Assembly (NCBI GenBank): GCA_009777995.1 | Contig: WRKT01000004.1 | Coordinates: 62,001 to 126,000, forward strand | Direction: 5' to 3' | DNA from: Treponema sp. | GTDB taxonomy: Bacteria > Spirochaetota > Spirochaetia > Treponematales > Breznakiellaceae | DNA length: 64,000 nucleotides | The notes under the pieces: generated by a model | Databases searched by the model: none | Seen by the model: only the letters and a program-made list of their open reading frames with translations | What the model was told of the DNA's origin: nothing | Translations under genes and position numbers: made by a program | Shown here: positions 1-64,000 of the stretch, piece after piece | Layout: every line of letters starts with the position of its first letter | Position numbering within the stretch: position 1 is the stretch's first letter

Positions 1-610
1 GCGCCCAACATAAAACACCGTGATGTTCACCTAAAAACGATTCTACCGCATCTTTTGGTTTATAACCTGTCATATATTCGGTCATTCCAAGAGCAGCTGC
101 ATTCTGTTCATTAAAAGGTACATAATACTTTATACGACCCTTAAATCTTGTAGCAACTGTCTGTACATAACGACAAAAATATTCAATAATCTCCCTTTCT
201 GTAAACCCTTTACAATTTTTACTCAAATTTGCAGGCATATCATATGCATACAATGTACAGATGGGTTGAATATTATACTTCTCTAGTTGAGTAAGAATCC
301 TATCATAAAAAGCAAGCCCTTCTTCATTCGGATGCTTTTCATCTCCATTTGGGAAAATACGGGTCCAAGCCATACTGAATCTATAAATCCCAAAGCCCAT
401 CTTTCCTAATAAAGAAATATCCTCTTCAACATGATGGTAATGATTGGAAGCAACTTTGAAATCCGCAAAATTGGCATTAGGATTTGCAAACATCCCCTGA
501 TTAAGGCGAATGTCGGCAATAGAAACACCGACACCGCCTTCATTTCTGCCACCTTCAAATTGCTGAGCGTTTGTAGAAGATCCCCATAGAAAGCCCTTCG
601 GGAATGGCAT
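1..610 (-). CDS. Glycoside hydrolase family 1, probable 6-phospho-beta-glucosidase (3' part outside window)
   Basis: The reverse strand from 610 reads MPFPKGFLWGSSTNAQQFEG, the N-terminus of GH1 enzymes, and continues with a YRFSMAWTRIFP segment and a YVPFNEQN segment; NEQN matches the GH1 NEP acid/base region. The frame is open to the window edge, so about 203 residues are seen of a usual 470. It lies just downstream of PTS EIIB and EIIC genes, so it most likely splits a phosphorylated beta-glucoside such as cellobiose-6-phosphate in the cytoplasm. An AGAGG sequence precedes the ATG. The phospho-substrate is inferred from context, since plain beta-glucosidases share the fold. Confidence 0.88.
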   Translation of the reverse strand, partial: MPFPKGFLWGSSTNAQQFEGGRNEGGVGVSIADIRLNQGMFANPNANFADFKVASNHYHHVEEDISLLGKMGFGIYRFSMAWTRIFPNGDEKHPNEEGLAFYDRILTQLEKYNIQPICTLYAYDMPANLSKNCKGFTEREIIEYFCRYVQTVATRFKGRIKYYVPFNEQNAAALGMTEYMTGYKPKDAVESFLGEHHGVLCWA

Positions 611-619
611 ATGTACCTC

Positions 620-1915
620 TTATTTTGATACCGCAGCGCGTTCTTCTTTTAAAGCATTGAGGTCACATACTTTAAAAAATGGGAAGTAAATAATAATGCT
701 TGCAGCACATGCAATAATCAAGAAAATACCAAGTGAGATACCACCTCCAAGGAGGAATCCTGCAACAGGACCGGGTAGTGTCATAACTGTTAGTCTAATA
801 ACAGGAATTCCAACAAGCCCGATGTTCATTAAAATAAACATTATCGTATACACGATGAGCGGTGTTGCAATAAAAGGTATACCCATAACCGGATTTAATA
901 CCATTGGGAAGCCGTAAATAACAGGTTCGATAATATTGAACATACCGGGTGCGAAAGCGACCTTACCCAGTGCCTTATATCGCGCACTCTTTGCGAAAAG
1001 CATGTTTATATATAAGCCAAACATGCAACCGGGCCCGCCCATAAATTGAATAGCCACAAAAAATGTCATCATGCTGAGCATGAATGGTAACGGTTGACCT
1101 GCAGTATAGGCTTCAAAATTAGCTGCCGCAGGAACACCAAGTATTGGGGCCATAACAGAAAACACAACCAACGTACCATGAACACCCATCCACCAAAGCA
1201 CACAAGCAACAAGCAATGCTGCAAGATGAGCCGGGAAGCTGTTTCCAAGACCAAGCAGTGGCAATGCAACCATTGAGTAAATAAATTGATGGAAACTGCC
1301 GAATGTAGAATTCTCAAAAACAGCACGCAATACAATAAACGGAATGGCTGTAAGGAATACAGGTACAACAGCTTCAAACGGCTTTGAAACAAATTCGGGT
1401 ACCATCTCAGGCATCTTGATTTTAATACCCCGTTTTAATATTTTACTGAAAAGAAGTGTGCCGATGATTGCACAGAACATGGCAGAGAATACTCCCTGCG
1501 CACCAAGCCAGCTTGTATTTATGAATATACCACCTTCCATAGCTTGAAGAGGAGTCAGTATTAAAAAGAGCATAATTGTCAGCATGGCTCCTTGGAATGG
1601 GTTATCACCATGCTCTTTTGCAAAACCATAACCCAGAGAAAGACACATAAAGACAGCAACCATATTACACACATTTATAATTGCAGTTAATAATGGGCCA
1701 ATCCCGGTAGTTTGCAGGAAACCGGTATATCCTGCACCGAAAGGTAAACCATTAATCAATGACAGAATTGCACCGGTCAGGAGTACACCAATCATGGCAG
1801 CCATATTACGGCTTAGAACGCCCAACCACCTATTCCCCTGTACTTTACCTGCAATTTGCTGTGCCTTCTCAACAAAACTTGAGCCAAGGGTAACTTCACC
1901 ATTATTTGAGTACAT
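620..1915 (-). CDS. celB: PTS cellobiose/lactose-family EIIC permease
   Basis: A 431-residue very hydrophobic protein with about ten membrane segments and the usual length and Gly/Pro-rich loops of the PTS lactose/cellobiose EIIC family (for example GVHGTLVVFSVMAPILGVPAAAN and the FNIIEPVIYGFPMVLNP region). It would form the sugar channel in the inner membrane and pass substrate to the phosphorylated EIIB next to it. The start has a strong AAGGAGGATTTT Shine-Dalgarno. It sits between EIIB upstream and the GH1 gene 10 bp downstream. No EIIA gene is visible in the window. The exact sugar is not readable from sequence. Confidence 0.93.
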   Translation of the reverse strand: MYSNNGEVTLGSSFVEKAQQIAGKVQGNRWLGVLSRNMAAMIGVLLTGAILSLINGLPFGAGYTGFLQTTGIGPLLTAIINVCNMVAVFMCLSLGYGFAKEHGDNPFQGAMLTIMLFLILTPLQAMEGGIFINTSWLGAQGVFSAMFCAIIGTLLFSKILKRGIKIKMPEMVPEFVSKPFEAVVPVFLTAIPFIVLRAVFENSTFGSFHQFIYSMVALPLLGLGNSFPAHLAALLVACVLWWMGVHGTLVVFSVMAPILGVPAAANFEAYTAGQPLPFMLSMMTFFVAIQFMGGPGCMFGLYINMLFAKSARYKALGKVAFAPGMFNIIEPVIYGFPMVLNPVMGIPFIATPLIVYTIMFILMNIGLVGIPVIRLTVMTLPGPVAGFLLGGGISLGIFLIIACAASIIIYFPFFKVCDLNALKEERAAVSK

Positions 1916-1941
1916 AAAATCCTCCTTAGTCTTGACTTGAA

Positions 1942-2256
1942 CTAAACTATTTTCTTCTCTTTCATGATTTTTTCAGCAGCCTCAAAGACATTTTTCCCGT
2001 TAATCATTCCGTAATCCTGCATATTGATTACCATGACAGGAATTGGTGCCCATTCTTTCGTAAGTCTATCTTTTTCATAAGAAATTTGAGGTCCAACCAA
2101 GATAATCGCGCTACCTTCGGCATTGCCTTTTAGGTTTGATGCACTAAAGGCGTCGCAAGTCACATTTTTATAACCTTTCTCTTCAGCAGCCTGTTGGATT
2201 TTTTTGCAGAGCAGTGTTGTAGACATTCCGGCCGCACATGCTAATGTAATTTTCAT
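1942..2256 (-). CDS. celA: PTS cellobiose/lactose-family EIIB
   Basis: A 104-residue protein beginning MKITLACAAGMSTTLLCKKI. Cys7 in CAAGMSTTLL is the phospho-cysteine of EIIB, which carries phosphate from EIIA to the incoming sugar. The start at 2256 is chosen because GGAGG lies nine bases upstream; an in-frame ATG at 2382 would add 42 residues without homology and would start upstream of the promoter at 2294-2322. It is first gene of the operon EIIB-EIIC-GH1. Confidence 0.93.
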   Translation of the reverse strand: MKITLACAAGMSTTLLCKKIQQAAEEKGYKNVTCDAFSASNLKGNAEGSAIILVGPQISYEKDRLTKEWAPIPVMVINMQDYGMINGKNVFEAAEKIMKEKKIV

Positions 2257-2293
2257 GGGCACAGCCTCCATTATTTTAATCGAAGTATAACCC

Positions 2294-2322
2294 ATAGTAA
2301 TGATTAATTCCACTATTGTCAA
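2294..2322 (-). promoter_or_regulatory. Sigma-70 type promoter of the PTS operon
   Basis: On the minus strand TTGACA (2322-2317) is followed by exactly 17 bases and TACTAT (2299-2294). It faces the EIIB gene, leaving a leader of about 30 bases that holds the GGAGG ribosome site. Confidence 0.8.
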
Positions 2323-2328
2323 GTGGAA
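2308..2328. promoter_or_regulatory. Inverted repeat operator over the -35 box of the PTS promoter
   Basis: TTCCACT (2308-2314) and AGTGGAA (2322-2328) form a perfect 7-bp inverted repeat with a 7-bp centre. The -35 hexamer lies almost wholly between and on the arms, so a dimeric repressor bound here would block the PTS promoter. The divergent XRE-family regulator is the obvious candidate binder; that link is inference. Confidence 0.55.
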
Positions 2329-2375
2329 ATTTATTACTAATACATTATTCTGGTACGAGAGATAGTTATAGAAAA

Positions 2376-2708
2376 ATGGCAAATATCAATCAAATTTTGG
2401 CTTTAAATATTAAAACTCTTAGGAAAAAATGGTGTTTTACTCAAGAAAAGCTCGCGGAAGTTGCTAATCTCTCCACCCAATCGATAAGTGTTATTGAAGG
2501 CTGCCGCACTTGGGTAAGTGATAAAACATTGGAGAAACTTGCAAAAGCCTTAAATGTGGAAATTTTTCAGCTTTTTATACCACAAAATGAGAATGAAGAA
2601 CCTACATTGCATTTTTACAACCGGCTCTTGGAACTGCGTACATTAATAAAAGAAGATGTGGATAAAAGACTGGATCAATTTTATATATCAGAAAAATCAA
2701 TATCTTAG
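2376..2708 (+). CDS. XRE-family HTH transcriptional regulator
   Basis: A 110-residue protein. Residues 1-60 are a Cro/CI-type helix-turn-helix (LRKKWCFTQEKLAEVANLSTQSISVIEG), followed by a charged helical tail that could dimerise. It is divergent from the PTS operon, across a promoter with an inverted repeat, which suggests local control of beta-glucoside use. The start at 2376 (MANINQIL) is preferred over 2316 because upstream residues are not helix-turn-helix-like; no strong ribosome site is seen for either. It ends before a bidirectional terminator. Confidence 0.85.
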   Translation: MANINQILALNIKTLRKKWCFTQEKLAEVANLSTQSISVIEGCRTWVSDKTLEKLAKALNVEIFQLFIPQNENEEPTLHFYNRLLELRTLIKEDVDKRLDQFYISEKSIS

Positions 2709-2760
2709 TTGCAGAGCCATAACTACGCTATATATAGAGTATGCTAAAAGCAGGAGCACT

Positions 2761-2790
2761 AAATAATTTCCAAATACTTGGAAATTATTT
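2761..2790. terminator. Bidirectional terminator hairpin
   Basis: AAATAATTTCCAA (2761-2773) pairs perfectly with TTGGAAATTATTT (2778-2790) around a 4-base loop, flanked by A/T runs, between convergent genes. The last bases overlap the stop codon of the minus-strand gene. Confidence 0.75.
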
Positions 2791-3355
2791 AATTAACTCC
2801 TATCTCTTGCAAAGACTTTCTTTGTTTTTCTGTATATATATTTTGCACTATGGTCATATTAGATGCTCGTTGGGTAAGTAAAGCTTTTTCAATCATGTTG
2901 ATACCGGGTGAGCGGAGGGTATTATATAGACGAGTTCTGTGAGCTAAACATGCAAGGTGGAGGGCATCCTTGGGAAAGCCTTGTACCCGATATTTGCGAC
3001 TGTTTGGCCATGTGGTTTCTGCTGCTTTGTACTTAACAGGATCCTCTACTGTTTCTAGGCATCGGAAAGCATCAGAAAAACTTTGGAGTGCTTGAGTCAG
3101 GCTACTTATGGTATGGGTATCGCTCTCACTGCAAAAACGGAGTTCTTGTTCGAGAAACGCTTCTTCAGCAATCATAATTATTAATGGGTCTAATGTTGAT
3201 AAGGCTTGTGAAAAGGCTTTCGATGCACCGGCTACTCCTTCTTCATATGATATTCGCCCTTCATGTTCTTGACCATTTGTACTTAAACCTTTTCGACCTC
3301 TATCAATCCTGGCTGCACCGGAAAAAATACTACTTAGTAAGCCAGCCGGGACCAT
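2789..3355 (-). CDS. Hypothetical helical protein, translationally coupled to the gene upstream
   Basis: I do not recognise this 188-residue protein. It starts MVPAGLLSSIFSGAARIDRG and is predicted mostly helical and soluble, with only a short hydrophobic stretch (LDPLIIMIAEEAF). The start at 3355 is favoured because GGAAG lies seven bases upstream; the frame stays open to 3409 but those residues look like out-of-frame translation of the upstream gene. It overlaps the upstream gene by 26 bp, so coupling is likely. A frameshift joining the two was considered and is less likely, because the upstream protein ends naturally. Confidence 0.6.
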   Translation of the reverse strand: MVPAGLLSSIFSGAARIDRGRKGLSTNGQEHEGRISYEEGVAGASKAFSQALSTLDPLIIMIAEEAFLEQELRFCSESDTHTISSLTQALQSFSDAFRCLETVEDPVKYKAAETTWPNSRKYRVQGFPKDALHLACLAHRTRLYNTLRSPGINMIEKALLTQRASNMTIVQNIYTEKQRKSLQEIGVN

Positions 3356-3560
3356 ATTCAGCTTCCGCTTCCGATAGATTCCATCCGGTTTCAAGCAAGG
3401 CCTTAGCACCCAAACGCTTTATAGCCCACTTTGCCAGATATGGGGGTAGGGGTATTGATTTTTCTAGTTTCATAGCTTCTTCGAATTTACCTTGCTTCTC
3501 TAACTCAATGGCTTTATTTCCGATTGCCAGTTTTTCATGTAAAGTCATTACTTCAGACAT
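3330..3560 (-). CDS. Hypothetical small helical protein
   Basis: A 76-residue protein starting MSEVMTLHEKLAIGNKAIEL, all helix, with a TPR-like pattern (KAIELEKQGKFEEAMKLEKS) and a C-terminal NLSEAEAEYGPGWL segment. I recall similar small proteins from treponemes but no function. AAGGAG lies six bases before the ATG at 3560, so the longer frame to 3593 is not used. It is 32 bp after a small membrane protein gene and may belong to the HTH-led operon that starts at 4465. Confidence 0.7.
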   Translation of the reverse strand: MSEVMTLHEKLAIGNKAIELEKQGKFEEAMKLEKSIPLPPYLAKWAIKRLGAKALLETGWNLSEAEAEYGPGWLTK

Positions 3561-3592
3561 GAGATTCTCCTTGGGCTCAGTATAATAGATCA

Positions 3593-3796
3593 CTAATTAT
3601 TTAACAAGGAAAACCCTTTATTGAGTTTACTTCCAAACACCTGCTTAATAGCCCCTGCAATCACTATGCCGATCGCAAATCCATTGAAGGCATGGAGCAA
3701 ATTAGCCTGCTCATCAAAAGCATGGCTAGCAATCCTCGCAATGGCGAACAATATCCACCCGATAATTAATAATCGATTGATCTGTAAATTTCTCAC
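3593..3796 (-). CDS. Small membrane protein
   Basis: A 67-residue protein with two hydrophobic helices (LLIIGWILFAIARIA and AIGIVIAGAIKQVF) joined by an amphipathic stretch. The start codon is GTG at 3796, with AGAGGG upstream. It is the third gene of the HTH/membrane protein operon and is probably made together with the gene before it. No function can be assigned. Confidence 0.7.
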   Translation of the reverse strand: MRNLQINRLLIIGWILFAIARIASHAFDEQANLLHAFNGFAIGIVIAGAIKQVFGSKLNKGFSLLNN

Positions 3797-3808
3797 ATCA
3801 ATACCCTC

Positions 3809-4258
3809 TTAAACCTTAAGCTTATAGTATAAAAACAAAACTCCGCGAACGCTAATCACGAAAAAGCATGCTGCCATCAGGGTAAAAAATACAGTGGTAT
3901 TAATACTTCCTGATACTGCAGTACCAACCGCAAGCCCGTAAATAATAAAATTCATTCCTGTTGCGCAAGAATTCTGTCGTATAAACAGCTTTCGCTCGTC
4001 TGTTTCGGAAATATGCAGTTGTTTTAAACGGTCAGGATTACGAATTGCCCTAATATTTCTGATGATATAAAACAATAGAACCCCGAATAATCCCATAATT
4101 AGACCAAACTGAAAACCGGAAACTAAATCTTGTGTAGATCCGGGTAAGGATCCGGCTTCAAAATATCTGCTGCTTAAACTGAACACTCCGCAGGCAAAGA
4201 ATAACTTTGCCGCAAGTAAAACCTGCCCGAACTTCAGTTTTTTCTTGAAATTTTCCAT
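3809..4258 (-). CDS. Four-helix membrane protein of an HTH-linked operon
   Basis: A 149-residue protein with four membrane helices in two pairs, separated by a charged loop (NPDRLKQLHISETDERKLFIRQ). Short membrane proteins with this ERKLFIRQ-like loop often follow an XRE regulator gene in Firmicutes and spirochaetes; their role is unknown. Its ATG follows the regulator stop codon with no gap and uses a GGAGGAG site inside the regulator 3' end, so the two are coupled. Confidence 0.75.
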   Translation of the reverse strand: MENFKKKLKFGQVLLAAKLFFACGVFSLSSRYFEAGSLPGSTQDLVSGFQFGLIMGLFGVLLFYIIRNIRAIRNPDRLKQLHISETDERKLFIRQNSCATGMNFIIYGLAVGTAVSGSINTTVFFTLMAACFFVISVRGVLFLYYKLKV

Positions 4259-4465
4259 TTAAATCTCCTCCACTTCCGAGAAGTCAAAGACTTCTTCAAT
4301 TGATTTGTCAAAATACCTGGCAATTTTATACGCAAGCACCAAAGATGCCGTATACTTCCCCACTTCTATCGATGTAATCGTTTGACGAGTTACACCGACA
4401 GCAAGGGCCAGTTCCTCCTGCGAAAGTTTATTCTGCTTTCGCAGTTCAGGTATTGATGTTTTCAA
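4259..4465 (-). CDS. Small XRE-family HTH regulator, TTG start
   Basis: A 68-residue minimal helix-turn-helix protein (IPELRKQNKLSQEELALAVGVTRQTITSIEVGKY) of the YozG-like group. The start is TTG at 4465, chosen because a near-perfect AGGGAGGTGATG ribosome site precedes it by six bases; the open frame up to 4579 has no site and spans the promoter. It leads an operon with membrane proteins. Three CTTTGCA motifs spaced 23 bp lie over its own promoter, so autoregulation is likely. Confidence 0.88.
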   Translation of the reverse strand: MKTSIPELRKQNKLSQEELALAVGVTRQTITSIEVGKYTASLVLAYKIARYFDKSIEEVFDFSEVEEI

Positions 4466-4487
4466 ACCATCACCTCCCTGCATAGTT

Positions 4488-4542
4488 TGCTTTGCATTTT
4501 TAGTATAGCGTGCTTTGCATTTTATGTCAAGTAAACTTTGCA
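4488..4542 (-). promoter_or_regulatory. Promoter with three CTTTGCA operator motifs for the HTH operon
   Basis: On the minus strand TTGACA (4530-4525), 17 bases, TATACT (4507-4502) form a near-ideal promoter. CTTTGCA occurs on the plus strand at 4490, 4513 and 4536, exactly 23 bp apart; the first two sit in a 13-bp identical repeat TGCTTTGCATTTT. They flank the -35 and -10 boxes, a typical repressor arrangement. Confidence 0.75.
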
Positions 4543-4548
4543 AACATT

Positions 4549-4603
4549 TAGCCCAAAATACCAAAACAAAATACCCCAAAAAACAAAAATAAACTACCCC
4601 AAA
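4549..4603. repeat. TA(C/G)CCCAAA motifs at 23-bp spacing
   Basis: TAGCCCAAA at 4549, TACCCCAAA at 4572 and TACCCCAAA at 4595 are each 23 bp apart, and the next step of 23 lands on the TTGACA -35 box at 4618 of the DUF4143 promoter. Between the motifs the sequence is A-rich and partly conserved. Confidence 0.65.
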
Positions 4604-4617
4604 TTACTTAAAATTTC

Positions 4618-4651
4618 TTGACAAAAAATGCCTCTTTTGATATGCTAAAAT
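4618..4651 (+). promoter_or_regulatory. Promoter of the first DUF4143 gene, with leaderless or near-leaderless start
   Basis: TTGACA (4618-4623), 17 bases, TATGCT (4641-4646). A second TANNNT box, TAAAAT (4646-4651), shares its first T and stands exactly six bases before the ATG at 4658. Either box leaves a leader of 0-5 bases and no room for a ribosome site. Confidence 0.7.
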
Positions 4652-4657
4652 TAGAGA

Positions 4658-5950
4658 ATGAAAGCCGATTATTTGCCCAGAATTGTTGATACACTGCTTA
4701 AAGAGCGTCTGGACTCTATAGGAGCCGTGTTAATTGCAGGCCCCAAGTGGTGCGGAAAGACTACTACTGCAGAACAGCAGGCAAAGAGCGTATTAAAATT
4801 GCAAGACCCTGATAAAACAAAGGCATATCTGGCAACAGCCGAGGTCAAACCTTCACTTTTACTTAACGGAGAAAATCCCAGGCTGATTGATGAATGGCAA
4901 ATGGCCCCTGTTTTATGGGACGCAGTAAGAAGCGCAGTAGATATACGCGGTGAAACAGGACTTTTTATACTTACAGGTTCAACAACTGTTGATGAATCGA
5001 CAATTATGCACTCAGGTACAGGACGTATCTCCCGTATAGTCATGTATCCAATGAGTTTATATGAATCAGGAGAATCAAACGGAAAGATTTCTTTAAGCGC
5101 TTTATTCGAAAATCCGGAGTTGGATATTGATGGTATCACTACTAATTTAACAATAGAAAATCTAGTCTTTGCAACTTGCCGCGGTGGTTGGCCATCAAGC
5201 TTGAGCAGGAAAACAGAAAAAGCAATGCTTTTCGAAGCACAGAACTACCTTGCCAATATCTGTGATAGCGATGCTTCATCTATAGATGGAATTAAAAGAA
5301 GTCCAGAACGAGTAAAAGCTGTTATTCGATCTTATGCAAGAAATATCTCTACCCTTGCCACAAATAAAACAATACATGGTGATGTATCATCAAACTATAT
5401 TGATATTTCGGAGCCTTCTCTATTCTCATATTTAAACGCATTGGAAAGGCTTTATGTGATTGAAGACATCCCTGCATGGCAACCATCTATACGTTCGGCA
5501 ACTACAATACGCTCGGCAAAGAAAAAATCATTCGTAGATCCATCTATTGCAGTTGCTGCTTTATCACTGTCTCCTGAAACGTTATTAATGGACCTTAATA
5601 CATTTGGCTTTCTATTTGAGTGTCTGTGCAATAGAGATTTAAAAATTTATTCCTCCGCCATAGGGGGGCGTGCATCTTATTACCGCGACAGATATGGTAT
5701 GGAAGCAGATTGTGTATTACATCTGGCAGATGGTCGTTATGCTCTTATTGAGATCAAGCTTGGAAGCCGAGAGATCGAAGAAGGTGCAGCTCGCCTGGTT
5801 AAACTAAAAAACCTTATTCATAAGGCAAATAACGAAAAAGAGGCCAAACATCGCGAACCGGATCTACTTATCGTGATTACAGGCGGGGAAATGGCATATA
5901 CAAGAAATGACGGTGTTAAGATTATCCCAATCGGAACACTTAAAAACTAA
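4658..5950 (+). CDS. DUF4143 AAA-type ATPase with PD-(D/E)XK-like C-terminus
   Basis: A 430-residue ATPase. Walker A is GPKWCGKTT (residues 28-36), Walker B is PRLIDEWQ (about 74-81), and a sensor-like FILTGST follows. The C-terminal DUF4143 part holds EADCVLHLADGRYALIEIKLG, the D...ExK pattern of the PD-(D/E)XK nuclease fold. The biological role of this widespread family is unknown. It is a standalone gene facing metK, with a leaderless-type start and 23-bp phased motifs upstream. A second, clearly divergent 430-residue member lies at 12089-13381. Confidence 0.88.
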   Translation: MKADYLPRIVDTLLKERLDSIGAVLIAGPKWCGKTTTAEQQAKSVLKLQDPDKTKAYLATAEVKPSLLLNGENPRLIDEWQMAPVLWDAVRSAVDIRGETGLFILTGSTTVDESTIMHSGTGRISRIVMYPMSLYESGESNGKISLSALFENPELDIDGITTNLTIENLVFATCRGGWPSSLSRKTEKAMLFEAQNYLANICDSDASSIDGIKRSPERVKAVIRSYARNISTLATNKTIHGDVSSNYIDISEPSLFSYLNALERLYVIEDIPAWQPSIRSATTIRSAKKKSFVDPSIAVAALSLSPETLLMDLNTFGFLFECLCNRDLKIYSSAIGGRASYYRDRYGMEADCVLHLADGRYALIEIKLGSREIEEGAARLVKLKNLIHKANNEKEAKHREPDLLIVITGGEMAYTRNDGVKIIPIGTLKN

Positions 5951-5991
5951 CCAACTCCCCGGAACCGGTGGTTGATCTACGTATCCGGAGC

Positions 5992-6027
5992 AAGAAGGTC
6001 TATGGGTTTTTAACCCACAGCCTTCTT
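5992..6027. terminator. Candidate bidirectional terminator between DUF4143 gene and metK
   Basis: AAGAAGG (5992-5998) pairs with CCTTCTT (6021-6027), and inside it TGGGTT (6003-6008) pairs with AACCCA (6012-6017), forming an interrupted hairpin. It covers the last codons of metK and sits between convergent genes. Confidence 0.4.
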
Positions 6028-7179
6028 TAACTCTTCCACCTTATCAGTCTTCTCCCAGGTAAACTCGCTCCGGCCAAAGTGACCGTATGTGGCAGTCTTC
6101 CTGTAAATCGGAAGCCAAAGCTTTAAGGTTTGGATAATGCCTGAAGGAGAAAGGTCAAATACCTTAAGGATTCCCGCTTCAATTTTTCTCTCATCAACCT
6201 TACCTGTGCCGAAGGTATCCACCATGACCGAAACCGGGAAGGGCACGCCTATCGCATAGGCTAACTGAATCTCGCAGCGGGCTGCGAGTCCTGCTGCAAC
6301 AACATTCTTTGCAACATAGCGAGCAGCATAGGCAGCCGAACGATCAACCTTGGTCGGGTCTTTCCCTGAAAAGGCGCCGCCTCCGTGACGGCCCATGCCT
6401 CCGTAGGTATCCACGATAATCTTTCGGCCGGTTAGGCCTGAGTCGCCTGTCGGGCCGCCGACAACAAAGCGGCCTGTGGGGTTTACATAGTACTTGGTAT
6501 TTTTATCCAAAAGGTTCAACGGCTCAAGAACAGGCTTGATTATCTGCTCGATAACAGTAGACTCAATTTCCTTATGTGAAACATCAGGATCATGCTGATG
6601 CGAGATAACAACAGCATCAATACGGGCAGGCTTATAGCCCTTATACTCAACGGTTACCTGGCTTTTGGAATCGGGCCTTAACCATTTTATTGTTTTATCC
6701 TTTCGGAGTTTCGTTGCATGCTTTAAGAGCTTATGTGCAAGGGTAATCGGAAGGGGCATTAACTCCTTGGTTTCGTTACACGCAAAGCCGAACATCATGC
6801 CCTGATCACCTGCACCTACTTTACCCTGGTACTTCTTTAATCCGGTACCTGAAACCCCCTGACTAATATCGGGAGATTGACTGTGGATCATATTTAAAAC
6901 AGCCATGGAATTATAATCAAGACCATAATCCGGATTATCATAACCTACATCTTTAACCACCTGACGTACAATTTTCTGTAAGTCTACAAAGGTCTTTGTG
7001 GTAATTTCCCCGCCTACAAGGACTAGGGACGTAGAGGCAAAAGTCTCGCAGGCAACCCTGCTCTTAGGATCATCTTTAAGACAGCTATCCAAAACTGCAT
7101 CGGATATCTGATCACATAACTTATCGGGGTGGCCCTCTCCTACAGATTCGGAGGTAAAAAAATAATGTTGGTCTTTCAT
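6010..7179 (-). CDS. metK: S-adenosylmethionine synthetase
   Basis: A 389-residue enzyme that makes SAM from methionine and ATP in the cytoplasm. Family signatures are all present: [24 protein letters not shown] at the N-terminus, [12 protein letters not shown] in the middle, and [19 protein letters not shown]. Length is normal. No Shine-Dalgarno precedes the ATG; instead TACAAT lies six bases upstream, pointing to leaderless translation and leaving no room for a SAM riboswitch. It supplies the substrate whose by-products are recycled by the nucleosidase, phosphorylase and LuxS genes at 26.6-28.5 kb. Confidence 0.97.
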
Positions 7180-7185
7180 TTCGCT

Positions 7186-7214
7186 ATTGTAACTGTAATA
7201 TCATTATCGTTCAA
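7186..7214 (-). promoter_or_regulatory. metK promoter (leaderless)
   Basis: TTGAAC (7214-7209), 17 bases, TACAAT (7191-7186), then six bases (AGCGAA) and the metK ATG. The expected transcription start is the A of ATG. Confidence 0.7.
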
Positions 7215-7249
7215 GCGCAAAGAACAGAGTGCGTGCCGGGTTATTGGCG

Positions 7250-8011
7250 TCAAGCGTTAAACTCTTGGACAAAGCTAAGACTCATTGCCTTATCCACGGG
7301 CAGTGCAAGGATCAACCCTTGTGCCTTGCTGTTAAGACCATGGGCCTCGGAAACTGCCTTCAAGATTGCGTCCTTTTTATCCTTTCCTGTCAACATTAAG
7401 ACAACTTCTCTCTCTTCCTGTACAACTATTCCAAAAAACTTTACCGCTCCTTCGTGAACCCTGCCCCTTGCATTAATTATAGTGCCGCCTGAGGCACCGG
7501 CTTTCCTTGCAGTGTTCATGAAATCATCACTAAATCCCCTATTAATAACTGAATAAATCAGGGTATGAGGGAAGCCGCCTCCGCGCCTATTGCCTGTCTG
7601 GATTTCCTCAACGAGTTTAAAAGCCTGCAGTATCGGGCTGTTTATTGCCGAAAGGGGGATGGAAAGAGCAATTCCTGCACCTTGCCTGTTTGCGCCAAGT
7701 TTTTTTCGTATGTTTTTTAGCAATTCAGGGATCTTGACAGGCTGTTCGATGCAGGTAATTACAGCCTTATCGGCTGAGCCAATCCCCAAGAGATCGATAA
7801 CTTCGGAAGTAGCTGTTCCCCTGCCTTTCTGAATAAAATAGACCAGTACCTTTTCTTCTTCGAATGCACTGAAAATTATCTGAAAAATATTCCACTCAAC
7901 AATAAACATAAGTAAATTGAGAGTAGGAGCTACCGGCTTTGCTATTTGCTCTTCGGGAGTTGCTTGAGTTGATAGGGGGCGTTTAAAAAAATTCCGGATA
8001 AATTTTTTCAT
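7250..8011 (-). CDS. PII-like signalling protein, two-domain form
   Basis: A 253-residue protein. The C-terminal half (from about residue 140) matches the neighbouring 109-residue PII-like protein nearly motif for motif: INRGFSDDFMNTARKAGASGGTIINARG against VNQGFSDDLVNTAREAGASGGTIMNARG, then E.(V/I)(V/I)L(M/L)L and a C-terminal GL(I/N)..LPVD. The GASGGT(I)xxARG stretch is typical of GlnB/PII folds. Residues 30-130 look like a second, degenerate PII domain. It overlaps the DUF1538 membrane gene by one base (TAATG), so the two are coupled and the PII protein likely gates the membrane protein. Ligand unknown. Confidence 0.85.
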   Translation of the reverse strand: MKKFIRNFFKRPLSTQATPEEQIAKPVAPTLNLLMFIVEWNIFQIIFSAFEEEKVLVYFIQKGRGTATSEVIDLLGIGSADKAVITCIEQPVKIPELLKNIRKKLGANRQGAGIALSIPLSAINSPILQAFKLVEEIQTGNRRGGGFPHTLIYSVINRGFSDDFMNTARKAGASGGTIINARGRVHEGAVKFFGIVVQEEREVVLMLTGKDKKDAILKAVSEAHGLNSKAQGLILALPVDKAMSLSFVQEFNA

Positions 8012-9537
8012 TATCTTTCCTCCCTAAGAATGATAATCTCGTTGAAATCGAGTATCCTGTCCACTTCTACCATGGCGCTTGCGGCATGGCTAACCTTCAA
8101 TTGATGGAATAGGCCCATCAATTGAATAATAACAGGAGGTGTCATTGCAACAATTGTAACGATGCCAATTGCGAATAACATGAGGTCGCGGCCCGAACCG
8201 TCTGCAACACCCATAGCAATGGGCAGTAGAAATGTGGCGCTCATAGGACCGGTACAAACAGCTCCTGAATCAAAGGCAACTGCAGTGAAAATCTTAGGAA
8301 CGAAAAAGGAGAGAGCAAGGGCAAATAAATAACCCGGGATAATTATCCAAAGCAACTGGATGCCAAAAAGAATTCTCATCATTGCAAGGGCAACAGCCAC
8401 ACCCATGCCGATTGCGAGTCCCCTATACATCATCTTCGTAGTAATCGCACCGCCTGAAATTTCTTCAACCTGTTTTGTAAGAACATGGACTGCAGGTTCT
8501 GCTGCTACGATAAAATAACCGATTAAGCCGCCAAGCGGAATCAGGACCCAGCCAAAGGTTGATGCTGCAAGCTCAGAGCCAAGGAGCTGGCCTACGGGAA
8601 TAAAGCCCACATTCACACCTGTAAGAAAGACAACAAGGCCAATGAGGGTATAGATAAAGCCTATCAAAATACGCCGGAGTTGATGTCTGCTATAGCGGCG
8701 CGATTTAAGCTGTAATAATAAAAAGCAAAAAAGTATCACTCCCATTGCCATTGATACTTCTCTTAGCTGCCCCGGCAAAACGGAAGTAAAGGCACCTGCA
8801 ACGTCCTGGGAAGTATCCACTTCCCTTACAAGCATCAGCCCCATGTCCATACTCGCAGGCTCGTAGAAAATGCCAAGAAGAAGCATCGAGATAACCGGTC
8901 CTACAAGGACAAGGGCTACAAGCCCGAAGCTATCCTCAACAGAACCCTTATCACTACGCACTGATGCAAGACCAAGTCCTATTGCAAGGACAAAGGGTAC
9001 TGCGATTGGGCCGGTGACTACAGAGCCTGATTCAAAACCGACAGGAATGAAAATATCAGGGTTAAAATATGCCAGGATAAAACAAACGAGATAAGAAATA
9101 ATCAGCAGAGTGGAAAAACGAATTCTAAAAAGGGTGCGCAAAATTGCAAGAACAAGATAAAACCCAACCCCCACGGCAACCGTAAAAATAATAAAGAAGT
9201 ATGGAATTGCACTAATCTGATGGGCAAGTACCATCAAAGAGGGCTCTGCAACTGTTATCATTATCCCCATTGCAAAACCTACAAGGATAATCAAGAACAA
9301 TCTTGAGCTCTTGGTCATTTGAACTCCGATACCCTCACCCATTGGTATCATTGCCATATCAACACCAAGAGAGAAAAAACCCATCCCGATAATCAGCAGG
9401 GCAGCACCGCCCAAAAAGAGCATCAAGGTTCCTGTAGGTATTGGCACCAAAACTATGCTTATAAGAATCACAATAACAGTAATTGGAAGCACCGATAAGA
9501 AAGCTTCCATTATTTTTTCTTTTAGGATTTTATTCAT
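8011..9537 (-). CDS. DUF1538 membrane transporter-like protein
   Basis: A 508-residue integral membrane protein with about twelve helices. It contains an internal duplication: VGFESGSVVTGPIAVPFVLAI in the first half and VAFDSGAVCTGPMSATFLLPI in the second, giving a shared F(E/D)SG(S/A)V.TGP motif that could form a two-fold symmetric transport path. DUF1538 proteins are commonly paired with PII-like genes; the transported substrate is unknown. Here it is flanked by PII genes on both sides with overlaps at each end (8 bp and 1 bp). Confidence 0.88.
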   Translation of the reverse strand: MNKILKEKIMEAFLSVLPITVIVILISIVLVPIPTGTLMLFLGGAALLIIGMGFFSLGVDMAMIPMGEGIGVQMTKSSRLFLIILVGFAMGIMITVAEPSLMVLAHQISAIPYFFIIFTVAVGVGFYLVLAILRTLFRIRFSTLLIISYLVCFILAYFNPDIFIPVGFESGSVVTGPIAVPFVLAIGLGLASVRSDKGSVEDSFGLVALVLVGPVISMLLLGIFYEPASMDMGLMLVREVDTSQDVAGAFTSVLPGQLREVSMAMGVILFCFLLLQLKSRRYSRHQLRRILIGFIYTLIGLVVFLTGVNVGFIPVGQLLGSELAASTFGWVLIPLGGLIGYFIVAAEPAVHVLTKQVEEISGGAITTKMMYRGLAIGMGVAVALAMMRILFGIQLLWIIIPGYLFALALSFFVPKIFTAVAFDSGAVCTGPMSATFLLPIAMGVADGSGRDLMLFAIGIVTIVAMTPPVIIQLMGLFHQLKVSHAASAMVEVDRILDFNEIIILREER

Positions 9538-9859
9538 TCTTCATTCCTACGACATCATCAACAGGCAAAGAATAAATTATCCCGTGAGCCTTTGTATTAA
9601 GACCATGGCTTGCAGTCAGGGCCTGCATCATCTGAACCCTTTTCTCCCTGTCTACAAGCAAGAGGATAATCTCTTTTTCATCATGACCGGATATATCGAA
9701 GAAGCTGGCCGCTCCCTCGTGCGCAAGACCCCGTGCATTCATTATCGTACCGCCCGATGCACCTGCCTCCCTTGCAGTATTCACAAGATCATCACTAAAC
9801 CCCTGATTAACAACCGCAATAATCATATCCTGAGAAATTACATTATCTTTTTTTTCCAT
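9530..9859 (-). CDS. PII-like signalling protein, single domain
   Basis: A 109-residue GlnB-superfamily protein (VNQGFSDDLVNTAREAGASGGTIMNARGLAHEG, then EKEIILLLVDREKR). It is the first gene of a PII/DUF1538/PII operon. It overlaps the membrane gene by 8 bp. No Shine-Dalgarno is seen; TATAAT (9873-9868) lies eight bases before ATG with TTTACT 17 bases further upstream, so the mRNA leader would be about two bases. Confidence 0.85.
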   Translation of the reverse strand: MEKKDNVISQDMIIAVVNQGFSDDLVNTAREAGASGGTIMNARGLAHEGAASFFDISGHDEKEIILLLVDREKRVQMMQALTASHGLNTKAHGIIYSLPVDDVVGMKNE

Positions 9860-9926
9860 GTACCGGAATTATAAAAGATAAGCAAAAGATAGTAAAGAAC
9901 AGGTAGCGTAGAGCCGGTTTAAGGGT

Positions 9927-9932
9927 TATAGT
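9927..9932 (+). promoter_or_regulatory. -10 element of malQ (leaderless pattern)
   Basis: TATAGT, then six bases (TAAAGC) and the malQ ATG at 9939. No convincing -35 box is seen. Confidence 0.45.
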
Positions 9933-9938
9933 TAAAGC

Positions 9939-11954
9939 ATGAGCAGAATAGGAAAAAGATTGATAGGGGCAGCGATCCCCGTGGCAGCCCTTAGAACGGA
10001 AAAAAGCATAGGCGTCGGAGAGTTCTCTGACCTTGGCGAATTCGGTGCATTATGCGTAAAAATGGGCATAGGGCTTGTGCAGATTCTCCCCGTAAACGAT
10101 ACCGGCTACCAGAGCTCCCCCTATAGCGCCCTAACAGCTTTTGGCCTACATCCCCTTTACCTGCGAATAGGTGATATCTCGGGGACTTCAGGATATGAAA
10201 AAGAGATAGCGGCAATGCAGAAAAAGTTCAACTCTGCAATACGATTCTCTCATGGAGATATACTCAGAGCGAAACTTGATCTTCTAAGAAAAATCTATAA
10301 GGATAATGCAAAGAAAATTTCAAGCTCCTCAAAACTGAAAACCTGGATAGAAGAAAACCAATGGATAAAACCTTACGCCGTTTTTCGAAGCCTAAAGGAA
10401 GCTAATAACGAAAAAAGCTGGAAGGAATGGGACGAATACCGTGAAATCGATGCCGAAGGCATTGCCGCTCTCTGGAACGAGCCTTCCCGAAAGGAGGAAA
10501 ACCTCTTCTGGGCCTGGGTTCAACAGAATCTGGACATCCAGTTTTCTCATGCAGCCTCACAGTTGGAGAGCCTTGGGATACTTCTTGAGGGGGATCTTCC
10601 AATTTTAATGAATGATGATTCCTGCGATGTTTGGGCCCATACCGAAATCTTTGATATTAACCAATCGGCAGGCGCCCCCCCCGATATGTATAGCCCCGAA
10701 GGTCAAAACTGGGGCTTCCCCACCTATAATTGGCAGGCCCAATCCCAAGATGAGTATACATGGTGGAAAGCTCGTCTAAAGGCTGCAGAAAAGTACTATA
10801 AAGCCTATCGAATCGACCATGTTCTCGGCTTTTTCCGCATTTGGGCCTCAAGAAAGGAAGATATTTCTGCTGCTCAAGGGCGATTTATCCCTTATTTACC
10901 TATAGTTCCAAAGGATTTTATCGATCTAAAGTATGATGAAGGCAGAATACGCTGGATCTGCGAGCCTCATATACTTACGGGAGATGTTTGGGATGCTCTT
11001 AAAGAAGGTTGGGGCGGCCAATACAGTGAAGATGAACTTAGTACTGCCGCAAACAGAGTCTTTGACCAGGTCCTATTCAGGGTTGGAGATGAAGAACTCT
11101 GGCTTTTCAAGAAATGGATAAGGGGCGAGAAGGATATTTTAAATCTTGATATTCACCATGCAGCAAAAACCTTTTTATTAAAGAGATGGACAGACAGGAT
11201 CCTATTTGAGCATGAAAAAGACCAATTTTTCCCCGTATGGTACTATAAGGACTCAAACGCATATATTTCCCTGCCAAAGGCAGACAGGGAGGAGCTGGAT
11301 AAACTGGTAGAAAAAAGGCTCACTGCCTCAGAAAAAATCTGGGAAGCAGAGGGCAAACGCCTCCTTTCAATGCTGACAGTCTCAAGTCCTATGCTGCCCT
11401 GTGCAGAAGACCTCGGTGCAGTCCCCGCCTGCGTGCCGCAAGTGCTGACCCAGCTCAATATCCTCGGGCTCAGGGTGGTGAGGTGGCACCGTGACTGGGG
11501 CGCCGAAGGCCAACCGTATATCCCCTTCGAGGACTACCCTGAGCTTTCAGTTTGCACCCCCGCAGTGCACGACTCTTCCTGCCTAAGGGAATGGTGGGAC
11601 ACGGAGGCAGATCAACAGGCTTTCTGCAGTTTCATAGGCGTTCCATCCCTTCCCAGGGTCTATAACCCGGGTAGTGCAAAGACCATCCTTTCGCGTATTG
11701 CAAGTGCCGCCTCAAGATTCCGTGTCTTCCAGATTCAAGACTTTCTTCACCTTTCCAACCGCTGGTACGCCGCAGACCCTGCCTCAGAGAGGATAAACGT
11801 GCCGGGCACAACGAACGACTTCAACTGGACCTACCGTCTGCCCGCAAACATCAGCGAGCTGGCCAAGGACGAGGACCTTATCCGCGCAGTCTCCGAGCTC
11901 GCTGCAGTCAAGCCTGCTGTGAAGAAAAAGCCAAATCGTTCGCCTAAAAAGTGA
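9939..11954 (+). CDS. malQ: 4-alpha-glucanotransferase (amylomaltase)
   Basis: A 671-residue GH77 enzyme that moves alpha-1,4-glucan segments between maltodextrins. Markers include the opening GVGEFSDLGEFGALC, QILPVNDTGYQSSPYSALTAFGLHPLYL, the nucleophile region YRIDHVLGFFRIW, and the acid/base region CAEDLGAVP. Length is somewhat above the common 500 because this is the longer MalQ form with an inserted region. The last residues (KKKPNRSPKK) come from the start of a 23-bp tandem repeat that runs into the next promoter. The 3' quarter is more GC-rich than the 5' part. The start shows the leaderless TATAGT-N6-ATG layout. Confidence 0.93.
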   Translation: MSRIGKRLIGAAIPVAALRTEKSIGVGEFSDLGEFGALCVKMGIGLVQILPVNDTGYQSSPYSALTAFGLHPLYLRIGDISGTSGYEKEIAAMQKKFNSAIRFSHGDILRAKLDLLRKIYKDNAKKISSSSKLKTWIEENQWIKPYAVFRSLKEANNEKSWKEWDEYREIDAEGIAALWNEPSRKEENLFWAWVQQNLDIQFSHAASQLESLGILLEGDLPILMNDDSCDVWAHTEIFDINQSAGAPPDMYSPEGQNWGFPTYNWQAQSQDEYTWWKARLKAAEKYYKAYRIDHVLGFFRIWASRKEDISAAQGRFIPYLPIVPKDFIDLKYDEGRIRWICEPHILTGDVWDALKEGWGGQYSEDELSTAANRVFDQVLFRVGDEELWLFKKWIRGEKDILNLDIHHAAKTFLLKRWTDRILFEHEKDQFFPVWYYKDSNAYISLPKADREELDKLVEKRLTASEKIWEAEGKRLLSMLTVSSPMLPCAEDLGAVPACVPQVLTQLNILGLRVVRWHRDWGAEGQPYIPFEDYPELSVCTPAVHDSSCLREWWDTEADQQAFCSFIGVPSLPRVYNPGSAKTILSRIASAASRFRVFQIQDFLHLSNRWYAADPASERINVPGTTNDFNWTYRLPANISELAKDEDLIRAVSELAAVKPAVKKKPNRSPKK

Positions 11955-12069
11955 CAAATCGTTGACTTAAAAATGTCCAAATCGTTAACTTACAGAAGGG
12001 CAAATCGTTGACCTATAAGTGTCCAAATTGTTGACTTTCAGAGGGGTAAATCGTTGACTTTCAAATAGG
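11932..12069 (+). repeat. Six tandem 23-bp units upstream of the second DUF4143 gene
   Basis: Units begin at 11932, 11955, 11978, 12001, 12024 and 12047, each exactly 23 bp. The left half is conserved (CAAATCGTTGACTT, one or a few changes per unit; the first unit is the most divergent) and the right half alternates: units 2 and 4 end in TGTC or GTGTC, units 3 and 5 in GAAGGG or GAGGGG, giving a 46-bp higher-order period. The first unit lies inside the malQ coding end; the last supplies the -35 box of the next promoter. Confidence 0.95.
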
Positions 12070-12082
12070 AAAATAGTATAAT
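12054..12082 (+). promoter_or_regulatory. Leaderless promoter of the second DUF4143 gene
   Basis: TTGACT (12054-12059, within the last 23-bp unit), 17 bases, TATAAT (12077-12082), six bases, ATG at 12089. The predicted transcription start is the start codon itself. Confidence 0.8.
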
Positions 12083-12088
12083 TAACCT

Positions 12089-13381
12089 ATGGTCGGGCAT
12101 TATGATAGGTTGATTGAGCCTTATTTAGTGAATTTAATGAAAGACTTCCCTGCTATTGCCATCGATGGCCTTAAAGGCGTTGGCAAAACTGTATCTGCAA
12201 AGAGAATAGCAACAACGGTATTTGAACTGGACAAGCCAAGGGATTTTGATCAGATAAATAATATCCCGGATACCCTCATCTCAAATACCCCGCCGGTTCT
12301 TATTGATGAATGGCAAAGAATACCCTCAGTCTGGGATTTTATCCGCCGTGCTGTAGACGACGGTGCTAAACCGGGTACATTTCTCCTTACAGGCTCAATT
12401 ACAAGCACAGATACCAACTTGCATTCAGGTGCCGGGCGAATTATCAAGAGAAAGATGTACCCCTTATCACTTGCCGAAAGGGGCATTGAGAAGCCTTGTG
12501 TCTCCATAGCGGAGCTTTTCTCTGCCGGGAGTCCCTTTTCAACAGAAATATCGGGCAAAACAGATGTAGGGAGTAGAGAGTATATATACGAAATCTCGGC
12601 ATCGGGCCTCCCTGAAATACGTAATTTCTCAATTGAAAACAGGAAAATTGCCCTGGAATCGTATTTCGCGAATATCCTATCCCACGATTTCCGTCAGCAA
12701 GGCATAAGGATAAGGCAACCGGAAACCCTGCTGCGCTGGCTTAGAGCATATGCCACCGCCATTTCCACAGATGCGCTCTATACAGAGATACTTGACGCTT
12801 CAACAGCAGGGGAGGCAGACAAACCCGCTGCAAAGACAACTATTTCATATCGTGAGGCCCTTGAGAACTTATGGCTCTTGGACGAGCTAATGCCCTGGGT
12901 TGATGGTGAAGGGTTTTTCACAGGGTTAAAACTATCACCAAAGCATTATCTGGCTGACCCTGCCTTCGCTGCATACCTTCTTGGCCTCGATGAGACAATT
13001 ATGATTGGAGGAACCGGCTGGCCGGCAGGCACAGAAAGGTTTGATGCAAAATACGGAAGCATAATCGGCAGGCTTTTTGAATCTCTAGTCCATCTAAGCC
13101 TAAATACCTATGCCATGATAAACAATGCAAAACTCTTTTTTCTAAAGACTCATAAAGGGGATCGTGAAATCGATTTCATTATCCGGAAAGATTCAAAAGT
13201 AATTGCCTGCGAAGTAAAGTTCGCCCCCACAGTTGATGCCGCCGACGGCAGGCACCTGAGATGGTTCATGGAGAAAGTCGGCAGCAGTTGCATAGATGCA
13301 ATGATAATAACCACAGGCGGGGTCGCATACAGGCGCAAAGACGGGATCGCTGTTGTGCCTGCGGCCCTGCTTGGGGCTTAG
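12089..13381 (+). CDS. DUF4143 AAA-type ATPase with PD-(D/E)XK-like C-terminus (second copy)
   Basis: Also 430 residues. Walker A is GLKGVGKTV (residues 27-35), Walker B PVLIDEWQ, sensor FLLTGSI, and the C-terminus carries DREIDFIIRKDSKVIACEVKF, the D...ExK pattern of PD-(D/E)XK folds. It is the same length and layout as the copy at 4658 but too divergent to be a recent duplicate. An esterase gene follows 19 bp downstream with its own ribosome site, so they may form an operon. Function of the family is not established; the upstream 23-bp array may be its control region. Confidence 0.88.
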   Translation: MVGHYDRLIEPYLVNLMKDFPAIAIDGLKGVGKTVSAKRIATTVFELDKPRDFDQINNIPDTLISNTPPVLIDEWQRIPSVWDFIRRAVDDGAKPGTFLLTGSITSTDTNLHSGAGRIIKRKMYPLSLAERGIEKPCVSIAELFSAGSPFSTEISGKTDVGSREYIYEISASGLPEIRNFSIENRKIALESYFANILSHDFRQQGIRIRQPETLLRWLRAYATAISTDALYTEILDASTAGEADKPAAKTTISYREALENLWLLDELMPWVDGEGFFTGLKLSPKHYLADPAFAAYLLGLDETIMIGGTGWPAGTERFDAKYGSIIGRLFESLVHLSLNTYAMINNAKLFFLKTHKGDREIDFIIRKDSKVIACEVKFAPTVDAADGRHLRWFMEKVGSSCIDAMIITTGGVAYRRKDGIAVVPAALLGA

Positions 13382-13400
13382 AGTTGAAGGGGGGTAAAAT

Positions 13401-14378
13401 ATGTCATTAGTTCGTAAGCAGATACCATTGAGCGAATTTGAAAATGAAGCTCTTGCAGGCAGAAAGGGAATAAGTCTAATTTTCCGCTTGCCCTTTCCCA
13501 TTATGCGCAAGATACTATTAAGAAAAATAGAAATATTCCGCAACCCACAGGGCATTGCTTTGCCAATTATCCCTGATTGTAACAATGAAATTTCTTATAA
13601 AAAAATAGAGATAAAAGGCGCGCATAACCCTGTTGGAATTAGTATTTATGAGCCCAAGTCTTCCGGCAGTGTCGACAGGTCACTATTTTTATTTATCCAC
13701 GGCGGGGCCTTTTTAGGCGGCGACTCGCAGATTAACGAAGGGCTAATGCGTTTAATCGCAGATAGAACCAACGCGATTACCGCCGCTGTTGATTACAATG
13801 TATCACCGGAAGTACAGCACCCCGTTCCCTTAAACGAATGCCGTGAAGCTCTGCAGTATCTCCTTGATAACTACCCCATAAATAATCGTCTGATCTTTCT
13901 TGCAGGGGATTCTGCGGGAGGCAACCTGGCCGCTGCTCTTACCTTAAAACTGATAGACGAGGGTGGCCCCGTGCCAAGGGGACAGATTTTACTTTATCCT
14001 GTCTGTGACCTCGCAAGATTGGACAGGGAGAGTTACCTCCAAAAGGGAAGAGAATACTTTATTTTAAGAAGGGTCATGCTGGTCTCCCGCAGTGTTTACC
14101 TTTCCGATAAGAAGAGCCGGAAGTCTCCCTATGTCTCACCGATTTATGCGAACTTTGACAAGGCCCAGCCGGATGCACTTTTATTGATTGCAGAGAGAGA
14201 CCCCCTGCGAAGCGATGGCCTTGATTACGGAGAAAAGCTTCGGCAGGCAGGCGGATATGCCCGCACAGTGCTTTACGAAGGCTCTTTCCATGCATTTATA
14301 AACGATCTGCGCCGTTCCGATATTGCCGATGATGCTGCCGAGGAAATTATAATGTTCATCAATGAACGGATCTCTTAA
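13401..14378 (+). CDS. Alpha/beta hydrolase, hormone-sensitive-lipase-like esterase
   Basis: A 325-residue esterase of the GDXG group: the oxyanion-hole motif is FIHGGAFLGGD, the nucleophile elbow is GDSAGGNLA, and late residues ERDPLRSDG and SFHAF provide the Asp and His of the triad. No signal peptide is seen, so it should act in the cytoplasm on a small ester. It follows the DUF4143 gene closely with AAGGGGGG before its ATG, and converges on the M16 peptidase with a 7-bp gap. Confidence 0.88.
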   Translation: MSLVRKQIPLSEFENEALAGRKGISLIFRLPFPIMRKILLRKIEIFRNPQGIALPIIPDCNNEISYKKIEIKGAHNPVGISIYEPKSSGSVDRSLFLFIHGGAFLGGDSQINEGLMRLIADRTNAITAAVDYNVSPEVQHPVPLNECREALQYLLDNYPINNRLIFLAGDSAGGNLAAALTLKLIDEGGPVPRGQILLYPVCDLARLDRESYLQKGREYFILRRVMLVSRSVYLSDKKSRKSPYVSPIYANFDKAQPDALLLIAERDPLRSDGLDYGEKLRQAGGYARTVLYEGSFHAFINDLRRSDIADDAAEEIIMFINERIS

Positions 14379-14385
14379 GTACCCC

Positions 14386-17250
14386 CTAGTTCTCCTGTAC
14401 CAAAACAAGCCGCACATGGCTGCCTGTAAGAAGCTCCGCGGCAATCCTCTGTATGTCTGCATGCCTTACAGCCCTCTGTAGGACGGGCCTATTATTAAGC
14501 CGGCTCAAGGGGGCGTTAAAAATCACGGCAGAGTTGGCGTAACTCTGGGCAAGGAAGGAGTTAATCTGTATGGATTCCTCGTGGCTTTGCATCAGCGCTT
14601 CCACGGCCTTCTCGAAGACAGAGTCGTCAATTTCGCCGCGGGCAATCTTGCGGAATTCCTCGACTGCTGCAGCGCTAAGCTCTTCAATGCGTCCGGGATC
14701 TGTTACAAAGAAAATTCCTCCCGAAAGCTCTGAAGTGGGCATTGGAGAGAGAGAGACCCATGAAGAAATTGCATAAACACCGCCAAGGGCTTCCCGTATC
14801 TCATCAATCATTACTATATCAAGATAATCACTAAGAACTGCAACTGCTGCAGCATTTTCTTCCGAATAGGCTAAGGGCCTATACCATACCTCATAAATAG
14901 TACTGCGCTCTTCCCTGCCCCTGCGTATTTCCCTGTCAACTTCGGCAGGGCGCATCGGATTGATATTTGCCCATTGATTGAAGGCTGAGGAAGGCGGAAT
15001 TGAAGCAAGATAAGTTTCAATCAGGGGGCGCATAAGGGCCGGGGTCAAGTTCCCTGCAAAAACAAAGGTATAATCAGAAGGGTTAAGGCTTGCATGCGCA
15101 AAAGCCATTGCGGCATTACCGTCAAATCTATTGAGATCCTCTACGTTCATCGGATGGTAACGGGGATTCCCGTGAGTTACCCTCGTTATTTCTCTTCTGA
15201 AAAACACATCGGGATCATTCTCTTGACCTATCAGCCGGGATCTCGCCTGATCGAGCATGGCATTTACTGCCTGCGCATCGTAGCGGGGCTGTGTGAAAAA
15301 CAAATGAAGCATTTCAAAAAGAACTTGAATATCATTTGTGGCAGAACTGCCCTGGAAACCTCTTAAGTGATTCTGGGTCCAGAAGGACATGGACACCTGC
15401 CTGTCAAGGAGCATCCTTGTCAGCTCAGGACGTGAAAAGCTGCCAAGGCCCGATACATTCAGCACCTCTGCAGCAAAGGCAGCAGAAATGTCTATCTCGG
15501 CAGGGACATCGAGAATGCCTCCCCTTGCCTGTGCGAAAAAGCTAATTTCGTTATTTCTATGTGTCGTTTCAAGCAAGATGACCTCGGCACCGTTCCCCAA
15601 CCTGATACGCACTGCCCCCGTTTCGTGGTCTGTCGTTTCGGACACAATAACACCGGGTGAAGGAACCCTCGATAAAAGTTCTCCCTGAGCCCTTTCATCG
15701 GTTGGACGGGCAATTCTTGCCCTGCTCGCAGAGGCTGCTATCATTCTTACATCATCTGAACTTGGAAGATTTCCAATTTCTGAATCGGGGGCAGTAACGA
15801 TTACCGTAAGATCATCTTCGGCAAAATATCCTGCTGTTACTCTGTTAATCTCCCTTAGAGTAATCCCGGGCAGCAGTCTCATAAGGGCATCGAGTTCCCA
15901 TTCCAAATCAGGGAATGCCCTGTCATTCAAGAAATGACGAGTAAGTGCATTTGTATGAAGGCTTGAATGTTGCCTGTCCCTTTCGGTAACCATTTGCTCC
16001 ATATAGGCAATAAGGCCGGTCGTCGCAGTATCAACTTCTCCTTGAGTAAAGCCGTAGCGCGAAAGAGTCTCTTTGAGCATGAACATCTCATTCACTGTTT
16101 CTGTAACCATGCCTGTCTTTGGAACGGCCTGCAGGGCAAAGAACCCTGATGAATAACCGTAATTAACCAAGCCGGAAGCAGCTCCGGTATAGGGCGTTTC
16201 TACTCTTAGAGATGCCTCCTCGAAACGAAGGGAGAGCATGACTGAAATAAGGGTATCAATTATGCCTTCCCTATAAGTAATAAGGTTCTGTTCTCGCCCT
16301 CCGGGGAGGCGCTTCCAATAGAGAGTCACAAGGGACCTTGTAAGTTCATCATCAGTGATAATTAGGGATTCAAGGCTGCCTCTCTGAGGCCTTCTTAAAT
16401 CGTGGCGGGGGCGCTCAAAGCCGTTTGAGGTCCCGGTGTGCGTGCCGGCCCGATTCGGAAAGTGCTGCTCAAGGCTTGCTTCAAGATATGCACCATCAAA
16501 GTCACCAACGATGATTATGGCCATGTTTTCAGGCCTATACCACCTTTCGTAATAACCTTGAAGCTGCTCTGCTGTAGCAGTCTCCAATACAGATAAAAGG
16601 CCTATCGGATGCCTTTCTGCATAAAGCGAGTCCCTGAAAAGAACAGGGAATATCTCCCTGCTCGTTCTTTCTCCCGCTCCCTGCCTAAAGCGATATTCTT
16701 CAATTACAACAAGCCTTTCAAGATCAACTTCTTCAGGGTCAAAGGTGATAGCTCCCGACCAGTCATCGATTACAGCCATGGCCATTTCCGGGACTATCCT
16801 AAAGCCGCCGGGTCCGATTTCCGTGGGTACCTCAATGCCGTAGACGGTTTCATCAAAGGAGGTCCAGGCATTTATTTCGGGGCCAAAGCGCATCCCAAGG
16901 GAGCGCAGGTAGTTTATCAAGTCGAATTTGGGGAAACGAGCAGTGCCGTTAAAGGCCATATGCTCCACAAAGTGGGCAAGCCCCCTCTCTTCTTCGGTCT
17001 CAAGAACCGAGCCTGCATCGACTGCAAGGGTTAAAAATGCCCTGCCTTCCGGCCTTGAGTTCTCGAGTATATAATAGCGCATCCCCGACGAAAGGACGCC
17101 GCTTCTTACATCATCTCTGAATGGTATCGGGTCGGATGCCCTGCCAAGGCCGCTTGAGTTTACCCTTGATGCACCCCCTGCACAGGAGGAGAGAACCGAT
17201 AAAACAAGAAAAATTGCCGCTAAAATGGCAGCTATACGCTTATGTTTCAT
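14386..17250 (-). CDS. M16-family zinc peptidase lipoprotein (PqqL-like)
   Basis: A 954-residue protein starting MKHKRIAAILAAIFLVLSVLSSCAGG, a lipoprotein signal with the lipobox Cys. Inverted zinc motif HxxEH is in GLAHFVEHMAFNG near the N-terminus, with downstream Glu in the expected region, followed by a second inactive M16 half; this two-half layout matches pitrilysin/PqqL peptidases. It is expected in the periplasm or outer surface. Start 17250 is favoured over 17388 by the signal peptide and by the TATCAT box six bases upstream. Confidence 0.92.
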   Translation of the reverse strand: MKHKRIAAILAAIFLVLSVLSSCAGGASRVNSSGLGRASDPIPFRDDVRSGVLSSGMRYYILENSRPEGRAFLTLAVDAGSVLETEEERGLAHFVEHMAFNGTARFPKFDLINYLRSLGMRFGPEINAWTSFDETVYGIEVPTEIGPGGFRIVPEMAMAVIDDWSGAITFDPEEVDLERLVVIEEYRFRQGAGERTSREIFPVLFRDSLYAERHPIGLLSVLETATAEQLQGYYERWYRPENMAIIIVGDFDGAYLEASLEQHFPNRAGTHTGTSNGFERPRHDLRRPQRGSLESLIITDDELTRSLVTLYWKRLPGGREQNLITYREGIIDTLISVMLSLRFEEASLRVETPYTGAASGLVNYGYSSGFFALQAVPKTGMVTETVNEMFMLKETLSRYGFTQGEVDTATTGLIAYMEQMVTERDRQHSSLHTNALTRHFLNDRAFPDLEWELDALMRLLPGITLREINRVTAGYFAEDDLTVIVTAPDSEIGNLPSSDDVRMIAASASRARIARPTDERAQGELLSRVPSPGVIVSETTDHETGAVRIRLGNGAEVILLETTHRNNEISFFAQARGGILDVPAEIDISAAFAAEVLNVSGLGSFSRPELTRMLLDRQVSMSFWTQNHLRGFQGSSATNDIQVLFEMLHLFFTQPRYDAQAVNAMLDQARSRLIGQENDPDVFFRREITRVTHGNPRYHPMNVEDLNRFDGNAAMAFAHASLNPSDYTFVFAGNLTPALMRPLIETYLASIPPSSAFNQWANINPMRPAEVDREIRRGREERSTIYEVWYRPLAYSEENAAAVAVLSDYLDIVMIDEIREALGGVYAISSWVSLSPMPTSELSGGIFFVTDPGRIEELSAAAVEEFRKIARGEIDDSVFEKAVEALMQSHEESIQINSFLAQSYANSAVIFNAPLSRLNNRPVLQRAVRHADIQRIAAELLTGSHVRLVLVQEN

Positions 17251-17256
17251 GGTAAA

Positions 17257-17286
17257 ATGATACCATAATGCAAAAAAATATGTTAG
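17257..17286 (-). promoter_or_regulatory. Leaderless promoter of the M16 peptidase gene
   Basis: CTAACA (17286-17281), 18 bases, TATCAT (17262-17257), six bases and ATG. The -35 box is weak. Confidence 0.5.
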
Positions 17287-17320
17287 TATTAGAGTTAAGT
17301 ATATGTAAAAGGCGGAATAA

Positions 17321-18232
17321 ATGAAGTTGATTACTCGTTCAGATTTCGATGGACTTGCCTGCGGGGCACTCCTATTGCATTTGGGCATGGTTGATGATTG
17401 GCAGTTTGTCCATCCAAAGGATATCCAAGATGGACTTGTTAAGGCTACAGATAATGATATTCTTGCAAATATACCCTATATTCCGGGCTGCAAGGTCTGG
17501 TTCGACCATCATTCCAGTGAGGCTGAGAGACTCGGTAAGTCGACATTCTTTGAAGGGGTTTCCCGAAGGGCGCCAAGCTGTGCAAGAGTGGTCTATGAAT
17601 ATTATGGAGGAGACGAAAAACTTGGCCATTTTGCAGAAATGGTTCACTATGCAGATAAAATTGATTCTGCTGACCTTACAATCGAAGAAATAAAAAACCC
17701 GAGCGGCTGGATACTCCTCGGCTTCATTATGGATCCGCGTACCGGCCTTGGCAGATTCAGAAACTTTACAATAGGTAATTATGATTTAATGAAGGAACTT
17801 GCCCAAGCCTGTGCAAGTAAGAAAATTAATGAAATTATGGCAATGCCAAATGTAATCGAAAGAAAAAATGCCTATTTTGAGCAGGAAGCATTATTTTTAA
17901 AGATGCTGGAAAAGCATGTAAAATCAGATAAAAATGTGATAATAGCCGATTTTCGCGGCCTTGAAACAATACATGCAGGCAATCGCTTCTTGATTTACAC
18001 CCTATACCCCGAGCAAAACATCTCTGTCACACTTATGGACGGGAAGGCCAAGCAGAACTGCGCTATAACTGTGGGTTATAGTATCATAAATAAAACTGCT
18101 GCTGTTGATGTTGGCAGCATGCTTCTACAGTATGGCGGAGGGGGCCATAATCAGGTTGGTACCTGTCAGGTTGAATATGAAAAGGCTGATAAAATACTTG
18201 CCGAGATCGTGGAGAAGTGTAAAACCGGTTAA
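17321..18232 (+). CDS. DHH-family phosphoesterase
   Basis: A 303-residue protein with the metal-binding D-F-D-G motif (ITRSDFDGLACG) near the N-terminus and the family DHH motif (VWFDHHSSEAERLG), plus a C-terminal GGGGHNQVGTCQV segment typical of DHHA1 substrate-binding domains. It probably hydrolyses a phosphoester or short polyphosphate/nucleotide in the cytoplasm; the substrate is open. AAGGCGG precedes the ATG. It is divergent from the M16 gene and converges on the transglutaminase gene. Confidence 0.88.
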   Translation: MKLITRSDFDGLACGALLLHLGMVDDWQFVHPKDIQDGLVKATDNDILANIPYIPGCKVWFDHHSSEAERLGKSTFFEGVSRRAPSCARVVYEYYGGDEKLGHFAEMVHYADKIDSADLTIEEIKNPSGWILLGFIMDPRTGLGRFRNFTIGNYDLMKELAQACASKKINEIMAMPNVIERKNAYFEQEALFLKMLEKHVKSDKNVIIADFRGLETIHAGNRFLIYTLYPEQNISVTLMDGKAKQNCAITVGYSIINKTAAVDVGSMLLQYGGGGHNQVGTCQVEYEKADKILAEIVEKCKTG

Positions 18233-18240
18233 AGGTCGCT

Positions 18241-21200
18241 TTAAAAAGCGGTGAAAATTCCGTCTCTTAAGCCTCGAGAGAAAGCTGCCCTGTTAGAGAG
18301 GGAGCCGGTAGGAAGCGGTAAATTCTGTCTTGATACTATAATACCCCTGCCTCCGTCATAAAGCTCTACATTGATACTGCCGTCTCCACCGGTGCTTAAA
18401 CGTAAGGTATAGCGGGCATCTCCGTCGATGGGCATAAGGCCGGATTTGCCTGCTGCTCTGATTAAAACCCTCCGAATGTCCGCAGCATCGCCTGAAACTT
18501 CGATTTTAACAGGAAGCCTAATGCCGTTCTTGAGCAGGCCGCCGCGGTTAATCGCAAAAAGCCTTTCTGCCGCATCCAGCCTTTCTGCCCTTCTGCCCCT
18601 TAAAGCAATTTCTGTATATGCATCGGAAATTTTATCTCTCTCCCATATCGGATCAAATTCTTCATTAATAATTCTATAGAGGGTATCGATAAGGGCCCTG
18701 CTATTGCGTGTAACACGGCTTAATTTTAAATCGTAGTAGGGTGCTGAAAGCGGAATTATCGGCTCTTCAATGGCCCTCGCTCTTATAAGATAACTCCTTG
18801 CCCGCCTTGGATATCCTTCGAAGGCATTTGCATACTGCAGTAATGCATCCAGATCAGGCCCTGCACCAACCCCATAACCATCACCCGAAAGGCGACTATA
18901 CTTTCTAAATAGATGTGTATGTACCGCAGCGAAATATCTATAGGAGACCTTCCTGAAAATAGACTGCACCAGTTCTCTTAAACTCCCCGGATTCGAGAAG
19001 CTTTCCGCTTTCAAAAGACCTGAATAGGAGTCCACTAAAATCTCGTGGACATCCCGATTATAACGAACAGGGTCAATGCCGTAATTCATCATCCACGACT
19101 GATCTTGGTTCTCAAGACAGTCCCTTGCATAAAGCACAGCTTCTATAAGGCGGCCTCCTATTTGAAAGGCATGTGCAAGGTTTAATTTAGAGAGGGGAGA
19201 TCTGTCCATACCAAAGGCAAGCATGAACTCCTCGTAGGCACTTGATAAATCCATTCTCCGAAGATATAACTCTCCGCGAGCAAGCCTCCCTGATGAGCGG
19301 TTCATTGCCGCAAGAGATTCAGTTGTGCAGTCAAAGGCAAGATCAAATTGATAAAACCTGCTTTCCAAAATAGAAAGATTATAATAGCTCAAGGCAAGGA
19401 AAAGCCTGTCCCCGAAAAGTTCCGCCTCTCTTATCGATTCAAGATATGCATCCCTTCCGGCCTCATAACGAAACATGCCCGAGTAAATTGTCCCAAGGAG
19501 CATTGAAAAATCCATGTTATCACCAAGCTCCGAAATGGCTTTTAGAAGCAGATGTTCAGCTTCTTCAAGCCGATGAAGCTTAAAATACATCCACGCAAGA
19601 CTGCCAATAACTTCCCTGTTATTATTATCCAATTCTAATACCTGCTCGTAATATTCGGCAGACAATTCATTCAAGTTGAGATATCCGGCCGTATTTGCAA
19701 GCTGTAAAATTAAATCTCTGTTATGCGCATTTATTTGCTCTGCTCTGCGATACTCATCCCATGCAAGGTGGAATAACCTCCGGTTATAGTAAAGGTTCCC
19801 CAAAGACCAATTAAACCGAAAGTCATCGGGGTATTCTCGTGCACCTTCCGACAAAAGCTCAATCGCCCTCTCCCAATTTTCTGCGAACCTTGCAGTCATT
19901 GCACTTTCAAAAAGCATGTCTGCACTTGAAGGCCCCTCGTCCTGTGCGATGCTTCCAAGTGTGACGACTAAGAACAGCAAAAGGATGATAAAGCGTCTTG
20001 GTATTTTTTTTAACTCGGCATTGAATTTTTTATAATGATGAGTCATGGTTTTCATGTCGGCGGCAGAATAGTTTTGGGAAAACCTTGCTGCAGCCCCGGC
20101 TAAATAAAGCGAATAAACACCGTTAATTTTCTCATCCACTAGCTTGGCCCACTCGCCTTCACCTGCACCATGGTCAGCCTTATGGCCTTTAAGTGCAAGC
20201 CGGCGCTTTACATGGGCCCAAAGATAGCCGGCTCTTTTCCTCGGATTAATTCCAAGAAGCGAAAGCAGATAGTATCCCGAACGTATACTTATTAAAAGAA
20301 ATAGTACCGCTCCCACAATTATATAAAGGCCGCTCCGCGCAAAAAACTCATAAGTAATCCTGCCAATAGCCGCAAGATTCTCTAAAACAGTTGCAGTATC
20401 ATCCCCCTCCTTCACCCTTAAACCTGAACGATTCTCAAGGATTTCCCTCATCAAACGCTCAAACAATTCAGGAGGCGTTCCCGAAGAGAAAACAAAGTCT
20501 TCGCCTTCTGCAAGAATTGGAGTTGTGGGGTCATATTCTATCCAGCCATAATCCGGATACCAAACTTCCGTCCATGCATGTGCCATATCGGCTCTGACAG
20601 GAAAATAGTTAAATGCGCCGGTATTAGGGTCCATGGAAAAGCCTGCAGCAACCCTGCTTGGAATTCCAATAGACCTTAGCATAAGGGTAAATGCGAAGGC
20701 AAAATAAGAGCAATAGCCTCTTTTGGCCGTAAAAAGAAAGTATTTTAATTGATCTCCGTCAGGCGCAATTCCGGGCCTTAGGCTATACCTATAATCGCCA
20801 AATTTGAGCCATTCGTAAACTAATTGAATTTGCTCCCAATATAAGGTATTCGAGCCGATTATATCCCTCGTAAAAGATGCAATAACTTCATCTGCGCCGT
20901 AGTAAGTATAAAAAGCATACTCTTCAGGGCTCATTTTAAGAGTCTCAGGTCCGGGACTTCCACTGACTGCATTTATAAGCTCAAAGGTAAGAGCCTGACT
21001 CACATGACTGGTAACAGCATAAGCTGCATTAAAAGATGAGGCATCCCAGGTTTCAAAGGGAATTATTTCTCTTGGTGCATTCATTCCGATAAAGGCACCG
21101 GAATCAAAGTTAACAATGTAATACTCTTGTTCCTTTATACTGAATGTTGAAAACTCTTCCATTGGAAGCAGGGTTGGCCTATTGGGAAGGCGCTGAGGAT

Positions 21201-22080
21201 GTGCAGCCTCGTCAATGTCATCCGCCCTATAGAAGCCCTGCCTTTCATTATATCCGGATAGCGTGTAACGGCGCAGAAGCAAATTAGAAAAATCAAGTTC
21301 CTTTCTTACAATTAAGACAAGATCATCACTTAGACTTATTTCACTCTCGAGGCGGAGGACTTGAGAAAAATCAAAACGGAATAACCTTGGCTCAAGAAGG
21401 CCTCCGCCTCTTTCAATAGCTTGCTCCTGGAACGGCCTGATGAAAAAGACACTTGCAAGTACTATAAGTAAAAAAATCATAATAACCGCCGGCAACTTTT
21501 CCCTTATGCGCAGTCTTAACTCTTCCTGCATTGACAACACCAAAGATAGTATCTGCAAAAAGAAGACGAGTGCGAAAATTCCTACCATTAAAATTGGCCA
21601 GCGGTAAGCATCTATAGAGGATGCAGGCACTATAATGAAAAGTACCAGAAAAAAAATGTCGGAAATAATTATATCAGCCCTTAGGAAAAGCCTGCTTCTC
21701 TTGCAAAAGTAAGTGGAAATTGCAGTCCAATAGAAGGGGAGTAAACCAATAAAATTATTCCTATCCAGATCAAGAAGGAGGGTGTCAAGAAGTATGCCGG
21801 AAGCTGCATTATCGGCAAGGATAAGGCGAGGCAGGGCAATAAAAAGGCGAATCGCCTGAGGTATTAGGAAAATTATTATTGCGGCAGGGACCGGTCGAAC
21901 ATTAAAACCATAGAGAATAAAGGCTGTAAAAAGAGCACCGAGCAGGGCGGCAATAAAGATACTTGTATCTGCCATATCCCCCGCAATCAGGCGCAGCTGA
22001 TAAAGCAGAATAAACAATGCAAGGGTTCTCGGAATAAGGGCTAAAAGCATAGGGCTTATCTTAAATGCCTTATGCTTCAT
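18241..22080 (-). CDS. Transglutaminase-like membrane protein with TPR region
   Basis: A 1279-residue protein. The first 215 residues hold about seven membrane helices, then an extracytoplasmic region with a transglutaminase core: Cys in KRGYCSYFAFAFTLMLRSIGIPSR, His in MAHAWTEVWYPDYGW and Asp in IEYDPTTP. One more helix follows (about residue 590), and a second half from about residue 730 has many TPR-type repeats. It is the last gene in a MoxR/DUF58/TGc operon and overlaps DUF58 by 11 bp. Such operons occur in many bacteria; the substrate is unknown. The fusion of the TPR part to TGc in one chain is the unusual element. Confidence 0.9.
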   Translation of the reverse strand: MKHKAFKISPMLLALIPRTLALFILLYQLRLIAGDMADTSIFIAALLGALFTAFILYGFNVRPVPAAIIIFLIPQAIRLFIALPRLILADNAASGILLDTLLLDLDRNNFIGLLPFYWTAISTYFCKRSRLFLRADIIISDIFFLVLFIIVPASSIDAYRWPILMVGIFALVFFLQILSLVLSMQEELRLRIREKLPAVIMIFLLIVLASVFFIRPFQEQAIERGGGLLEPRLFRFDFSQVLRLESEISLSDDLVLIVRKELDFSNLLLRRYTLSGYNERQGFYRADDIDEAAHPQRLPNRPTLLPMEEFSTFSIKEQEYYIVNFDSGAFIGMNAPREIIPFETWDASSFNAAYAVTSHVSQALTFELINAVSGSPGPETLKMSPEEYAFYTYYGADEVIASFTRDIIGSNTLYWEQIQLVYEWLKFGDYRYSLRPGIAPDGDQLKYFLFTAKRGYCSYFAFAFTLMLRSIGIPSRVAAGFSMDPNTGAFNYFPVRADMAHAWTEVWYPDYGWIEYDPTTPILAEGEDFVFSSGTPPELFERLMREILENRSGLRVKEGDDTATVLENLAAIGRITYEFFARSGLYIIVGAVLFLLISIRSGYYLLSLLGINPRKRAGYLWAHVKRRLALKGHKADHGAGEGEWAKLVDEKINGVYSLYLAGAAARFSQNYSAADMKTMTHHYKKFNAELKKIPRRFIILLLFLVVTLGSIAQDEGPSSADMLFESAMTARFAENWERAIELLSEGAREYPDDFRFNWSLGNLYYNRRLFHLAWDEYRRAEQINAHNRDLILQLANTAGYLNLNELSAEYYEQVLELDNNNREVIGSLAWMYFKLHRLEEAEHLLLKAISELGDNMDFSMLLGTIYSGMFRYEAGRDAYLESIREAELFGDRLFLALSYYNLSILESRFYQFDLAFDCTTESLAAMNRSSGRLARGELYLRRMDLSSAYEEFMLAFGMDRSPLSKLNLAHAFQIGGRLIEAVLYARDCLENQDQSWMMNYGIDPVRYNRDVHEILVDSYSGLLKAESFSNPGSLRELVQSIFRKVSYRYFAAVHTHLFRKYSRLSGDGYGVGAGPDLDALLQYANAFEGYPRRARSYLIRARAIEEPIIPLSAPYYDLKLSRVTRNSRALIDTLYRIINEEFDPIWERDKISDAYTEIALRGRRAERLDAAERLFAINRGGLLKNGIRLPVKIEVSGDAADIRRVLIRAAGKSGLMPIDGDARYTLRLSTGGDGSINVELYDGGRGIIVSRQNLPLPTGSLSNRAAFSRGLRDGIFTAF

Positions 22081-23329
22081 TTTTATCCTCCCTTAAAATT
22101 CCGGCTTTCTCTGCGAATACACCGTTTCTTTTATTATAACTCGCTGTACATAACCTTGCTGCATCTTCAAGAGCAATTGCATTATAGCTGTCTGCCCTGT
22201 AAAGGAAAACAATTTCCGTTCCTGCCCTTCCGCGTTTTGTGCAGAATGAAGCAAGGGTCCTCTCTTCAGGGTTTCTACCCGGGATTGCAAAGACAAGGAC
22301 AGGCCTGTCTTCAGGTGGAAGAGGCAGAGCCTCAGTCAGAAAGACCGCGGCAGGCCGTGCAAGACAGGAGGCAAGATCCGAGGCTTCAAAGGCCTTGCCT
22401 TCTTCAAGGCCGTAAATTGTTTTACTTCCTGTATAACCAATGCAAACATAGAAGCCGCTTGCAGAAAGCTCTAGGGCTGCAGACAGGACAGACTCGCATA
22501 GGAGGTCAACTGCCCTTCGTCCTTCATCAACGGAATAAAGGGAAGGATCAACTTCGGTGTCTATCAAAATAATAGTCCTTGAATGCGGCGGTGATTCAGA
22601 ATCCTCCTTCCGAATCACAAGCTCCCCAAGCGGAGAATGACTGTAAAGCTTCCAGTTAATCCTCCTTGGATCATCACCCGGATAATAGGGCCTGTGATCA
22701 ATTAGCTCATCGGTTTTAATTTGCCTGGCCTCATTGCGATGCATTGCGCCGCCCGTTTTCATTTGAAGCACCCTTGCTTCATCAGCAGGGTTGGGAAGAG
22801 CAAAGAGCCTGGGGCCTGCGCTCTGCCTCAGTGGAAGGTAAAACCTGAAAAACCCTATAGCATCGAAAATAATAAGACGATCTCTTTCCCCTAAATAAAC
22901 ACCACGCTCTTTTATACAAATCCTACCTGCTTCATCGTCATTCAGATCTGCATAATAACGTATAACACGCCTGTCTTTTGTTTCAATGCATAATTCACAG
23001 CGAATATTTACCATAGGAATAGTGCGAAAGCGAATATTCCCCGGCAATAGAGATTTGACAAGAACCTGTGCATCATCACCAATATTCACTTTATCAGGGA
23101 TTATAGTCATTGCAAGGGAAGCAGATTTTTTTCTATAAAGGAGACCAAGAACCAGTACGCTTAAAAATGAATAAACTAAAACGATAAGGAAAATAGCTCC
23201 AAGCAATGTTAAAACAAGCTCAGCTCTTCCTTGCCCCAGGATAAAGGCCAGTGCTGTAATAAGCATGACAAAAAATGCGAGAGTTCCGGGAAGGGGAATT
23301 TTAAGTCTTAATCTTATTGAGTCTTGCAA
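22070..23329 (-). CDS. DUF58 protein
   Basis: A 419-residue protein with two N-terminal membrane helices and the DUF58 signature YYPGDDPRRINWKLYSHSPLGELVIRKEDSE, followed by a von Willebrand-like segment (TIILIDTEVDPSLYSVDEGRRAVDLL). Proteins of this type accompany MoxR ATPases and are thought to act as vWA partners. It overlaps the MoxR gene by 29 bp and the TGc gene by 11 bp, so all three are coupled. Confidence 0.92.
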   Translation of the reverse strand: MQDSIRLRLKIPLPGTLAFFVMLITALAFILGQGRAELVLTLLGAIFLIVLVYSFLSVLVLGLLYRKKSASLAMTIIPDKVNIGDDAQVLVKSLLPGNIRFRTIPMVNIRCELCIETKDRRVIRYYADLNDDEAGRICIKERGVYLGERDRLIIFDAIGFFRFYLPLRQSAGPRLFALPNPADEARVLQMKTGGAMHRNEARQIKTDELIDHRPYYPGDDPRRINWKLYSHSPLGELVIRKEDSESPPHSRTIILIDTEVDPSLYSVDEGRRAVDLLCESVLSAALELSASGFYVCIGYTGSKTIYGLEEGKAFEASDLASCLARPAAVFLTEALPLPPEDRPVLVFAIPGRNPEERTLASFCTKRGRAGTEIVFLYRADSYNAIALEDAARLCTASYNKRNGVFAEKAGILREDKNEA

Positions 23330-24248
23330 GACAAATTTCTCTTATTAATTTATCGGCCTTAGCTCTCGGATCGCGGAACCTTACTCTATGAGCAAGCACA
23401 GGAACAGCCATCAAGAGAATATCTTCATCTATAACATAATCCCTGCCCCGTACAAAAGCCAAGGAACGGGCGCAGGCGAGGAAGTGTAAGGCTGCTCTCG
23501 GCGATGCACCAAGAATAAAACCCTGATGAGTACGAGTATCACGAACAATATCTGCAACAGCTTCTTTTAAGCTTATATGACAGAATGCCGAAGCGGCTAA
23601 GCTCTGAGCCGAAAGGAAATCATCAATATTTATAACAGGCAGAAGCTCTGATAGTGTCTTCCCGGCAGGGTTATCTTCGAGAATTGACAGCTCAGAATCC
23701 CTGTCAGGATAACCAAGAGAAAGGCGCACCATAAATCTGTCCAACTGGGCTGCAGGGAGCGGGAAGGTGCCCTCACTTTCGATTGGGTTTTCCGTTGCAA
23801 TCACAAAGAAAGGCACGGGCGGGCTATGTGTGCTTGAGCCGATTGTAACCTGTCTCTCGGCCATTACTTCAAGCAGGGCAGACTGCACCTTTGGAGTGGT
23901 CCTATTAATCTCGTCTGCAAGGACTATATTTGCAAGCACAGGGCCCGGCACAAAACGAAACGAGCGGGTTTCCGGGTCAAACACGTCAACGCCCGTAATA
24001 TCGTAAGGGAGCAGATCGGGGGTAAACTGGATGCGTTTAAAAAGAAGCGGTCTTCCTTCTTTGTCGGAAATAAGCCGCGCTATGGTTTTAGCAACAGTGG
24101 TTTTACCAAGACCGGGATTGTCCTCAAGAAGCACATGACCCTCGGCGAGAATTGCTGCAGTAAGCAGTTCAAGGAACTCCCGCTTTCCGCGAATTACCCT
24201 TTCTGCTCCGTCAAGAAAAGCCGTGACTGCCGGATTTATAGAACTCAT
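23301..24248 (-). CDS. MoxR-family AAA+ ATPase
   Basis: A 315-residue ATPase with Walker A LLEDNPGLGKTTVAK, Walker B NIVLADEINRTTPK, and the family GATENP-like FFVIATENPIESEGTFPLPAAQLDRFMV. MoxR proteins act as chaperones that mature or insert cofactors in partner proteins, here probably the DUF58 and transglutaminase proteins encoded next. TATTCT lies eight bases before ATG with TTGTCT 18 bases upstream, so its mRNA leader is about two bases. Confidence 0.95.
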   Translation of the reverse strand: MSSINPAVTAFLDGAERVIRGKREFLELLTAAILAEGHVLLEDNPGLGKTTVAKTIARLISDKEGRPLLFKRIQFTPDLLPYDITGVDVFDPETRSFRFVPGPVLANIVLADEINRTTPKVQSALLEVMAERQVTIGSSTHSPPVPFFVIATENPIESEGTFPLPAAQLDRFMVRLSLGYPDRDSELSILEDNPAGKTLSELLPVINIDDFLSAQSLAASAFCHISLKEAVADIVRDTRTHQGFILGASPRAALHFLACARSLAFVRGRDYVIDEDILLMAVPVLAHRVRFRDPRAKADKLIREICLARLNKIKT

Positions 24249-24256
24249 TGATTTTC

Positions 24257-24315
24257 AGAATACATTACTATGGAGGTTTTAGACAAGTGACAAATAATAA
24301 CAAATGCATTATCCT
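24257..24315. promoter_or_regulatory. Back-to-back divergent promoters for MoxR operon and ChaN-like lipoprotein
   Basis: Minus strand: TTGTCT (24286-24281), 18 bases, TATTCT (24262-24257). Plus strand: GTGACA (24287-24292), 17 bases, TATCCT (24310-24315). The two -35 boxes abut at 24286/24287. Confidence 0.6.
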
Positions 24316-24321
24316 AATATA

Positions 24322-25413
24322 GTGAACCGGGTAAGGGTACTGTCAATTTTACTTATATTCATAATCATGTTAGTTTTGCCGGGATGCGCCGGCAGTCAAA
24401 TAACAGAAAATAGTATTACACAAAGATCCGGCCCGGCAGAAAGAAGGATTCATTTATTCGGGGAAATACACGGTTTAGCTGCTCATGTGAACAGACAATT
24501 AGAGCTATGGGAACATTACTATACAAATTATAATCTAAGACATCTTTTTCTGGAAATGCCGTATTTCACTGCCGAGTTCCTTAATGTTTGGATGAAGGAA
24601 GAAGATGATGATATCATTGAAGATATTTTCAGCGACCTATGGGGCACCGCTTTATTCACAGCAGCAAACTTGGAATTTTTTCGCACAATAAAACTGGAGT
24701 TCCCGGAGACCATTTTCCACGGCACCGATATCGGGCATCAATACCTGACAACAGGGACACGCTTTCTCGATTACCTGAGGCAAAGCGGAAAGGAAGACAG
24801 TGAGCAGTTCCGCCTTACAGTCGAGGCAATCGATCAGGGCCGGAGGTTTTACGTTGATTCAGGCGGAAGCCATTCCCTAAGAGTTGATATGATGGTTGAA
24901 AACTTTATCCGTGAATTTGATAGTTTGGATAACGAAAGTATTATGAGTGCCTTCTATGGTGCAGCTCATGCATCTCTTGGGAATTATCCTGCGTATCTTG
25001 GAAGCGGGGTTACAATGGCTAGCCGTCTGCGCCAGAGGTACGGTGTTATAGTTAATACGACAAGTTTGAGTAATCAAACAATACAGACTCTGGTAGGCAC
25101 TCCTGATGTCCTCTTTGTAGGCGGGAAAGAATATACTGCCACATATTTCGGAGGGCAGAACCTAAGCGCAAGAACCACCGGCTACCTTAGCCGTGAGTTC
25201 TGGAGGCTTGAAAATGCCTACGATGATTTTAAAGATAATCCTCTAACTGGGGAGCTGCTGCCGTTCAATAATTACCCGATGTTGGTGGAAACAGGCCAGG
25301 TTTTTGCAGTCCTCTATGTACTACGAGACGGCAGTGATCAGATGATGTACTATAGAGCCGGCGGACGGGTATGGCGAAATATAGATACCACTGAAGAGTT
25401 TATAATCGATTAA
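24322..25413 (+). CDS. ChaN/erythromycin-esterase-like lipoprotein, GTG leaderless start
   Basis: A 363-residue lipoprotein with signal MNRVRVLSILLIFIIMLVLPGC and lipobox Cys. The mature part has LFGEIHGLAAHVN, LFLEMPYFTAEFLN and AFYGAAHASLGNY, the GE-H ... E ... GxxH pattern shared by ChaN, TraB/TIKI and EreA-like proteins, so it may bind haem or hydrolyse a substrate at the cell surface; which is not clear. I choose GTG at 24322 rather than ATG at 24304: TATCCT lies exactly six bases before it with GTGACA 17 bases upstream, and it gives a compact lipoprotein signal. Confidence 0.7.
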   Translation: MNRVRVLSILLIFIIMLVLPGCAGSQITENSITQRSGPAERRIHLFGEIHGLAAHVNRQLELWEHYYTNYNLRHLFLEMPYFTAEFLNVWMKEEDDDIIEDIFSDLWGTALFTAANLEFFRTIKLEFPETIFHGTDIGHQYLTTGTRFLDYLRQSGKEDSEQFRLTVEAIDQGRRFYVDSGGSHSLRVDMMVENFIREFDSLDNESIMSAFYGAAHASLGNYPAYLGSGVTMASRLRQRYGVIVNTTSLSNQTIQTLVGTPDVLFVGGKEYTATYFGGQNLSARTTGYLSREFWRLENAYDDFKDNPLTGELLPFNNYPMLVETGQVFAVLYVLRDGSDQMMYYRAGGRVWRNIDTTEEFIID

Positions 25414-25499
25414 ATCAAAAAAACACGAAAAATTCATCAAATTCTTTCAAAAATTTAAAGCATTTCACAGCTCCGCGCAGTATATAAGAGGAGGCTACA

Positions 25500-25850
25500 A
25501 TGAGAAAAATCCTGCTAATTTTTACTGCGGCTCTGCTCTTAATAATAGCCGGATGCCTTGGTCCCACAGCTCTTCGAGAAGGGAGCTATAGGCCGGGCAT
25601 CTACGAAGGCAGAGGAATGGGGCTGCGAGGCACCGTCACGGTGCGTATCGAGATAAGCGCTGACGGCATAACGGATATTGAGATTATTGAACACAGGGAA
25701 TGGGCATACCCGGGCCTTGCTGCAATGGAGGAGCTGCTTGAGCTGGTTCTTGAGACAGGCTCACCTGATCTTGATGCAATTTCAGGGGCCACTTTTTCAA
25801 GCATTGGTTTTCTGGAAGCAGTGGAAAATGCTTTGGGAAAAGCAGAATAA
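25500..25850 (+). CDS. FMN-binding domain lipoprotein
   Basis: A 116-residue protein with lipoprotein signal MRKILLIFTAALLLIIAGC and the FMN-binding domain. DAISGATFSS contains the SGAT motif whose Thr receives FMN covalently from an ApbE transferase in RnfG/NqrC-type proteins. It is therefore a small exported electron carrier or substrate of ApbE. GAGGAGG lies seven bases before the ATG. No electron-transport genes adjoin it, so partners are unknown. Confidence 0.88.
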   Translation: MRKILLIFTAALLLIIAGCLGPTALREGSYRPGIYEGRGMGLRGTVTVRIEISADGITDIEIIEHREWAYPGLAAMEELLELVLETGSPDLDAISGATFSSIGFLEAVENALGKAE

Positions 25851-25929
25851 ATTCCGCTCGAATCCCATCCCATGGACCAAGAATTTCTATATATTATAGT
25901 TATAACAAATTATTAAAGGATGATAAAAC

Positions 25930-26592
25930 ATGGAAAAAATAAGCAAACAGGCTAAATTAAACGAAGACCTGTCAACCAAGATGCAATATCTCACAGACCA
26001 ACTGCTCAGACTAAAAAAGCAGATGGATAAAATAGAAAGAGGAACCCCTGAAGAATCAGGGTCAAATATAATCCTTTTCCCAAGCATGACCAAGAAGAAA
26101 CCTGAGCCGGGTTTATCAGGAATGGCAAGGCTCTTTATCCCTGCAATTTATCATGCAAAACCCGGGAAAACCCTGCCGATGCATATCCCCGATTTTCGGA
26201 ACGAGCTTCAAAGGGACGGATTAATCCTTTTATCCTGGGATTGGCGCCTAACAGAAAACGGCGGACAGTATACCGCATATTGGGTAACAAGCTCTGATAC
26301 TCCGCGTTATTATGCATCAAAACCTGTATCGCTTGCAAACATAGCATCGGCACACCCTGATCATAAATCCTATGCTGCAGAAGACGGAATAGAGTTTTAC
26401 GGTCAGAGTGCTCCTGCATACATGGTGCATGTTGCGCCTGAGTTAATGATGAGCAGTCCCGGACATGCGAAATTAAGGCAGAAGCATATTAAAGCTCTGA
26501 AACAACTTGGAAGCAAGATTGACTTCGAACATAAGTACCTTCTAAAAAACCAAAGAAGGAAGAAGCAGGGGCCGAAGGATCAAGCAGGGTAG
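25930..26592 (+). CDS. Hypothetical protein
   Basis: A 220-residue soluble protein I do not recognise. Residues 1-40 look like a coiled coil (LNEDLSTKMQYLTDQLLRLKKQMDKIERG); the middle has aromatic-rich beta-like sequence (LLSWDWRLTENGGQYTAYWVTSSDTPRYYASKP) and the tail is strongly basic (KNQRRKKQGPKDQ). AAGGATG is the ribosome site. It overlaps the end of luxS by 13 bp on the opposite strand. Confidence 0.65.
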   Translation: MEKISKQAKLNEDLSTKMQYLTDQLLRLKKQMDKIERGTPEESGSNIILFPSMTKKKPEPGLSGMARLFIPAIYHAKPGKTLPMHIPDFRNELQRDGLILLSWDWRLTENGGQYTAYWVTSSDTPRYYASKPVSLANIASAHPDHKSYAAEDGIEFYGQSAPAYMVHVAPELMMSSPGHAKLRQKHIKALKQLGSKIDFEHKYLLKNQRRKKQGPKDQAG

Positions 26593-27053
26593 TTAAGGTT
26601 TTCCTTACCTGCGTTTTTCAGAACTTGAGCATAACGCCTGGTCTCCCATTTGGCCATGTCCAGGTTATGCTCAAGCCAGTTGCCGCATTGGGCTGCAGCT
26701 TGACCCGGCAGGGGATTCTCGTTGAAGGCCAGAATCCAGTCGCACATTTCTCGCATCAGGGGCAGTATATCCTCGGAGTTAAGTTCGCCTTCGAGGATCA
26801 TGTAAAAACCGGTGCGGCAGCCCATCGGGCCAAAGTAAACAACCCTCGGCCCCCATTCCTTATGGTTGCGAAGGAAGGTGGCTCCGACATGCTCAAAGGT
26901 ATGAAGAACACATTGATCCATTACGGGTTCATTATTCGGTTCCTTAAAACGCAGATCAAAGGTGGTTAGATGTGTCGGGCCAAACTCATCACGCCTTGAA
27001 ACATAAAGCCCGGGTTTCAGCCGCAGGTGATCTATTTTGAAACTTCCTATCAT
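26580..27053 (-). CDS. luxS: S-ribosylhomocysteine lyase
   Basis: A 157-residue LuxS, which splits S-ribosylhomocysteine into homocysteine and DPD, the precursor of autoinducer-2. The metal-binding HxxxH is HTFEH (His51, His55) with the Cys in AAQCGNW near residue 122, and GPMGCRTGFYMIL is conserved. AAGGAG precedes the ATG. It is the last gene after MTA phosphorylase (10-bp gap) and MTA/SAH nucleosidase, so the three probably share a transcript. Confidence 0.97.
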   Translation of the reverse strand: MIGSFKIDHLRLKPGLYVSRRDEFGPTHLTTFDLRFKEPNNEPVMDQCVLHTFEHVGATFLRNHKEWGPRVVYFGPMGCRTGFYMILEGELNSEDILPLMREMCDWILAFNENPLPGQAAAQCGNWLEHNLDMAKWETRRYAQVLKNAGKENLNYPA

Positions 27054-27063
27054 AATTACTCCT

Positions 27064-27810
27064 TTATATTTTCTTTATAATGCCAAGAAGAAGATTAGTC
27101 ACATTTGAAGCATTTTCTGCAAAGACCTTGGCAATGGCATCCCAACTGACACTTTCCTCATCGGTTTTCCAGCAATCATAATCTGTACTCATTGCAAGGG
27201 CGGCATAGGGGATCTCTGCTTCATTTGCAAGTGCCGTTTCGGTTGCAATTGACATATTAATAATATCAGCGCCCCAGGCACGGAACATAAGGGACTCAGC
27301 CCTTGTAGAAAAGCGCGGCCCCTCGATTGTAATCACCGTTCCCCTCTCGTGAAAATTATATCCCCGTTCCCTGCATTCATCAATAAGAATTTTTCTAAGC
27401 ACGGGGTCATAGGGGTCTGCCATTGGAGCATGCTTTGGTTTATGCGGCTCAAATGCTTCAAAAAAAGTCATCTTTCGCTGTTTTGTAAAATCAATAAATT
27501 GATCGATTATAACCAGATCGCCTCTGCCTATTTCCTCCCTTAGAGAGCCCACCGCTGTTGTGGCAATGATATGGGTGCAGCCTGCATGTTTTAACGCATG
27601 AATATTTGCCCTATAATTCACCTGACTTGGAGGAATTGTATGCTTACGTCCGTGACGCGCAATAAGCACAACTTTAATGCCGTCAATTAAACCGTGTTTT
27701 AAAGGTGATGATGGTTCGCCGAAGGGGGTAAAAACATTTTCGTCCTTTGGACTATTAAGAATGTCAGGGTTATCAAGCCCGCTGCCGCCTATGATTCCAA
27801 TTACCGGCAT
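27064..27810 (-). CDS. mtnP: 5'-methylthioadenosine phosphorylase (or methylthioinosine phosphorylase)
   Basis: A 248-residue purine-nucleoside phosphorylase family II protein: MPVIGIIGGSGLDNPDILN, IARHGRKHTIPPSQVNYRANI, VITIEGPRFSTRAESLMFRAWGADIINMS and TDYDCWK are typical. It phosphorolyses MTA to adenine and methylthioribose-1-phosphate. It overlaps the nucleosidase gene by 10 bp. Family members differ in using adenosine or inosine forms, which I cannot decide from residues here. Confidence 0.92.
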   Translation of the reverse strand: MPVIGIIGGSGLDNPDILNSPKDENVFTPFGEPSSPLKHGLIDGIKVVLIARHGRKHTIPPSQVNYRANIHALKHAGCTHIIATTAVGSLREEIGRGDLVIIDQFIDFTKQRKMTFFEAFEPHKPKHAPMADPYDPVLRKILIDECRERGYNFHERGTVITIEGPRFSTRAESLMFRAWGADIINMSIATETALANEAEIPYAALAMSTDYDCWKTDEESVSWDAIAKVFAENASNVTNLLLGIIKKI

Positions 27811-28511
27811 ACAATAAACCTGCGAACGATCTCTGCAGAATGCTTTGCCGCAAGGGGCGTAAACTGCTCCGAAGTCAGAGGCGATTCCACTCCTGCAATA
27901 TCCGAGAGAGCCCTAATAATCAGGGAGGGTACATCGAAGAGGGCACAGGTATGAGCAATGGCAGTACCTTCCATCTCAACCGCCTTAAGCAGGGGAAACG
28001 TATTTTTTAGCTTTTCTATATGAGCAGGATCACAAACGAAAATATCGCCTGAGCCGATTAAACCCCGAACATGATTTAAGGTTTGCGGAAGTACCTTATC
28101 TTTTTTTAGATCATCGACAGCCTTCTCTGCCGCAGCTATATGCTCTTCCATGACAGCATAAATCTGGGGCCGGCCCGGGATTTGACCGGGAGCATAATTA
28201 AAGGCAGTCACATCAACATCGTGGTAGACAAGACCGTCGGCAATTATAACATCACCAAAAGTAAGCGCAGAGTCTATGCCTCCTGCAACACCTGTATTAA
28301 AAACCAGGTCAGGTTTGAACTTCTCTATAAGCAGCGCAGTCCCTGCCGCAGCCTGCACCTTGCCGATTCCGCAGCGTAATAATGCAATATCATGCCCCTC
28401 AAGTTTCCCGTAAAAAAAACGAAAGGCACCAATATCAAGGCTTTCACATTGCCCCATATATGATTTAAGAAGGCTTACTTCCTCCTCCATTGCACCAATT
28501 ATACCAATCAC
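27801..28511 (-). CDS. mtnN: 5'-methylthioadenosine/S-adenosylhomocysteine nucleosidase
   Basis: A 236-residue Pfs/MtnN family enzyme (MIGIIGAMEEEVSLLKSY, FNTGVAGGIDSALTFGDVII, AVEMEGTAIAHTC, RALSDIAG). It removes adenine from MTA and SAH; the S-ribosylhomocysteine made is the LuxS substrate. The start is GTG at 28511, which overlaps the TGA of the upstream gene in a GTGA, so translation is coupled. Confidence 0.95.
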   Translation of the reverse strand: MIGIIGAMEEEVSLLKSYMGQCESLDIGAFRFFYGKLEGHDIALLRCGIGKVQAAAGTALLIEKFKPDLVFNTGVAGGIDSALTFGDVIIADGLVYHDVDVTAFNYAPGQIPGRPQIYAVMEEHIAAAEKAVDDLKKDKVLPQTLNHVRGLIGSGDIFVCDPAHIEKLKNTFPLLKAVEMEGTAIAHTCALFDVPSLIIRALSDIAGVESPLTSEQFTPLAAKHSAEIVRRFIVCR

Positions 28512-29059
28512 TTACTCACCTCTTGCGAATAATGTTCACTTATTAATGAGCGCCACTCTGCCTTTTTTTCCTTGTCTTCCCATTCAATTATTTTCTTTAT
28601 CTTGAAATCTTTTGAATCAGGTTTCCCGAAACTGATAATCCCGAAGCGTCCTCCGCCTATATATGCAATTGATTCACCTTTTTCGAGTCTCTCTCCAAGA
28701 CCTATCTTTGAAGCAACACAATCAAAATGTATCGGGACTTCAGTGTCTCTATCGGCTATTGCAGAGTTCAGATCGCGGATTGGTTTACCGCAGTAAAGAC
28801 AATTATATACGGGGAAGGAATCAGGATTTACAGTATTGGAAGCCCATTTTTGTCTTGAGTTTTCGCCGGCCTTCTTTGAAGCGCCGCCCCTGCCTCGGTT
28901 AAACTTTTTCGCAGTGCTCTGTTCGGAAGCAGGCCCCGGAGGCTGCTTTTCAGGTTTTCCTGCAGAGTCTTTCTGCTGCCGGTTGTCCTCTCCCCGGCGT
29001 CTGAAAGAACGCCTTCGGCTATTTCCGCGACCACTGCCGGCTTTTCCGCTGTTGCTCAT
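28508..29059 (-). CDS. Hypothetical protein with basic N-terminus and zinc-ribbon-like motif
   Basis: A 183-residue protein. Residues 1-75 are very rich in Arg, Lys, Gly and Ser, probably disordered and nucleic-acid binding. The C-terminal part has YNCLYCGKPIRDL with a later HFDC, a C-x2-C plus H-x2-C arrangement that could bind zinc. The start at 29059 has a strong GGGAGGGAG site. It lies between a small hypothetical and mtnN and is probably in the same operon as yraN. Function is not known; RNA binding is only a guess. Confidence 0.75.
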   Translation of the reverse strand: MSNSGKAGSGRGNSRRRSFRRRGEDNRQQKDSAGKPEKQPPGPASEQSTAKKFNRGRGGASKKAGENSRQKWASNTVNPDSFPVYNCLYCGKPIRDLNSAIADRDTEVPIHFDCVASKIGLGERLEKGESIAYIGGGRFGIISFGKPDSKDFKIKKIIEWEDKEKKAEWRSLISEHYSQEVSK

Positions 29060-29243
29060 ATGATCTCCCTCCCTGGGATAAATCCAGCAGTTCATTGCTG
29101 ATAATCAATGCTATTCGTTGTACAGCTTCATGAAGATAATCTTCATCGTTGATCTTTTGACGTAAAACTTCCAACCTGGAAGGCCCTCCCATGACCTCCT
29201 GAACGGAAAGTTTCTTCAAAGTTCTCTGCGACAGCATCATCAT
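29019..29243 (-). CDS. Small hypothetical protein
   Basis: A 74-residue protein (MMMLSQRTLKKLSVQEV...), soluble and helical, with no recognised domain. It starts with three ATG codons in a row, preceded by GGAGGG, and overlaps the yraN stop by 4 bp. Its 3' end overlaps the next gene by 41 bp, more than usual, but the good ribosome site and the coupling support a real gene. The gene is a link in the conserved operon around yraN. Confidence 0.6.
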   Translation of the reverse strand: MMMLSQRTLKKLSVQEVMGGPSRLEVLRQKINDEDYLHEAVQRIALIISNELLDLSQGGRSYEQQRKSRQWSRK

Positions 29244-29587
29244 ACACCCTCCGTAAAGGCTGATGCAAGATGGTTAATTCCATCAGGTGAAATAAAAATT
29301 ACATCATAGCGGATTGCCATATATTTATATTCTCGATGGAATGAAAGGAAATACTTAGAGGTTTCGATGATCTTACGCTGCTTTTTAGCATCCACTGCAT
29401 ATTCGAGGGATTCTATTCCTAAACTTGAGTAGCTCTTTACCTCAATAAAGACAATTGTCTCTCCATCCAGGGCAATAATGTCAATTTCCCCCGTTCGGGA
29501 GCGAAAATTCCTTTGTAAAATCTTAATGCCATTTTCTTCAAGAAAGGAGGCAGCTATTGCCTCCCCCGGCTCACCTTTACCCGGCAT
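29240..29587 (-). CDS. yraN: YraN/UPF0102 family endonuclease-like protein
   Basis: A 115-residue protein with the Holliday-junction-resolvase-like fold of UPF0102: GEAIAASFLEENGIKILQRNFRSRTGEIDIIALDGETIVFIEVKS shows the GE-x-D ... ExK catalytic pattern of PD-(D/E)XK nucleases. Cellular role is not settled in the family. It overlaps the HD-GYP gene by 11 bp and the next small gene by 4 bp. Confidence 0.92.
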   Translation of the reverse strand: MPGKGEPGEAIAASFLEENGIKILQRNFRSRTGEIDIIALDGETIVFIEVKSYSSLGIESLEYAVDAKKQRKIIETSKYFLSFHREYKYMAIRYDVIFISPDGINHLASAFTEGV

Positions 29588-30794
29588 TTCTACCGGTAAT
29601 TTCCTTGGGGTCTACCGCTCTCGAAATAAAGAGCCTCTTTTCAGCCAAAAGATCGATAAGTTTGCCCTCATCCTTCTTTAAAACCTTGCCCGTTTCGTCT
29701 ACGAGTATTCTGATGGTAGGCCTAAGGGGAGCAGTCGCCTGAACATTAACCACCCTTGCTATTGCCCCATTGTTTAATAGGATGATAGAGCCAATGGGGT
29801 AAATACCCATGGTCTGAATAAAGGCCTTGACCACATCCGGATCGAAACGCCTCAAGTTATCGGAAAGCAGGTTTTTCATTGCCTGATACCCAATCATCGA
29901 GTTTCTATAAGGCTTCTGGCTGACCATTGCTTCGAAGGCATCGGCAACAGAAACAATGCGTGCACCTATGTCGATTGACTGCCCCGATAACTGCCTCGGG
30001 TACCCTTCACCATCCCATCTCTCATGATGCTGAAGAACTATTGCACCGATTTCATCAGGATAACGCAGTTCCTTGTTTACGATCTTATAGGTATGAAGGG
30101 TATGGGCCTGAATACGCTGAAGCTCTGCAGACGAAAGGCCTCCCCTCTTTTCAACAATTTCCTTTGGCATTCTTAGCATGCCGACATCATGCAGTAATGC
30201 ACCTGTTACAACTTGTAATACCTTATGGTTTTTAAGTTTTAACTCTATTGCAATCAGAGCAGAAAGAATTGCAGTATTAACCGAACTCTTTGCAAGATTA
30301 TGACCCTTTACATTCTCGCCGAGTATAAACCCAATAAATGAAGCCCTCTGATTCCTAACTGCCTGCAGCAAACGTTCTGCGATATCGTTAATATCACCTG
30401 CCTTAATAGGAGCATTTATCTCGATTCTTTTGCAAAGTTCACCAATCTCGTTTACTATATCAAGGTAAACATTGTCGGGGCCCTTGCTATCGCGTATTTC
30501 TTTGAGAGTGGTCCTTGGCTCGGGAGCAGACTTAGGAGCAGGTTTAGCGGCTGTTTTCTCGGGTGGAGGCTCGGGTGCTTTTTTCATCGGTTCAGGTGAT
30601 GATGAACCTGTGACAATATCTCCTGCTGTCTCAACTGCACCAATACCAAGGGAAACAAGCCGTTTAATGTCTTTTCCCCTTATCGCAACCCCTGCAGGAA
30701 CAAAAAGATTATCTCCATCAATGTAGACATCCTCGGAGTAGACAGAGCCCTCAACAAGTTCCCCTGTCATAACTGTTCTCTTCAGTTTCTTCAT
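29577..30794 (-). CDS. HD-GYP domain phosphodiesterase
   Basis: A 405-residue cytoplasmic protein. The second half carries an HD-GYP domain: HDVGMLRMPKEI (HD pair), HHERWDGEGYP (HHExxDGxGYP) and IVSVADAFEAMVS. Such enzymes hydrolyse cyclic-di-GMP, so this one likely lowers c-di-GMP to affect motility. The N-terminal part (about 1-120) is unlike known sensors and includes a Pro/Ala-rich linker. It overlaps the FlhB-tail gene in an ATGA. Confidence 0.92.
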   Translation of the reverse strand: MKKLKRTVMTGELVEGSVYSEDVYIDGDNLFVPAGVAIRGKDIKRLVSLGIGAVETAGDIVTGSSSPEPMKKAPEPPPEKTAAKPAPKSAPEPRTTLKEIRDSKGPDNVYLDIVNEIGELCKRIEINAPIKAGDINDIAERLLQAVRNQRASFIGFILGENVKGHNLAKSSVNTAILSALIAIELKLKNHKVLQVVTGALLHDVGMLRMPKEIVEKRGGLSSAELQRIQAHTLHTYKIVNKELRYPDEIGAIVLQHHERWDGEGYPRQLSGQSIDIGARIVSVADAFEAMVSQKPYRNSMIGYQAMKNLLSDNLRRFDPDVVKAFIQTMGIYPIGSIILLNNGAIARVVNVQATAPLRPTIRILVDETGKVLKKDEGKLIDLLAEKRLFISRAVDPKEITGRNAG

Positions 30795-31039
30795 CTCTTT
30801 TCCTCAAGAATTACAAAGGCCAAAATTTTTGCAACAGCCTCCCAGCACCAGGGGGGAATAAAATCCCCGGGTCTCACTCCGGCATCAAGCAGGCCTGCGA
30901 GGGTTGAATCTTCCACAACCTCTATCCCATGCTCTTTTGCTATGGCTATTATTTTCTCAGCTTCGCGGCCCTTACCCTTAGCCAGAAGCTTGGGCGCTCC
31001 CTCTGCTTCATTGTATACTACAGCAGACGCTTTCTTCAA
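30791..31039 (-). CDS. FlhB C-terminal domain-like protein, TTG start
   Basis: An 82-residue protein equivalent to the cytoplasmic tail of FlhB: AEKIIAIAKEHGIEVVEDSTLAGLLDAGVRPGDFIPPWCWEAVAKILAFV. The NPTH autocleavage motif is absent, as in standalone FlhB-tail proteins, which are thought to help switch substrates in flagellar type III export. Start is TTG at 31039. It sits between a hook-length-like gene and an HD-GYP gene. Confidence 0.85.
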   Translation of the reverse strand: MKKASAVVYNEAEGAPKLLAKGKGREAEKIIAIAKEHGIEVVEDSTLAGLLDAGVRPGDFIPPWCWEAVAKILAFVILEEKR

Positions 31040-31044
31040 CTTAA

Positions 31045-32001
31045 TTATACCCTTTCGTCTATGGAAGGCAAGTGTTCAGGACATAAATCGTCCATCCAGG
31101 ATGAAATTTCTACTCCGGTATGAATGAAAACTCCTTCTCCAAGGAATTTTTCCGCCTTTTTCTTAAAATCATCAAGAGCCGCTCCCTCATATTCAGGGAA
31201 AACACGAATATCTGTTTTGATTTTATCACCTGCCTTATTCAATAAACAACGCCATCTCCTTTTCGGGCCGGTAATATCAACAACCAAAAACTCATTTCCT
31301 GCCTTGGAAATATACTCTCCCCTTAAAAGCCTAATAATAATATTAAGCTCAACACCGGAAATATTAATTCTGAAGGGGAGTACCATCCAATACTGCCTAT
31401 TTTTCCCTCGAATACTGTTTAGAATTTTTAAGAACTCATTGCCCTGTGCCTGCTCTTCTGCAACCCTACGAACATCCTCCGGCACAGGGTTTTCATTTCG
31501 ATTTTGAGGATTGTCTTTTCCTTGGTCAGGGTTCTCGTCAATGTCGACAGGAACAGGGGGCAAAAGATATTGGGCATAACGCTCAAGGGCATTTGGGCTT
31601 AGACTAAGGCCCTTATCCGAGGCAATTACCGCTGCCAATGCCTGTGCTTCAGCCTCGGGACCCAATGCAGGAGATGCCCCCCTTAAAGACAGCAATTCGC
31701 GCCTCAAACTCCCGATTAATGCAGGATCGGGAGGCAGAGAAAAAAATCGGGTGAAAATAACCAGGGCTAAGCTCAGGTTATCTTTCGGTAAGCCAAGGGC
31801 AGAAGCAATATTTTGAAAGAGTATTGATGCAGATTGATAGCCCGAAGGAGGGCTCGCCGGTGCTCCCTGAGCAGAGCTCTGCACAGGGCCGGGTACAGGA
31901 GCGGGTGTAAAACCGAGCGGTTTTTCGGGTACTTTTAGCTTTACAGAAATATCGGAGGCAGAAGCGGCAGAAAAAGCCGGCGGAATTTTTGCCCCTTGCA
32001 A
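31045..32001 (-). CDS. Hypothetical protein, possibly flagellar hook-length control-like
   Basis: About 318 residues. The N-terminal half is Pro/Ala-rich and variable, and the C-terminal half is compact (FRINISGVELNIIIRLLRGEY ... RVFPEYEGAALDDFKKKAEKFLGEGVFIHTGVEISSWMDDL), the layout of FliK-like proteins; no certain family is recognised. The start is unclear: TTG at 32001 (just after rplS, no good ribosome site) is preferred, since GTG at 32073 would overlap rplS by 68 bp. Its neighbour downstream is the FlhB-tail protein, which interacts with FliK in other bacteria. Confidence 0.6.
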   Translation of the reverse strand: MQGAKIPPAFSAASASDISVKLKVPEKPLGFTPAPVPGPVQSSAQGAPASPPSGYQSASILFQNIASALGLPKDNLSLALVIFTRFFSLPPDPALIGSLRRELLSLRGASPALGPEAEAQALAAVIASDKGLSLSPNALERYAQYLLPPVPVDIDENPDQGKDNPQNRNENPVPEDVRRVAEEQAQGNEFLKILNSIRGKNRQYWMVLPFRINISGVELNIIIRLLRGEYISKAGNEFLVVDITGPKRRWRCLLNKAGDKIKTDIRVFPEYEGAALDDFKKKAEKFLGEGVFIHTGVEISSWMDDLCPEHLPSIDERV

Positions 32002-32005
32002 GGTT

Positions 32006-32440
32006 TTACTTTTCGGAGTCTGCCGGCTCAGCCGCCGGAGCAGCGGGAGGCGGCACGGCCGATGCAGCCGCACTTACAGAAGCCTTCGCCTTTCTCGATA
32101 CAATAAGCTCCTTAATCTTGGCGCCTTTCCCGATCTTGTCCCTTATATAGTAGAGCTTTGCCCTGCGAACCTTACCCGGACGAACAACTTCAACCTTGGT
32201 TACTCGGGGCGAATGAAGGGGGAAGACCCTTTCAACGCCGACACCGTAGGAAATTTTTCTGACCATGAAGGTTTTACCCACTTTGGAATTCTTAAAGGCA
32301 ATAACAACACCCTCGTAGATCTGAATCCTCTCGTTCTTGCCCTCAACAATCTTGAAATGAACCTTGACGGTATCTCCAATCTTGAAATTATCAACTTCTT
32401 CCTTCATCTGGGATGCTTCAATTGCTCTGAGCTCGTTCAT
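32006..32440 (-). CDS. rplS: Ribosomal protein L19
   Basis: A 144-residue L19 ([91 protein letters not shown]). It lies at the interface of the ribosomal subunits. The C-terminal tail is extended and Ala/Pro-rich ([25 protein letters not shown]), longer than the usual 115 residues. AGGAGA precedes ATG at 32440; it overlaps trmD by 23 bp. Confidence 0.97.
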
Positions 32441-33185
32441 CTCGTTTCTCCTGTATAATTTTACGGACCTCTTCATTAAAAAGTGAGCGCTCTTCCCCAA
32501 GCCGAATTAAATCCGGTCTAAGATCAAGGGTCTTCTCGACCCTTTTCTCCAAACGCCAACGCCGTATTTTTTCATGATGCCCTGAAAGTAAAACTTCCGG
32601 CACCATAAGACTAGCATATTCTACGGGCCTTGTATACTGGGGATACTCCAATAAGGGTGAGTCAAAGCTCTCCTCTTCAAGCGACTCTGCCTTAATAACC
32701 TGCTCCATAAGACGATATGTCGCATCGATTAAAACAAGGGCAGCTACTTCCCCTGATGAAAGCACATAATCACCTACAGAAATTTCATCATCAACATAGA
32801 TATCGATGATACGCTGATCAATGCCCTCATAGCGACCGCAGATAAGAATGAGCTCCTTCTCTTCCGAAAGCTCCCTTGCAAGGGCCTGATCCAGAGGCTT
32901 CCCCGAAGGCGATAGATAGATGACCCGCCTCTCGGGGCGATTTTTCCTGCCTGCGACTGCACCCGCAGCCTCCAGAGCCCTTCCCAGGGGCTCAGCGAGC
33001 ATAAGCATGCCCGCACCTCCGCCATAGGGCGCATCATCACAGCTATGGTGCTTATCCGTTGCAAAATCACGGATATTTATCGCCTTATACCCAATCAGGC
33101 CCTTTTCAAGTGCCTTTGCCATTATAGAATTTGAAAAATATGCATCGCTAATCCCCGGGAATAGGGTTAAAACAGTATAAAGCAT
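32418..33185 (-). CDS. trmD: tRNA (guanine-N1)-methyltransferase
   Basis: A 255-residue SPOUT methyltransferase making m1G37 in tRNA. Recognised from [65 protein letters not shown] and [17 protein letters not shown] (the knot region). Length is normal. It starts two bases after rimM and overlaps rplS, so it is in the rpsP operon. Confidence 0.97.
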
Positions 33186-33187
33186 GA

Positions 33188-33697
33188 TTACTCCAGAATC
33201 CAGGGTTCAAGCAGCTCTACTTTGCCGCTAACTTGGTCAATTTCTCCAAGAAATTCCCTTCGAAAAGGCACAAGACGCAGATCCCCCGATAAAAGTTTCA
33301 ATTCCGCTAAGAATCCTCCGCCGCCTTCGATAATATCGATGATATTTCCAAGAATCGCTCCATCTGCGGCGACGATTTTAAGGCCCTTAAGGTCTTCGAT
33401 ATAGTATTCGCCATTTTTTAAAGGCGCAGCAAACTCCCTCTCAGCAATTATCTCAGCTCCGTTAAGGCTTTTTGCTGCTTCAGGGTCTTCAATACCCTTA
33501 AAACGCATAAGAAGCTGTTCATTTCCCTGTTCCTGAATTTCAGCAACCTCGCGAACTTCCTCTTTCCCGCCCTTTCTTAGAGTAATTTTTTTTAATTTAT
33601 GAAAATGATTAGTTTCGCCCGAAAGGGACTTAACCTTTACAAAACCCTTAAGCCCAAACGGAGAGCCAACAATTCCAAGGGTAAATTTCCGGTTAAT
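33188..33697 (-). CDS. rimM: Ribosome maturation factor RimM with ATT start codon
   Basis: Full RimM is about 170 residues; the first ATG in this frame (33508) would give only 106. The same frame runs open upstream to encode KFTLGIVGSPFGLKGFVKVKSLSGE, the conserved RimM N-terminus, and the only start-like codon is ATT at 33697, one base overlapping the KH-gene stop (TAATT). GGAG stands eleven bases upstream. The product is then 169 residues and processes 16S rRNA in 30S assembly. No ATG, GTG or TTG is available in the region. Confidence 0.85.
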   Translation of the reverse strand: MNRKFTLGIVGSPFGLKGFVKVKSLSGETNHFHKLKKITLRKGGKEEVREVAEIQEQGNEQLLMRFKGIEDPEAAKSLNGAEIIAEREFAAPLKNGEYYIEDLKGLKIVAADGAILGNIIDIIEGGGGFLAELKLLSGDLRLVPFRREFLGEIDQVSGKVELLEPWILE

Positions 33698-33930
33698 TAG
33701 TCTAGAATCTCCAGCACCGTATGTCTGCCGCTCTTTGCAGTAGCAGCCTGCAGAACTGTCCTCATGGCCTTGGCAATACGGCCATGCTTGCCGATTACCT
33801 TACCGATATCACCCGGAGCAACTCTAAGCTCTAAAATCGTGGACTTTTCGCCCTCCACTACGGCAATATTCACCGCAGAAGGGTCATCAACAAGAGATTT
33901 TGCAATATATTCTATTAAATCTTTTTCCAT
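33697..33930 (-). CDS. khpA: KH-domain RNA-binding protein (KhpA family)
   Basis: A 77-residue protein with a KH domain (VEGEKSTILELRVAPGDIGKVIGKHGRIAKAMRTVLQA), including the IGKHG loop that grips RNA. It sits between rpsP and rimM as in many bacteria. Start ATG at 33930 (MEKDLIEYIAK) is preferred; an in-frame TTG at 33942 is possible. A G-rich stretch serves as ribosome site. Confidence 0.93.
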   Translation of the reverse strand: MEKDLIEYIAKSLVDDPSAVNIAVVEGEKSTILELRVAPGDIGKVIGKHGRIAKAMRTVLQAATAKSGRHTVLEILD

Positions 33931-33949
33931 TTCTCCCCCCAATTATGCC

Positions 33950-34201
33950 TTAGCTTAAGGAGAAGTTCTTTCTGTTTAAAATACCGCGAACAGTATTGCT
34001 GACAGCCGCACCCTTATCCACCCAGGCACGCATCTTTTCTGCATCAAATACTATTTGCTTTTCCTCAGCTTCGATAGGGTGATAGTACCCCAACTCTTCG
34101 ATGGTCTTCCCGTCTCTCGGCGCCTTGGAGTCCATCACCACAATACGATAATATGGCCGTTTCTTTGTCCCAAATCTTTTAAGCCTGATACTGGCGCTCA
34201 T
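33950..34201 (-). CDS. rpsP: Ribosomal protein S16
   Basis: An 83-residue S16 (IRLKRFGTKKRPYYRIVVMDSKAPRDGKTIEELGYYHP...), first gene of the conserved block rpsP-khpA-rimM-trmD-rplS and beyond. AGGAGG lies seven bases before ATG. It has its own strong promoter about 55 bp upstream. Confidence 0.98.
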   Translation of the reverse strand: MSASIRLKRFGTKKRPYYRIVVMDSKAPRDGKTIEELGYYHPIEAEEKQIVFDAEKMRAWVDKGAAVSNTVRGILNRKNFSLS

Positions 34202-34256
34202 TCAAATTCCTCCTGGTTTCGGCCTCGCGGCTAAAGTCCCCACGCTCCGGATCATT

Positions 34257-34285
34257 ATGATAGTAAAATGCGATGTTTTGGTCAA
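34257..34285 (-). promoter_or_regulatory. Promoter of the rpsP ribosomal operon
   Basis: TTGACC (34285-34280), 17 bases, TATCAT (34262-34257). Unlike most first genes here, it leaves a leader of about 50 bases that includes an AGGAGG site. Confidence 0.75.
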
Positions 34286-34303
34286 GAGCCGCAGGCAGTA
34301 AAC

Positions 34304-34340
34304 AGCTCATCTGTGTCAAACCTGCCCGGGTGCGAAATCC
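34304..34340. repeat. Dispersed repeat, copy 1
   Basis: AGCTCATCTGTG, a few differing bases, then ACCTGCCCGGGTGCGAAATCC. A second copy with the same orientation is at 35882-35917. It stands just upstream of a gene relic and the hicAB promoter. Confidence 0.8.
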
Positions 34341-34345
34341 CCTTT

Positions 34346-34378
34346 AGTCGGTTCTCTCTGCCGTTCTCTATCTTTCAT
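34346..34378 (-). pseudogene. Short relic of a DUF3782/PD-(D/E)XK-type gene
   Basis: From 34378 the minus strand encodes MKDRERQREPT, matching MEDRERQRESQ in the intact gene at 35027-35656; 25 of the first 27 bases agree with 35533-35507. No further homology is seen, so it is a small remnant of a duplicate. Confidence 0.65.
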
Positions 34379-34385
34379 TAGGAAG

Positions 34386-34414
34386 TTGACAATACTACTT
34401 TTTAGTAGTATTCT
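34386..34414 (+). promoter_or_regulatory. hicAB promoter with embedded operator (first copy)
   Basis: TTGACA (34386-34391), 17 bases, TATTCT (34409-34414). AATACTACT (34391-34399) and AGTAGTATT (34404-34412) form a perfect 9-bp inverted repeat with a TTTT centre filling the spacer. TAGGAT (34414-34419) also lies six bases before the hicA ATG. Confidence 0.8.
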
Positions 34415-34425
34415 AGGATATACCT

Positions 34426-34602
34426 ATGACAGGAAAAGAAATGTTGAAATTATTCTTGAAAAATGGCTGGAAGCTAGATCATGTAACCGGGTCTCATCAT
34501 ATCGTAATTAAAGGCAATTCTACTGTATCAATTCCTGTTCACAATAAAGATCTAAAAAAAGGCACGGAGCAAAAACTACTAAAATTAGGAGGTTTTAAAT
34601 GA
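34426..34602 (+). CDS. hicA: HicA-type toxin (mRNA interferase)
   Basis: A 58-residue HicA: MTGKEMLKLFLKNGWKLDHV, then TGSHHIVIKG with the catalytic His, and PVHNKDLKKGTEQKLLKLGGF, the family's C-terminal NKDLKKGT. It would cleave translated mRNA unless held by HicB. Its stop overlaps the hicB start by four bases (ATGA). The start is nearly leaderless. Toxin genes this short are commonly missed by gene finders. Confidence 0.95.
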   Translation: MTGKEMLKLFLKNGWKLDHVTGSHHIVIKGNSTVSIPVHNKDLKKGTEQKLLKLGGFK

Positions 34603-35018
34603 TAGCATATCCTGCGAAATTCGAAGAGGCACTTGAAGGCGGTTATACTGTTGAATTTATAGACATACCTTCTTGTATAACAGAGGGGGACACTCTGGAG
34701 GATGCCAAGTTAATGGCAAAAGAGGCGCTCTCTGCTATGTTGTATAGTCTTGATTCCAGGAGAATGACCATTCCTGAACCATCGGAGAGTAAAAGGAAGG
34801 ATGTATTCTATATCGAACCTGATTTAAAAATTGCCTTTGCAATTACCCTAAAAAGAGAACGTGAACGCCTTGGGTTATCACAAAAAGATGTAGCTGAACG
34901 CATGAACGTAAACTGGACATTTTACCAGCGCATAGAAAATCCTCGAAAAACAAACCCTACACTTGGGACTATTGAGAAACTGCAAAAGGTGTTTAACCGT
35001 CAGTTTATCTCATTGTAG
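34599..35018 (+). CDS. hicB: HicB-type antitoxin with HTH domain
   Basis: A 139-residue antitoxin. Residues 1-60 are the HicB-type RNase-H-like fold (YPAKFEEALEGGYTVEFIDIPSCITEGDTLEDAKLMAKEALSAML) and residues 80-130 an XRE helix-turn-helix (ERLGLSQKDVAERMNVNWTFYQRIENPRK) that should bind the inverted repeat in the hicA promoter. AGGAGG lies within the end of hicA, six bases upstream of ATG. Confidence 0.93.
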   Translation: MIAYPAKFEEALEGGYTVEFIDIPSCITEGDTLEDAKLMAKEALSAMLYSLDSRRMTIPEPSESKRKDVFYIEPDLKIAFAITLKRERERLGLSQKDVAERMNVNWTFYQRIENPRKTNPTLGTIEKLQKVFNRQFISL

Positions 35019-35026
35019 AAGTATGC

Positions 35027-35656
35027 TCACCACTCTCTGGGGCTAAAGTCCTCAGGTGTATTTATCCGCACGGTATCGCCGGTTTGTTCTATCAGGTAGA
35101 AGCCTTGCCTTAGGATATATCTGCGAAGTGCGTCATCGATTATTGCCACGGCTATTGCACCAAGATGCCTGCGTCTGTCGTTGCGTAAGTCAGCGTCTAA
35201 GCGTAAAATCTGCATCCGCTCAACGTGTTTTTCAACATCCTTCTGTCTTACCTTTGCCTTTACTTCAACGGCAATTACGGTTTCGCCATTTTCAAGAAGG
35301 ATATCAATTTCGGTTATATCATCCTTCGTTCCGGGCTTTTTTATCCTGACATTCGGCCCATATCTATGGAAATCAAAACCGAGTTCATTAAATTTCTCTA
35401 CAATACTTGGTGCAACCAGATGTTCCACCATTTCACCGAAACTATTGTTAAGGCCGCCCATTTGCTCCTGTAGTATCTTCATCCGCCGGTCAAAATTTTC
35501 TTGGCTTTCTCTCTGTCGTTCTCTATCTTCCATCAGTGCCGCCCAGACTTGCTCGAAGGTAATACCTCTGGGGTAATCCGGAAGGGAACCTCGGCCCTTT
35601 TCAGCCTCGGTTGAGGGTTCAGAACAAGGGTTTTCTTGTGTGTTTGTATCTGACAT
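35027..35656 (-). CDS. DUF3782-like protein with PD-(D/E)XK nuclease core
   Basis: A 209-residue protein. Residues 30-75 form a charged coiled coil (WAALMEDRERQRESQENFDRRMKILQEQMGGLN), and the C-terminal half has ITEIDILLENGETVIAVEVKAK, the D...ExK pattern of PD-(D/E)XK nucleases, followed by a late YILRQGFYLIEQ segment. Members of this group are common in spirochaetes and cyanobacteria and have no known function. Start 35656 is chosen for the GAGGAGAGGG site; an upstream frame to 35701 exists. Confidence 0.82.
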   Translation of the reverse strand: MSDTNTQENPCSEPSTEAEKGRGSLPDYPRGITFEQVWAALMEDRERQRESQENFDRRMKILQEQMGGLNNSFGEMVEHLVAPSIVEKFNELGFDFHRYGPNVRIKKPGTKDDITEIDILLENGETVIAVEVKAKVRQKDVEKHVERMQILRLDADLRNDRRRHLGAIAVAIIDDALRRYILRQGFYLIEQTGDTVRINTPEDFSPREW

Positions 35657-35680
35657 TTCCCTCTCCTCATTTAATAGTGT

Positions 35681-35698
35681 AACCGAAAATTTACGGTT
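35681..35698. promoter_or_regulatory. Near-palindromic site upstream of the DUF3782-like gene
   Basis: AACCGAAAATTTACGGTT is a near-perfect 18-bp inverted repeat placed just before the gene's ribosome site. It could be an operator; no binding protein is known. Confidence 0.35.
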
Positions 35699-35788
35699 CA
35701 TCTATATACGGTGGAAAAATGAGTTTTTACTTTGAAATTTTTAAAAAATATTGAGAAATTACAAATTTTATTAAGTGAAAAAGCTAGA

Positions 35789-35856
35789 GGCCACAGGGGA
35801 GGGGTGAAGAAAATTCGAAAAACCTAACCCCCCGCTCTGTGGCCGTTGTTAACAAC
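35789..35856. other. Large imperfect hairpin and short palindrome in the intergenic region
   Basis: GGCCACAG (35789-35796) pairs with CTGTGGCC (35837-35844), with GGGGT and ACCCC pairing further in. It is followed directly by the perfect 12-bp palindrome GTTGTTAACAAC (35845-35856). The arrangement resembles a terminator or a recombination site, with no long T-run. Confidence 0.45.
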
Positions 35857-35881
35857 TAGTCGCAAGCAACACGTAAAGAAT

Positions 35882-35917
35882 AGCTCATCTGTGGAAACCT
35901 GCCCGGGTGCGAAATCC
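35882..35917. repeat. Dispersed repeat, copy 2
   Basis: AGCTCATCTGTG then GAAACCTGCCCGGGTGCGAAATCC, matching 34304-34340 in the same orientation. It lies downstream of the InlB-repeat lipoprotein gene. Confidence 0.8.
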
Positions 35918-35978
35918 TCGGGTATCTCGCCCCCGGGCGGTCGAAGCACCGAGGGCAATCGTTTGTAGCTTTCTCTGA

Positions 35979-37601
35979 TCAAGTCCCCGGGCCGGTGCCT
36001 TCAAACTCTGTCTGGTTCGAAGCGCCGATAGTACCGTCTGTCTTGGTGTGGTTTGCTGCATTAAAATTTGCAAACCGAACATCCATTGGCGTATCACTAG
36101 TACCAAAAGTATTGTTCTCAATCTTGCCCGCAGTCATAGTGAAAATAGCATTAGTATGTACATACACGCCGCCACCAGATGAACTGTTGCTATGATTTCC
36201 GATGATTTCGCCGCCGTTCAGAGTAAAACTGGTATTCGCAGGTAGATCAACCGCAGCTCCAGAGAAACCAGTCGAATTATTAGTATAGTTGGTGATTTTA
36301 GAGCCGGTAAGCATGATCAGATGACCGCTGTTGCGTAGATAAATTACAGGAGCGGAATTTGAACTGCTCTCCAAAGTGATGTGATTCCCCAAAGTAAGAC
36401 TTGTACCACTTCCACCAATATCAAAGAAGGCACTAATACTACCTGTTTGTGTTCTCCGTATGGTCACAGCATTCAAGCCGATGATGGTGAGTCTCGCATT
36501 CCCAGTAAGGCTTTGACTCGATGTTAAAGAAGCACCAGCACTAAGAAACAAGGTGAATTCGACGCCCGGGTTATTGTTTGCATGGCTAACCGCTTGAGGT
36601 ACAGTGGTTACACTTCCAATGCGGGGGGCCGGCTCCCAATGGGCAGTCAGAGTGATGTTGTCGGTAATGGGGGTATTAACAAAATCAAATACCGAAGTTC
36701 CACCCGGAGCCCGCCATTCGACAAAGACTTGAGCCATCTCAACATCAGGAGCTCCCTTTCCCCTATACAGCCCTGCTGTCGTGGGCAAGGTCGAGGAAGT
36801 TGCGGTAGTAGTAGGTATTACCCCCGGGTCATGCGCATTTTCGTCTTTTTTTACATTATAGCTAGAAACCGTACTGCCGCCCGTACCGGTATTAAAGCTT
36901 ACGATAAAGACAGGGTCTTCTGTCCATATAGCCTTCAGGGTGATATTGCCGGTTACCGTATCAGTGGCAAAGTTCCATTCGTTATTATTGGCTGCATTTG
37001 CCCAATATAGAAAATTCCAGTCTTGTTTTGTGGGCTCAGCAACCGGGGTCACTTTGCCGCCTGAAGTCACGGTCTGGTTTGGCGGCGGGTCTGTGTCTCC
37101 GTCGTTTACATCAAAGGTTACGGTATAATTTGTGGGGCCCGTCTGACCGGTCGAACCACCCCCGCCGGTTGAAGGGTTTAGGTTACCGGGACCCCTTTCG
37201 GTACTGCCGTCGGTAAAGGTAATGGTGCCGCTGATGCTGTGTATCCTGTTTCCCAATACAATGACGGTGAATGCAGGAGAACCCGAGCTCGAAGGCTGAA
37301 GTGTTAAGGATGAGCCTGTAATACTTACATTGACGACATTCCCTGAGCTGGTTCTCTCTATGCCTTCATTAATTTCTGTAAGCGTATAGGTATCACCTGC
37401 CAAGGTGCGGCCCCGGGTGCCGGTAACCAGAGTATAGTTAAAACGGCTTGAACTGTGGGTATAGGTGAACTCTGTCCGTGTTTCACTGCCAGGATAGGAA
37501 GTATCATCCGGATCACTAGAACAGCCGATAAGGACCATCCCAAGAACAAGCACACTAAAGAGCACACTTATCAATAATCCATAATTTTTCAAAGTTTTCA
37601 T
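35979..37601 (-). CDS. Surface lipoprotein with InlB-type B repeats and beta-helix region
   Basis: A 540-residue protein with signal MKTLKNYGLLISVLFSVLVLGMVLIGC and lipobox Cys. Two InlB-B/Listeria-Bacteroides repeats are readable: VTFDVNDGD ... YWANAANNNEWNFATDTVTGNITLKAIWTE and SFNTGTGGSTVSSYNV ... FVEWRAPGG ... ITDNITLTAHWE. The C-terminal 190 residues form a repeat-rich right-handed beta-helix type region (SLTLGNHITLESSSNSAPVIYLRNSGHLIMLTGSKITNY). It is probably anchored in the outer membrane and faces outside. GGAG precedes ATG at 37601. Confidence 0.85.
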   Translation of the reverse strand: MKTLKNYGLLISVLFSVLVLGMVLIGCSSDPDDTSYPGSETRTEFTYTHSSSRFNYTLVTGTRGRTLAGDTYTLTEINEGIERTSSGNVVNVSITGSSLTLQPSSSGSPAFTVIVLGNRIHSISGTITFTDGSTERGPGNLNPSTGGGGSTGQTGPTNYTVTFDVNDGDTDPPPNQTVTSGGKVTPVAEPTKQDWNFLYWANAANNNEWNFATDTVTGNITLKAIWTEDPVFIVSFNTGTGGSTVSSYNVKKDENAHDPGVIPTTTATSSTLPTTAGLYRGKGAPDVEMAQVFVEWRAPGGTSVFDFVNTPITDNITLTAHWEPAPRIGSVTTVPQAVSHANNNPGVEFTLFLSAGASLTSSQSLTGNARLTIIGLNAVTIRRTQTGSISAFFDIGGSGTSLTLGNHITLESSSNSAPVIYLRNSGHLIMLTGSKITNYTNNSTGFSGAAVDLPANTSFTLNGGEIIGNHSNSSSGGGVYVHTNAIFTMTAGKIENNTFGTSDTPMDVRFANFNAANHTKTDGTIGASNQTEFEGTGPGT

Positions 37602-37743
37602 AAAATAACTCCATATTACACACATATTCTGAAGACAAACAAAATAGAATTAGGCTATTAGCGAATATTATATCATGCTGTTTGATGTTGGTCAAATGTA
37701 TAATGCCAAAAATATAATAGAAATTTCTCTAAGAGGTTGATAA

Positions 37744-38094
37744 ATGACAGAAGATCAACTTAGAACAATAGTCAGAACCAATATCAAGCGATATCGGAAT
37801 CATCGGAAGTGGACACAGGCAGAACTAGCAGAGAAATTGGACATTTCTATCAATTTTCTAAGTGATATTGAGAACGGGAAAAAATGGATTTCCCTTTCAA
37901 GTATAGTAAAAATCTCCAAAACCTTTAATATAGAACCATTTGAGCTTTTTAGACCAATTGAAGCAATTCCACCCTCTGTCTCAGTTCTTTTATCAAAGTA
38001 TAATGATGAAGTTATTCATGCTATTTCTTCTTCAGTTGAACAGATATATGCGTACTATAAAGCGGAAATCAACTCGGAAGAACACCCGACTTAA
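37744..38094 (+). CDS. XRE-family HTH regulator
   Basis: A 116-residue protein with an N-terminal helix-turn-helix (IKRYRNHRKWTQAELAEKLDISINFLSDIENGKKWISLSSIVKIS) and a helical tail. It resembles the regulator at 2376 in size and layout but is a different sequence. AGAGG is the ribosome site. It lies next to a beta-helix lipoprotein and an orphan antitoxin; the target is unknown. Confidence 0.85.
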   Translation: MTEDQLRTIVRTNIKRYRNHRKWTQAELAEKLDISINFLSDIENGKKWISLSSIVKISKTFNIEPFELFRPIEAIPPSVSVLLSKYNDEVIHAISSSVEQIYAYYKAEINSEEHPT

Positions 38095-38134
38095 CCCCGG
38101 GTATCAGGTAGAAAATTACCTTGAGCTCCGCTAC

Positions 38135-38163
38135 TTGATGAGCCAAATAAAAAATATTATGGT
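38135..38163 (+). promoter_or_regulatory. Leaderless promoter of the BrnA-like gene
   Basis: TTGATG (38135-38140), 17 bases, TATGGT (38158-38163), six bases (AAATAT), ATG at 38170. Confidence 0.55.
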
Positions 38164-38169
38164 AAATAT

Positions 38170-38397
38170 ATGCTAAAATTGGAAAGAATGACAGAAGAAG
38201 AAGCATTCGCCCTTGACGAGTATTATACAAAAAATCCGCCCAAAGTTGACCCTTCAAAAGCTCGAATACGTATTCCTATGGTACGTGTAGACAGCGCTAC
38301 TGCTGAGTACCTTGCAAAGGAGGCAAGGGCTTTAAATAAAAAGCCGGAAGATATAATTTGCGATATGGTTTTAGAGAAGCTTGCAAAAGTAAATTAA
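38170..38397 (+). CDS. Antitoxin-like protein (BrnA-type)
   Basis: A 75-residue protein: MTEEEAFALDEYYTKNPPKVDPSKARIR resembles BrnA antitoxins, and the C-terminal RVDSATAEYLAKEARALNKKPEDIICDMVLEKL looks like a ribbon-helix-helix. No toxin of the BrnT type is beside it, so it is either an orphan antitoxin or a stand-alone small regulator. The start is leaderless, with TATGGT six bases upstream. Confidence 0.7.
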   Translation: MLKLERMTEEEAFALDEYYTKNPPKVDPSKARIRIPMVRVDSATAEYLAKEARALNKKPEDIICDMVLEKLAKVN

Positions 38398-38450
38398 TCG
38401 CAATGCCTCCACTCTCCAAGATCCACAGGTAGCCTTTTAACCGTCTAACT

Positions 38451-39392
38451 TTAACACCTTATCCTCAACTCACGAACCTTCGAAAACCCTCTCTCCGACA
38501 TATACTCCCCGATCCCTGCGATGACTTCGCTCATTAAACCGGGGTGGGCAAAAGTGGCAGAGCCTACCTGTACGGCAAGGGCCCCTGCTAGGAGGAACTC
38601 AAGGGCATCTGAGGCGCAGGCTATGCCGCCCATCCCCACGATGGGGACAGGGCTTTTGCGGGCGGAAAGGGCCTCGGATAATTCAAAGACCATCCGCAGG
38701 GCAATGGGCCTTATCGCGGGGCCTGAGAGGCCTGCGCTGATATTCTCGAAAACAAGTTTTCGGTTATTAACGTCTATTGCGATTGCTTTAAAAGTGTTCA
38801 CAAGAGATAAGGCATCGGCCCCTGCCTCCACACAGGCAAGGCCCACGGCGGTTACATCGGGGGCATTGGGGGAGAGCTTTACCATTATAGGCTTTTTAGG
38901 TGCTGCCTTGCGGACAAGCCGGGTTATGGAGGCGGCGGTCTTTGGGTTAAGACCAAATGCCATTCCGCCTGCTTTCACGTTCGGGCAGGAGATATTTAGC
39001 TCAATCATATCGACATCAGAGGCATCAAGGAGGCGGCTGCCTTTCACATACTCTTCGGTGGTAGAGCCCGAAAGGTTTGCAATTATGGCAGGCCCGAGTT
39101 TCTTTAGACGGGGCAGCTCTTTTTCGATAAAGGCTGAGATGCCGGGGTTTTCCAAGCCGATTGAGTTCATCATTCCGGAGGGGGTTTCGTGAATCCTCGG
39201 CCCCGAATTCCCTGCCCTCGGATTTAGGGTAAGGCCCTTGGTGCAGATGCCTCCAAGGCCTGCAATGTCGAGAAGTCCCTCGTACTCACGGCCATATCCA
39301 AAGGTGCCTGATGCGGCTATTACGGGGTTTCGCAGCTTTACTCCTGCGATTATTACAGAAAGGTCGGGGGCTTTAGTCTTCGAGCTACTCAT
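38451..39392 (-). CDS. pyrD: Dihydroorotate dehydrogenase, catalytic subunit (class 1B)
   Basis: A 313-residue PyrDB (LRNPVIAASGTFGYGREYEGLLD, NSIGLENPGISAFIEKELPRLK, MIELNISCPNVKAGG with the catalytic Cys, ALSLVNTFKAIAIDVN, and VQVGSATFAHPGLM). It oxidises dihydroorotate in pyrimidine synthesis and passes electrons to PyrK. Start ATG 39392 is chosen; it overlaps the pyrK end by 8 bp. The Cys in the catalytic loop fits the 1B class, which uses NAD through PyrK. Confidence 0.95.
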   Translation of the reverse strand: MSSSKTKAPDLSVIIAGVKLRNPVIAASGTFGYGREYEGLLDIAGLGGICTKGLTLNPRAGNSGPRIHETPSGMMNSIGLENPGISAFIEKELPRLKKLGPAIIANLSGSTTEEYVKGSRLLDASDVDMIELNISCPNVKAGGMAFGLNPKTAASITRLVRKAAPKKPIMVKLSPNAPDVTAVGLACVEAGADALSLVNTFKAIAIDVNNRKLVFENISAGLSGPAIRPIALRMVFELSEALSARKSPVPIVGMGGIACASDALEFLLAGALAVQVGSATFAHPGLMSEVIAGIGEYMSERGFSKVRELRIRC

Positions 39393-40140
39393 CAAACACA
39401 AGCTCCTCTGCCTTGAAAATCGGGCCGTCTGTGCAGCAGTTCAGGTTCCCGACGGTGGTTTTTACCTTACAGGCAAGGCAGGCACCTACACCGCAGGCCA
39501 TGTGCGTCTCCACACTAAGGTATGCAGGGACTTTGGCAGCCTTGCAGATGCCTGCAAGGCTTTTCAGCATGGGCTCCGGCCCGCAGGCAAATACAACGCC
39601 ATAGTCTTCCGGCTTAAAAAAGTCTAAAATGCGGCCCTTTTTTCCTTCCGAGCCGTCTTCAGTGGCAATTATTAATGAACGCGCCTTGATTTTTTCAAGT
39701 CCGAAGGGCCGGGATCTAAAGCCGGCATAAAAATCGAAGGGAATTTTCAATTCTGAAGCAGTTATCAAGAGGGGAGCAATGCCGATTCCACCGCCAATAA
39801 GGGCAATAGGGCTTTTTTTTGCATTTAGCTCCCCAATTGGCCAAGAATTCCCGAGGGGACCAATCAATAAAGCCTTTTCGCCCTGTTTCATGTCAATAAG
39901 CTCATTACTGCCCCGGCCCCTCCCTGCAATAAGGAAGCGCAGAAGGCCCTTCCGGAAACCTGCAACGCTTATCGGGCGGGCAAGAAAGACAGAGGTTCTT
40001 TCGGGTTTTATTAGAAAAAATTGTCCCCCAAGGGGAGGCGGGCCCTTCCAAGCAAATTCGAGAGCCGCAGTATCCTGCGAGAGAAGCCGGGCTTTAGTAC
40101 ATTCACAGAGAATCGACTCCTTTAAGCCGCGGCCCTCCAT
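39385..40140 (-). CDS. pyrK: Dihydroorotate dehydrogenase electron transfer subunit
   Basis: A 251-residue FAD- and [2Fe-2S]-containing subunit. It has ARPISVAGFRKGLLRFLIAGRGRGSNEL in the FAD domain and SVETHMACGVGACLACKVKT plus a later Cys in LNCCTDGP as the iron-sulfur ligands. It transfers electrons from PyrD to NAD. It overlaps the hemerythrin stop by one base (TGATG) and pyrD by 8 bp, so the three genes are coupled. Confidence 0.95.
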   Translation of the reverse strand: MEGRGLKESILCECTKARLLSQDTAALEFAWKGPPPLGGQFFLIKPERTSVFLARPISVAGFRKGLLRFLIAGRGRGSNELIDMKQGEKALLIGPLGNSWPIGELNAKKSPIALIGGGIGIAPLLITASELKIPFDFYAGFRSRPFGLEKIKARSLIIATEDGSEGKKGRILDFFKPEDYGVVFACGPEPMLKSLAGICKAAKVPAYLSVETHMACGVGACLACKVKTTVGNLNCCTDGPIFKAEELVFDE

Positions 40141-40628
40141 CAGCCTATCTGCATCCGGTCCGTACTTTCGTCTTTTTTGACCTTCAACGTTATTTTTTGT
40201 AATTCTCCGCTTCTCTGCAGGGCAATCAGATAATCACCCATCTTTTTATCATTCACTGCTATATGATGCAGAACCCAGTCCCTAAGGAAATATACGAAGG
40301 TTAGGGGTGCAAGCACCTTTCCTGCCTTAAATTCTTCAACTTTATTGAAAACTTCCCGTACAAATGTGGAATGTTCCTTCTTATGATTCATATAATCAGG
40401 GTAATTAACCCTTTCCATTACCTTTTCTTCGGTGCTGAAGTGATACCCAACATAATCAACAGCATCGTGGATTGTACTTAGAAAGGTCGCCCTTGACCTT
40501 TCTCGGCCTGCAAGGCAGTTATTAAAGAGTCTATTTGTTAGTTTGATAAGTTCCATGTGCTGCTCATCAATTAATTTTATACCAACTGAATATGATTGCT
40601 GCCATTGAACAACTTTTTTTTCAGGCAT
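40140..40628 (-). CDS. Bacteriohemerythrin
   Basis: A 162-residue hemerythrin: W(QQS)YSVGIKLIDEQHMELIKLTN, HDAVDYVGYHFSTEEKVMERVNYPDYMNHKKEHSTFV, and LRDWVLHHIAVNDKKM supply the seven His/Glu/Asp ligands of the di-iron, oxygen-binding site. In an anaerobe it may bind or shuttle O2. It leads an operon with pyrK and pyrD. AGAGGTG is the ribosome site. A paralogue is at 62302. Confidence 0.95.
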   Translation of the reverse strand: MPEKKVVQWQQSYSVGIKLIDEQHMELIKLTNRLFNNCLAGRERSRATFLSTIHDAVDYVGYHFSTEEKVMERVNYPDYMNHKKEHSTFVREVFNKVEEFKAGKVLAPLTFVYFLRDWVLHHIAVNDKKMGDYLIALQRSGELQKITLKVKKDESTDRMQIG

Positions 40629-40713
40629 TACTACACCTCTCTTTACGTTTCTATGTATTATATTATAGTAAAATATTATCGTTTTGTAAATAAAGAAAAT
40701 TTAGCGGACTGGA

Positions 40714-40740
40714 GGCAGATATTATGAAATAATATCTGCC
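40714..40740. terminator. Hairpin upstream of the tRNA trailer
   Basis: GGCAGATATTAT and ATAATATCTGCC pair perfectly over 12 bp with a 3-base loop. AGCGG...CCGCT can extend it. A T-rich stretch follows on the plus strand. Confidence 0.55.
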
Positions 40741-40745
40741 GTAAG

Positions 40746-40784
40746 CCGCTTTTTATTTTTTTAGAATAAAAAAATAAAAAGCGG
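40746..40784. terminator. Perfect 17-bp stem-loop at the tRNA-Gly 3' end
   Basis: CCGCTTTTTATTTTTTT pairs exactly with AAAAAAATAAAAAGCGG, with a 5-base loop. On the minus strand it begins with the last four tRNA bases, so it probably ends tRNA transcription. Confidence 0.7.
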
Positions 40785-40850
40785 ACGACGGGAATCGAAC
40801 CCGCGTCACAAGCTTGGGAAGCTTGGATAATACCATTATATGACGTCCGC
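40780..40850 (-). tRNA. tRNA-Gly (anticodon CCC)
   Basis: The minus strand folds as a tRNA: acceptor GCGGACG with CGTCCGC, a short D arm, anticodon stem CAAGC/GCTTG with loop TTCCCAA, and TpsiC arm with GGGTTCGATTCCC. The anticodon is CCC, and the base after the acceptor is T, the usual discriminator for Gly. No CCA is encoded. It begins ten bases after the cheY stop codon, so it may be transcribed with it. Confidence 0.95.
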
Positions 40851-40859
40851 AAAAAGCAA

Positions 40860-41237
40860 TTATTCGGGCTTATTAAGAACCTTTTCTATCGATTCTATCA
40901 GAGATTCGGGCACAACCGGCTTGCCAAGAACGTCAGCGGCGCTTGATTTCCTGGCTTCAGCAAAGAATTCCTGCCCTGTTTTACCGCTAACAATGATTAT
41001 CGGCACTAACATATAGCTTGGAATGGTCCTAATTTCGGTAAGAAATTGAAACCCGTTAATATTTGGCATCTCAATATCCAAAAGTATGATATCAACTTCA
41101 CTTTCATTCATAAATTTTAGTGCATTCGTTGCAGAATTTGCCGTAAAAAGATCATACTTATTACTTAGAATATTCTTAAATAAAGTAAGCTGCACAGGAT
41201 TATCATCTACTGCAAGAACCTTTTTTCTTTCTGCCAT
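40860..41237 (-). CDS. CheY-like response regulator
   Basis: A 125-residue single receiver domain: VLAVDDNPVQLTLF, phospho-acceptor Asp in [16 protein letters not shown], Ser/Thr in [11 protein letters not shown], and Lys in VLGKPVV. GAGGAG precedes ATG at 41237. It follows the hydrogenase-MCP gene and overlaps no coding sequence with it. It probably receives phosphate in a signalling chain from that sensor. It is close in sequence to the CheY gene on the other side. Confidence 0.93.
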   Translation of the reverse strand: MAERKKVLAVDDNPVQLTLFKNILSNKYDLFTANSATNALKFMNESEVDIILLDIEMPNINGFQFLTEIRTIPSYMLVPIIIVSGKTGQEFFAEARKSSAADVLGKPVVPESLIESIEKVLNKPE

Positions 41238-41250
41238 TCTTAACTCCTCA

Positions 41251-43419
41251 CTATCTTGGGGCATTCCTATTATGATCTTCTTCCATGGCAACAAGCCTGG
41301 AAATTATTTCCTGGTCATTCTCCTCGATTGCACGGACTATGTCTGCCGACATCGCTGCAAGGAAGTTAATATCATACCTCAACTTGTCGGTCAAAGACAA
41401 CATTTCAGAGTAATCACCCTTAACCGCACCGCTTGTTTCCCTTAAAACTTCCAGTGAATTGGTGATTCCTGAACTTTCGGCAGATAATTCACTCAAGGTA
41501 TCGATCAACTCTGTCATTGTGCCCGCAAAACTATTGATCTCCCCGGACATATCGTTGATTAGGTTGCCCGTATCACCTGTTCTCTTAGAAGTGGTATTGA
41601 TCCCGGAAATAATGCTCGAAAGGGTCTGGGAAATACTTCGAGAATTCTCCCTTGTACTTTCCGAAAGACGGCGAATCTCATCGGCAACAACAGCAAAACC
41701 TCTTCCCGCCTCGCCTGCATGGGCCGCTTCAATGGCAGCATTCATCGCGAGCAGGTTAGTATTAGCTGCTATCACACTGATAATCTTAATTGCAGAAGCA
41801 ATACCGTCAACAGATTCGGAAATATCCTGGACAGCAAGAATGGTCTCTTTCATTGCATCCTGACCCTTTGCTGCATTTTCAATCAATTCCATAATGGATT
41901 CGCGCTTCTGCCGTGAAAGGTCGGAAGTACCTTTAAGAGAGCTGACAATCTTACCCGTAACAGCCGAAGATTCCTCTACCGACTCTGCCTGGGTATTTAT
42001 GCGGCCATTCAGCTTTTCCACAAGGGTATTGATATTCTCAATAACATCAAGTGCACGGCTGATATGGGTTTTTAATTGGTGGTTGATATAAACGATGGTC
42101 TTTTTCTCGTCAGCAAGCAATGCCACATTATAATGTGCGCAATTAGAAGGTTTATTCAGACCGTTATGAATGGCAGTTGCCATTCTCCTGCAGCTCTGGT
42201 AGCCGCAGGCAGTACAATCGTAAATATCTGCTTCAGTATTCTTTTTTAAAGCCTTATAAACTTCCTGCAGCTCCCTCTCATTCGGACGCTTTAGGGTATT
42301 GTTTCCGCTAAGATCCCTATAAGAACGATTATAAAGACCCGGCTTCCAGAAGCGGTTAAGCATACTGTGATACCTCTTATAAAGCCTTTCGTTATGCTTC
42401 GGATTCAGCTGCTTTTCAAGCTCCCTCGAACGCTTACGAATAGGACTCTCAAGCTCGTCAGTGGATTTATGGCCGTTTCCTGTGCCGGGGCCGCCGTTAC
42501 AGCCCACTTCACAGTTAAGGCAGTCAATAAGGAGGGGGAACTCTATTTCAGGTCTTTTCAGATCCTTTGCAAGCCCTGATAAATAATGATAGATCGTATG
42601 AACTCCCTCAATCTTGCGGGTATCTCTTCTAATGCCGGGCACGAAACGCTCGGCAGTTTCAAGCAAGCCGCCGGGGGAGGAAAACATTACCGCTCTTTCA
42701 GCGCCGGGGCCCACATATTCGACTGCAGGAAATCTTGAAAGGTCTAACCCCTGCTTTTCAAATAACAATTTAAGGCCCAGCATGGTGACATTATAGTCCC
42801 CGCAGCCCGTTTCTTCGAATTCCCTTTTCTTTGCAATACATGGAGATATAACAGCAATTTTATGGTTCCTATACTGCGGATAATACTCCCTAACCATTTT
42901 GACAGAGTGAAGCATCGGACTGTCTGCAGGTGCAAGATATGGGATTAGGTCCGGACGATAGATTTCGATAAAGCTAACTATCGCAGGACAGGGCTGGGCA
43001 ATTACTAACTTCGGCTTTTTTTCCTTGATATAATTAACATAGGAAACAACCGTAAGCTCTGCTCCAAAACTTACATCGAAGCATTCCTCAACCCCAAGTG
43101 ATTTCAGGTAGCCGTTCAGCTTAAGGTAATTCCCCGGAAATACCGAAGCAATTGCAGGGGCCACAATGACAACCATCTTCTCCCCGCGCCTAAGATCATC
43201 AAAGAAAAGTTCCGTATCATCAATTCCATGCCTCGCCTTATGGGTGCAGACAGAAATGCAGTGTCCGCAGCCGATACAAAGGTCATGGTTAACATTCAAT
43301 ACCTTTCCTGATCCGTCATTACAGTATTTTACGGGGCATGCTGTTATGCAGGCATAACAGTTGATACATTTATCCTCGTCAATCTTAATAACCGGGGCTT
43401 GTTTCCCTGTACTACTCAT
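41251..43419 (-). CDS. Sensory [FeFe]-hydrogenase fused to a methyl-accepting chemotaxis domain
   Basis: A 722-residue soluble protein with no membrane segment. Two 4Fe-4S motifs (C18[22 protein letters not shown]) lead into an H-cluster domain with three loops: [15 protein letters not shown] and [11 protein letters not shown]. All four cluster Cys are kept, but the neighbouring proton-transfer Cys of catalytic enzymes is Pro, as expected of sensory hydrogenases. [10 protein letters not shown]-type Fe-S domain follows, then an MCP signalling hairpin ([39 protein letters not shown]). It should sense H2 or redox state and control flagella through CheA. CheY genes flank it on both sides. Confidence 0.93.
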
Positions 43420-43438
43420 TTTATTCCCCTTTTCCTCT

Positions 43439-43816
43439 TTAGGCCTTTACAGCCAAAGCCTCTTCTATAGTAGCAATTAAATCGTCTGTTTTGACCGGTT
43501 TATGAAGCACTGTATAAGCACTTGCAGCCTTAGCCTGATCGGTAAAGCCCGGTCCTACAGTGCCGCTGACAATTATTATCGGCACGTCCATATAACTGGG
43601 GATTTTTCTAATATCGAGAAGAAAATCAAAACCGGAAATATTGGGCATTTCAATATCAAGCAAGATGATATCAGCCTTATCAGAATTAAGGTAATTGAGT
43701 GCATGAGAAGCAGAATTGGCTGTACGTACATCGTATTTATCACCCAACATTTTTCCAAACATATCAAGCTGCATCATATTGTCGTCTATCGCCAGAACTA
43801 TTCTTTTTCCACTCAC
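43439..43816 (-). CDS. CheY-like response regulator
   Basis: A 125-residue receiver domain ([14 protein letters not shown]; Asp in [31 protein letters not shown]). It resembles the one at 40860 throughout, so the two are paralogues flanking the sensor gene. I start it at GTG 43816 (MSGKRIVL) because GGAGG lies nine bases upstream; ATG 43825 would leave the site touching the codon. Confidence 0.92.
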
Positions 43817-43888
43817 AGGCTCCATCCTCCATTATTTACGGCTAATTGTACTTTTATAATGTCTTTTGTATTATTTTATTATACTTGA

Positions 43889-44680
43889 TTAATTACCACC
43901 GGTCAATGCCAATTTACTAATGCCCAGGTCATGAATGTCCAGGATGTCCACGGGCATATCAATTCTCTCGTTCCCGTGAAGCTTAAAACGCCCCTCAGTA
44001 ACCCTTAAGCCGGCAATGGAATTTTTCTTTATCGCATCTACATAATCCGCAATTGATTCCATTTTTTTATCCAGAATCACTCCAAATACAGAATCAATAT
44101 CTATTATACCATCCACATAATGAATATCCGACCCTGCAAGAACGGGAAATCCCAATTTCTTCGCATAAGAGTATGCAAGTGCATCAAAAGATTGATGATG
44201 GGCCCTATTCCCGGCCTCTACCCCGTCAATTGCGCTTGAAAGGCAGATCCTGTTTATATGGGGATACTGCCTGAAAGGATGGGCATGAACAATACAGCCT
44301 CCGCTCTGCCTTACCTGCTCAAACTGCTCCTCCCTTGTCCAAAAACGCACTTGCGGATGCTCTAAAAGCCAGTTTCTATCGAGCCCATAGATAAGATAAT
44401 CATCGCCGCCACGGAAGGTCTCCTCCCAGCCGAAAAATACATCAAGACCCCTTCGAGCCCCCTCTTCCCTTGCGTCTTCAAAGCCCTTACAGAATTGGTG
44501 CACCCATTTTTCCCAGGAAAGGCTGCGATTAACGGCAGTATAACCGTTATAAAAATGGTCCGTAACAATAATACCGGTGAAGCCAATATCAAGGTATCTT
44601 TGGATATAGTCCCTTCCCCTTGATGATCCGCATCCGGAACCCTGAACAGTATGAAGATGGGTCTCGTAGATGTATTCCAT
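43889..44680 (-). CDS. PHP-domain metal-dependent phosphoesterase
   Basis: A 263-residue protein with the PHP metal motifs: YETHLHTVQGSGCGS, IIVTDHFYNGY, GWEETF, IVHAHPFRQYP, and GSDIHYVDG. Such proteins hydrolyse phosphoesters such as histidinol phosphate or nucleic acid ends. The substrate is not clear from sequence. It follows a GNAT gene by 12 bp with no ribosome site, but has TATACT six bases before ATG, so it may also start its own leaderless mRNA. Confidence 0.88.
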   Translation of the reverse strand: MEYIYETHLHTVQGSGCGSSRGRDYIQRYLDIGFTGIIVTDHFYNGYTAVNRSLSWEKWVHQFCKGFEDAREEGARRGLDVFFGWEETFRGGDDYLIYGLDRNWLLEHPQVRFWTREEQFEQVRQSGGCIVHAHPFRQYPHINRICLSSAIDGVEAGNRAHHQSFDALAYSYAKKLGFPVLAGSDIHYVDGIIDIDSVFGVILDKKMESIADYVDAIKKNSIAGLRVTEGRFKLHGNERIDMPVDILDIHDLGISKLALTGGN

Positions 44681-44686
44681 ATTATA

Positions 44687-44692
44687 AGTATA
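44687..44692 (-). promoter_or_regulatory. -10 element of the PHP gene (leaderless pattern)
   Basis: TATACT, six bases (TATAAT), ATG at 44680. It is placed in the 12-bp gap after the GNAT gene stop; no clear -35 box. Confidence 0.4.
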
Positions 44693-45529
44693 TCAAAAAT
44701 AACTGATTCGATAATCGGTCAAAACAGAAAAACCTGCCTTTAAGTAGGCTTTTTTAGCCGCCTTATTATGAGATTTGCTAAAAAGCGTAATACCAAACCC
44801 CGAGGCAAGAAGCTCTGAAGAAAAGGCGGCAATCATCCTTGTTGCAATACCAAGACCCCTATACTCAGGGCGTACATAAACTCCGCCGATCTGGAATCTG
44901 GTAAATGAAACCGCATTTGTATTCAATTTCCCGACAATTTTCCCCTCAAGCTCGGCAAGAAGCATCCTTTCCGAGCCAAGTATGCGCTCAAGATTATGGA
45001 GGGAGGAGGCAGGATTAAAACTAGCATCGGGAGGAAGAACTTCTTCCTTCTCGTATGCAGAATGAAGGGCAAATAGTTCCTCCTTATCGGCAGGATTCGG
45101 GGGACGCAGGACCAAAGAAGGAGGGCCTGCTCCAAGAGCCTGCCTTGCAGGGGCAGTATCCAGGCTCATAAGATTATAGTGAATACGCTCCGAAGCAAAA
45201 TAACCCTGATCCTCCATCAGGGCCTCAAGACGCTCAACATCCCTTCCTATGCCCTGGACCGAGTGAACCGGGACCTTAATCAAAAAGCGCTTAAGGAAAG
45301 ACGGGCACGGAATCAAAGTATTATCACCAAAAACAGGGTAAAGAGAATAACGGCTATGGATAAGTAAGGATGATACATCCCCTCCGGGGCCTGCAAGATA
45401 CCATACATGATCACGCTTTTTAATGAAACGGGCCGATGCACTTACACAGAATCTCTCAAAATGCCGGAGATAACTCTCGGCCGCGGGGTACCCTTCGCCC
45501 GAGACCTTTCGCCATTTAGATGCAGACAT
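44693..45529 (-). CDS. GNAT-family N-acetyltransferase
   Basis: A 278-residue protein. The C-terminal GNAT fold is clear: LLAELEGKIVGKLNTNAVSFTRFQIGGVYVRPEYRGLGIATRMIAAF, with the acetyl-CoA motif RxxGxG/A (EYRGLGIAT). The N-terminal part (1-140) is a second, degenerate domain. Start ATG 45529 is close after the nagZ stop at 45534; the frame is open further to 45697 but inside nagZ. Substrate unknown. Confidence 0.85.
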   Translation of the reverse strand: MSASKWRKVSGEGYPAAESYLRHFERFCVSASARFIKKRDHVWYLAGPGGDVSSLLIHSRYSLYPVFGDNTLIPCPSFLKRFLIKVPVHSVQGIGRDVERLEALMEDQGYFASERIHYNLMSLDTAPARQALGAGPPSLVLRPPNPADKEELFALHSAYEKEEVLPPDASFNPASSLHNLERILGSERMLLAELEGKIVGKLNTNAVSFTRFQIGGVYVRPEYRGLGIATRMIAAFSSELLASGFGITLFSKSHNKAAKKAYLKAGFSVLTDYRISYF

Positions 45530-45533
45530 CGAC

Positions 45534-47225
45534 CTAATTTCCAAGGACAGCCTGCCTTGGCGGCCTTTCAGGGCTATATGGGAAGGGAACCCTCCCGCTT
45601 GCGGGGATTCTCCCAAGCATCGCAGAAAATCCTGCAATAAATGACTCGTGAGCATAACTATAAACGGAAAGTGATGCGTCCACACGATATAGATCATCGA
45701 GAAGGGCCGGGCTGGAAACAGAAAGCACGATGATTTTTATATCAGTGTGATAAAGCTGCATTTGCAATTGGTTTAGAATTCGCATCCCTGCCCTGTCAAA
45801 CAGACAGAAAATCACGGTATCAACATTTCGGGCATGATTTAAGAGGGTTGTAAGAGGCCTGAGAGGGGAGTACCAATAGGTGATAGCAGTCGGAAAGGCC
45901 CTTCTTCCGACAGTAAAAAAGTCTGAAAAATTCCCCGCAAGAAGAACCCTACCTGCAGTTTCAGAGTTCAAGGGGAGGGCATCACTATTATTAATAAGAG
46001 TGACACTGCGGGCTGCAAGGCCGAGGAAGAACTCGGTGCCCCTTGGATCGGCTATACCCGCATCAACAAGATCTAAATCCGGAATATAGGGGACTGACCC
46101 TTCCCCCCTAAGATGAATCAGCTTCATTGTGAGTATCCTTCGGCATGCATCCCTAACCCTGTCCCGAAACTCCGGCTCATTCCTCATTGAATCCAAAAGA
46201 CTTGTCCATACCAAATCGTTTAGGGCAGGCGTACTCGATATCATTATTACATCATTCCCCGCAAGCAGGGCCATCTTTGCAGCCTGCGGAAGAGATCTTG
46301 CATGTATAAGGGCCCCGTTCATCAAAAGATCGTCAGTGATGATTAGCCCCTCAAAGCCCATTTCCTTCCTTAACACTTCAGTGAGAAACCAGGGCGAAAG
46401 GGAGGCAGGAACCGGACCTGCCTCAGTATTCGGGAAGGCAAGATGGGCGCTCATTATTGCGGGGATCCCTTCGTTTATCATCATCTTATATGGAATAAGC
46501 TCCCTCTCCATGAGTTCCTCAAAGGAAAGGTTGATCCTTGGCAGAACTCCATGGGAATCGAGGGCCGTGTCTCCGTGGCCGGGGAAATGCTTTGCGGTGG
46601 GAATGAGCCCTGCATCGAGCTGGCCTTTTGCAAAGGCACTTCCAAGGATGGCAGCCTGAACAGGATCGGAACCAAAGGAGCGGGTGCTTATTAGGACGGA
46701 ATCGGGGTTAGTATACAGATCCACGGTGGGAGCGAAATTCATATTTATCCCTAAAAGAGCAATTTCTTTTCCTATATAGTAACCCGACCAATATGCATCT
46801 ATGGGCCTTCCCGAAGCGCCTATTGCCATATTCCCGGGTGTTTCGCTTGTATCACCCTTAACATGCCTCACAATACCCCCCTCCTGATCCGTAGCAATAA
46901 GCAGGGGTATGCCGAAGGGGCCATCAAGGGCATGACTCTGAAGTTCTCCGACGGTGCGCGCAAGTCTTCGGGTATCGTCTGTATTCCAGCCGAAAATTTT
47001 CACTCCGCCAATCTGCCGCTCCCGAATCCAGTCCAAGATGACAGGGGAAGGCTCGGCTCCTACCCAGCCAAGCATGAAGGTCTGGGCAAGGGCCTGCTCG
47101 TCTGTCATCTGCTCTGTTATGCGAGAGGCAAGGCGCACCGGGTCTTCATCATCAGAAAAAGAAATGGAGTATAGAGGGAAATTAATAAATATTATTAGCA
47201 AAAAAACCAATAGTTTAGTTTTCAA
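45534..47225 (-). CDS. Glycoside hydrolase family 3, beta-N-acetylhexosaminidase (NagZ-like), exported
   Basis: A 563-residue protein starting MKTKLLVFLLIIFINFPLYSIS, a signal peptide. GH3 motifs include IATDQEGGIVRHVKG, NFAPTVDLYTNPDSVLISTRSFG and the KHFPGHGDT loop with the His catalytic residue of the NagZ group, and a late RITDDLLMNGA nucleophile region. It should remove N-acetylglucosamine from peptidoglycan fragments or glycans in the periplasm. The start is TTG at 47225, with AAGG nearby. It is divergent from purM. Confidence 0.92.
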   Translation of the reverse strand: MKTKLLVFLLIIFINFPLYSISFSDDEDPVRLASRITEQMTDEQALAQTFMLGWVGAEPSPVILDWIRERQIGGVKIFGWNTDDTRRLARTVGELQSHALDGPFGIPLLIATDQEGGIVRHVKGDTSETPGNMAIGASGRPIDAYWSGYYIGKEIALLGINMNFAPTVDLYTNPDSVLISTRSFGSDPVQAAILGSAFAKGQLDAGLIPTAKHFPGHGDTALDSHGVLPRINLSFEELMERELIPYKMMINEGIPAIMSAHLAFPNTEAGPVPASLSPWFLTEVLRKEMGFEGLIITDDLLMNGALIHARSLPQAAKMALLAGNDVIMISSTPALNDLVWTSLLDSMRNEPEFRDRVRDACRRILTMKLIHLRGEGSVPYIPDLDLVDAGIADPRGTEFFLGLAARSVTLINNSDALPLNSETAGRVLLAGNFSDFFTVGRRAFPTAITYWYSPLRPLTTLLNHARNVDTVIFCLFDRAGMRILNQLQMQLYHTDIKIIVLSVSSPALLDDLYRVDASLSVYSYAHESFIAGFSAMLGRIPASGRVPFPYSPERPPRQAVLGN

Positions 47226-47247
47226 TGTCCTTCGCCCATGATATTAT
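47219..47247 (+). promoter_or_regulatory. Leaderless promoter of purM
   Basis: TTTTCA (47219-47224), 17 bases, TATTAT (47242-47247), six bases (TTTAAT), ATG at 47254. Confidence 0.6.
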
Positions 47248-47253
47248 TTTAAT

Positions 47254-48303
47254 ATGAATTACAAAGAAGCAGGTGTCAATATTGAAGAAGGCTATAGGGC
47301 GGTACAGAAGTATAAGTCCCTTGCAGCAGAAACTGCCTCGAAGGCAGTACTTGGCGGACTTGGGAGCTTTGCAGGGTTATACTCCTTAAAAGAGTTTCTT
47401 ACAACAATGGAAGAGCCGGTGCTTGTTTCAGGGACAGACAGTGTCGGCACCAAATTGGAAATTGCTTTTAAACTAAAAAAATACGATACAGTTGGGATTG
47501 ATTGCGTAGCCATGTGTGTCAACGACATTCTTTGCCAAGGTGCTAAGCCCCTCTTCTTCCTGGATTATATCGCATGCGGAAAGCTCTATGCGGATATTGC
47601 AGCAGAGCTGGTAAAGGGTGTAGCCGCAGGCTGCAAGGAGTCCGGGACTGCCCTGCTTGGAGGAGAGACTGCAGAGCATCCCGGGGTTATGCCCGACGAT
47701 CTATACGACCTTTCGGGCTTTACTGTCGGTATAGTCGATCGTAAGAAGATAATTGATGGCAGTAAGGTCCGCGAAGGTGATCTGCTCATCGGCCTTGCTT
47801 CTTCGGGCGTTCATTCCAATGGTTTCAGCCTTATACGAAAGGTAATACCGGACTTGAACGAGGATTTTGGCGGAAGGCCCATAGGCCAAGTTCTGCTGGA
47901 ACCCACCAGGCTCTATGTAAAGCCTGTTCTTGCATTGATGGAAAAAATTGACATACACGGCATGGCTCATATTACCGGCGGCGGCTTTTACGAGAATATC
48001 CCAAGGGTATTCCCTTCCGGTTCAAATTTGTCTGCAGTAATAAAAGCCGGCTCTTGGGAGATTCCTCCGGTTTTTAACCGCATTGCAGAAGGGATAAAGA
48101 CCGCAAGCGGGAGCAGAGATATAAACAAGACCTTGTTTAATACCTTCAATATGGGCATAGGTTTTATACTTGCAATTACACCGGGGGATGCGGCAAACTG
48201 CATTGCTCTTTTAGCAGAGCATGGCTTCCCTGCACGGGAGATAGGCTTCGTGGAAAAGGTTGCGCCTAAGGGAGGAGGCAGCGAAGGTCTTCGCTTTGCC
48301 TAA
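47254..48303 (+). CDS. purM: Phosphoribosylformylglycinamidine cyclo-ligase
   Basis: A 349-residue PurM (VLGGLGSFAGLYSLKEFL, VSGTDSVGTKLEIAFKL, GIDCVAMCVNDILCQGAKPLFFLDYIACGKL, LLGGETAEHPGVM, GLASSGVHSNGFSLIRK, HITGGGFYENIPRV). It closes the imidazole ring in purine synthesis. It overlaps purN by 8 bp. Leaderless start, with TATTAT six bases before ATG. Confidence 0.96.
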   Translation: MNYKEAGVNIEEGYRAVQKYKSLAAETASKAVLGGLGSFAGLYSLKEFLTTMEEPVLVSGTDSVGTKLEIAFKLKKYDTVGIDCVAMCVNDILCQGAKPLFFLDYIACGKLYADIAAELVKGVAAGCKESGTALLGGETAEHPGVMPDDLYDLSGFTVGIVDRKKIIDGSKVREGDLLIGLASSGVHSNGFSLIRKVIPDLNEDFGGRPIGQVLLEPTRLYVKPVLALMEKIDIHGMAHITGGGFYENIPRVFPSGSNLSAVIKAGSWEIPPVFNRIAEGIKTASGSRDINKTLFNTFNMGIGFILAITPGDAANCIALLAEHGFPAREIGFVEKVAPKGGGSEGLRFA

Positions 48304-48907
48304 GATTCTCGTCCTTGTTTCAGGTAACGGCTCGAACTTGCAGGCCCTGATAGACGCGGGCATTGAGATCACCGCTGTCCTTTCAGACAGAGAAGGCGCC
48401 TATGCCTTAGAGCGTGCAAGGGCGGCAGGCATTCGGGCCTTCATCGAAAAGCCCGGCCGGGGTTTAAGCCGGGAGGAGAGGCGCAGGGAACATTCCGAGC
48501 GCATTTTGCTGCTCTGCCGCGAAATGGGAATCGACATAATAATCCATGCAGGTTTTCTTTCGATACTTGCAGGAGACATAATTAAAGAGTACTCAAGTAA
48601 AATGATAAACCTTCACCCTGCCCTGCTTCCAAAGTATGGGGGGCAGGGCATGTACGGGGAGCATGTTCACAGGGCCGTACTCGAGGCAGGCGAAACGGAG
48701 TCAGGCTGCACTGTTCATTTTGTGGATGCAGGGATAGACTCAGGGGCCATTCTGCTGCAGAGGAAGGTCCCTGTTATGGGTGATGATACTCCCGAAAGCC
48801 TTTCTGCAAGGATTCGCATAGAAGAGCATAAGGCAATTGTCGATGCTGCGAAGATGCTTATCGATAAAACACATTGCCTGAAAATAAATGCAGACCCAGC
48901 TTCTTAG
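48296..48907 (+). CDS. purN: Phosphoribosylglycinamide formyltransferase
   Basis: A 203-residue PurN (ILVLVSGNGSNLQALIDAG, IHAGFLSILAGDIIKEY, INLHPALLPKYGGQGMYGEHVHRAV, GCTVHFVDAGIDSGAILLQ). The His and Asp of the active site are in HPALLP and VDAGIDSG. I start it at TTG 48296 (MPKILVLVSG), which fits other PurN N-termini better than 48260 and has AAGG eight bases upstream. It overlaps glsA by 50 bp, antisense. Confidence 0.93.
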   Translation: MPKILVLVSGNGSNLQALIDAGIEITAVLSDREGAYALERARAAGIRAFIEKPGRGLSREERRREHSERILLLCREMGIDIIIHAGFLSILAGDIIKEYSSKMINLHPALLPKYGGQGMYGEHVHRAVLEAGETESGCTVHFVDAGIDSGAILLQRKVPVMGDDTPESLSARIRIEEHKAIVDAAKMLIDKTHCLKINADPAS

Positions 48908-49814
48908 ATAGTTCTTCAAGAATGATAAGGCCGCCGACACTATTTCCCTTTCGGTCAAGCGAAGGCCCGAAAGTGGCAATGCCCATCTTATTTTCTGCTG
49001 TTGCCAAGATGCCACCGCCGACCCCGCTCTTGCCGGGCATTCCAACCTTTATTGCAAACTCTCCCGAGCCGTCATACATACCGCATGTGACCATTAAGGT
49101 TTTAACAATTCGCACAACACTTTCTTCCACAAGGACTTCACCTGTTTTAGGGCATTTGCCGTTATTCGCAAGAATAAGGGCATAATGTGAAAGATCGCAG
49201 ACATTTACCAAGGCAGAGCACATTCTAAAGTATAGGTCTAAGGCATCTTCTGCCTTGCACTTTAATACACCCTCTCCCTGAAGGAAATAAGCCATCGCCC
49301 TATTACGCATACCGACAGTCTTTTCAGAAATATAAACCTTTTCATCCATTGATATATCTTTATTTCCGCAGAGCTTCCGTGCTAAATCAAGAAACTCCTC
49401 ATAAACCCGATCACCTTTTTGCTCGAAGCAGCAACCTGCCGCAACTATTGCCCCTGCATTAATCATTGGATTTAGGGGGAATTGAGTTTTTGTCTCGAGG
49501 CGAACAATCGAATTAAAGGCATCCCCTGTCGGCTCAACACCAATCCTCGAAAACACTTCATCTTCTCCTGCAAGTTTCAATGCAAGTATTAATGTGATTG
49601 TTTTTGAAATGCTCTGCATTGTAAATAGCTGCTTCGAATCGCCTGCATAATAGCGTTCACCATCTGTACTCATAATGCAGGCACCAAGATGTTTCGGGTT
49701 TCCGTGGGCAAGTTCAGGGATATAGGTTGCAACATTGCCTTTATCTATATGTTGACGTGCAAGGGAAAGAGCATCATCAAGGGCCTTTTGTAAATCTATT
49801 ATTTTTTCGGACAT
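48858..49814 (-). CDS. glsA: Glutaminase
   Basis: A 318-residue serine-dependent glutaminase of the beta-lactamase-like fold (YIPELAHGNPKHLGACIMS, FTMQSISKTITL with the SxxK pair, NPMINAGAIVAAGC, MRNRAMAYFL, GMPGKSGVGGGILA). It deamidates Gln to Glu. GGAG precedes ATG. It is the last gene after TlyC-like and purD genes, and its 3' end overlaps the purN end on the other strand. Confidence 0.95.
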   Translation of the reverse strand: MSEKIIDLQKALDDALSLARQHIDKGNVATYIPELAHGNPKHLGACIMSTDGERYYAGDSKQLFTMQSISKTITLILALKLAGEDEVFSRIGVEPTGDAFNSIVRLETKTQFPLNPMINAGAIVAAGCCFEQKGDRVYEEFLDLARKLCGNKDISMDEKVYISEKTVGMRNRAMAYFLQGEGVLKCKAEDALDLYFRMCSALVNVCDLSHYALILANNGKCPKTGEVLVEESVVRIVKTLMVTCGMYDGSGEFAIKVGMPGKSGVGGGILATAENKMGIATFGPSLDRKGNSVGGLIILEELSKKLGLHLFSGNVFYR

Positions 49815-49817
49815 AAA

Positions 49818-51152
49818 TTACTCCATGTTTTCAATTTTAGTTACAAGGGCCTTTTCCAAACGCCGCTCGCGAATTTCAAGAATATTAATTTTTAACCCCT
49901 GCTCCTGCAGCTCAGGCTTCTCGCCATCTTCAGGGATTCTCCCGAGAAGGCTGAATACAAACCCCGAGAAAGTATCATAGCGTTCTACAGGCAGGGGAAG
50001 CTCAAGTTCCCTTGCTGCCCTATCGAGGGAAATTGCACCGTTTAAGCGCCAGGTATTAACGCTAATCCTTTCAATTAATGGCTGCTCAGGGGGATGCGAA
50101 AGATCGTCATCGAGTTTGCCCACAAGCTCTTCCAGAAGATCCTTTACTGTTATAACTCCCATCATGCCGCCATGCTCATCGAGGACTACCGCAAAGTGGT
50201 TCCTGCTCTTTTTCATTTTTCTTAAGAGCATGTCAGTCCTTACAGATGTTGGAATAAGCTGAGCAGGCGTAACTGCTTGGGTCATCACATTCTCTCTATT
50301 GCGCTCCGAAAGACAAAAATAATCCCTTGTATTAAGTACCCCGATAATATCATCCGAATCCTTTCCGCATACAGGAAAGAAACTATGCTTATTATCGATA
50401 ATCTTTTGCTCCCATTCTTTCTCGCTTTCATCCATACCAAGCAATACAGTATCTTTGCGATGTGTCATTACCTCTGCTGCTGTTTTATTATCAAACTCAA
50501 AGACATTGTGGAGGATCTCCTTTTCGCCGTCCTTAATGGTTCCCCTTGAGCTGCCAAGGTCTATCATAAGGCGGATTTCCTCTTCGGTTATCTCATCGGG
50601 AGTAGCTTCAGGGCCGATACGGATGAGCCTGAGAATGGCATTTGTGGTTTTTGCAAGGAGCCAGACAAGGGGGGCAAAGAGACGGGAACAAGAGAGTATA
50701 ATACCGGATATTGCATAAGCTATTACGTCAGCTTTTTTAAGAGCTATCCGTTTTGGTACTAACTCTCCAAGTACCATTTGAATGAAGGAAAGGATTATCG
50801 TAATTAGTACCATGGATATATTTGCAATGGTTCCTTGGTGAAGGGGAAGCCCGAGGGAGAGGAGGGAGGCACTGAGCCTGACAGAAATATTATTTGCAGC
50901 AAAGGCGCTTGCAAGGAAACCTGCTAAAATGCTTCCGATCTGTATTGTTGCAATGAACTTCGACGGCTCGCCCGTAATTGAAAGTATCCGTTTCGCCTGA
51001 CGGATGTCTTTTTTCCTCGGGCCTGAGACAGCTTTTTTCTCGAGCTTGTTCTTGTTAAGCGCTATAAGAGCAATTTCTGCAAGAGAAAAAAATCCGCTTA
51101 TTAGTATAAGCACTAATAGTAGAAGAAGCTGAAAAATCAAGGGGTCAGTCAC
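49818..51152 (-). CDS. CNNM/TlyC-type membrane protein with CBS domains
   Basis: A 444-residue protein. The N-terminal DUF21/CNNM region has three to four membrane helices (QLLLLLVLILISGFFSLAEIALIALNKNKLE). A pair of CBS domains (VMTHRKDTVLLGMDESEKEW..., GVITVKDLLEELVG) and a CorC_HlyC end follow. Related proteins transport or sense Mg/Co ions; the haemolysin name is historic. Start GTG 51152 is chosen, with a GGTGG site; it overlaps the purD end by 8 bp. Confidence 0.9.
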   Translation of the reverse strand: MTDPLIFQLLLLLVLILISGFFSLAEIALIALNKNKLEKKAVSGPRKKDIRQAKRILSITGEPSKFIATIQIGSILAGFLASAFAANNISVRLSASLLSLGLPLHQGTIANISMVLITIILSFIQMVLGELVPKRIALKKADVIAYAISGIILSCSRLFAPLVWLLAKTTNAILRLIRIGPEATPDEITEEEIRLMIDLGSSRGTIKDGEKEILHNVFEFDNKTAAEVMTHRKDTVLLGMDESEKEWEQKIIDNKHSFFPVCGKDSDDIIGVLNTRDYFCLSERNRENVMTQAVTPAQLIPTSVRTDMLLRKMKKSRNHFAVVLDEHGGMMGVITVKDLLEELVGKLDDDLSHPPEQPLIERISVNTWRLNGAISLDRAARELELPLPVERYDTFSGFVFSLLGRIPEDGEKPELQEQGLKINILEIRERRLEKALVTKIENME

Positions 51153-52491
51153 TATTTCCACCACTTGGCAAACCAATATCGGCCCTATACTGCATGTCAT
51201 CAAAGCTTATGCAATTGATGGCCTTATATGCTCTCTTTCGGGCATCTTCGGCATCTAGCCCATAACCTGAAACCGCGAGTACCCTTCCGCCGTTAGTTCT
51301 AAGTCCTGAGCCCTCAACACCGCCGCTTCCCCTGCTCGCACCTGCCGCGAAAATTATTGCCCCTGTGCTGTTTAAGCCCGTAGGATTAATTGCAATCGGG
51401 TCTCCTTTACGATAAGTACCGGGATAGCCCCCCGCTGCAATCACAGGTGCGCAGACAGCGCCTTCCTTCCATTTAATGGTATAGTCTGATAATTTCCCGT
51501 TCAAAATGGCGGTGCAGAGGTCTGCAAGGTCTGAATCCATTAGTGGAAGCAGGGCCTGTGCCTCAGGGTCTCCAAGGCGAACATTATACTCAAGAAGAAA
51601 AGTGCGATTATCCTGTACCATAAGGCCGAAAAAGATAAAACCGCGATAATCCATTTTTTCCTTTTCCATCCCTTTTAGGGTAGGAAAAAGGATTGAGTCA
51701 TGGAAGTCCTTTTCAAGGGCCGGGCTGAAATCCGGCACAGGAGCAATGGCACCCATGCCCCCGGTATTCGGCCCCATATCGCCGTCAAGCAGGCGTTTAT
51801 GATCTCTAGCAGCAATGAAAGGTTTAATTACACCTTTTTTACCCGGGCTGACGCTTACCGCAGCCATTACAGAGATTTCGACCCCTGCAAGATAATCTTC
51901 AATTATGACTTTTTTCCCCGCTTCTCCAAGCAACTTGTCTTTCATAAAGGCCCTGATGGTCTGCATTGCCTCACCGGCATTCGCGGTAATAACAACACCC
52001 TTACCCGCCGCAAGACCATCGGCCTTTATAACAAGGGGCTTTGTAGGGTCTTTTCCGAAATGCTTTTTGGTATGCTCCAAGGCCCGGCTCAGATCTGTAA
52101 AATTCTTCGAGCCGGCAGCCCTTACCCCGTACTTTTCCATAAAGGACTTGGAATAAACCTTACTGCTCTCAAGCAGGGCAGCACTCTTCCCCGGCCCAAC
52201 AATTGCGAGCCCTGCAGTCCGGAATTTGTCGGCAATGCCAGCATCCAAAGGCGCCTCGGGCCCCACAACTGTAAGGTCAATATTTTCCTTTTGAGCAAAT
52301 TCGAAGAGCATCTTTTGCCCTTCCTCAGAAGCCGGGTCAATGCCGTTCATGACAAGATTTTCACACTTATCTTCTGCAGCAGTTCCCCCGTTTCCCGGAG
52401 CCGCATAAACCTTGCCGACCTTTCCCGAGCAGGCAAGCTTCCAGACAAGGGCATGCTCCCTACCCCCCGATCCGATTACAAGAACCTTCAT
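51145..52491 (-). CDS. purD: Phosphoribosylamine-glycine ligase
   Basis: A 448-residue PurD ([85 protein letters not shown]). It adds glycine to phosphoribosylamine in purine synthesis. Start ATG 52491, with GAGG upstream. The stop of hicB is only eight bases before it, and no promoter is visible between, so it is probably transcribed from the hicAB promoter. Confidence 0.96.
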
Positions 52492-52499
52492 GGGGGGCC

Positions 52500-52865
52500 T
52501 CACTGACTAAGGGCCAGCTTTTCAGCGATTGTTTCATCGATAAACGTATTTATACTTTTACCGGAAAGCTTAGCTTGCTTAGCAAGTTTGTAATGACGCT
52601 CTTTGCTGGTACGATAAGTTATATTTCCTTTAAAATCTTTAATTTTTAATGGTTCCGGAATGTCCATGTTGTTTTCCAAGCTAGTTGAAATGTAAGAAAC
52701 AATTGCTTCTTTTAAATTTGCTAATACTTCTTCTCGAGTCTGCCCACAAGTCATATTACGCTCAAGCTCGACAATACTGCCCAAGAAACACTCATCAGCA
52801 TCAGACCACTCAATAACTACAGTATAGGGTAGTTTAAGATAATAATCAAAATTCTTCTTAGTCAT
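52500..52865 (-). CDS. hicB: HicB-type antitoxin, ribbon-helix-helix form
   Basis: A 121-residue antitoxin. Residues 1-75 have the HicB fold (YYLKLPYTVVIEWSDADECFLGSIVELERNMTCGQTREEVLANLKEAIVSYI), and the C-terminus a ribbon-helix-helix-like stretch (YRTSKERHYKLAKQAKLSGKSINTFIDETIAEKL). It would mask HicA and, through the ribbon-helix-helix end, bind the palindrome at 53107-53134. Its ATG overlaps the hicA stop by 8 bp. Confidence 0.92.
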   Translation of the reverse strand: MTKKNFDYYLKLPYTVVIEWSDADECFLGSIVELERNMTCGQTREEVLANLKEAIVSYISTSLENNMDIPEPLKIKDFKGNITYRTSKERHYKLAKQAKLSGKSINTFIDETIAEKLALSQ

Positions 52866-53103
52866 AGGTATATCCCTCACACTTTAATGCATCTTGTAGT
52901 TTATTCAACATGTACGATTTTAATGGATTCTGAGTAAGAATTATTGTTACAGACGGGCGATCTTGCTTCCTGTATGTTTTATGAGAACCACTAGTTGTTG
53001 CTGCCCGGAAACCAAGCATTTCAAGGATTTTCATAGCCTCGTCGGGACTTACATCTGAATTACCCTTAAAAATTCTTTGAATGAGTTTCTCTCGTTTACT
53101 CAT
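52858..53103 (-). CDS. hicA: HicA-type toxin
   Basis: An 81-residue HicA with dsRBD-like fold. It has a longer N-terminus than the copy at 34426 (SKREKLIQRIFKGNSDVSPDEAMKILEMLGFRAATTSGSHKTYRKQDRP), the SGSHKTY His being the likely catalytic residue. Start ATG at 53103 is chosen, since TATCAT lies six bases upstream and the in-frame GTG at 53109 would precede the transcription start. It is first in an operon with hicB and purD. Confidence 0.9.
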   Translation of the reverse strand: MSKREKLIQRIFKGNSDVSPDEAMKILEMLGFRAATTSGSHKTYRKQDRPSVTIILTQNPLKSYMLNKLQDALKCEGYTYD

Positions 53104-53106
53104 GCT

Positions 53107-53138
53107 CACATGATAGCATTTCTGCTATCATGTGTCAA
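53107..53138 (-). promoter_or_regulatory. Leaderless hicAB-purD promoter with embedded 12-bp inverted repeat
   Basis: TTGACA (53138-53133), 17 bases, TATCAT (53115-53110), six bases, ATG at 53103. CACATGATAGCA (53107-53118) and TGCTATCATGTG (53123-53134) form a perfect 12-bp inverted repeat around TTTC. Confidence 0.85.
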
Positions 53139-53177
53139 CGAGCATTCTAATAAATTTATGAATTATATTTCCTTCTA

Positions 53178-53669
53178 CTAAAACTCTTTGGATGCAGCAT
53201 TTATGGGCGAAGATCGCATCTCAATTTTCTTAATAGGCATTTTGTCCTTTAGAAGTTCATAGAAGAGCTCGCAAAGGTTTTCGCAAGTAGAAACTTTTTT
53301 AGTTACGACTATTCTGTACTCGGGGTATGACCAAGCAAGGGGGTGGTCTATCTTTTTTAAAGGCACACAGTGGTCAGGGTCGTTAACAATGCCCTCTTTT
53401 CTGTATACGTCAAGAACCGCATCAAGGAGCGGATCGCCCTCTTGAAAGAGCGTTGCATGATGAAAATGGTCACATACCTCCCATGCAATTTTCATGCCGT
53501 CTTTACACGCATGAGCATATCCGGTTACAGGGTCAACTTCGTCTTCCAGCTCAATGGTCAAGTACCCTGAATGCCCGTGAAGATGCTTTGCCTCTCTATT
53601 CCAGTTCATAAACCTGTGTGCATACTGGAAAGAATCCACTTTTACAATCGATCTGTACTTCTCTGACAT
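53178..53669 (-). CDS. queD: 6-pyruvoyl-tetrahydropterin synthase/QueD-family protein
   Basis: A 163-residue protein with the T-fold zinc motif: AHRFMN (His18) and LHGHSG (His31, His33). It likely makes 6-carboxytetrahydropterin for queuosine synthesis, although no neighbouring queuosine gene is seen. It is longer than typical QueD (about 120 residues), with an added middle loop. AGGAGG precedes the ATG. Confidence 0.85.
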   Translation of the reverse strand: MSEKYRSIVKVDSFQYAHRFMNWNREAKHLHGHSGYLTIELEDEVDPVTGYAHACKDGMKIAWEVCDHFHHATLFQEGDPLLDAVLDVYRKEGIVNDPDHCVPLKKIDHPLAWSYPEYRIVVTKKVSTCENLCELFYELLKDKMPIKKIEMRSSPINAASKEF

Positions 53670-53673
53670 AATA

Positions 53674-53844
53674 ATGCCTCCTAAGCAAATTAAGGTTGAT
53701 AAAATAACCTCGCCTATCAGTATAGTATATTTCCTTTTCCTTCAAGGGTATGAACTGTGGATATTATTATTTATTGTGTTTTTTATAGCTATATTGATAA
53801 GGTTATTTTTGCAAATAAGGAAAAGAAAAGCCCTTCTCAGGTAA
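53674..53844 (+). CDS. Possible very small membrane protein
   Basis: An open frame of 56 codons encoding MPPKQIKVDKITSPISIVY, one strongly hydrophobic helix and a basic tail (IRKRKALLR). The topology is sensible, but no ribosome site or promoter is visible and it lies only 4 bp from the divergent queD start. It may be chance in AT-rich DNA. Confidence 0.2.
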   Translation: MPPKQIKVDKITSPISIVYFLFLQGYELWILLFIVFFIAILIRLFLQIRKRKALLR

Positions 53845-53869
53845 TCAATGATTTTAGGCAATCAGAATT

Positions 53870-54274
53870 CTAGTAAAATTCGCTATCAAAATTGGATGCA
53901 ATTGCCATTACTATTCCACCTAATATAAGCCCGGTAATTACTCCAATTACAATATTACCGGTGGCGAAGCCTACTATTACACCAACAATAGCTCCTAATA
54001 TCCAAGGATAAGCTACTCTTATAATTGTTATTACTAAACTTAAAATAATAATTGATGCAATACCGGAAACAATTCCATAAAAGAAATTGCCTGTAGAATA
54101 ACCTACGACTATTCCCAAAATTATCCCAATAATAAAAGAAATTACACCTATTACCCCTGCACCCGGAGAAACATCTCCTCCACTGTAGGGTGGAGGTTTA
54201 GGCTTTTCTCTAAATTCTTCATCATGGATATTGCCTTTTGAGTCCTTCCTTTGATATTCCTTCCAATCACTCAT
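53870..54274 (-). CDS. Small glycine-rich membrane protein
   Basis: A 134-residue protein. The first 35 residues are charged (EYQRKDSKGNIHDEEFREKPKPP), then two or three long hydrophobic stretches with Gly every few residues (GVIGVISFIIGIILGIVVGYSTGNFFYGIVSGIASIIIL..., GAIVGVIVGFATGNIVIGVITGLILGGIVMAIA), glycine-zipper like. Function not known. AAGGAG is the ribosome site. Confidence 0.75.
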   Translation of the reverse strand: MSDWKEYQRKDSKGNIHDEEFREKPKPPPYSGGDVSPGAGVIGVISFIIGIILGIVVGYSTGNFFYGIVSGIASIIILSLVITIIRVAYPWILGAIVGVIVGFATGNIVIGVITGLILGGIVMAIASNFDSEFY

Positions 54275-54463
54275 ATTTCAACTCCTTCAGTGTACGATAT
54301 TATGTCATAATAATAAATTCAAGTATGTGCGTTATTAATACTTTTAGAACCATAGAAAAAAACTAAAAACTTAAGCTTAATGTGTTATATTGCTTCGCTA
54401 ACAGATCAGGTTTAATATATTTTATCAGTGCAGTTTATCATTAATTATGTACCGTATTATCAT

Positions 54464-54847
54464 TCAATTTCTAAAAATGATTCTTAAAATATCTGCTAAA
54501 TATGGTGTTATATAATCATGGTTTAAGCCTTGAATATGCTTAGGAAAGTCATTAATTCCAGGTTGATTTTTTGTACAAAAAATATTTTCATCTTTATTAA
54601 ACCAAATATGATTGTCTGTACATATATTATCTATAAAGCGTTCTTTAAAGATATTAAGCAAGCCATCCGACCCTCCCCAAGAATAAAAGACAAAATTGAA
54701 ATCATTATCTTCAGATAAATCTCTTGGGTGATTAGGTAGAAATTCTTTTATCCTTATTCTTGCTTGATTAAGTGATGGATCACAATAAACACGCGTATTA
54801 AACCTAAATAACTCTTCGTTTACATTTTGAAACTGTGCATAATACAT
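54464..54847 (-). CDS. Hypothetical protein
   Basis: A 127-residue soluble protein rich in Asn, Asp and aromatic residues (MYYAQFQNVNEELFRFNTRVYC...). I do not recognise it. The composition is like small immunity-type proteins, but no toxin is next to it. AGAGGGC lies close upstream of ATG at 54847; the frame is open to 54865. It stands alone between AT-rich gaps and could be acquired DNA. Confidence 0.6.
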   Translation of the reverse strand: MYYAQFQNVNEELFRFNTRVYCDPSLNQARIRIKEFLPNHPRDLSEDNDFNFVFYSWGGSDGLLNIFKERFIDNICTDNHIWFNKDENIFCTKNQPGINDFPKHIQGLNHDYITPYLADILRIIFRN

Positions 54848-54929
54848 AATGCCCTCTTTACTCAATACTATGAAATACTTCCATTTTTATTCAATATTCA
54901 TATATTAATGCATGAATTAGTAATGCTCC

Positions 54930-54971
54930 TGTCATCATATATGCGTCATATATGACGCATATATGATGACA
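54930..54971. repeat. Perfect 42-bp palindrome with no spacer
   Basis: From TGTCATCATATATGCG at 54930 to the mirror half ending in ATGATGACA at 54971, each arm is 21 bp and the centre is CATA|TATG at 54950/54951. No T-run follows on either strand, so it is not an ordinary terminator. It lies between the unknown gene at 54464 and the GNAT gene. Confidence 0.9.
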
Positions 54972-55017
54972 CTTGGGAAGTGGGCCCTGACAGTTGCAGG
55001 TAAGACCCGAAAAATGC

Positions 55018-55023
55018 TAAAAT
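55018..55023 (+). promoter_or_regulatory. -10 element of the GNAT gene (leaderless pattern)
   Basis: TAAAAT, six bases (AGGCCC), ATG at 55030. TTGCAG 18 bases upstream is a weak -35. Confidence 0.45.
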
Positions 55024-55029
55024 AGGCCC

Positions 55030-55884
55030 ATGGAAGTGAAATCCCTTGAAAAGACGGACTTTGAAACCCTCTTTCGGGCGTTTAGCAGTGCCTTTAGTGA
55101 TTATGCTGAGGTTCAAGTCAATGAAGAGCAGCTTAAGGCGATGCTTAAGAGGCGGGGGTATAACGCGGAGCTTTCCTTTGGAATGTTCGAAGGGGAGGAA
55201 CTGCTTTCCTTTACCTTGAACGGGACGGGGTCCTTCAACGGGGCAGATACTGTATACGATACGGGAACGGGCACGGTTATCGAGCATAGGCGCAAGAAAA
55301 TGGCGAGCAAGGTATTTGAACACTCTATTCCGTACTTAAAAAAGGCGGGCTATAAGCAATACCTGCTTGAAGTAATGCAGCATAATGAAAAGGCCTTGCC
55401 GATCTATAAGAATGCAGGTTTTGAAATGACAAGGGAACTTAATTTTTATGTGCAGAAAAAGGAAGAAATAATTAACGATTATGATAAAGAAAATCTACAG
55501 CACAACGTAAGGGAAATTGATCTGAGCTCCCTCCGTGATGTTTCCCGGTTTTGGGATTTTCATCCTTCTTGGCAGAACAGTTTTGAATCGATTGAAAGGA
55601 TAGGGGGCGTCTTTACCTGCCTCGGAGCATTTGCAGGGGATAAGCTTGTGGGCTATTGCATACTCTTTACTGTTTCAGGTGATATTGCCCAAATTGCCAT
55701 AGACAGAGAATTTAGGCGCAGGGGGATTGGGTCATTATTATTGGACAAGATTCTTGGATTGAATAAAAATGCTTCGATAAAAATAATCAATACTGATGCT
55801 TCATGCGAATCGATGAACGGTTTCCTAAAGGCAAAAAATATTAATCTTACCGGAAGCCAATTTGAAATGATATTGGATCTTTAA
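55030..55884 (+). CDS. GNAT-family N-acetyltransferase, two-domain
   Basis: A 284-residue protein with two GNAT-like halves. The first has FSDYAEVQVNEEQ and a GTGTVIEHRRKKMASKVFEHSIPYLKKAGYKQYLLEVMQHNEKALPIYKNAGF acceptor-binding strand pattern; the second ends GDIAQIAIDREFRRRGIGSLLLDKIL with the acetyl-CoA loop RRRGIGS. Tandem GNATs often modify amino-glycans or antibiotics; the substrate is unknown. The start is leaderless-type, with TAAAAT six bases upstream. Confidence 0.88.
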   Translation: MEVKSLEKTDFETLFRAFSSAFSDYAEVQVNEEQLKAMLKRRGYNAELSFGMFEGEELLSFTLNGTGSFNGADTVYDTGTGTVIEHRRKKMASKVFEHSIPYLKKAGYKQYLLEVMQHNEKALPIYKNAGFEMTRELNFYVQKKEEIINDYDKENLQHNVREIDLSSLRDVSRFWDFHPSWQNSFESIERIGGVFTCLGAFAGDKLVGYCILFTVSGDIAQIAIDREFRRRGIGSLLLDKILGLNKNASIKIINTDASCESMNGFLKAKNINLTGSQFEMILDL

Positions 55885-55901
55885 TTAATACCGGAGGGGT
55901 G

Positions 55902-55907
55902 TACTAT
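55902..55907 (+). promoter_or_regulatory. -10 element of the lipoprotein gene (leaderless pattern)
   Basis: TACTAT, six bases (AAAACA), ATG at 55914. No clear -35 box; GGAGGGG lies upstream of this element and could instead serve GTG 55899 at very short spacing. Confidence 0.35.
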
Positions 55908-55913
55908 AAAACA

Positions 55914-57317
55914 ATGAGAAGAATTGTAATTTTATTTTTAATTTTATCAGGCATTATTTTTAGCTCCTGCACTCAAGGAGAATTCGATTATTACGATTCC
56001 CATAATATTCTGCGAGTATCCGAAAAGCCGCTCTTTAAACTTGACGGCACTGTTGACATCGAAGTTTTATCAAGCTTATTAACAATACTCAATGATCCGC
56101 TCCTTGATCCAATGCTGCGCATGCCCATGCGGAACTGGCCGACAGGACTGCCGCATAACGGGCCTGTCTTTCATGCTCTAACAGCAGAAGATTTTTCGCA
56201 TTATGTGGTACCTGATCGTATCTACCGTGACCGAGACTATAGCGGTGCAATTTTAATTAAGCTTTTTGATACTATACCGGGCAGGATGAGCGATCATTCA
56301 AGGAGTCTCTCGAACCAATGGTGGCAATTGGTTTACAGGGCAGCAGACAATGAGAGAGATGTACTCACCCTTTGGATGTATGAGCCCTATAGGCTCTCAG
56401 TCTTTAACGGAAATCGTTATGACTCAAGGGATCCCTCGCGCATAGACGAACGCTTCCTCAGACTAAGAAAAGACGGGAGCTATTATCGAACGGAAATTTC
56501 GGTGAATCATAATAATACTATAAGGGATGATTACGGCAATACAGGAGGAGAGCAGGGCGACTATACACTGGAAGGAAACTATAGCGCAAGCATTGCAAGG
56601 GCTAATCTCCGGCACGATGCTGAAAGGCTCTTAAACAGAATTGACGTAAGGCGATTCATAGCCACACCTTCCGAATTGCCCGGAGAATGGCAATCATCAT
56701 TTTTTCAGACGGGCTCTAATTTTTTCGGCAGGTTTTATGTGTCGGGCCAGTTTCAGCAAAGCGATACGACCAGGGGGCACTTTACCGGTTCCGACAATAT
56801 GTTTGACGGGCTTGGCGCCGCCAGCCGTATCTGGGGGAACTGGGACATGTTCTTCATTGCCAACGGAATGGATGGCCTTTCTGTAGGGCCGGATAAGGGC
56901 CAATGGCGTCATACTAATATTGCTTCGGCATATAATGACCTGCTCTGGCTCCCCTCCGATTTTGAAATACGCACAATGGGGCACGATAAAGACAATGCAC
57001 GTTTTCAAACCTTTATCGAATACCCGGGCGATCCAAGCAGTCCCCTTATTACTAACCGCATTCCCGAAGACCGCCCTGACTCCGCGATGGGCCGATCGGG
57101 CCTCTGGCGTCTTAACGGATACGACAGGGGATATTCGGGAGATGTAATTAAAACAAACAGGGCGTGGCTCCGCTCTGCCTGCACAGTCTCCATTGGAAGT
57201 ATTAATACGGTAACCCCAAGCGGCAACCGCTATGAGCACGGTGTAATTAATAAAGAGGCGATGAGGCCGGGCATTCATTTAAACATAAAACTATTAAGAG
57301 CCGAGTTTGGTTTGTAA
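55914..57317 (+). CDS. Hypothetical lipoprotein
   Basis: A 467-residue protein with signal [19 protein letters not shown] and a lipobox Cys. The mature part is beta-rich with many Arg/Asp/Tyr ([56 protein letters not shown]) and no recognised domain. Probably outer-membrane or periplasmic. The end overlaps the histidine kinase gene by 24 bp on the other strand. Start 55914 is chosen over GTG 55899 for the signal peptide. Confidence 0.75.
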
Positions 57318-60047
57318 AAGGACAAGGCAATCATTTGTTTTATCGTATTCATACTTTTTAAGACACTTAAGAGCTTCTAAAAGCAAATTGTTAATTTCTT
57401 CATCAAAATCAAGTGCAGTAAGACTTGCAAGAATTTCTATGCCTGCATCACTGTCATAACTTTCAACAGCCCCTATTGCCTTTTCCAGCTCTTCTCTTAG
57501 ATTAGGAATAGAACCTTTTTCTTTAATAAAATTGCCGGAATCGGCAGGGAAAACAACGCTTAGCTGTTCATGAAGGCGCATCAACCTCTCAAAGTATCCC
57601 GGGAACTCAGCCTTACAGAATTCGCTGTCCTTCTCTTTCGATCCTGTTTCAAGCCTTAATGATACATTCGCAAGGCTCGCAGCTCCAATACTTGCAAGTG
57701 AAGATTTCATTGCATGTACGGAAATTGAAAAATTTTCTATTTCTTCGGCATTAATAAATTGCTGCATTTTATCTGCACTTTCTTTTAATTTTTCATAAAA
57801 CAATAATAGATAATCACGGTACATCACCTTATGACCGCTCATTCGATGCAGACCAATCTCTGCGTTAATTTCTTTTATATCACGCAGGCTTAAGAAGAAG
57901 TCATCCAAGTCTTCTTCGCTGTCTTTAATTGCTTCAGTGCTAACTTCCGATGCATGAATTACTTTCTCTGCAGGCAGCCATTCAATAAGTATTTTTACAA
58001 GATCAGGTATCTCTATCGGCTTTGACACAAATCCGTTCAGCCCGCTTGTTAGGAACATCTCCCTTGCTCCCTGTACTGCATTTGCAGTAAGTGCAATTAT
58101 TATGAGTTTTTCACCCCTGCCCTTTATCTTTCTGATTTCTGCAGCTGTTTCAATACCGTCCATCTCGGGCATCATATGATCCATGAATACTATGTCGTAT
58201 TCCTTTTCAGCTATCATCTTAATTGCCTCTTTGCCTGACAATGCCGTATCGGCATTAACCCCAAGCAGGCCAAGAAGACCAACAGCAACCCTTAAGTTAA
58301 AATCATTATCATCAACAACTAAAATCCTTGCATCGGGTGCGCTTATTGAATGCTCTTTATCAAAGCTATCGTTCTGTCTTATCTCGCTTGCCTTACCTTC
58401 AACAAGCGGAACCGTAATCGTAAAGACACTGCCCTTTCCGTACTCACTTGTTACACCAATGCTGCCGCCCATCATCTCGATAAACTTCTTGCTTATTGCA
58501 AGCCCAAGCCCTGTTCCTGCGATATACCTGTTTTTTTCAGTTTTTGATTGCTCGAAGGTTTGAAAGAGTTTTGGTATATCTTCCTTTCTGATGCCGATGC
58601 CTGAATCTTTTATTTCAAAAATAATGATTTCCCTGTCGGCTAAAATACTCGCCTTAAACTCGATATATCCGCTTTCAGTAAACTTAACCGCATTCCCGCA
58701 GATATTTATTAGCACCTGCCGCAGTTTTATATCATCACCGTATTGTGCTTCGGGCATTTCTCCAAAGTATTCAAACCTGAACTCAAGGCCCTTCCGTTTT
58801 GCAGCGAGCATGAACATTGACACAACATTGTCAACAAGGGCATGGAAGTCATAATGCACGGGGCTAAGCTCAAGTTTACCTGCCTCTACTTTTGACATAT
58901 CAAGGATATCGTTAATTATCGATAATAATGAATGTGCAGAAGAGTGTATATCATTGACATATCTCATCTCCCTTTCGGGCAGCCTTGAATTCAGCAATAG
59001 ATCTGACATGCCAAGTATTGAGTTCATTGGGGTGCGTATCTCGTGGCTCATATTTGCAAGGAATGAAGACTTTAATCTCGAAGCCTCATCAGAGCGTTTT
59101 TTTGCTGCATACATAAAGGTGAGAATGCCGCATAACAAAAAAGTTGACACAAATCCGGTCCCTGTTAGAACATAGATCATCGCATTGGCATCCTGATAAA
59201 ACTCCTGAACAGGAACGCCGATATAAATATGCCAATCGTTAAAAAGCTTTCGGCTGAAAAATATGCTGTCTATGCCGGTAAAGGAAACTGTCCTATATGC
59301 ATCAAACTCATAGCCTCCCCGCAGGCGTGATGCAAGCTCACCGAACCCTAATACATCAAGGGTTAAACCAAAGATCGATTCGTCGATATGTACGATTACT
59401 CGCAGCTCTGAATCAAGCAAGGCCCCGTATCCTATGTTTAACAAATGTATATCACTAACATAATCACTTATAAGTTCAAATTGAATGTCAAATGCAAGCA
59501 CTCCAAAATTTACGCCATTGGCATCGAATAACATTCTTGAAAGAGACATAACAAGGTCATTATTATCAAGGCTGATATACGGGTCTGTGAAAAATACCTG
59601 CCCGTTATTTTCGTATGCCCCGATATACCAGGGGCGTGTACTCGGACTATACTCCCAATCAACTTCGCCGGGATACGAATGGACAAACTCGCCGTCAATT
59701 ATCGCATAAATATAAAGAAAACCATTATACTTTTCATCGTTCCTTAAAATTAATGAGGCAAGACGTGCAAGTTCTGCGCTTGCCCTTTCCGGATCGGTTC
59801 CCCTTGCATAAAGTTCCTCGATGGAAGATGCAACAATTTCAAAAGTGGCCTGGTGAGCCCTTAGATATGCAGTCAGGGTTTCGGCAGAGAACATTATCAC
59901 TTCTTCGCCATAGCTTGTAATATTCCTTGATGCAATACGAGAAGTAAAAAAGAAGCTTGTTACTACCATAAAAATGGCAATTACGATAACAACAAGGTAT
60001 TGTAAAAATAGACTCGAATCTGCTTTAAAGCGTAAGAGTAATTTCAA
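57294..60047 (-). CDS. Hybrid sensor histidine kinase with dCache, REC and HPt domains
   Basis: A 917-residue membrane protein. Helices at about 16-37 and 290-312 bracket a periplasmic dCache-type sensor ([20 protein letters not shown]..., [29 protein letters not shown]). Next come the phospho-His motif [16 protein letters not shown], HATPase boxes ([33 protein letters not shown]), a receiver ([26 protein letters not shown]) and an HPt ([14 protein letters not shown]). The ligand is unknown. Start TTG 60047, with GAGGAG. It is 17 bp after the response regulator and likely co-transcribed. Confidence 0.95.
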
Positions 60048-60064
60048 GGTACTCCTCTATTCCT

Positions 60065-60856
60065 CTATAAAAACTTTTTAATTCTATTTGCAGCATCTTG
60101 CGGTACAATTGGTTTTACGATGAAATCTGCTGCACCCGCCTGCATACATTTTTGAACATATTCCTTTGTAGACTTTCCTGTAATAAAAATAATTGGAGCA
60201 TCGTGCCCCTGTGCCCTAATCTCCTGCGCAAGCTTAATCCCGTCCATGCCCGGCATTTCAATATCAAGAACAAACAGTTCGGGCCTTATCTTACTTAAAA
60301 CTCCAAGGGCCCCCAAACCGGAAGTGACTGCGATAATCTTGCAGGGAACTTCCTTTAGAGCTGCTTTGAATGTGTCAAGGCAATAGGTATCGTCATCAAC
60401 TGCAAGTATGCTCTTAATCTCACTGCTCTCGGGGTTTACTTCATTCGTTTTACCTGCCGATTGCCCTGAGTTTTTTTCATCTTCTTCGGCCTTGAAAAAT
60501 GCAAGTTGTATATCAATGGAAAGAGAAGTCAGGGTCGAAAGAAAATAAGAGACATAGGCTTCGATTTTTTCAGGCCTTTCCTCATCAAAGCTGTTAATAT
60601 GCTTCCAGCAATCGTTTGCGAGCTCTTCTGCATGAATTCCTGCAAGCATGTCCCGCAGACTAGTAAGGTGAATAATGACTGTTTTGATGTCACGTTTTTC
60701 CATTGCGGCCTTAACTTCGCCTTCCTCAGAGGGGAATTTTTCAGTAAAGGTATGCAATGATTCAGCGTAAAGCTCAAGTTGGCTCTTTGTCATCATCTGA
60801 AGACGCTTTGTTATATTAAGTTCAGGAATGGTGTGGAGATATTCTCTTATATTCAT
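60065..60856 (-). CDS. Response regulator with N-terminal helical domain
   Basis: A 263-residue protein. The last 120 residues form a receiver (SILAVDDDTYCLDTFKAALKE, phospho-Asp in LFVLDIEMPGMDGIKL, IIFITGKSTK, FIVKPIVP). The N-terminal 140 residues are helical with a HPt-like pattern (VIIHLTSLRDMLAGIHAEELANDCW). It precedes the hybrid kinase and probably exchanges phosphate with it. GGAGG lies seven bases before the ATG; TATAAT stands just upstream. Confidence 0.9.
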   Translation of the reverse strand: MNIREYLHTIPELNITKRLQMMTKSQLELYAESLHTFTEKFPSEEGEVKAAMEKRDIKTVIIHLTSLRDMLAGIHAEELANDCWKHINSFDEERPEKIEAYVSYFLSTLTSLSIDIQLAFFKAEEDEKNSGQSAGKTNEVNPESSEIKSILAVDDDTYCLDTFKAALKEVPCKIIAVTSGLGALGVLSKIRPELFVLDIEMPGMDGIKLAQEIRAQGHDAPIIFITGKSTKEYVQKCMQAGAADFIVKPIVPQDAANRIKKFL

Positions 60857-60917
60857 TTTACAACCTCCATTTAATTATACAGGAACTTTAGATATACCAC
60901 AAACAGAGGTCTTATGC

Positions 60918-60923
60918 TATATT
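60918..60923 (+). promoter_or_regulatory. -10 element of pyrE (leaderless pattern)
   Basis: TATATT, six bases (CCTCCC), ATG at 60930. No good -35 box. Confidence 0.45.
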
Positions 60924-60929
60924 CCTCCC

Positions 60930-61529
60930 ATGGATCATACAACCGATACTATCACTCTTTTAAAAAAATCAGGGGCCCTTCTCGAGGGCCATTTTCTCCT
61001 CTCTTCGGGGAGGCACGGAGACCAATATTTCCAGTGCGCCCTGCTCCTGTCAAGGCCCGAAAGGGCGGCGGCCGCCCTTTCGGGCCTTATTGCGCAGCTT
61101 AAAGCGGACATGAGTGCGGGGAAGATTAGGATAGATGCTGTTGTCGGGCCTGCTATCGGGGGCATTATCGTGGCTTATGAGCTGGGCCGGCAGTTGGGAT
61201 TACCTGCATTATTCACTGAAAGGGACGATTCCGGGGTTATGACTCTGCGCAGGGGTTTTGAGATAAAACAGGATATGAGTATACTCGTGGCAGAGGACGT
61301 TGTTACCACGGCAAAGTCATCGGGGGAATGTATAAAGGCCCTTGAAGAAGCAGGGGCGAAGATCGCAGGCCTTGCCTGTATTGTAGACCGCAGGGCCCCC
61401 GGCCTTGAAATTGACCTCCCCTTCTACCCTGCATGCCGCCTTGAAGCAAAGACTTGGGCGCCGGATGACTGCGAACTGTGCAGAGAGGGCCTTCCCTTGG
61501 TTAAGCCCGGCTCAAGAAAGATAAAATGA
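60930..61529 (+). CDS. pyrE: Orotate phosphoribosyltransferase
   Basis: A 199-residue PyrE (LLEGHFLLSSGRHGDQYFQC, VVGPAIGGIIVAYELGRQLGL, the PRPP loop ILVAEDVVTTAKSSGECIKAL). It joins orotate and PRPP in pyrimidine synthesis. Start ATG 60930; the open frame upstream to 60828 lies before the promoter and is not used. It overlaps the pseudouridine synthase start by four bases. Confidence 0.96.
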   Translation: MDHTTDTITLLKKSGALLEGHFLLSSGRHGDQYFQCALLLSRPERAAAALSGLIAQLKADMSAGKIRIDAVVGPAIGGIIVAYELGRQLGLPALFTERDDSGVMTLRRGFEIKQDMSILVAEDVVTTAKSSGECIKALEEAGAKIAGLACIVDRRAPGLEIDLPFYPACRLEAKTWAPDDCELCREGLPLVKPGSRKIK

Positions 61530-62305
61530 AAAGACCCCTTTTTACTCTAATCCATGAAGATGAGAATATCGCTGTCTTTAATAAGAGTTCAGGTATTTCT
61601 GTAAGCCCTGATCGCTGGGATCCTTCTATTGAGAGGCTGGACAGGCTTGCAGCCGAGTTTATCAAAATCCCAAAACTCTATACGGTTCATCGTATAGACA
61701 AGGAAACATCGGGGCTGGTTATCTTTGCAAAAAATGATTGGACCCATAAGGCCCTTTCATCGGCCTTTGAGAAGAGGAAGGTAAAGAAGCGATATATCGC
61801 TGCGGTAAACGGGAGGCCGAGCCAAAAGGAAATCGTCTGCGATCTTCCCCTAGTTCCCAACGGAAATAAGAAGCACATGACCATAATCGATAAATTCCGA
61901 GGCAAGGAATCCATTACGACATTTCGCCTTCTTGGGAGTGCAGGGAATTATAGCATCCTTGAGGCCATGCCCGAGACAGGCAGGACCCACCAGATAAGGG
62001 TGCATCTTGCAAGCCTTGGTCACACTGTAGTGGGCGATGATCTTTACGGGAACGGAAGGCCGGTAAAGCTCTCAGCTTTTAAGAAGGGCTGGCAGGGAAA
62101 TCCCAAGGAAGAAAGGCCCTTAATTTCCAGACTTGGCCTTCATGCCTACGAGCTTTTTCTGCCCGGCTACCCCGAGGGCCGCCCGCAAGGCCGCTCGCAG
62201 AGCTTGGAAGGTCCCACGGGGTTAAGCCTAAAGGCCCCGATCCCTAAAGACATGTCTGCTCTAATAAAACAGATGGAGAAGGTCTCGGGGAATACAATAC
62301 TTTAG
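61526..62305 (+). CDS. RluA-family pseudouridine synthase
   Basis: A 259-residue enzyme with the family motif TVHRIDKETSGLVIFAK (catalytic Asp) and GRTHQIRVHLASLGHTVVGDDLYG. It converts uridine to pseudouridine in rRNA or tRNA; the target cannot be told from sequence. No S4 domain is present. It overlaps pyrE by four bases (ATGA) and the hemerythrin end by four bases on the other strand. Confidence 0.93.
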   Translation: MKRPLFTLIHEDENIAVFNKSSGISVSPDRWDPSIERLDRLAAEFIKIPKLYTVHRIDKETSGLVIFAKNDWTHKALSSAFEKRKVKKRYIAAVNGRPSQKEIVCDLPLVPNGNKKHMTIIDKFRGKESITTFRLLGSAGNYSILEAMPETGRTHQIRVHLASLGHTVVGDDLYGNGRPVKLSAFKKGWQGNPKEERPLISRLGLHAYELFLPGYPEGRPQGRSQSLEGPTGLSLKAPIPKDMSALIKQMEKVSGNTIL

Positions 62306-62760
62306 GCAGGCCTTGTAAACAATAATTGCAGTCTTTCAGTGTCTTCCAGATGCAAAATATGCTCTGCAAGGGACTTATCACATACTGCAATATGGGAAAG
62401 TATCCAATCTTTTAAAAACTGAACAAATCGATTTGGAACAAGGCTTTTATGCTCGGCAAATCTTTGGGTCTGACGCAGGATTTCCTTAATGAACAGTTCA
62501 TGCTCCTTTCTATGGGCATAATAGTTCGGATACATAAGAAAACGCATCATATGTTCCTCTGTTGTAAAGTGGTAATGTACATAGTTTACCGCCTCCCTTG
62601 CTACTTCTACGAAGCAGCGCATTGCAGTTTCCTTGTCCTGGAGACATGCCAGATGCAGGGTATTGGTCAGGTGGACCAATTTTTCATGCTGGTCATCGAT
62701 AAGTTGAACACCATGGGTAAGACGGGCATTCCATTCAATAAAAACGTGGGTTCTTGTCAT
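62302..62760 (-). CDS. Bacteriohemerythrin
   Basis: A 152-residue hemerythrin paralogue of 40140-40628: FIEWNARLTHGVQLIDDQHEKLVHLTNTLH, YVHYHFTTEEHMMRFLMYPNYYAHRKEHELFI and FLKDWILSHIAVCDKSLAEHI carry the di-iron ligands. It stands alone, with AGGAGC before ATG. It probably binds O2 in the cytoplasm. Confidence 0.95.
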   Translation of the reverse strand: MTRTHVFIEWNARLTHGVQLIDDQHEKLVHLTNTLHLACLQDKETAMRCFVEVAREAVNYVHYHFTTEEHMMRFLMYPNYYAHRKEHELFIKEILRQTQRFAEHKSLVPNRFVQFLKDWILSHIAVCDKSLAEHILHLEDTERLQLLFTRPA

Positions 62761-62874
62761 GATATGCTCCTAATTTTTAGATACAAAAACTTTATATCTT
62801 TTTACCCGGGTAATCAAATTTTAAAAGGGGTTAGTTAATAGAAAACACATCTGTTTCAAAAAATAATACAAAAA

Positions 62875-62897
62875 AAAGCCCCGACATGCGGGGCTTT
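62875..62897 (-). terminator. Rho-independent terminator of the DUF4398 lipoprotein gene
   Basis: AAAGCCCCG (62875-62883) and CGGGGCTTT (62889-62897) form a perfect 9-bp stem; on the minus strand a run of eight T follows. Confidence 0.9.
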
Positions 62898-62915
62898 CAC
62901 TTTAGGAGGGGAAGT

Positions 62916-63494
62916 TTACTTTCTTCCTGCCGCCCTCATTGCTTCCGAGATTCTTCCGTTAATATCGGCGAGCATTGAGCGTATGATCTGGCCCCTGGAA
63001 ATAACATCCCTGAAGTTATTTGCCGCAAAGCTCTGTTGTACATCGCCGTAGGCACCGCGCGCAACATCCATTTCCCTTGTAAGGGCGTTAAAATCGAGGC
63101 GAATGCCCGGAACTGTCCTTGCCCCGTTAATTGCACGGGTGGTATCATCGAGGGCCTGTCCAAGACTGCGGACCATAGCCTCTGCCTCATCCCTTGCCCT
63201 TGCAGAGCCTGCCCTTCCGTCGGCAATGGCCCTTTCTGCCAGGCTGATGGTTTCAGCCGCTAAGCTTCTTGCGGTGTCATAGCGTCTTGCATTGGATTCG
63301 GCCTGCATTCTGGCAAGGGCGTCTCTGGCAAGAACCAGGGTATTATTCGCGTATGCAACCACATTAGGGTCATTTTCAGCTCGCATAACGGCTTCATGAG
63401 CGCTATTCATATCATCAATCGGCGGCGTGGCACAGGCCGCCAAAATTCCTCCCAAAATTAGAACCAGCGGAATAATTATGTATATCTTTTTCAT
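62916..63494 (-). CDS. DUF4398-like lipoprotein
   Basis: A 192-residue lipoprotein (MKKIYIIIPLVLILGGILAACATPP), with the mature part entirely helical and Ala/Arg/Glu rich in long heptads (ALARMQAESNARRYDTARSLAAETISLAERAIADGRAGSARARDEAEAMV). DUF4398 proteins are found near TPR or OmpA envelope proteins; the role is not clear. GAGGAG precedes ATG and TATAAT lies a little upstream. A strong terminator follows. Confidence 0.82.
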   Translation of the reverse strand: MKKIYIIIPLVLILGGILAACATPPIDDMNSAHEAVMRAENDPNVVAYANNTLVLARDALARMQAESNARRYDTARSLAAETISLAERAIADGRAGSARARDEAEAMVRSLGQALDDTTRAINGARTVPGIRLDFNALTREMDVARGAYGDVQQSFAANNFRDVISRGQIIRSMLADINGRISEAMRAAGRK

Positions 63495-63555
63495 TCGAAC
63501 TCCTCGCTATACATTATAATACACAGTTGCCGAAAAATAAAGGAATAGCAAGAAT

Positions 63556-64000
63556 ATGATCGCAAAATTTGCAAAAAAAACATTTTTTTTACGTTTTTTC
63601 ATTTCTTTTTTATCCTCCGCAATGGCTGCAGCCCTGCTTTCCATAGTGTTTAGCGGTCCTGTCCTCGGTTCACTCTACGATTTCCTTATGAGATTAAGGC
63701 CCTCTCCCCCTATTTCAGGTGAGATCCTGATTATAGACAGCACAGGCACATCAATTCCGGGGCATACACAGGCTGATAATATTCTTGAACCGCTCCTGCT
63801 ATCATCTGTTCTATATACATTGACTGAACTCGGCGCTCAAACACTGATAATCCAGGTTCCGATACTCGGGCTTTCCGTAGGAGGAAGCATAGGAGAAGAT
63901 GAGATTCTGCATCGGTTTAACCGGGAATTTTCGATTTTAACAGGAAATATAAGAAATTTATTTGACGGGATCAGAATGGGGTTGATAGCGCCTGCAGATT
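63556..64000 (+). CDS. CHASE2-type membrane protein (5' part; continues beyond window)
   Basis: From ATG 63556 the frame is open to the window edge (148 residues). It begins with a membrane helix (FLRFFISFLSSAMAAALLSIVFSG) followed by SLYDFLMRLRPSPPISGEILIIDSTG and VLYTLTELGAQTLIIQVPIL, a pattern typical of CHASE2 sensory domains, which usually precede an adenylate/diguanylate cyclase or kinase. The output domain lies outside the window. An upstream AAGGA is too far for a good ribosome site, so the start is not certain. Confidence 0.7.
   Translation, partial: MIAKFAKKTFFLRFFISFLSSAMAAALLSIVFSGPVLGSLYDFLMRLRPSPPISGEILIIDSTGTSIPGHTQADNILEPLLLSSVLYTLTELGAQTLIIQVPILGLSVGGSIGEDEILHRFNREFSILTGNIRNLFDGIRMGLIAPAD

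What the first reader, a model, noticed from the sequence alone, without database searches (positions are those of the whole stretch)
11932..12089. 23-bp tandem array with 46-bp higher-order period feeding a leaderless DUF4143 promoter
Seen: six contiguous 23-bp units with a conserved CAAATCGTTGACTT half and an alternating second half, the last unit supplying the TTGACT -35 box and the gene starting at the predicted transcription start. Each unit carries a -35-like TTGAC, so the array could bind a protein in a regular line, 23 bp being about two helix turns plus two bases. The first unit is used to encode the malQ C-terminus, suggesting the array grew into that gene. Inference: an iteron-type control region for the ATPase.
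Basis: partly seen in the sequence, partly recalled or inferred. Interest (0 to 1): 0.85.

Follow-up and report, generated by a model that had tools for sequence, protein, structure and literature searches.

The report
Gene-private promoter arrays of DUF4143 ATPase-nucleases
A widespread one-gene family of ATPase-nucleases, listed as a candidate phage-defence system but never tested, carries in front of most copies a private row of DNA repeats whose spacing is fixed by the protein's branch (23 bp here) while the letters differ from gene to gene, and the last repeat usually overlaps the gene's own promoter, so it looks like a built-in control switch.

Summary
The array is real: six contiguous 23-bp units (11932-12069), with a TTGACT/17-bp/TATAAT promoter whose -35 lies in the last unit and whose -10 ends 6 nt before the ATG (leaderless). 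It is not a local oddity. All 55 subfamily relatives examined in the same order have lag-23 arrays upstream. So do 59 of 79 relatives from at least 14 phyla, archaea included. Unit sequences are gene-specific; the period is not. A second DUF4143 subfamily uses 32/33 bp (86 of 111), the sister ATPase_2+DUF234 family shows about 15 bp (21 of 30, 13 significant), and a third DUF4143 group has none (0 of 10). Flanking controls show about 1%. At one site, relatives differ by array plus gene together; two identical proteins have arrays differing by exactly one unit. The protein is a STAND-like ATPase + winged helix + PD-(D/E)XK nuclease, PADLOC candidate defence PDC-S01. Most likely the protein binds its array and represses its own promoter. 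DNA binding is inferred, not shown; protein-unit coupling tests were suggestive but not robust. The 46-bp higher-order period is not a family trait. "Grew into malQ" is better read as insertion of the cassette behind malQ.

The parts
11932..12069 (+). six contiguous 23-bp units: CAAATCGTTCGCCTAAAAAGTGA, CAAATCGTTGACTTAAAAATGTC, CAAATCGTTAACTTACAGAAGGG, CAAATCGTTGACCTATAAGTGTC, CAAATTGTTGACTTTCAGAGGGG, TAAATCGTTGACTTTCAAATAGG
   Evidence: relatives
12054..12082 (+). sigma70-type promoter: -35 TTGACT (12054-12059, inside unit 6), 17-bp spacer, -10 TATAAT (12077-12082)
   Evidence: -35 inside array in 39 of 55 relatives
12083..12088 (+). 6 nt between -10 and ATG: predicted transcription start at or near the ATG (leaderless)
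12089..13381 (+). DUF4143 gene, 430 aa: AAA_14 ATPase (about 21-130, Walker A GLKGVGKT), predicted winged helix (about 205-290), PD-(D/E)XK-like nuclease (about 295-430; E331, D362, E375, K377 invariant in 24 relatives); PADLOC PDC-S01
9939..11954 (+). malQ (4-alpha-glucanotransferase); its C-terminus (...KKKPNRSPKK) and stop codon run into unit 1
4552..4607 (+). second, unrelated 23-bp array (CCCAAAATACAAAAACAAAATAC) in front of a second DUF4143 gene
4658..5950 (+). second DUF4143 gene of the same subfamily (L022)

Best explanation
The array is the gene's own operator. SHOWN: array and gene occur together, the period is fixed by the protein's clade (23; 32/33; about 15 in the sister family), the letters are private to each gene lineage, and the array end normally covers the -35 box of a promoter that is often leaderless. 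INFERRED: the encoded STAND-like ATPase/winged-helix/nuclease binds one unit per protomer (or per dimer), the period being set by protein size and oligomer geometry, and lines up along the DNA. Occupancy of the last unit hides the -35 box, so the protein represses its own gene and stays at a low, tightly buffered level. When the ATPase is triggered (perhaps by an invader, if it is a defence gene) it leaves the array, which would derepress the gene and free the nuclease. Arrays gain and lose whole units quickly, and the cassette (array + gene) is gained or lost as one piece.
For: Lag-23 array in 55 of 55 subfamily-A genes of the order (50 by TRF>=60, the other 5; dinucleotide-shuffled upstreams 1 of 2280); 53 (lag 23) + 6 (lag 46) of 79 A relatives from at least 14 phyla incl. 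archaeal Thermoplasmatota; subfamily B 86 of 111 at 32/33/65/66; DUF4143 group E 0 of 10. Controls: downstream of the same genes lag 23 in 1 of 226, other ORFs lag 23 in 2 of 257 and none at 32/33. Period follows the protein tree (16 changes versus 43 shuffled). Promoter-like site in 43 of 55 (20% in shuffles), -35 inside the array in 39. Site with/without: G060/G064/G006 carry, G002/G044 lack, array plus gene as one block. Identical proteins L075/L076 with arrays differing by exactly one unit. 98 arrays share a weak 23-bp frame in fixed orientation to the gene (8.3 bits versus 4.0 in permuted units). The predicted winged helix supplies a possible DNA reader. Sister family ATPase_2+DUF234 (PDC-S27): best lag 15 in 21 of 30, 13 significant, palindromic units.
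Against: No binding, expression or phenotype data. The test whether unit sequence tracks the recognition helix was positive with one similarity measure (residues 236-262 best of all protein windows) but not robust: with a register-free measure helix and wing rank among the top in A but not alone, subfamily B shows nothing at the winged helix, and column-wise mutual information shows no enrichment. In STAND proteins the winged helix often does not touch DNA (background knowledge). Thirteen of 79 distant relatives show no significant array and group E DUF4143 genes have none, so the array is not needed by every such protein. Autorepression as opposed to autoactivation is not distinguished.
Confidence: 0.6

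Rival explanations
1. The array is the target or attachment site of the nuclease: it serves spread or homing of the one-gene cassette rather than regulation.
For: The protein has an intact PD-(D/E)XK motif; many paralogs per genome (13 DUF4143 genes here); presence/absence of array + gene as one block at one site; patchy distribution.
Against: Arrays lie upstream at the promoter, not downstream; no terminal repeats or target duplication were obvious at the one resolved site; no array with this core and without the gene was seen in the own genome.
Confidence: 0.12
2. A host regulator, not the encoded protein, binds the array.
For: Tandem operator arrays of small regulators are known (RptR, PMC12255303).
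Against: The same 23-bp period occurs in at least 14 phyla and in archaea, period follows protein clade, and three paralogs in one genome have three unrelated units.
Confidence: 0.08
3. The array is a sensor or decoy: invader proteins or invader DNA resembling it compete for the ATPase, and this competition is the trigger.
For: Candidate defence family (PMC12988326); units diversify fast between genes while period stays fixed.
Against: No match of this array in plasmid records; phage records were searched only for the protein; no invader arrays were found.
Confidence: 0.12
4. Neutral minisatellite made by repeated duplication of promoter DNA; 23 bp is simply the -35 to -10 start distance (6+17).
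For: In the window and many relatives -35 and -10 starts are exactly 23 bp apart; arrays change copy number.
Against: Archaeal arrays have the same period; subfamily B has 32/33 and the sister family about 15; other genes rarely have such arrays; common frame in units across phyla.
Confidence: 0.05

Closest known systems
PDC-S01 / PDC-S27 (PADLOC phage-defence candidates; AAA_14+DUF4143 and ATPase_2+DUF234)
   Same: The window protein hits PDC-S01 (1.4e-59); ATPase_2 relatives with arrays hit PDC-S27. PMC12988326 calls PDC-S01 the fourth most common defence across prokaryotes, both with ATPase + PD-(D/E)XK domains, unvalidated.
   Different: In the passages I read, no cognate promoter array is described for either. 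Not every PDC-S01 protein has one (L013 and L014 do not).
RptR operator (PMC12255303)
   Same: Autorepressor of a defence island binding direct repeats that overlap its promoter.
   Different: Small dedicated repressor with 9-bp repeats of one conserved palindrome; here the presumed binder is the large ATPase-nuclease itself, with 23-bp units and letters private to each gene.
Plasmid iterons / parC-type centromere arrays
   Same: Tandem units at helical spacing upstream of the gene of a presumed binder, autoregulation (background knowledge).
   Different: No Rep or Par domain, position between ordinary genes on a 151.9-kb contig, no replication or partition role indicated.
BrickBuilt MITE of Porphyromonas gingivalis (PMC4596501)
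   Same: Contiguous 23-nt tandem repeats.
   Different: Lies inside a MITE with small inverted ends, at unrelated genes; no DUF4143 link in the passages read.

Membership tests
PDC-S01 (PADLOC) | full-length match to a PDC-S01 profile | tested here: met
   PDLC04790, E 1.4e-59, residues 3-428
PDC-S01 (PADLOC) | ATPase fused to PD-(D/E)XK-like domain with intact catalytic residues | tested here: met
   AAA_14; E331, D362, E375, K377 invariant; C-terminal model matches McrC, Can2, Holliday resolvases at modest scores
PDC-S01 (PADLOC) | anti-phage activity | not testable with these tools
   family reported as unvalidated
STAND ATPases | STAND fold: ATPase core followed by helical and winged-helix domains | tested here: met
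   2qen Z 14.6, 2fna Z 13.1, plant NLRs and CED-4 Z 10-12; AlphaFold pLDDT 86.9. Fold level only; signature motifs beyond Walker A/B not checked.
Plasmid iteron / replication origin | gene product is a Rep initiator | tested here: not met
   Pfam finds AAA_14 and DUF4143 only
Plasmid iteron / replication origin | repeats needed for replication | not testable with these tools
   151.9-kb contig, array between malQ and an esterase-like gene
CRISPR array | repeats separated by unique spacers | tested here: not met
   units are contiguous, no spacers; array lies upstream of the predicted transcription start
BrickBuilt-type MITE | inverted-repeat ends around the repeat array | not tested
   no TIR search was run at this locus; none obvious at the resolved site

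The most novel reading that the evidence does not exclude
Two of the commonest unvalidated candidate defence families (PDC-S01, PDC-S27) share one principle: a STAND ATPase-nuclease is parked on a private, period-coded promoter array, and leaving the array upon a trigger both releases the nuclease and derepresses the gene. Period is a constant of the protein branch, letters are the address of each copy, so many paralogs can coexist in one cell without cross-talk.
Probability: 0.25. Interest if true: 0.92.

Novelty: new variant of a known kind. Interest (0 to 1): 0.8.

Why it matters
PDC-S01 is reported as the fourth commonest defence candidate in prokaryotes, with 9,986 copies detected in archaea and 29,494 in bacteria and no known mechanism (PMC12988326). 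A promoter array with a clade-fixed period gives a concrete handle: it names a DNA ligand to test for thousands of proteins, predicts self-control, gives an annotation signature, and may make the binding specificity of each paralog readable from the DNA. I found no description of it in the held papers (DUF4143 itself occurs in one paper), though most subscription journals and preprints are not held.

Tried and rejected
Searching the genome for the 13-bp core: outside this array only scattered single hits. 46-bp dimer unit as family design: rejected. Localising protein-unit coupling to the recognition helix: positive with fixed register, not robust otherwise, so not counted as proof. BrickBuilt link: nothing on DUF4143 found in that paper. 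Array match in plasmids: none. DUF4143 relatives in phage records: only 5 unannotated metagenomic records. Solved homologs by sequence: none beyond P-loop hits. In a first pass minus-strand loci were read on the wrong strand; corrected. Rfam was not searched because the array lies upstream of the predicted transcript.

Full report
Observation. The array exists as described: six contiguous 23-bp units at 11932-12069, a TTGACT-17-TATAAT promoter whose -35 lies in unit 6, and 6 nt from the -10 box to the ATG at 12089. malQ's stop codon ends unit 1. The match count of the core exceeds all 100 shuffles. The 46-bp period is weak here and not general.

It is not local. The own genome holds 13 DUF4143 genes. 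Six of them have arrays just upstream, each with unrelated letters: 23 bp in front of the window gene, the second DUF4143 gene of the window (array 4552-4607, gene 4658-5950) and L020; 32-33 bp in front of L018, L021 and L024. Period goes with protein type: the three 23-bp genes belong to one subfamily (A; alignment), the three 32-33-bp genes to another (B; tree).

Scale and controls. In the genomes of the same order that were searched (244 for A, 197 for B), the 23-bp subfamily (A) gives 50 of 55 arrays by Tandem Repeats Finder at score 60 or more, and the other five have lag 23 as best lag above shuffles. Dinucleotide-shuffled upstream regions give 1 of 2280. Ten DUF4143 genes of another group (E) give none. 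Subfamily B: of 111 genes, best significant lag 33 in 51, 32 in 29, 65/66 in 6, something else in 4, none in 21. Downstream of the same genes lag 23 is found in 1 of 226; upstream of other ORFs in 2 of 257, and 32/33 in none. On the protein tree the period classes need 16 changes versus 43 when shuffled; some 'none' labels there are missed weak arrays.

Breadth. Of 79 with enough upstream DNA, 53 have significant best lag 23, 6 have 46, 13 are not significant. They come from Actinomycetota, Acidobacteriota, Bacillota, Bacteroidota, Chloroflexota, Elusimicrobiota, Gemmatimonadota, Kiritimatiellota, Myxococcota, Planctomycetota, Pseudomonadota, Spirochaetota and others, and from archaeal Thermoplasmatota. 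Archaeal promoters have no -35/-10 spacing (background knowledge), so the shared 23 bp cannot be just promoter geometry, though in bacteria 23 is also the start-to-start distance of the two boxes (6+17).

Letters. Units of 98 arrays, aligned in a circle, share a weak common frame (about tTGcCAaaTcgCcGaaTgAAAAa; 8.3 bits versus 4.0 for column-permuted units), in one orientation to the gene. Within this frame the letters are specific to ortholog groups: the TTGCTTTTTGC unit of L020 recurs at its orthologs in other genomes (L060, L065, L073, L077, L038), not at its paralogs in the own genome.

Promoter. A sigma70-like promoter is found in 43 of 55 A genes of the order (20% of shuffles), with the -35 inside the array in 39. 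A TATAAT-like box ends exactly 6 nt before the ATG in 14 of 55 (largest peak at any offset in 200 shuffles: 6); none of the 19 genes with a box there (up to 2 mismatches) has a Shine-Dalgarno 5-mer. So a leaderless start is a recurrent design.

Evolution. In one genus the interval holding array plus gene is present in G060, G064 and G006 and absent in G002 and G044, with flanks 83-95% identical; the right edge is at the stop codon. Gain in some or precise loss in others cannot be told apart. G006 has more units than its orthologs. G229 and G216 encode identical proteins, yet their arrays differ by exactly one 23-bp unit. malQ orthologs in the genus (67-69% identical) end without array or gene, so the window's malQ tail most likely was made by insertion of the cassette rather than by growth of the array.

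Protein. AAA_14 + DUF4143. AlphaFold model pLDDT 86.9. VIA-align: archaeal ATPases 2qen Z 14.6 and 2fna Z 13.1, plant NLRs, CED-4 and EfAvs5 Z 10-12: a STAND-like ATPase with winged helix. C-terminal domain alone: modest Foldseek matches to McrC, Can2, R2 endonuclease and Holliday resolvases, and E331, D362, E375 and K377 are invariant: PD-(D/E)XK nuclease type. PADLOC names it PDC-S01, reported as the fourth commonest defence in prokaryotes and unvalidated (PMC12988326).

Sister family. ATPase_2+DUF234 proteins, three of which were scanned and match PDC-S27, have best lag 15 in 21 of 30 upstream regions, 13 above all shuffles, with palindromic units. The principle thus seems wider than DUF4143; this is based on 30 loci of one order.

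Mechanism. Best account: self-binding and self-repression, see Best explanation. Direct reading by the winged helix was tested three ways: partial Mantel in fixed register puts residues 236-262 (start of the recognition helix) first of about 95 windows; register-free similarity keeps wing and helix high in A but not unique, and gives nothing there in B; APC-corrected mutual information is not enriched. I count this as suggestive only.

Limits. Start codons were chosen by rule; loci are related, so counts are not independent events; the GTDB scan shows only the best 80 of at least 589; the literature covers open-licence papers only.

Noticed in passing
window 4552-5950: Second DUF4143 gene with its own, sequence-unrelated 23-bp array about 6 kb from the first.
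   Followed up: yes
window 54935-54966: Short 11-bp tandem array containing the palindrome CGTCATATATGACG; nine such sites (up to 1 mismatch) in the genome, none for the reversed control, two of them close to DUF4143 genes (C6:34644, C25:29291). Unexplained.
   Followed up: partly
L311-L340 upstream regions: ATPase_2+DUF234 (PDC-S27) genes carry promoter-proximal palindromic arrays of about 15 bp; L333 has instead about six 22-bp units.
   Followed up: partly
L078-L092, L027: DUF4143 genes outside subfamily A (groups C and D) also have 22/23/46-bp arrays, while group E (L013, L014, L023 type) has none: array gain or loss inside the family could be placed on a larger tree.
   Followed up: partly
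L114, L115, L122: Subfamily B genes with a single in-frame stop codon (TAG or TGA), arrays still detectable: recent pseudogenes or sequencing errors.
   Followed up: no
L131 (G091 malQ locus) 3' end: Long poly-C run at the contig end, probably an assembly artefact.
   Followed up: no

Follow-up and report, generated by a model that had tools for sequence, protein, structure and literature searches.

Treponema sp. GCA_009777995.1 encodes a protein, HydS-MCP, that joins an [FeFe]-hydrogenase domain of the sensory type to an MCP signalling domain in one chain. It is probably a cytoplasmic chemoreceptor of the C2 type, in which a low-turnover hydrogenase domain would serve as the input and pass a signal of H2 or redox state to the chemoreceptor array. 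The gene (722 aa; 41251..43419, minus strand) lies in a window of 64,000 nt, positions 62,001-126,000 on the forward strand of contig WRKT01000004.1, from a MAG of 2.63 Mb in 59 contigs that is 86.6% complete; its annotation draws on Pfam domains, motif columns and an alignment of 35 sequences. In HydDB, [FeFe] group C2 is listed as 'Chemotactic (putative)', with H2 sensing through MCPs (PMC5037454). Judged from its architecture, in which an H-domain with all ligand cysteines and an MCP signalling domain share the same chain, HydS-MCP matches this group and does not differ from it. A putative H2-sensing receptor type of this kind has been described before, and the window locus is one more instance of it; what it adds to the C2 description is a dedicated receiver with valine at position 106, and the doubling of that receiver.

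Domain architecture and cluster ligands

Pfam matched two Fer4-type domains (residues 11-58), the H-domain Fe_hyd_lg_C (81-311, 4.5e-29), an FeS domain (PF04060, 400-428, 4.4e-07) and MCPsignal (PF00015, 514-673, 3.8e-29). These matches bear out the first-pass annotation, which had described an [FeFe]-hydrogenase of the sensory type in one chain with an MCP signalling domain, with two ferredoxin-type motifs and one further Fe-S motif. No PAS or HAMP domain was matched in the 722 aa, and the MCP hairpin comes directly after the FeS domain, with no PAS between them. The Kyte-Doolittle mean over 19 residues peaks at 1.58, inside the hairpin; a membrane receptor was therefore rejected, and the earlier description of a full hairpin without a membrane helix stands.

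The H-cluster motifs are QP143C144P (L1), S192PC194 (L2) and C303xxxC307 (L3), and the motif columns confirm that all ligand cysteines (C144, C194, C303 and C307) have been kept, as had been proposed. The FeS motif Cx2Cx4Cx16C is formed by C402-x2-C405-x4-C410-x16-C427. Against the models of catalytic enzymes, HydS-MCP scored 100.3 bits for group A (TIGR02512, cut-off 406) and 134.3 bits for group B1 (TIGR04105, cut-off 450). With scores far under the curated cut-offs, it is by these models neither a group A nor a group B1 enzyme.

The proton-transfer position

Pro143 aligns with the proton-transfer cysteine C299 of CpI, in agreement with the replacement noted in the first reading of the sequence, while CpI M353 and M497 correspond to Ser192 and Leu301. 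All three residues are unvarying in 60/60 Treponemataceae relatives, as are the H-cluster ligands C144, C194, C303 and C307. The full set of H-cluster and FeS ligands is conserved both in these relatives (60/60) and in the alignment across several phyla (35/35), which includes loci of Desulfoluna, Acidobacteriaceae, Holophagaceae, Auribacter and Thermoclostridium; Pro143 is invariant there too (35/35). Since proline occupies the position throughout both sets, it is a family trait, and a sequencing error or one-off event as the cause of the lost catalytic cysteine was rejected. The reservation that re-sequencing might restore the cysteine thus falls away. In the 35-sequence alignment C33 and C300 are also invariant, the latter beside the L3 ligand loop.

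Loss of C299 and a C-terminal Cx2Cx4Cx16C FeS domain are the defining features of sensory groups C and D, the FeS domain being a mark that the two groups share (PMC8163306); HydS-MCP has both, with P143 at the C299 position and C402-C405-C410-C427. Most published sensory enzymes carry alanine at 299 (PMC8163306, PMC10407848). Taken together, C299P, M353S and M497L follow the substitutions of the characterised sensory enzymes. TamHydS, a group D enzyme of Thermoanaerobacter mathranii, has A/S/L at CpI positions 299/353/497 and so shares M353S and M497L with HydS-MCP, with alanine rather than proline at C299; it also has two Fer4 domains, the H-domain, the Cx2Cx4Cx16C FeS domain and no PAS, but HydS-MCP is fused to an MCP hairpin, and TamHydS carries no output domain in its chain (PMC8163306, PMC10407848). 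An alternative proton path through E252/E289 (TamHydS numbering) has been described for TamHydS, which belongs to group D (M2e) (PMC10407848). TmHydS (group C, Thermotoga maritima) resembles HydS-MCP in its sensory H-domain, its C-terminal FeS domain and the loss of C299, but it contains a PAS domain, has alanine at C299 and carries Ser/Gly at M497/M353 where HydS-MCP carries Leu/Ser (PMC10055695). With no PAS domain after its FeS domain, HydS-MCP falls outside group C as defined by PAS (M2f).

Distribution of the sensor module

Homologues of HydS-MCP are common in the Treponemataceae, where they occur in most genera and often in several copies, and the sensor module (H-domain plus FeS) was found in several phyla. 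Among named relatives the closest are Treponema/Spirochaetes MAGs, with isolate codes that appear to denote termite hosts. The title of Ballor, Paulsen and Leadbetter 2012 (Microb Ecol 63:282) reports hydrogen sensors in termite-gut treponemes; that study reportedly described multiple [FeFe] hydrogenases together with H-domain sensor proteins and proposed possible links to methylation and chemotaxis. A published spirochaete carries the C1 and C3 types (PMC6052044). The HydS-MCP of Acetoanaerobium noterae, a cultured species of Clostridia (NZ_CP154629.1, L248), shares the full architecture and the motifs QPCP, SPC and ILNC, with 37% identity over the sensor; its neighbouring genes differ.

In several relatives the module is joined to other outputs. 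In L092 (2448-4766) the H-FeS module shares a chain with an adenylate/guanylate cyclase domain (PF00211, 6.7e-29), an output that is not among the HydDB C1-C3 types. In L091 (2458-5196) and L144 (2757-5495), which may be the same contig, it is fused to an Hpt and HATPase kinase, and in L169 it is joined to a PAS histidine kinase. The occurrence of the same module with varied signalling outputs is consistent with a sensor role.

The receiver genes and their neighbours

HydS-MCP is the middle gene of a minus-strand trio, in the order receiver, HydS-MCP, receiver, separated by 19 and then 13 bp. The upstream single-domain receiver, RRup (43439..43816; Response_reg, 4.2e-21), starts with GTG, and an ATG lies in frame at 43825. 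The downstream single-domain receiver, RRdn (40860..41237; Response_reg, 1.7e-23), starts with ATG, the TTG at 41294 given in the ORF list having been rejected as too long. A sigma-70-like promoter (TTGACC-17-TATAAT; 43878..43906, minus strand) is predicted ahead of the operon from an 11/12 consensus match, and overlaps the 3' end of the preceding gene.

The two receivers are 54% identical and belong to one subfamily. Both retain Asp12/13, Asp57 and Lys109 of CheY, and in both the CheY switch residues are replaced, Thr87 by serine and Tyr106 by valine. Two receivers do flank HydS-MCP, as the first-pass annotation had it, but by their switch residues they are not canonical CheY proteins. Among the relatives tested, nearly all have Ser87 and Val106 in their upstream receiver as well; at position 106, valine was found in 11/12, threonine in 1/12 and tyrosine in 0/12. 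The genome contains 83 receiver matches, and some single-domain receivers elsewhere in it retain Tyr106.

An orthologous receiver is encoded directly upstream of HydS-MCP in 13/17 of the closest loci; the more distant loci examined all lack it. RRup, RRdn and the upstream receivers of the relatives form one supported tree group (98/93). No downstream receiver was found in any relative locus examined, RRdn being seen in this genome only. The upstream receiver is therefore a partner gene that has been conserved with HydS-MCP within the closest clade, and it is doubled here. Either a local duplication or the acquisition of a related copy may lie behind the doubling, and the tree is compatible with both. 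The pair as a conserved unit was rejected, and the idea that a double CheY arrangement makes up an H2-chemotaxis unit is not upheld, since among the loci examined the doubling is confined to this genome.

In L120-L124 the receiver-HydS-MCP operon is adjoined, on the upstream side of the receiver, by the gene for a divergent RR-HisKA-HATPase-RR-Hpt hybrid kinase. The short ORFs that precede HydS-MCP in L111, L131, L165 and L166 were discarded as partners: they had no Pfam match, are by eye mutually unlike and are probably not genes. An ORF of ~948 aa upstream of several paralogues is DNA polymerase I in L141, the one tested. On the other side of the window's operon, a tRNA-Gly(ccc) gene (ARAGORN; 40780..40850, minus strand) lies 9 bp downstream of RRdn. 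It had been counted as a member of a compact H2-chemotaxis unit; nothing supports a functional link, and it is treated here as an incidental neighbour. Just past it is a bacteriohemerythrin gene (40140-40628 of the window; NF033749, 3.2e-35), which was not seen at the HydS-MCP loci of relatives.

Signalling tip and chemotaxis genes

The CheA/CheW-contact tip of HydS-MCP is a close match to those of other MCPs of the same genome. The residues for CheA binding are present, which answers the objection, foreseen at the outset, that the signalling tip might lack them. Since the tip matches the MCPs of the genome, and a single CheA is encoded, HydS-MCP probably joins the ordinary chemoreceptor array. 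No site of HydS-MCP fits the strict methylation consensus, and one relaxed match was found, at 478. The chemotaxis cluster of the genome (L059:3834-8129) consists of cheA, a cheW/cheR fusion and cheX, with no adjoining cheY.

H-cluster maturation

Two catalytic HydA proteins with intact TSCCP motifs are encoded in the same genome, and H2 is thus physiologically relevant to it. Family models detected no HydE, HydF or HydG in the MAG, and a search with a relative's protein likewise gave no HydG or HydF. As the MAG is incomplete, these results are no proof of absence, and because catalytic HydA needs the same maturases, an assembly gap is as likely an explanation. HydG was also not found in 14/42 high-quality Treponemataceae genomes, all 42 of which have H-domain proteins; the HydG-negative genomes include that of the window (G000), G188, G189, G194 and G009. 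HydF is present in G188 and G189, and G188 also has a HydE-like gene.

Proposed mechanism and alternatives

In the mechanism that we favour, H2, or the redox poise that it sets, would alter the state of the H-cluster, and the accessory 4Fe-4S clusters would receive electrons, among them the cluster of the FeS domain that immediately precedes the coiled coil. This would change the hairpin and, through it, the activity of CheA in the common array. The receivers would most likely take phosphate from the array or from a linked phosphorelay, and their role would be that of a phosphate sink or of a private output, not that of the motor-binding CheY. The failure to find maturases in the incomplete MAG, the lack of a strict methylation site and the loss of Tyr106 from the receivers weigh against this reading. 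To our knowledge, no MCP-fused member of the family has been biochemically tested so far.

The failure to find HydE, HydF and HydG, together with the HydG-negative genomes of the family and the proline that stands for the proton-transfer cysteine in every member, could also point to a chemoreceptor with several [4Fe-4S] clusters that responds to redox state, O2 or NO. Its H-domain would be empty or partly loaded, with a [4Fe-4S] cluster but no 2Fe subsite, and H2 would not be the stimulus. We consider this unlikely: H-cluster ligands that are invariant over several phyla would be unexpected in an empty site, the intact HydA proteins depend on the same maturases, and the cysteine is dispensable for H-cluster binding in TmHydS and TamHydS (PMC8163306). 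It is highly doubtful that the lineage truly lacks the standard maturases, in which case the H-cluster would be assembled by an unknown route, or HydS-MCP would be a maturase-free Fe-S redox sensor with a private non-CheY receiver.

Alternatively, the output may lie outside motility, with the H2 state relayed through the dedicated Val106 receivers, linked to the array or to a phosphorelay, to gene expression or another process. The conservation of the upstream receiver, the loss of the CheY tyrosine in all 12 relatives tested, the hybrid kinase beside the receiver in several relatives and the histidine-kinase and nucleotide-cyclase outputs of the same sensor are in keeping with such a role. 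However, the hairpin tip suits an ordinary array, no hybrid kinase of this type adjoins the operon of the window, and HydS-MCP lies beside cheB in one relative, so that this seems distinctly improbable. The C2-type chemoreceptor remains the reading that we prefer.

Implications for treponemes

MCP-linked [FeFe] sensors are catalogued as putative only, and no test of H2 taxis through such a sensor was found in the literature searched. HydS-MCP brings testable features to this class: a proline that is invariant across several phyla at the proton-transfer position, an FeS domain immediately ahead of the coiled coil, and a dedicated receiver without the CheY switch tyrosine. H2 exchange is central in the habitat of termite-gut-type treponemes, and a working H2 chemoreceptor would therefore bear on how these treponemes find their position.
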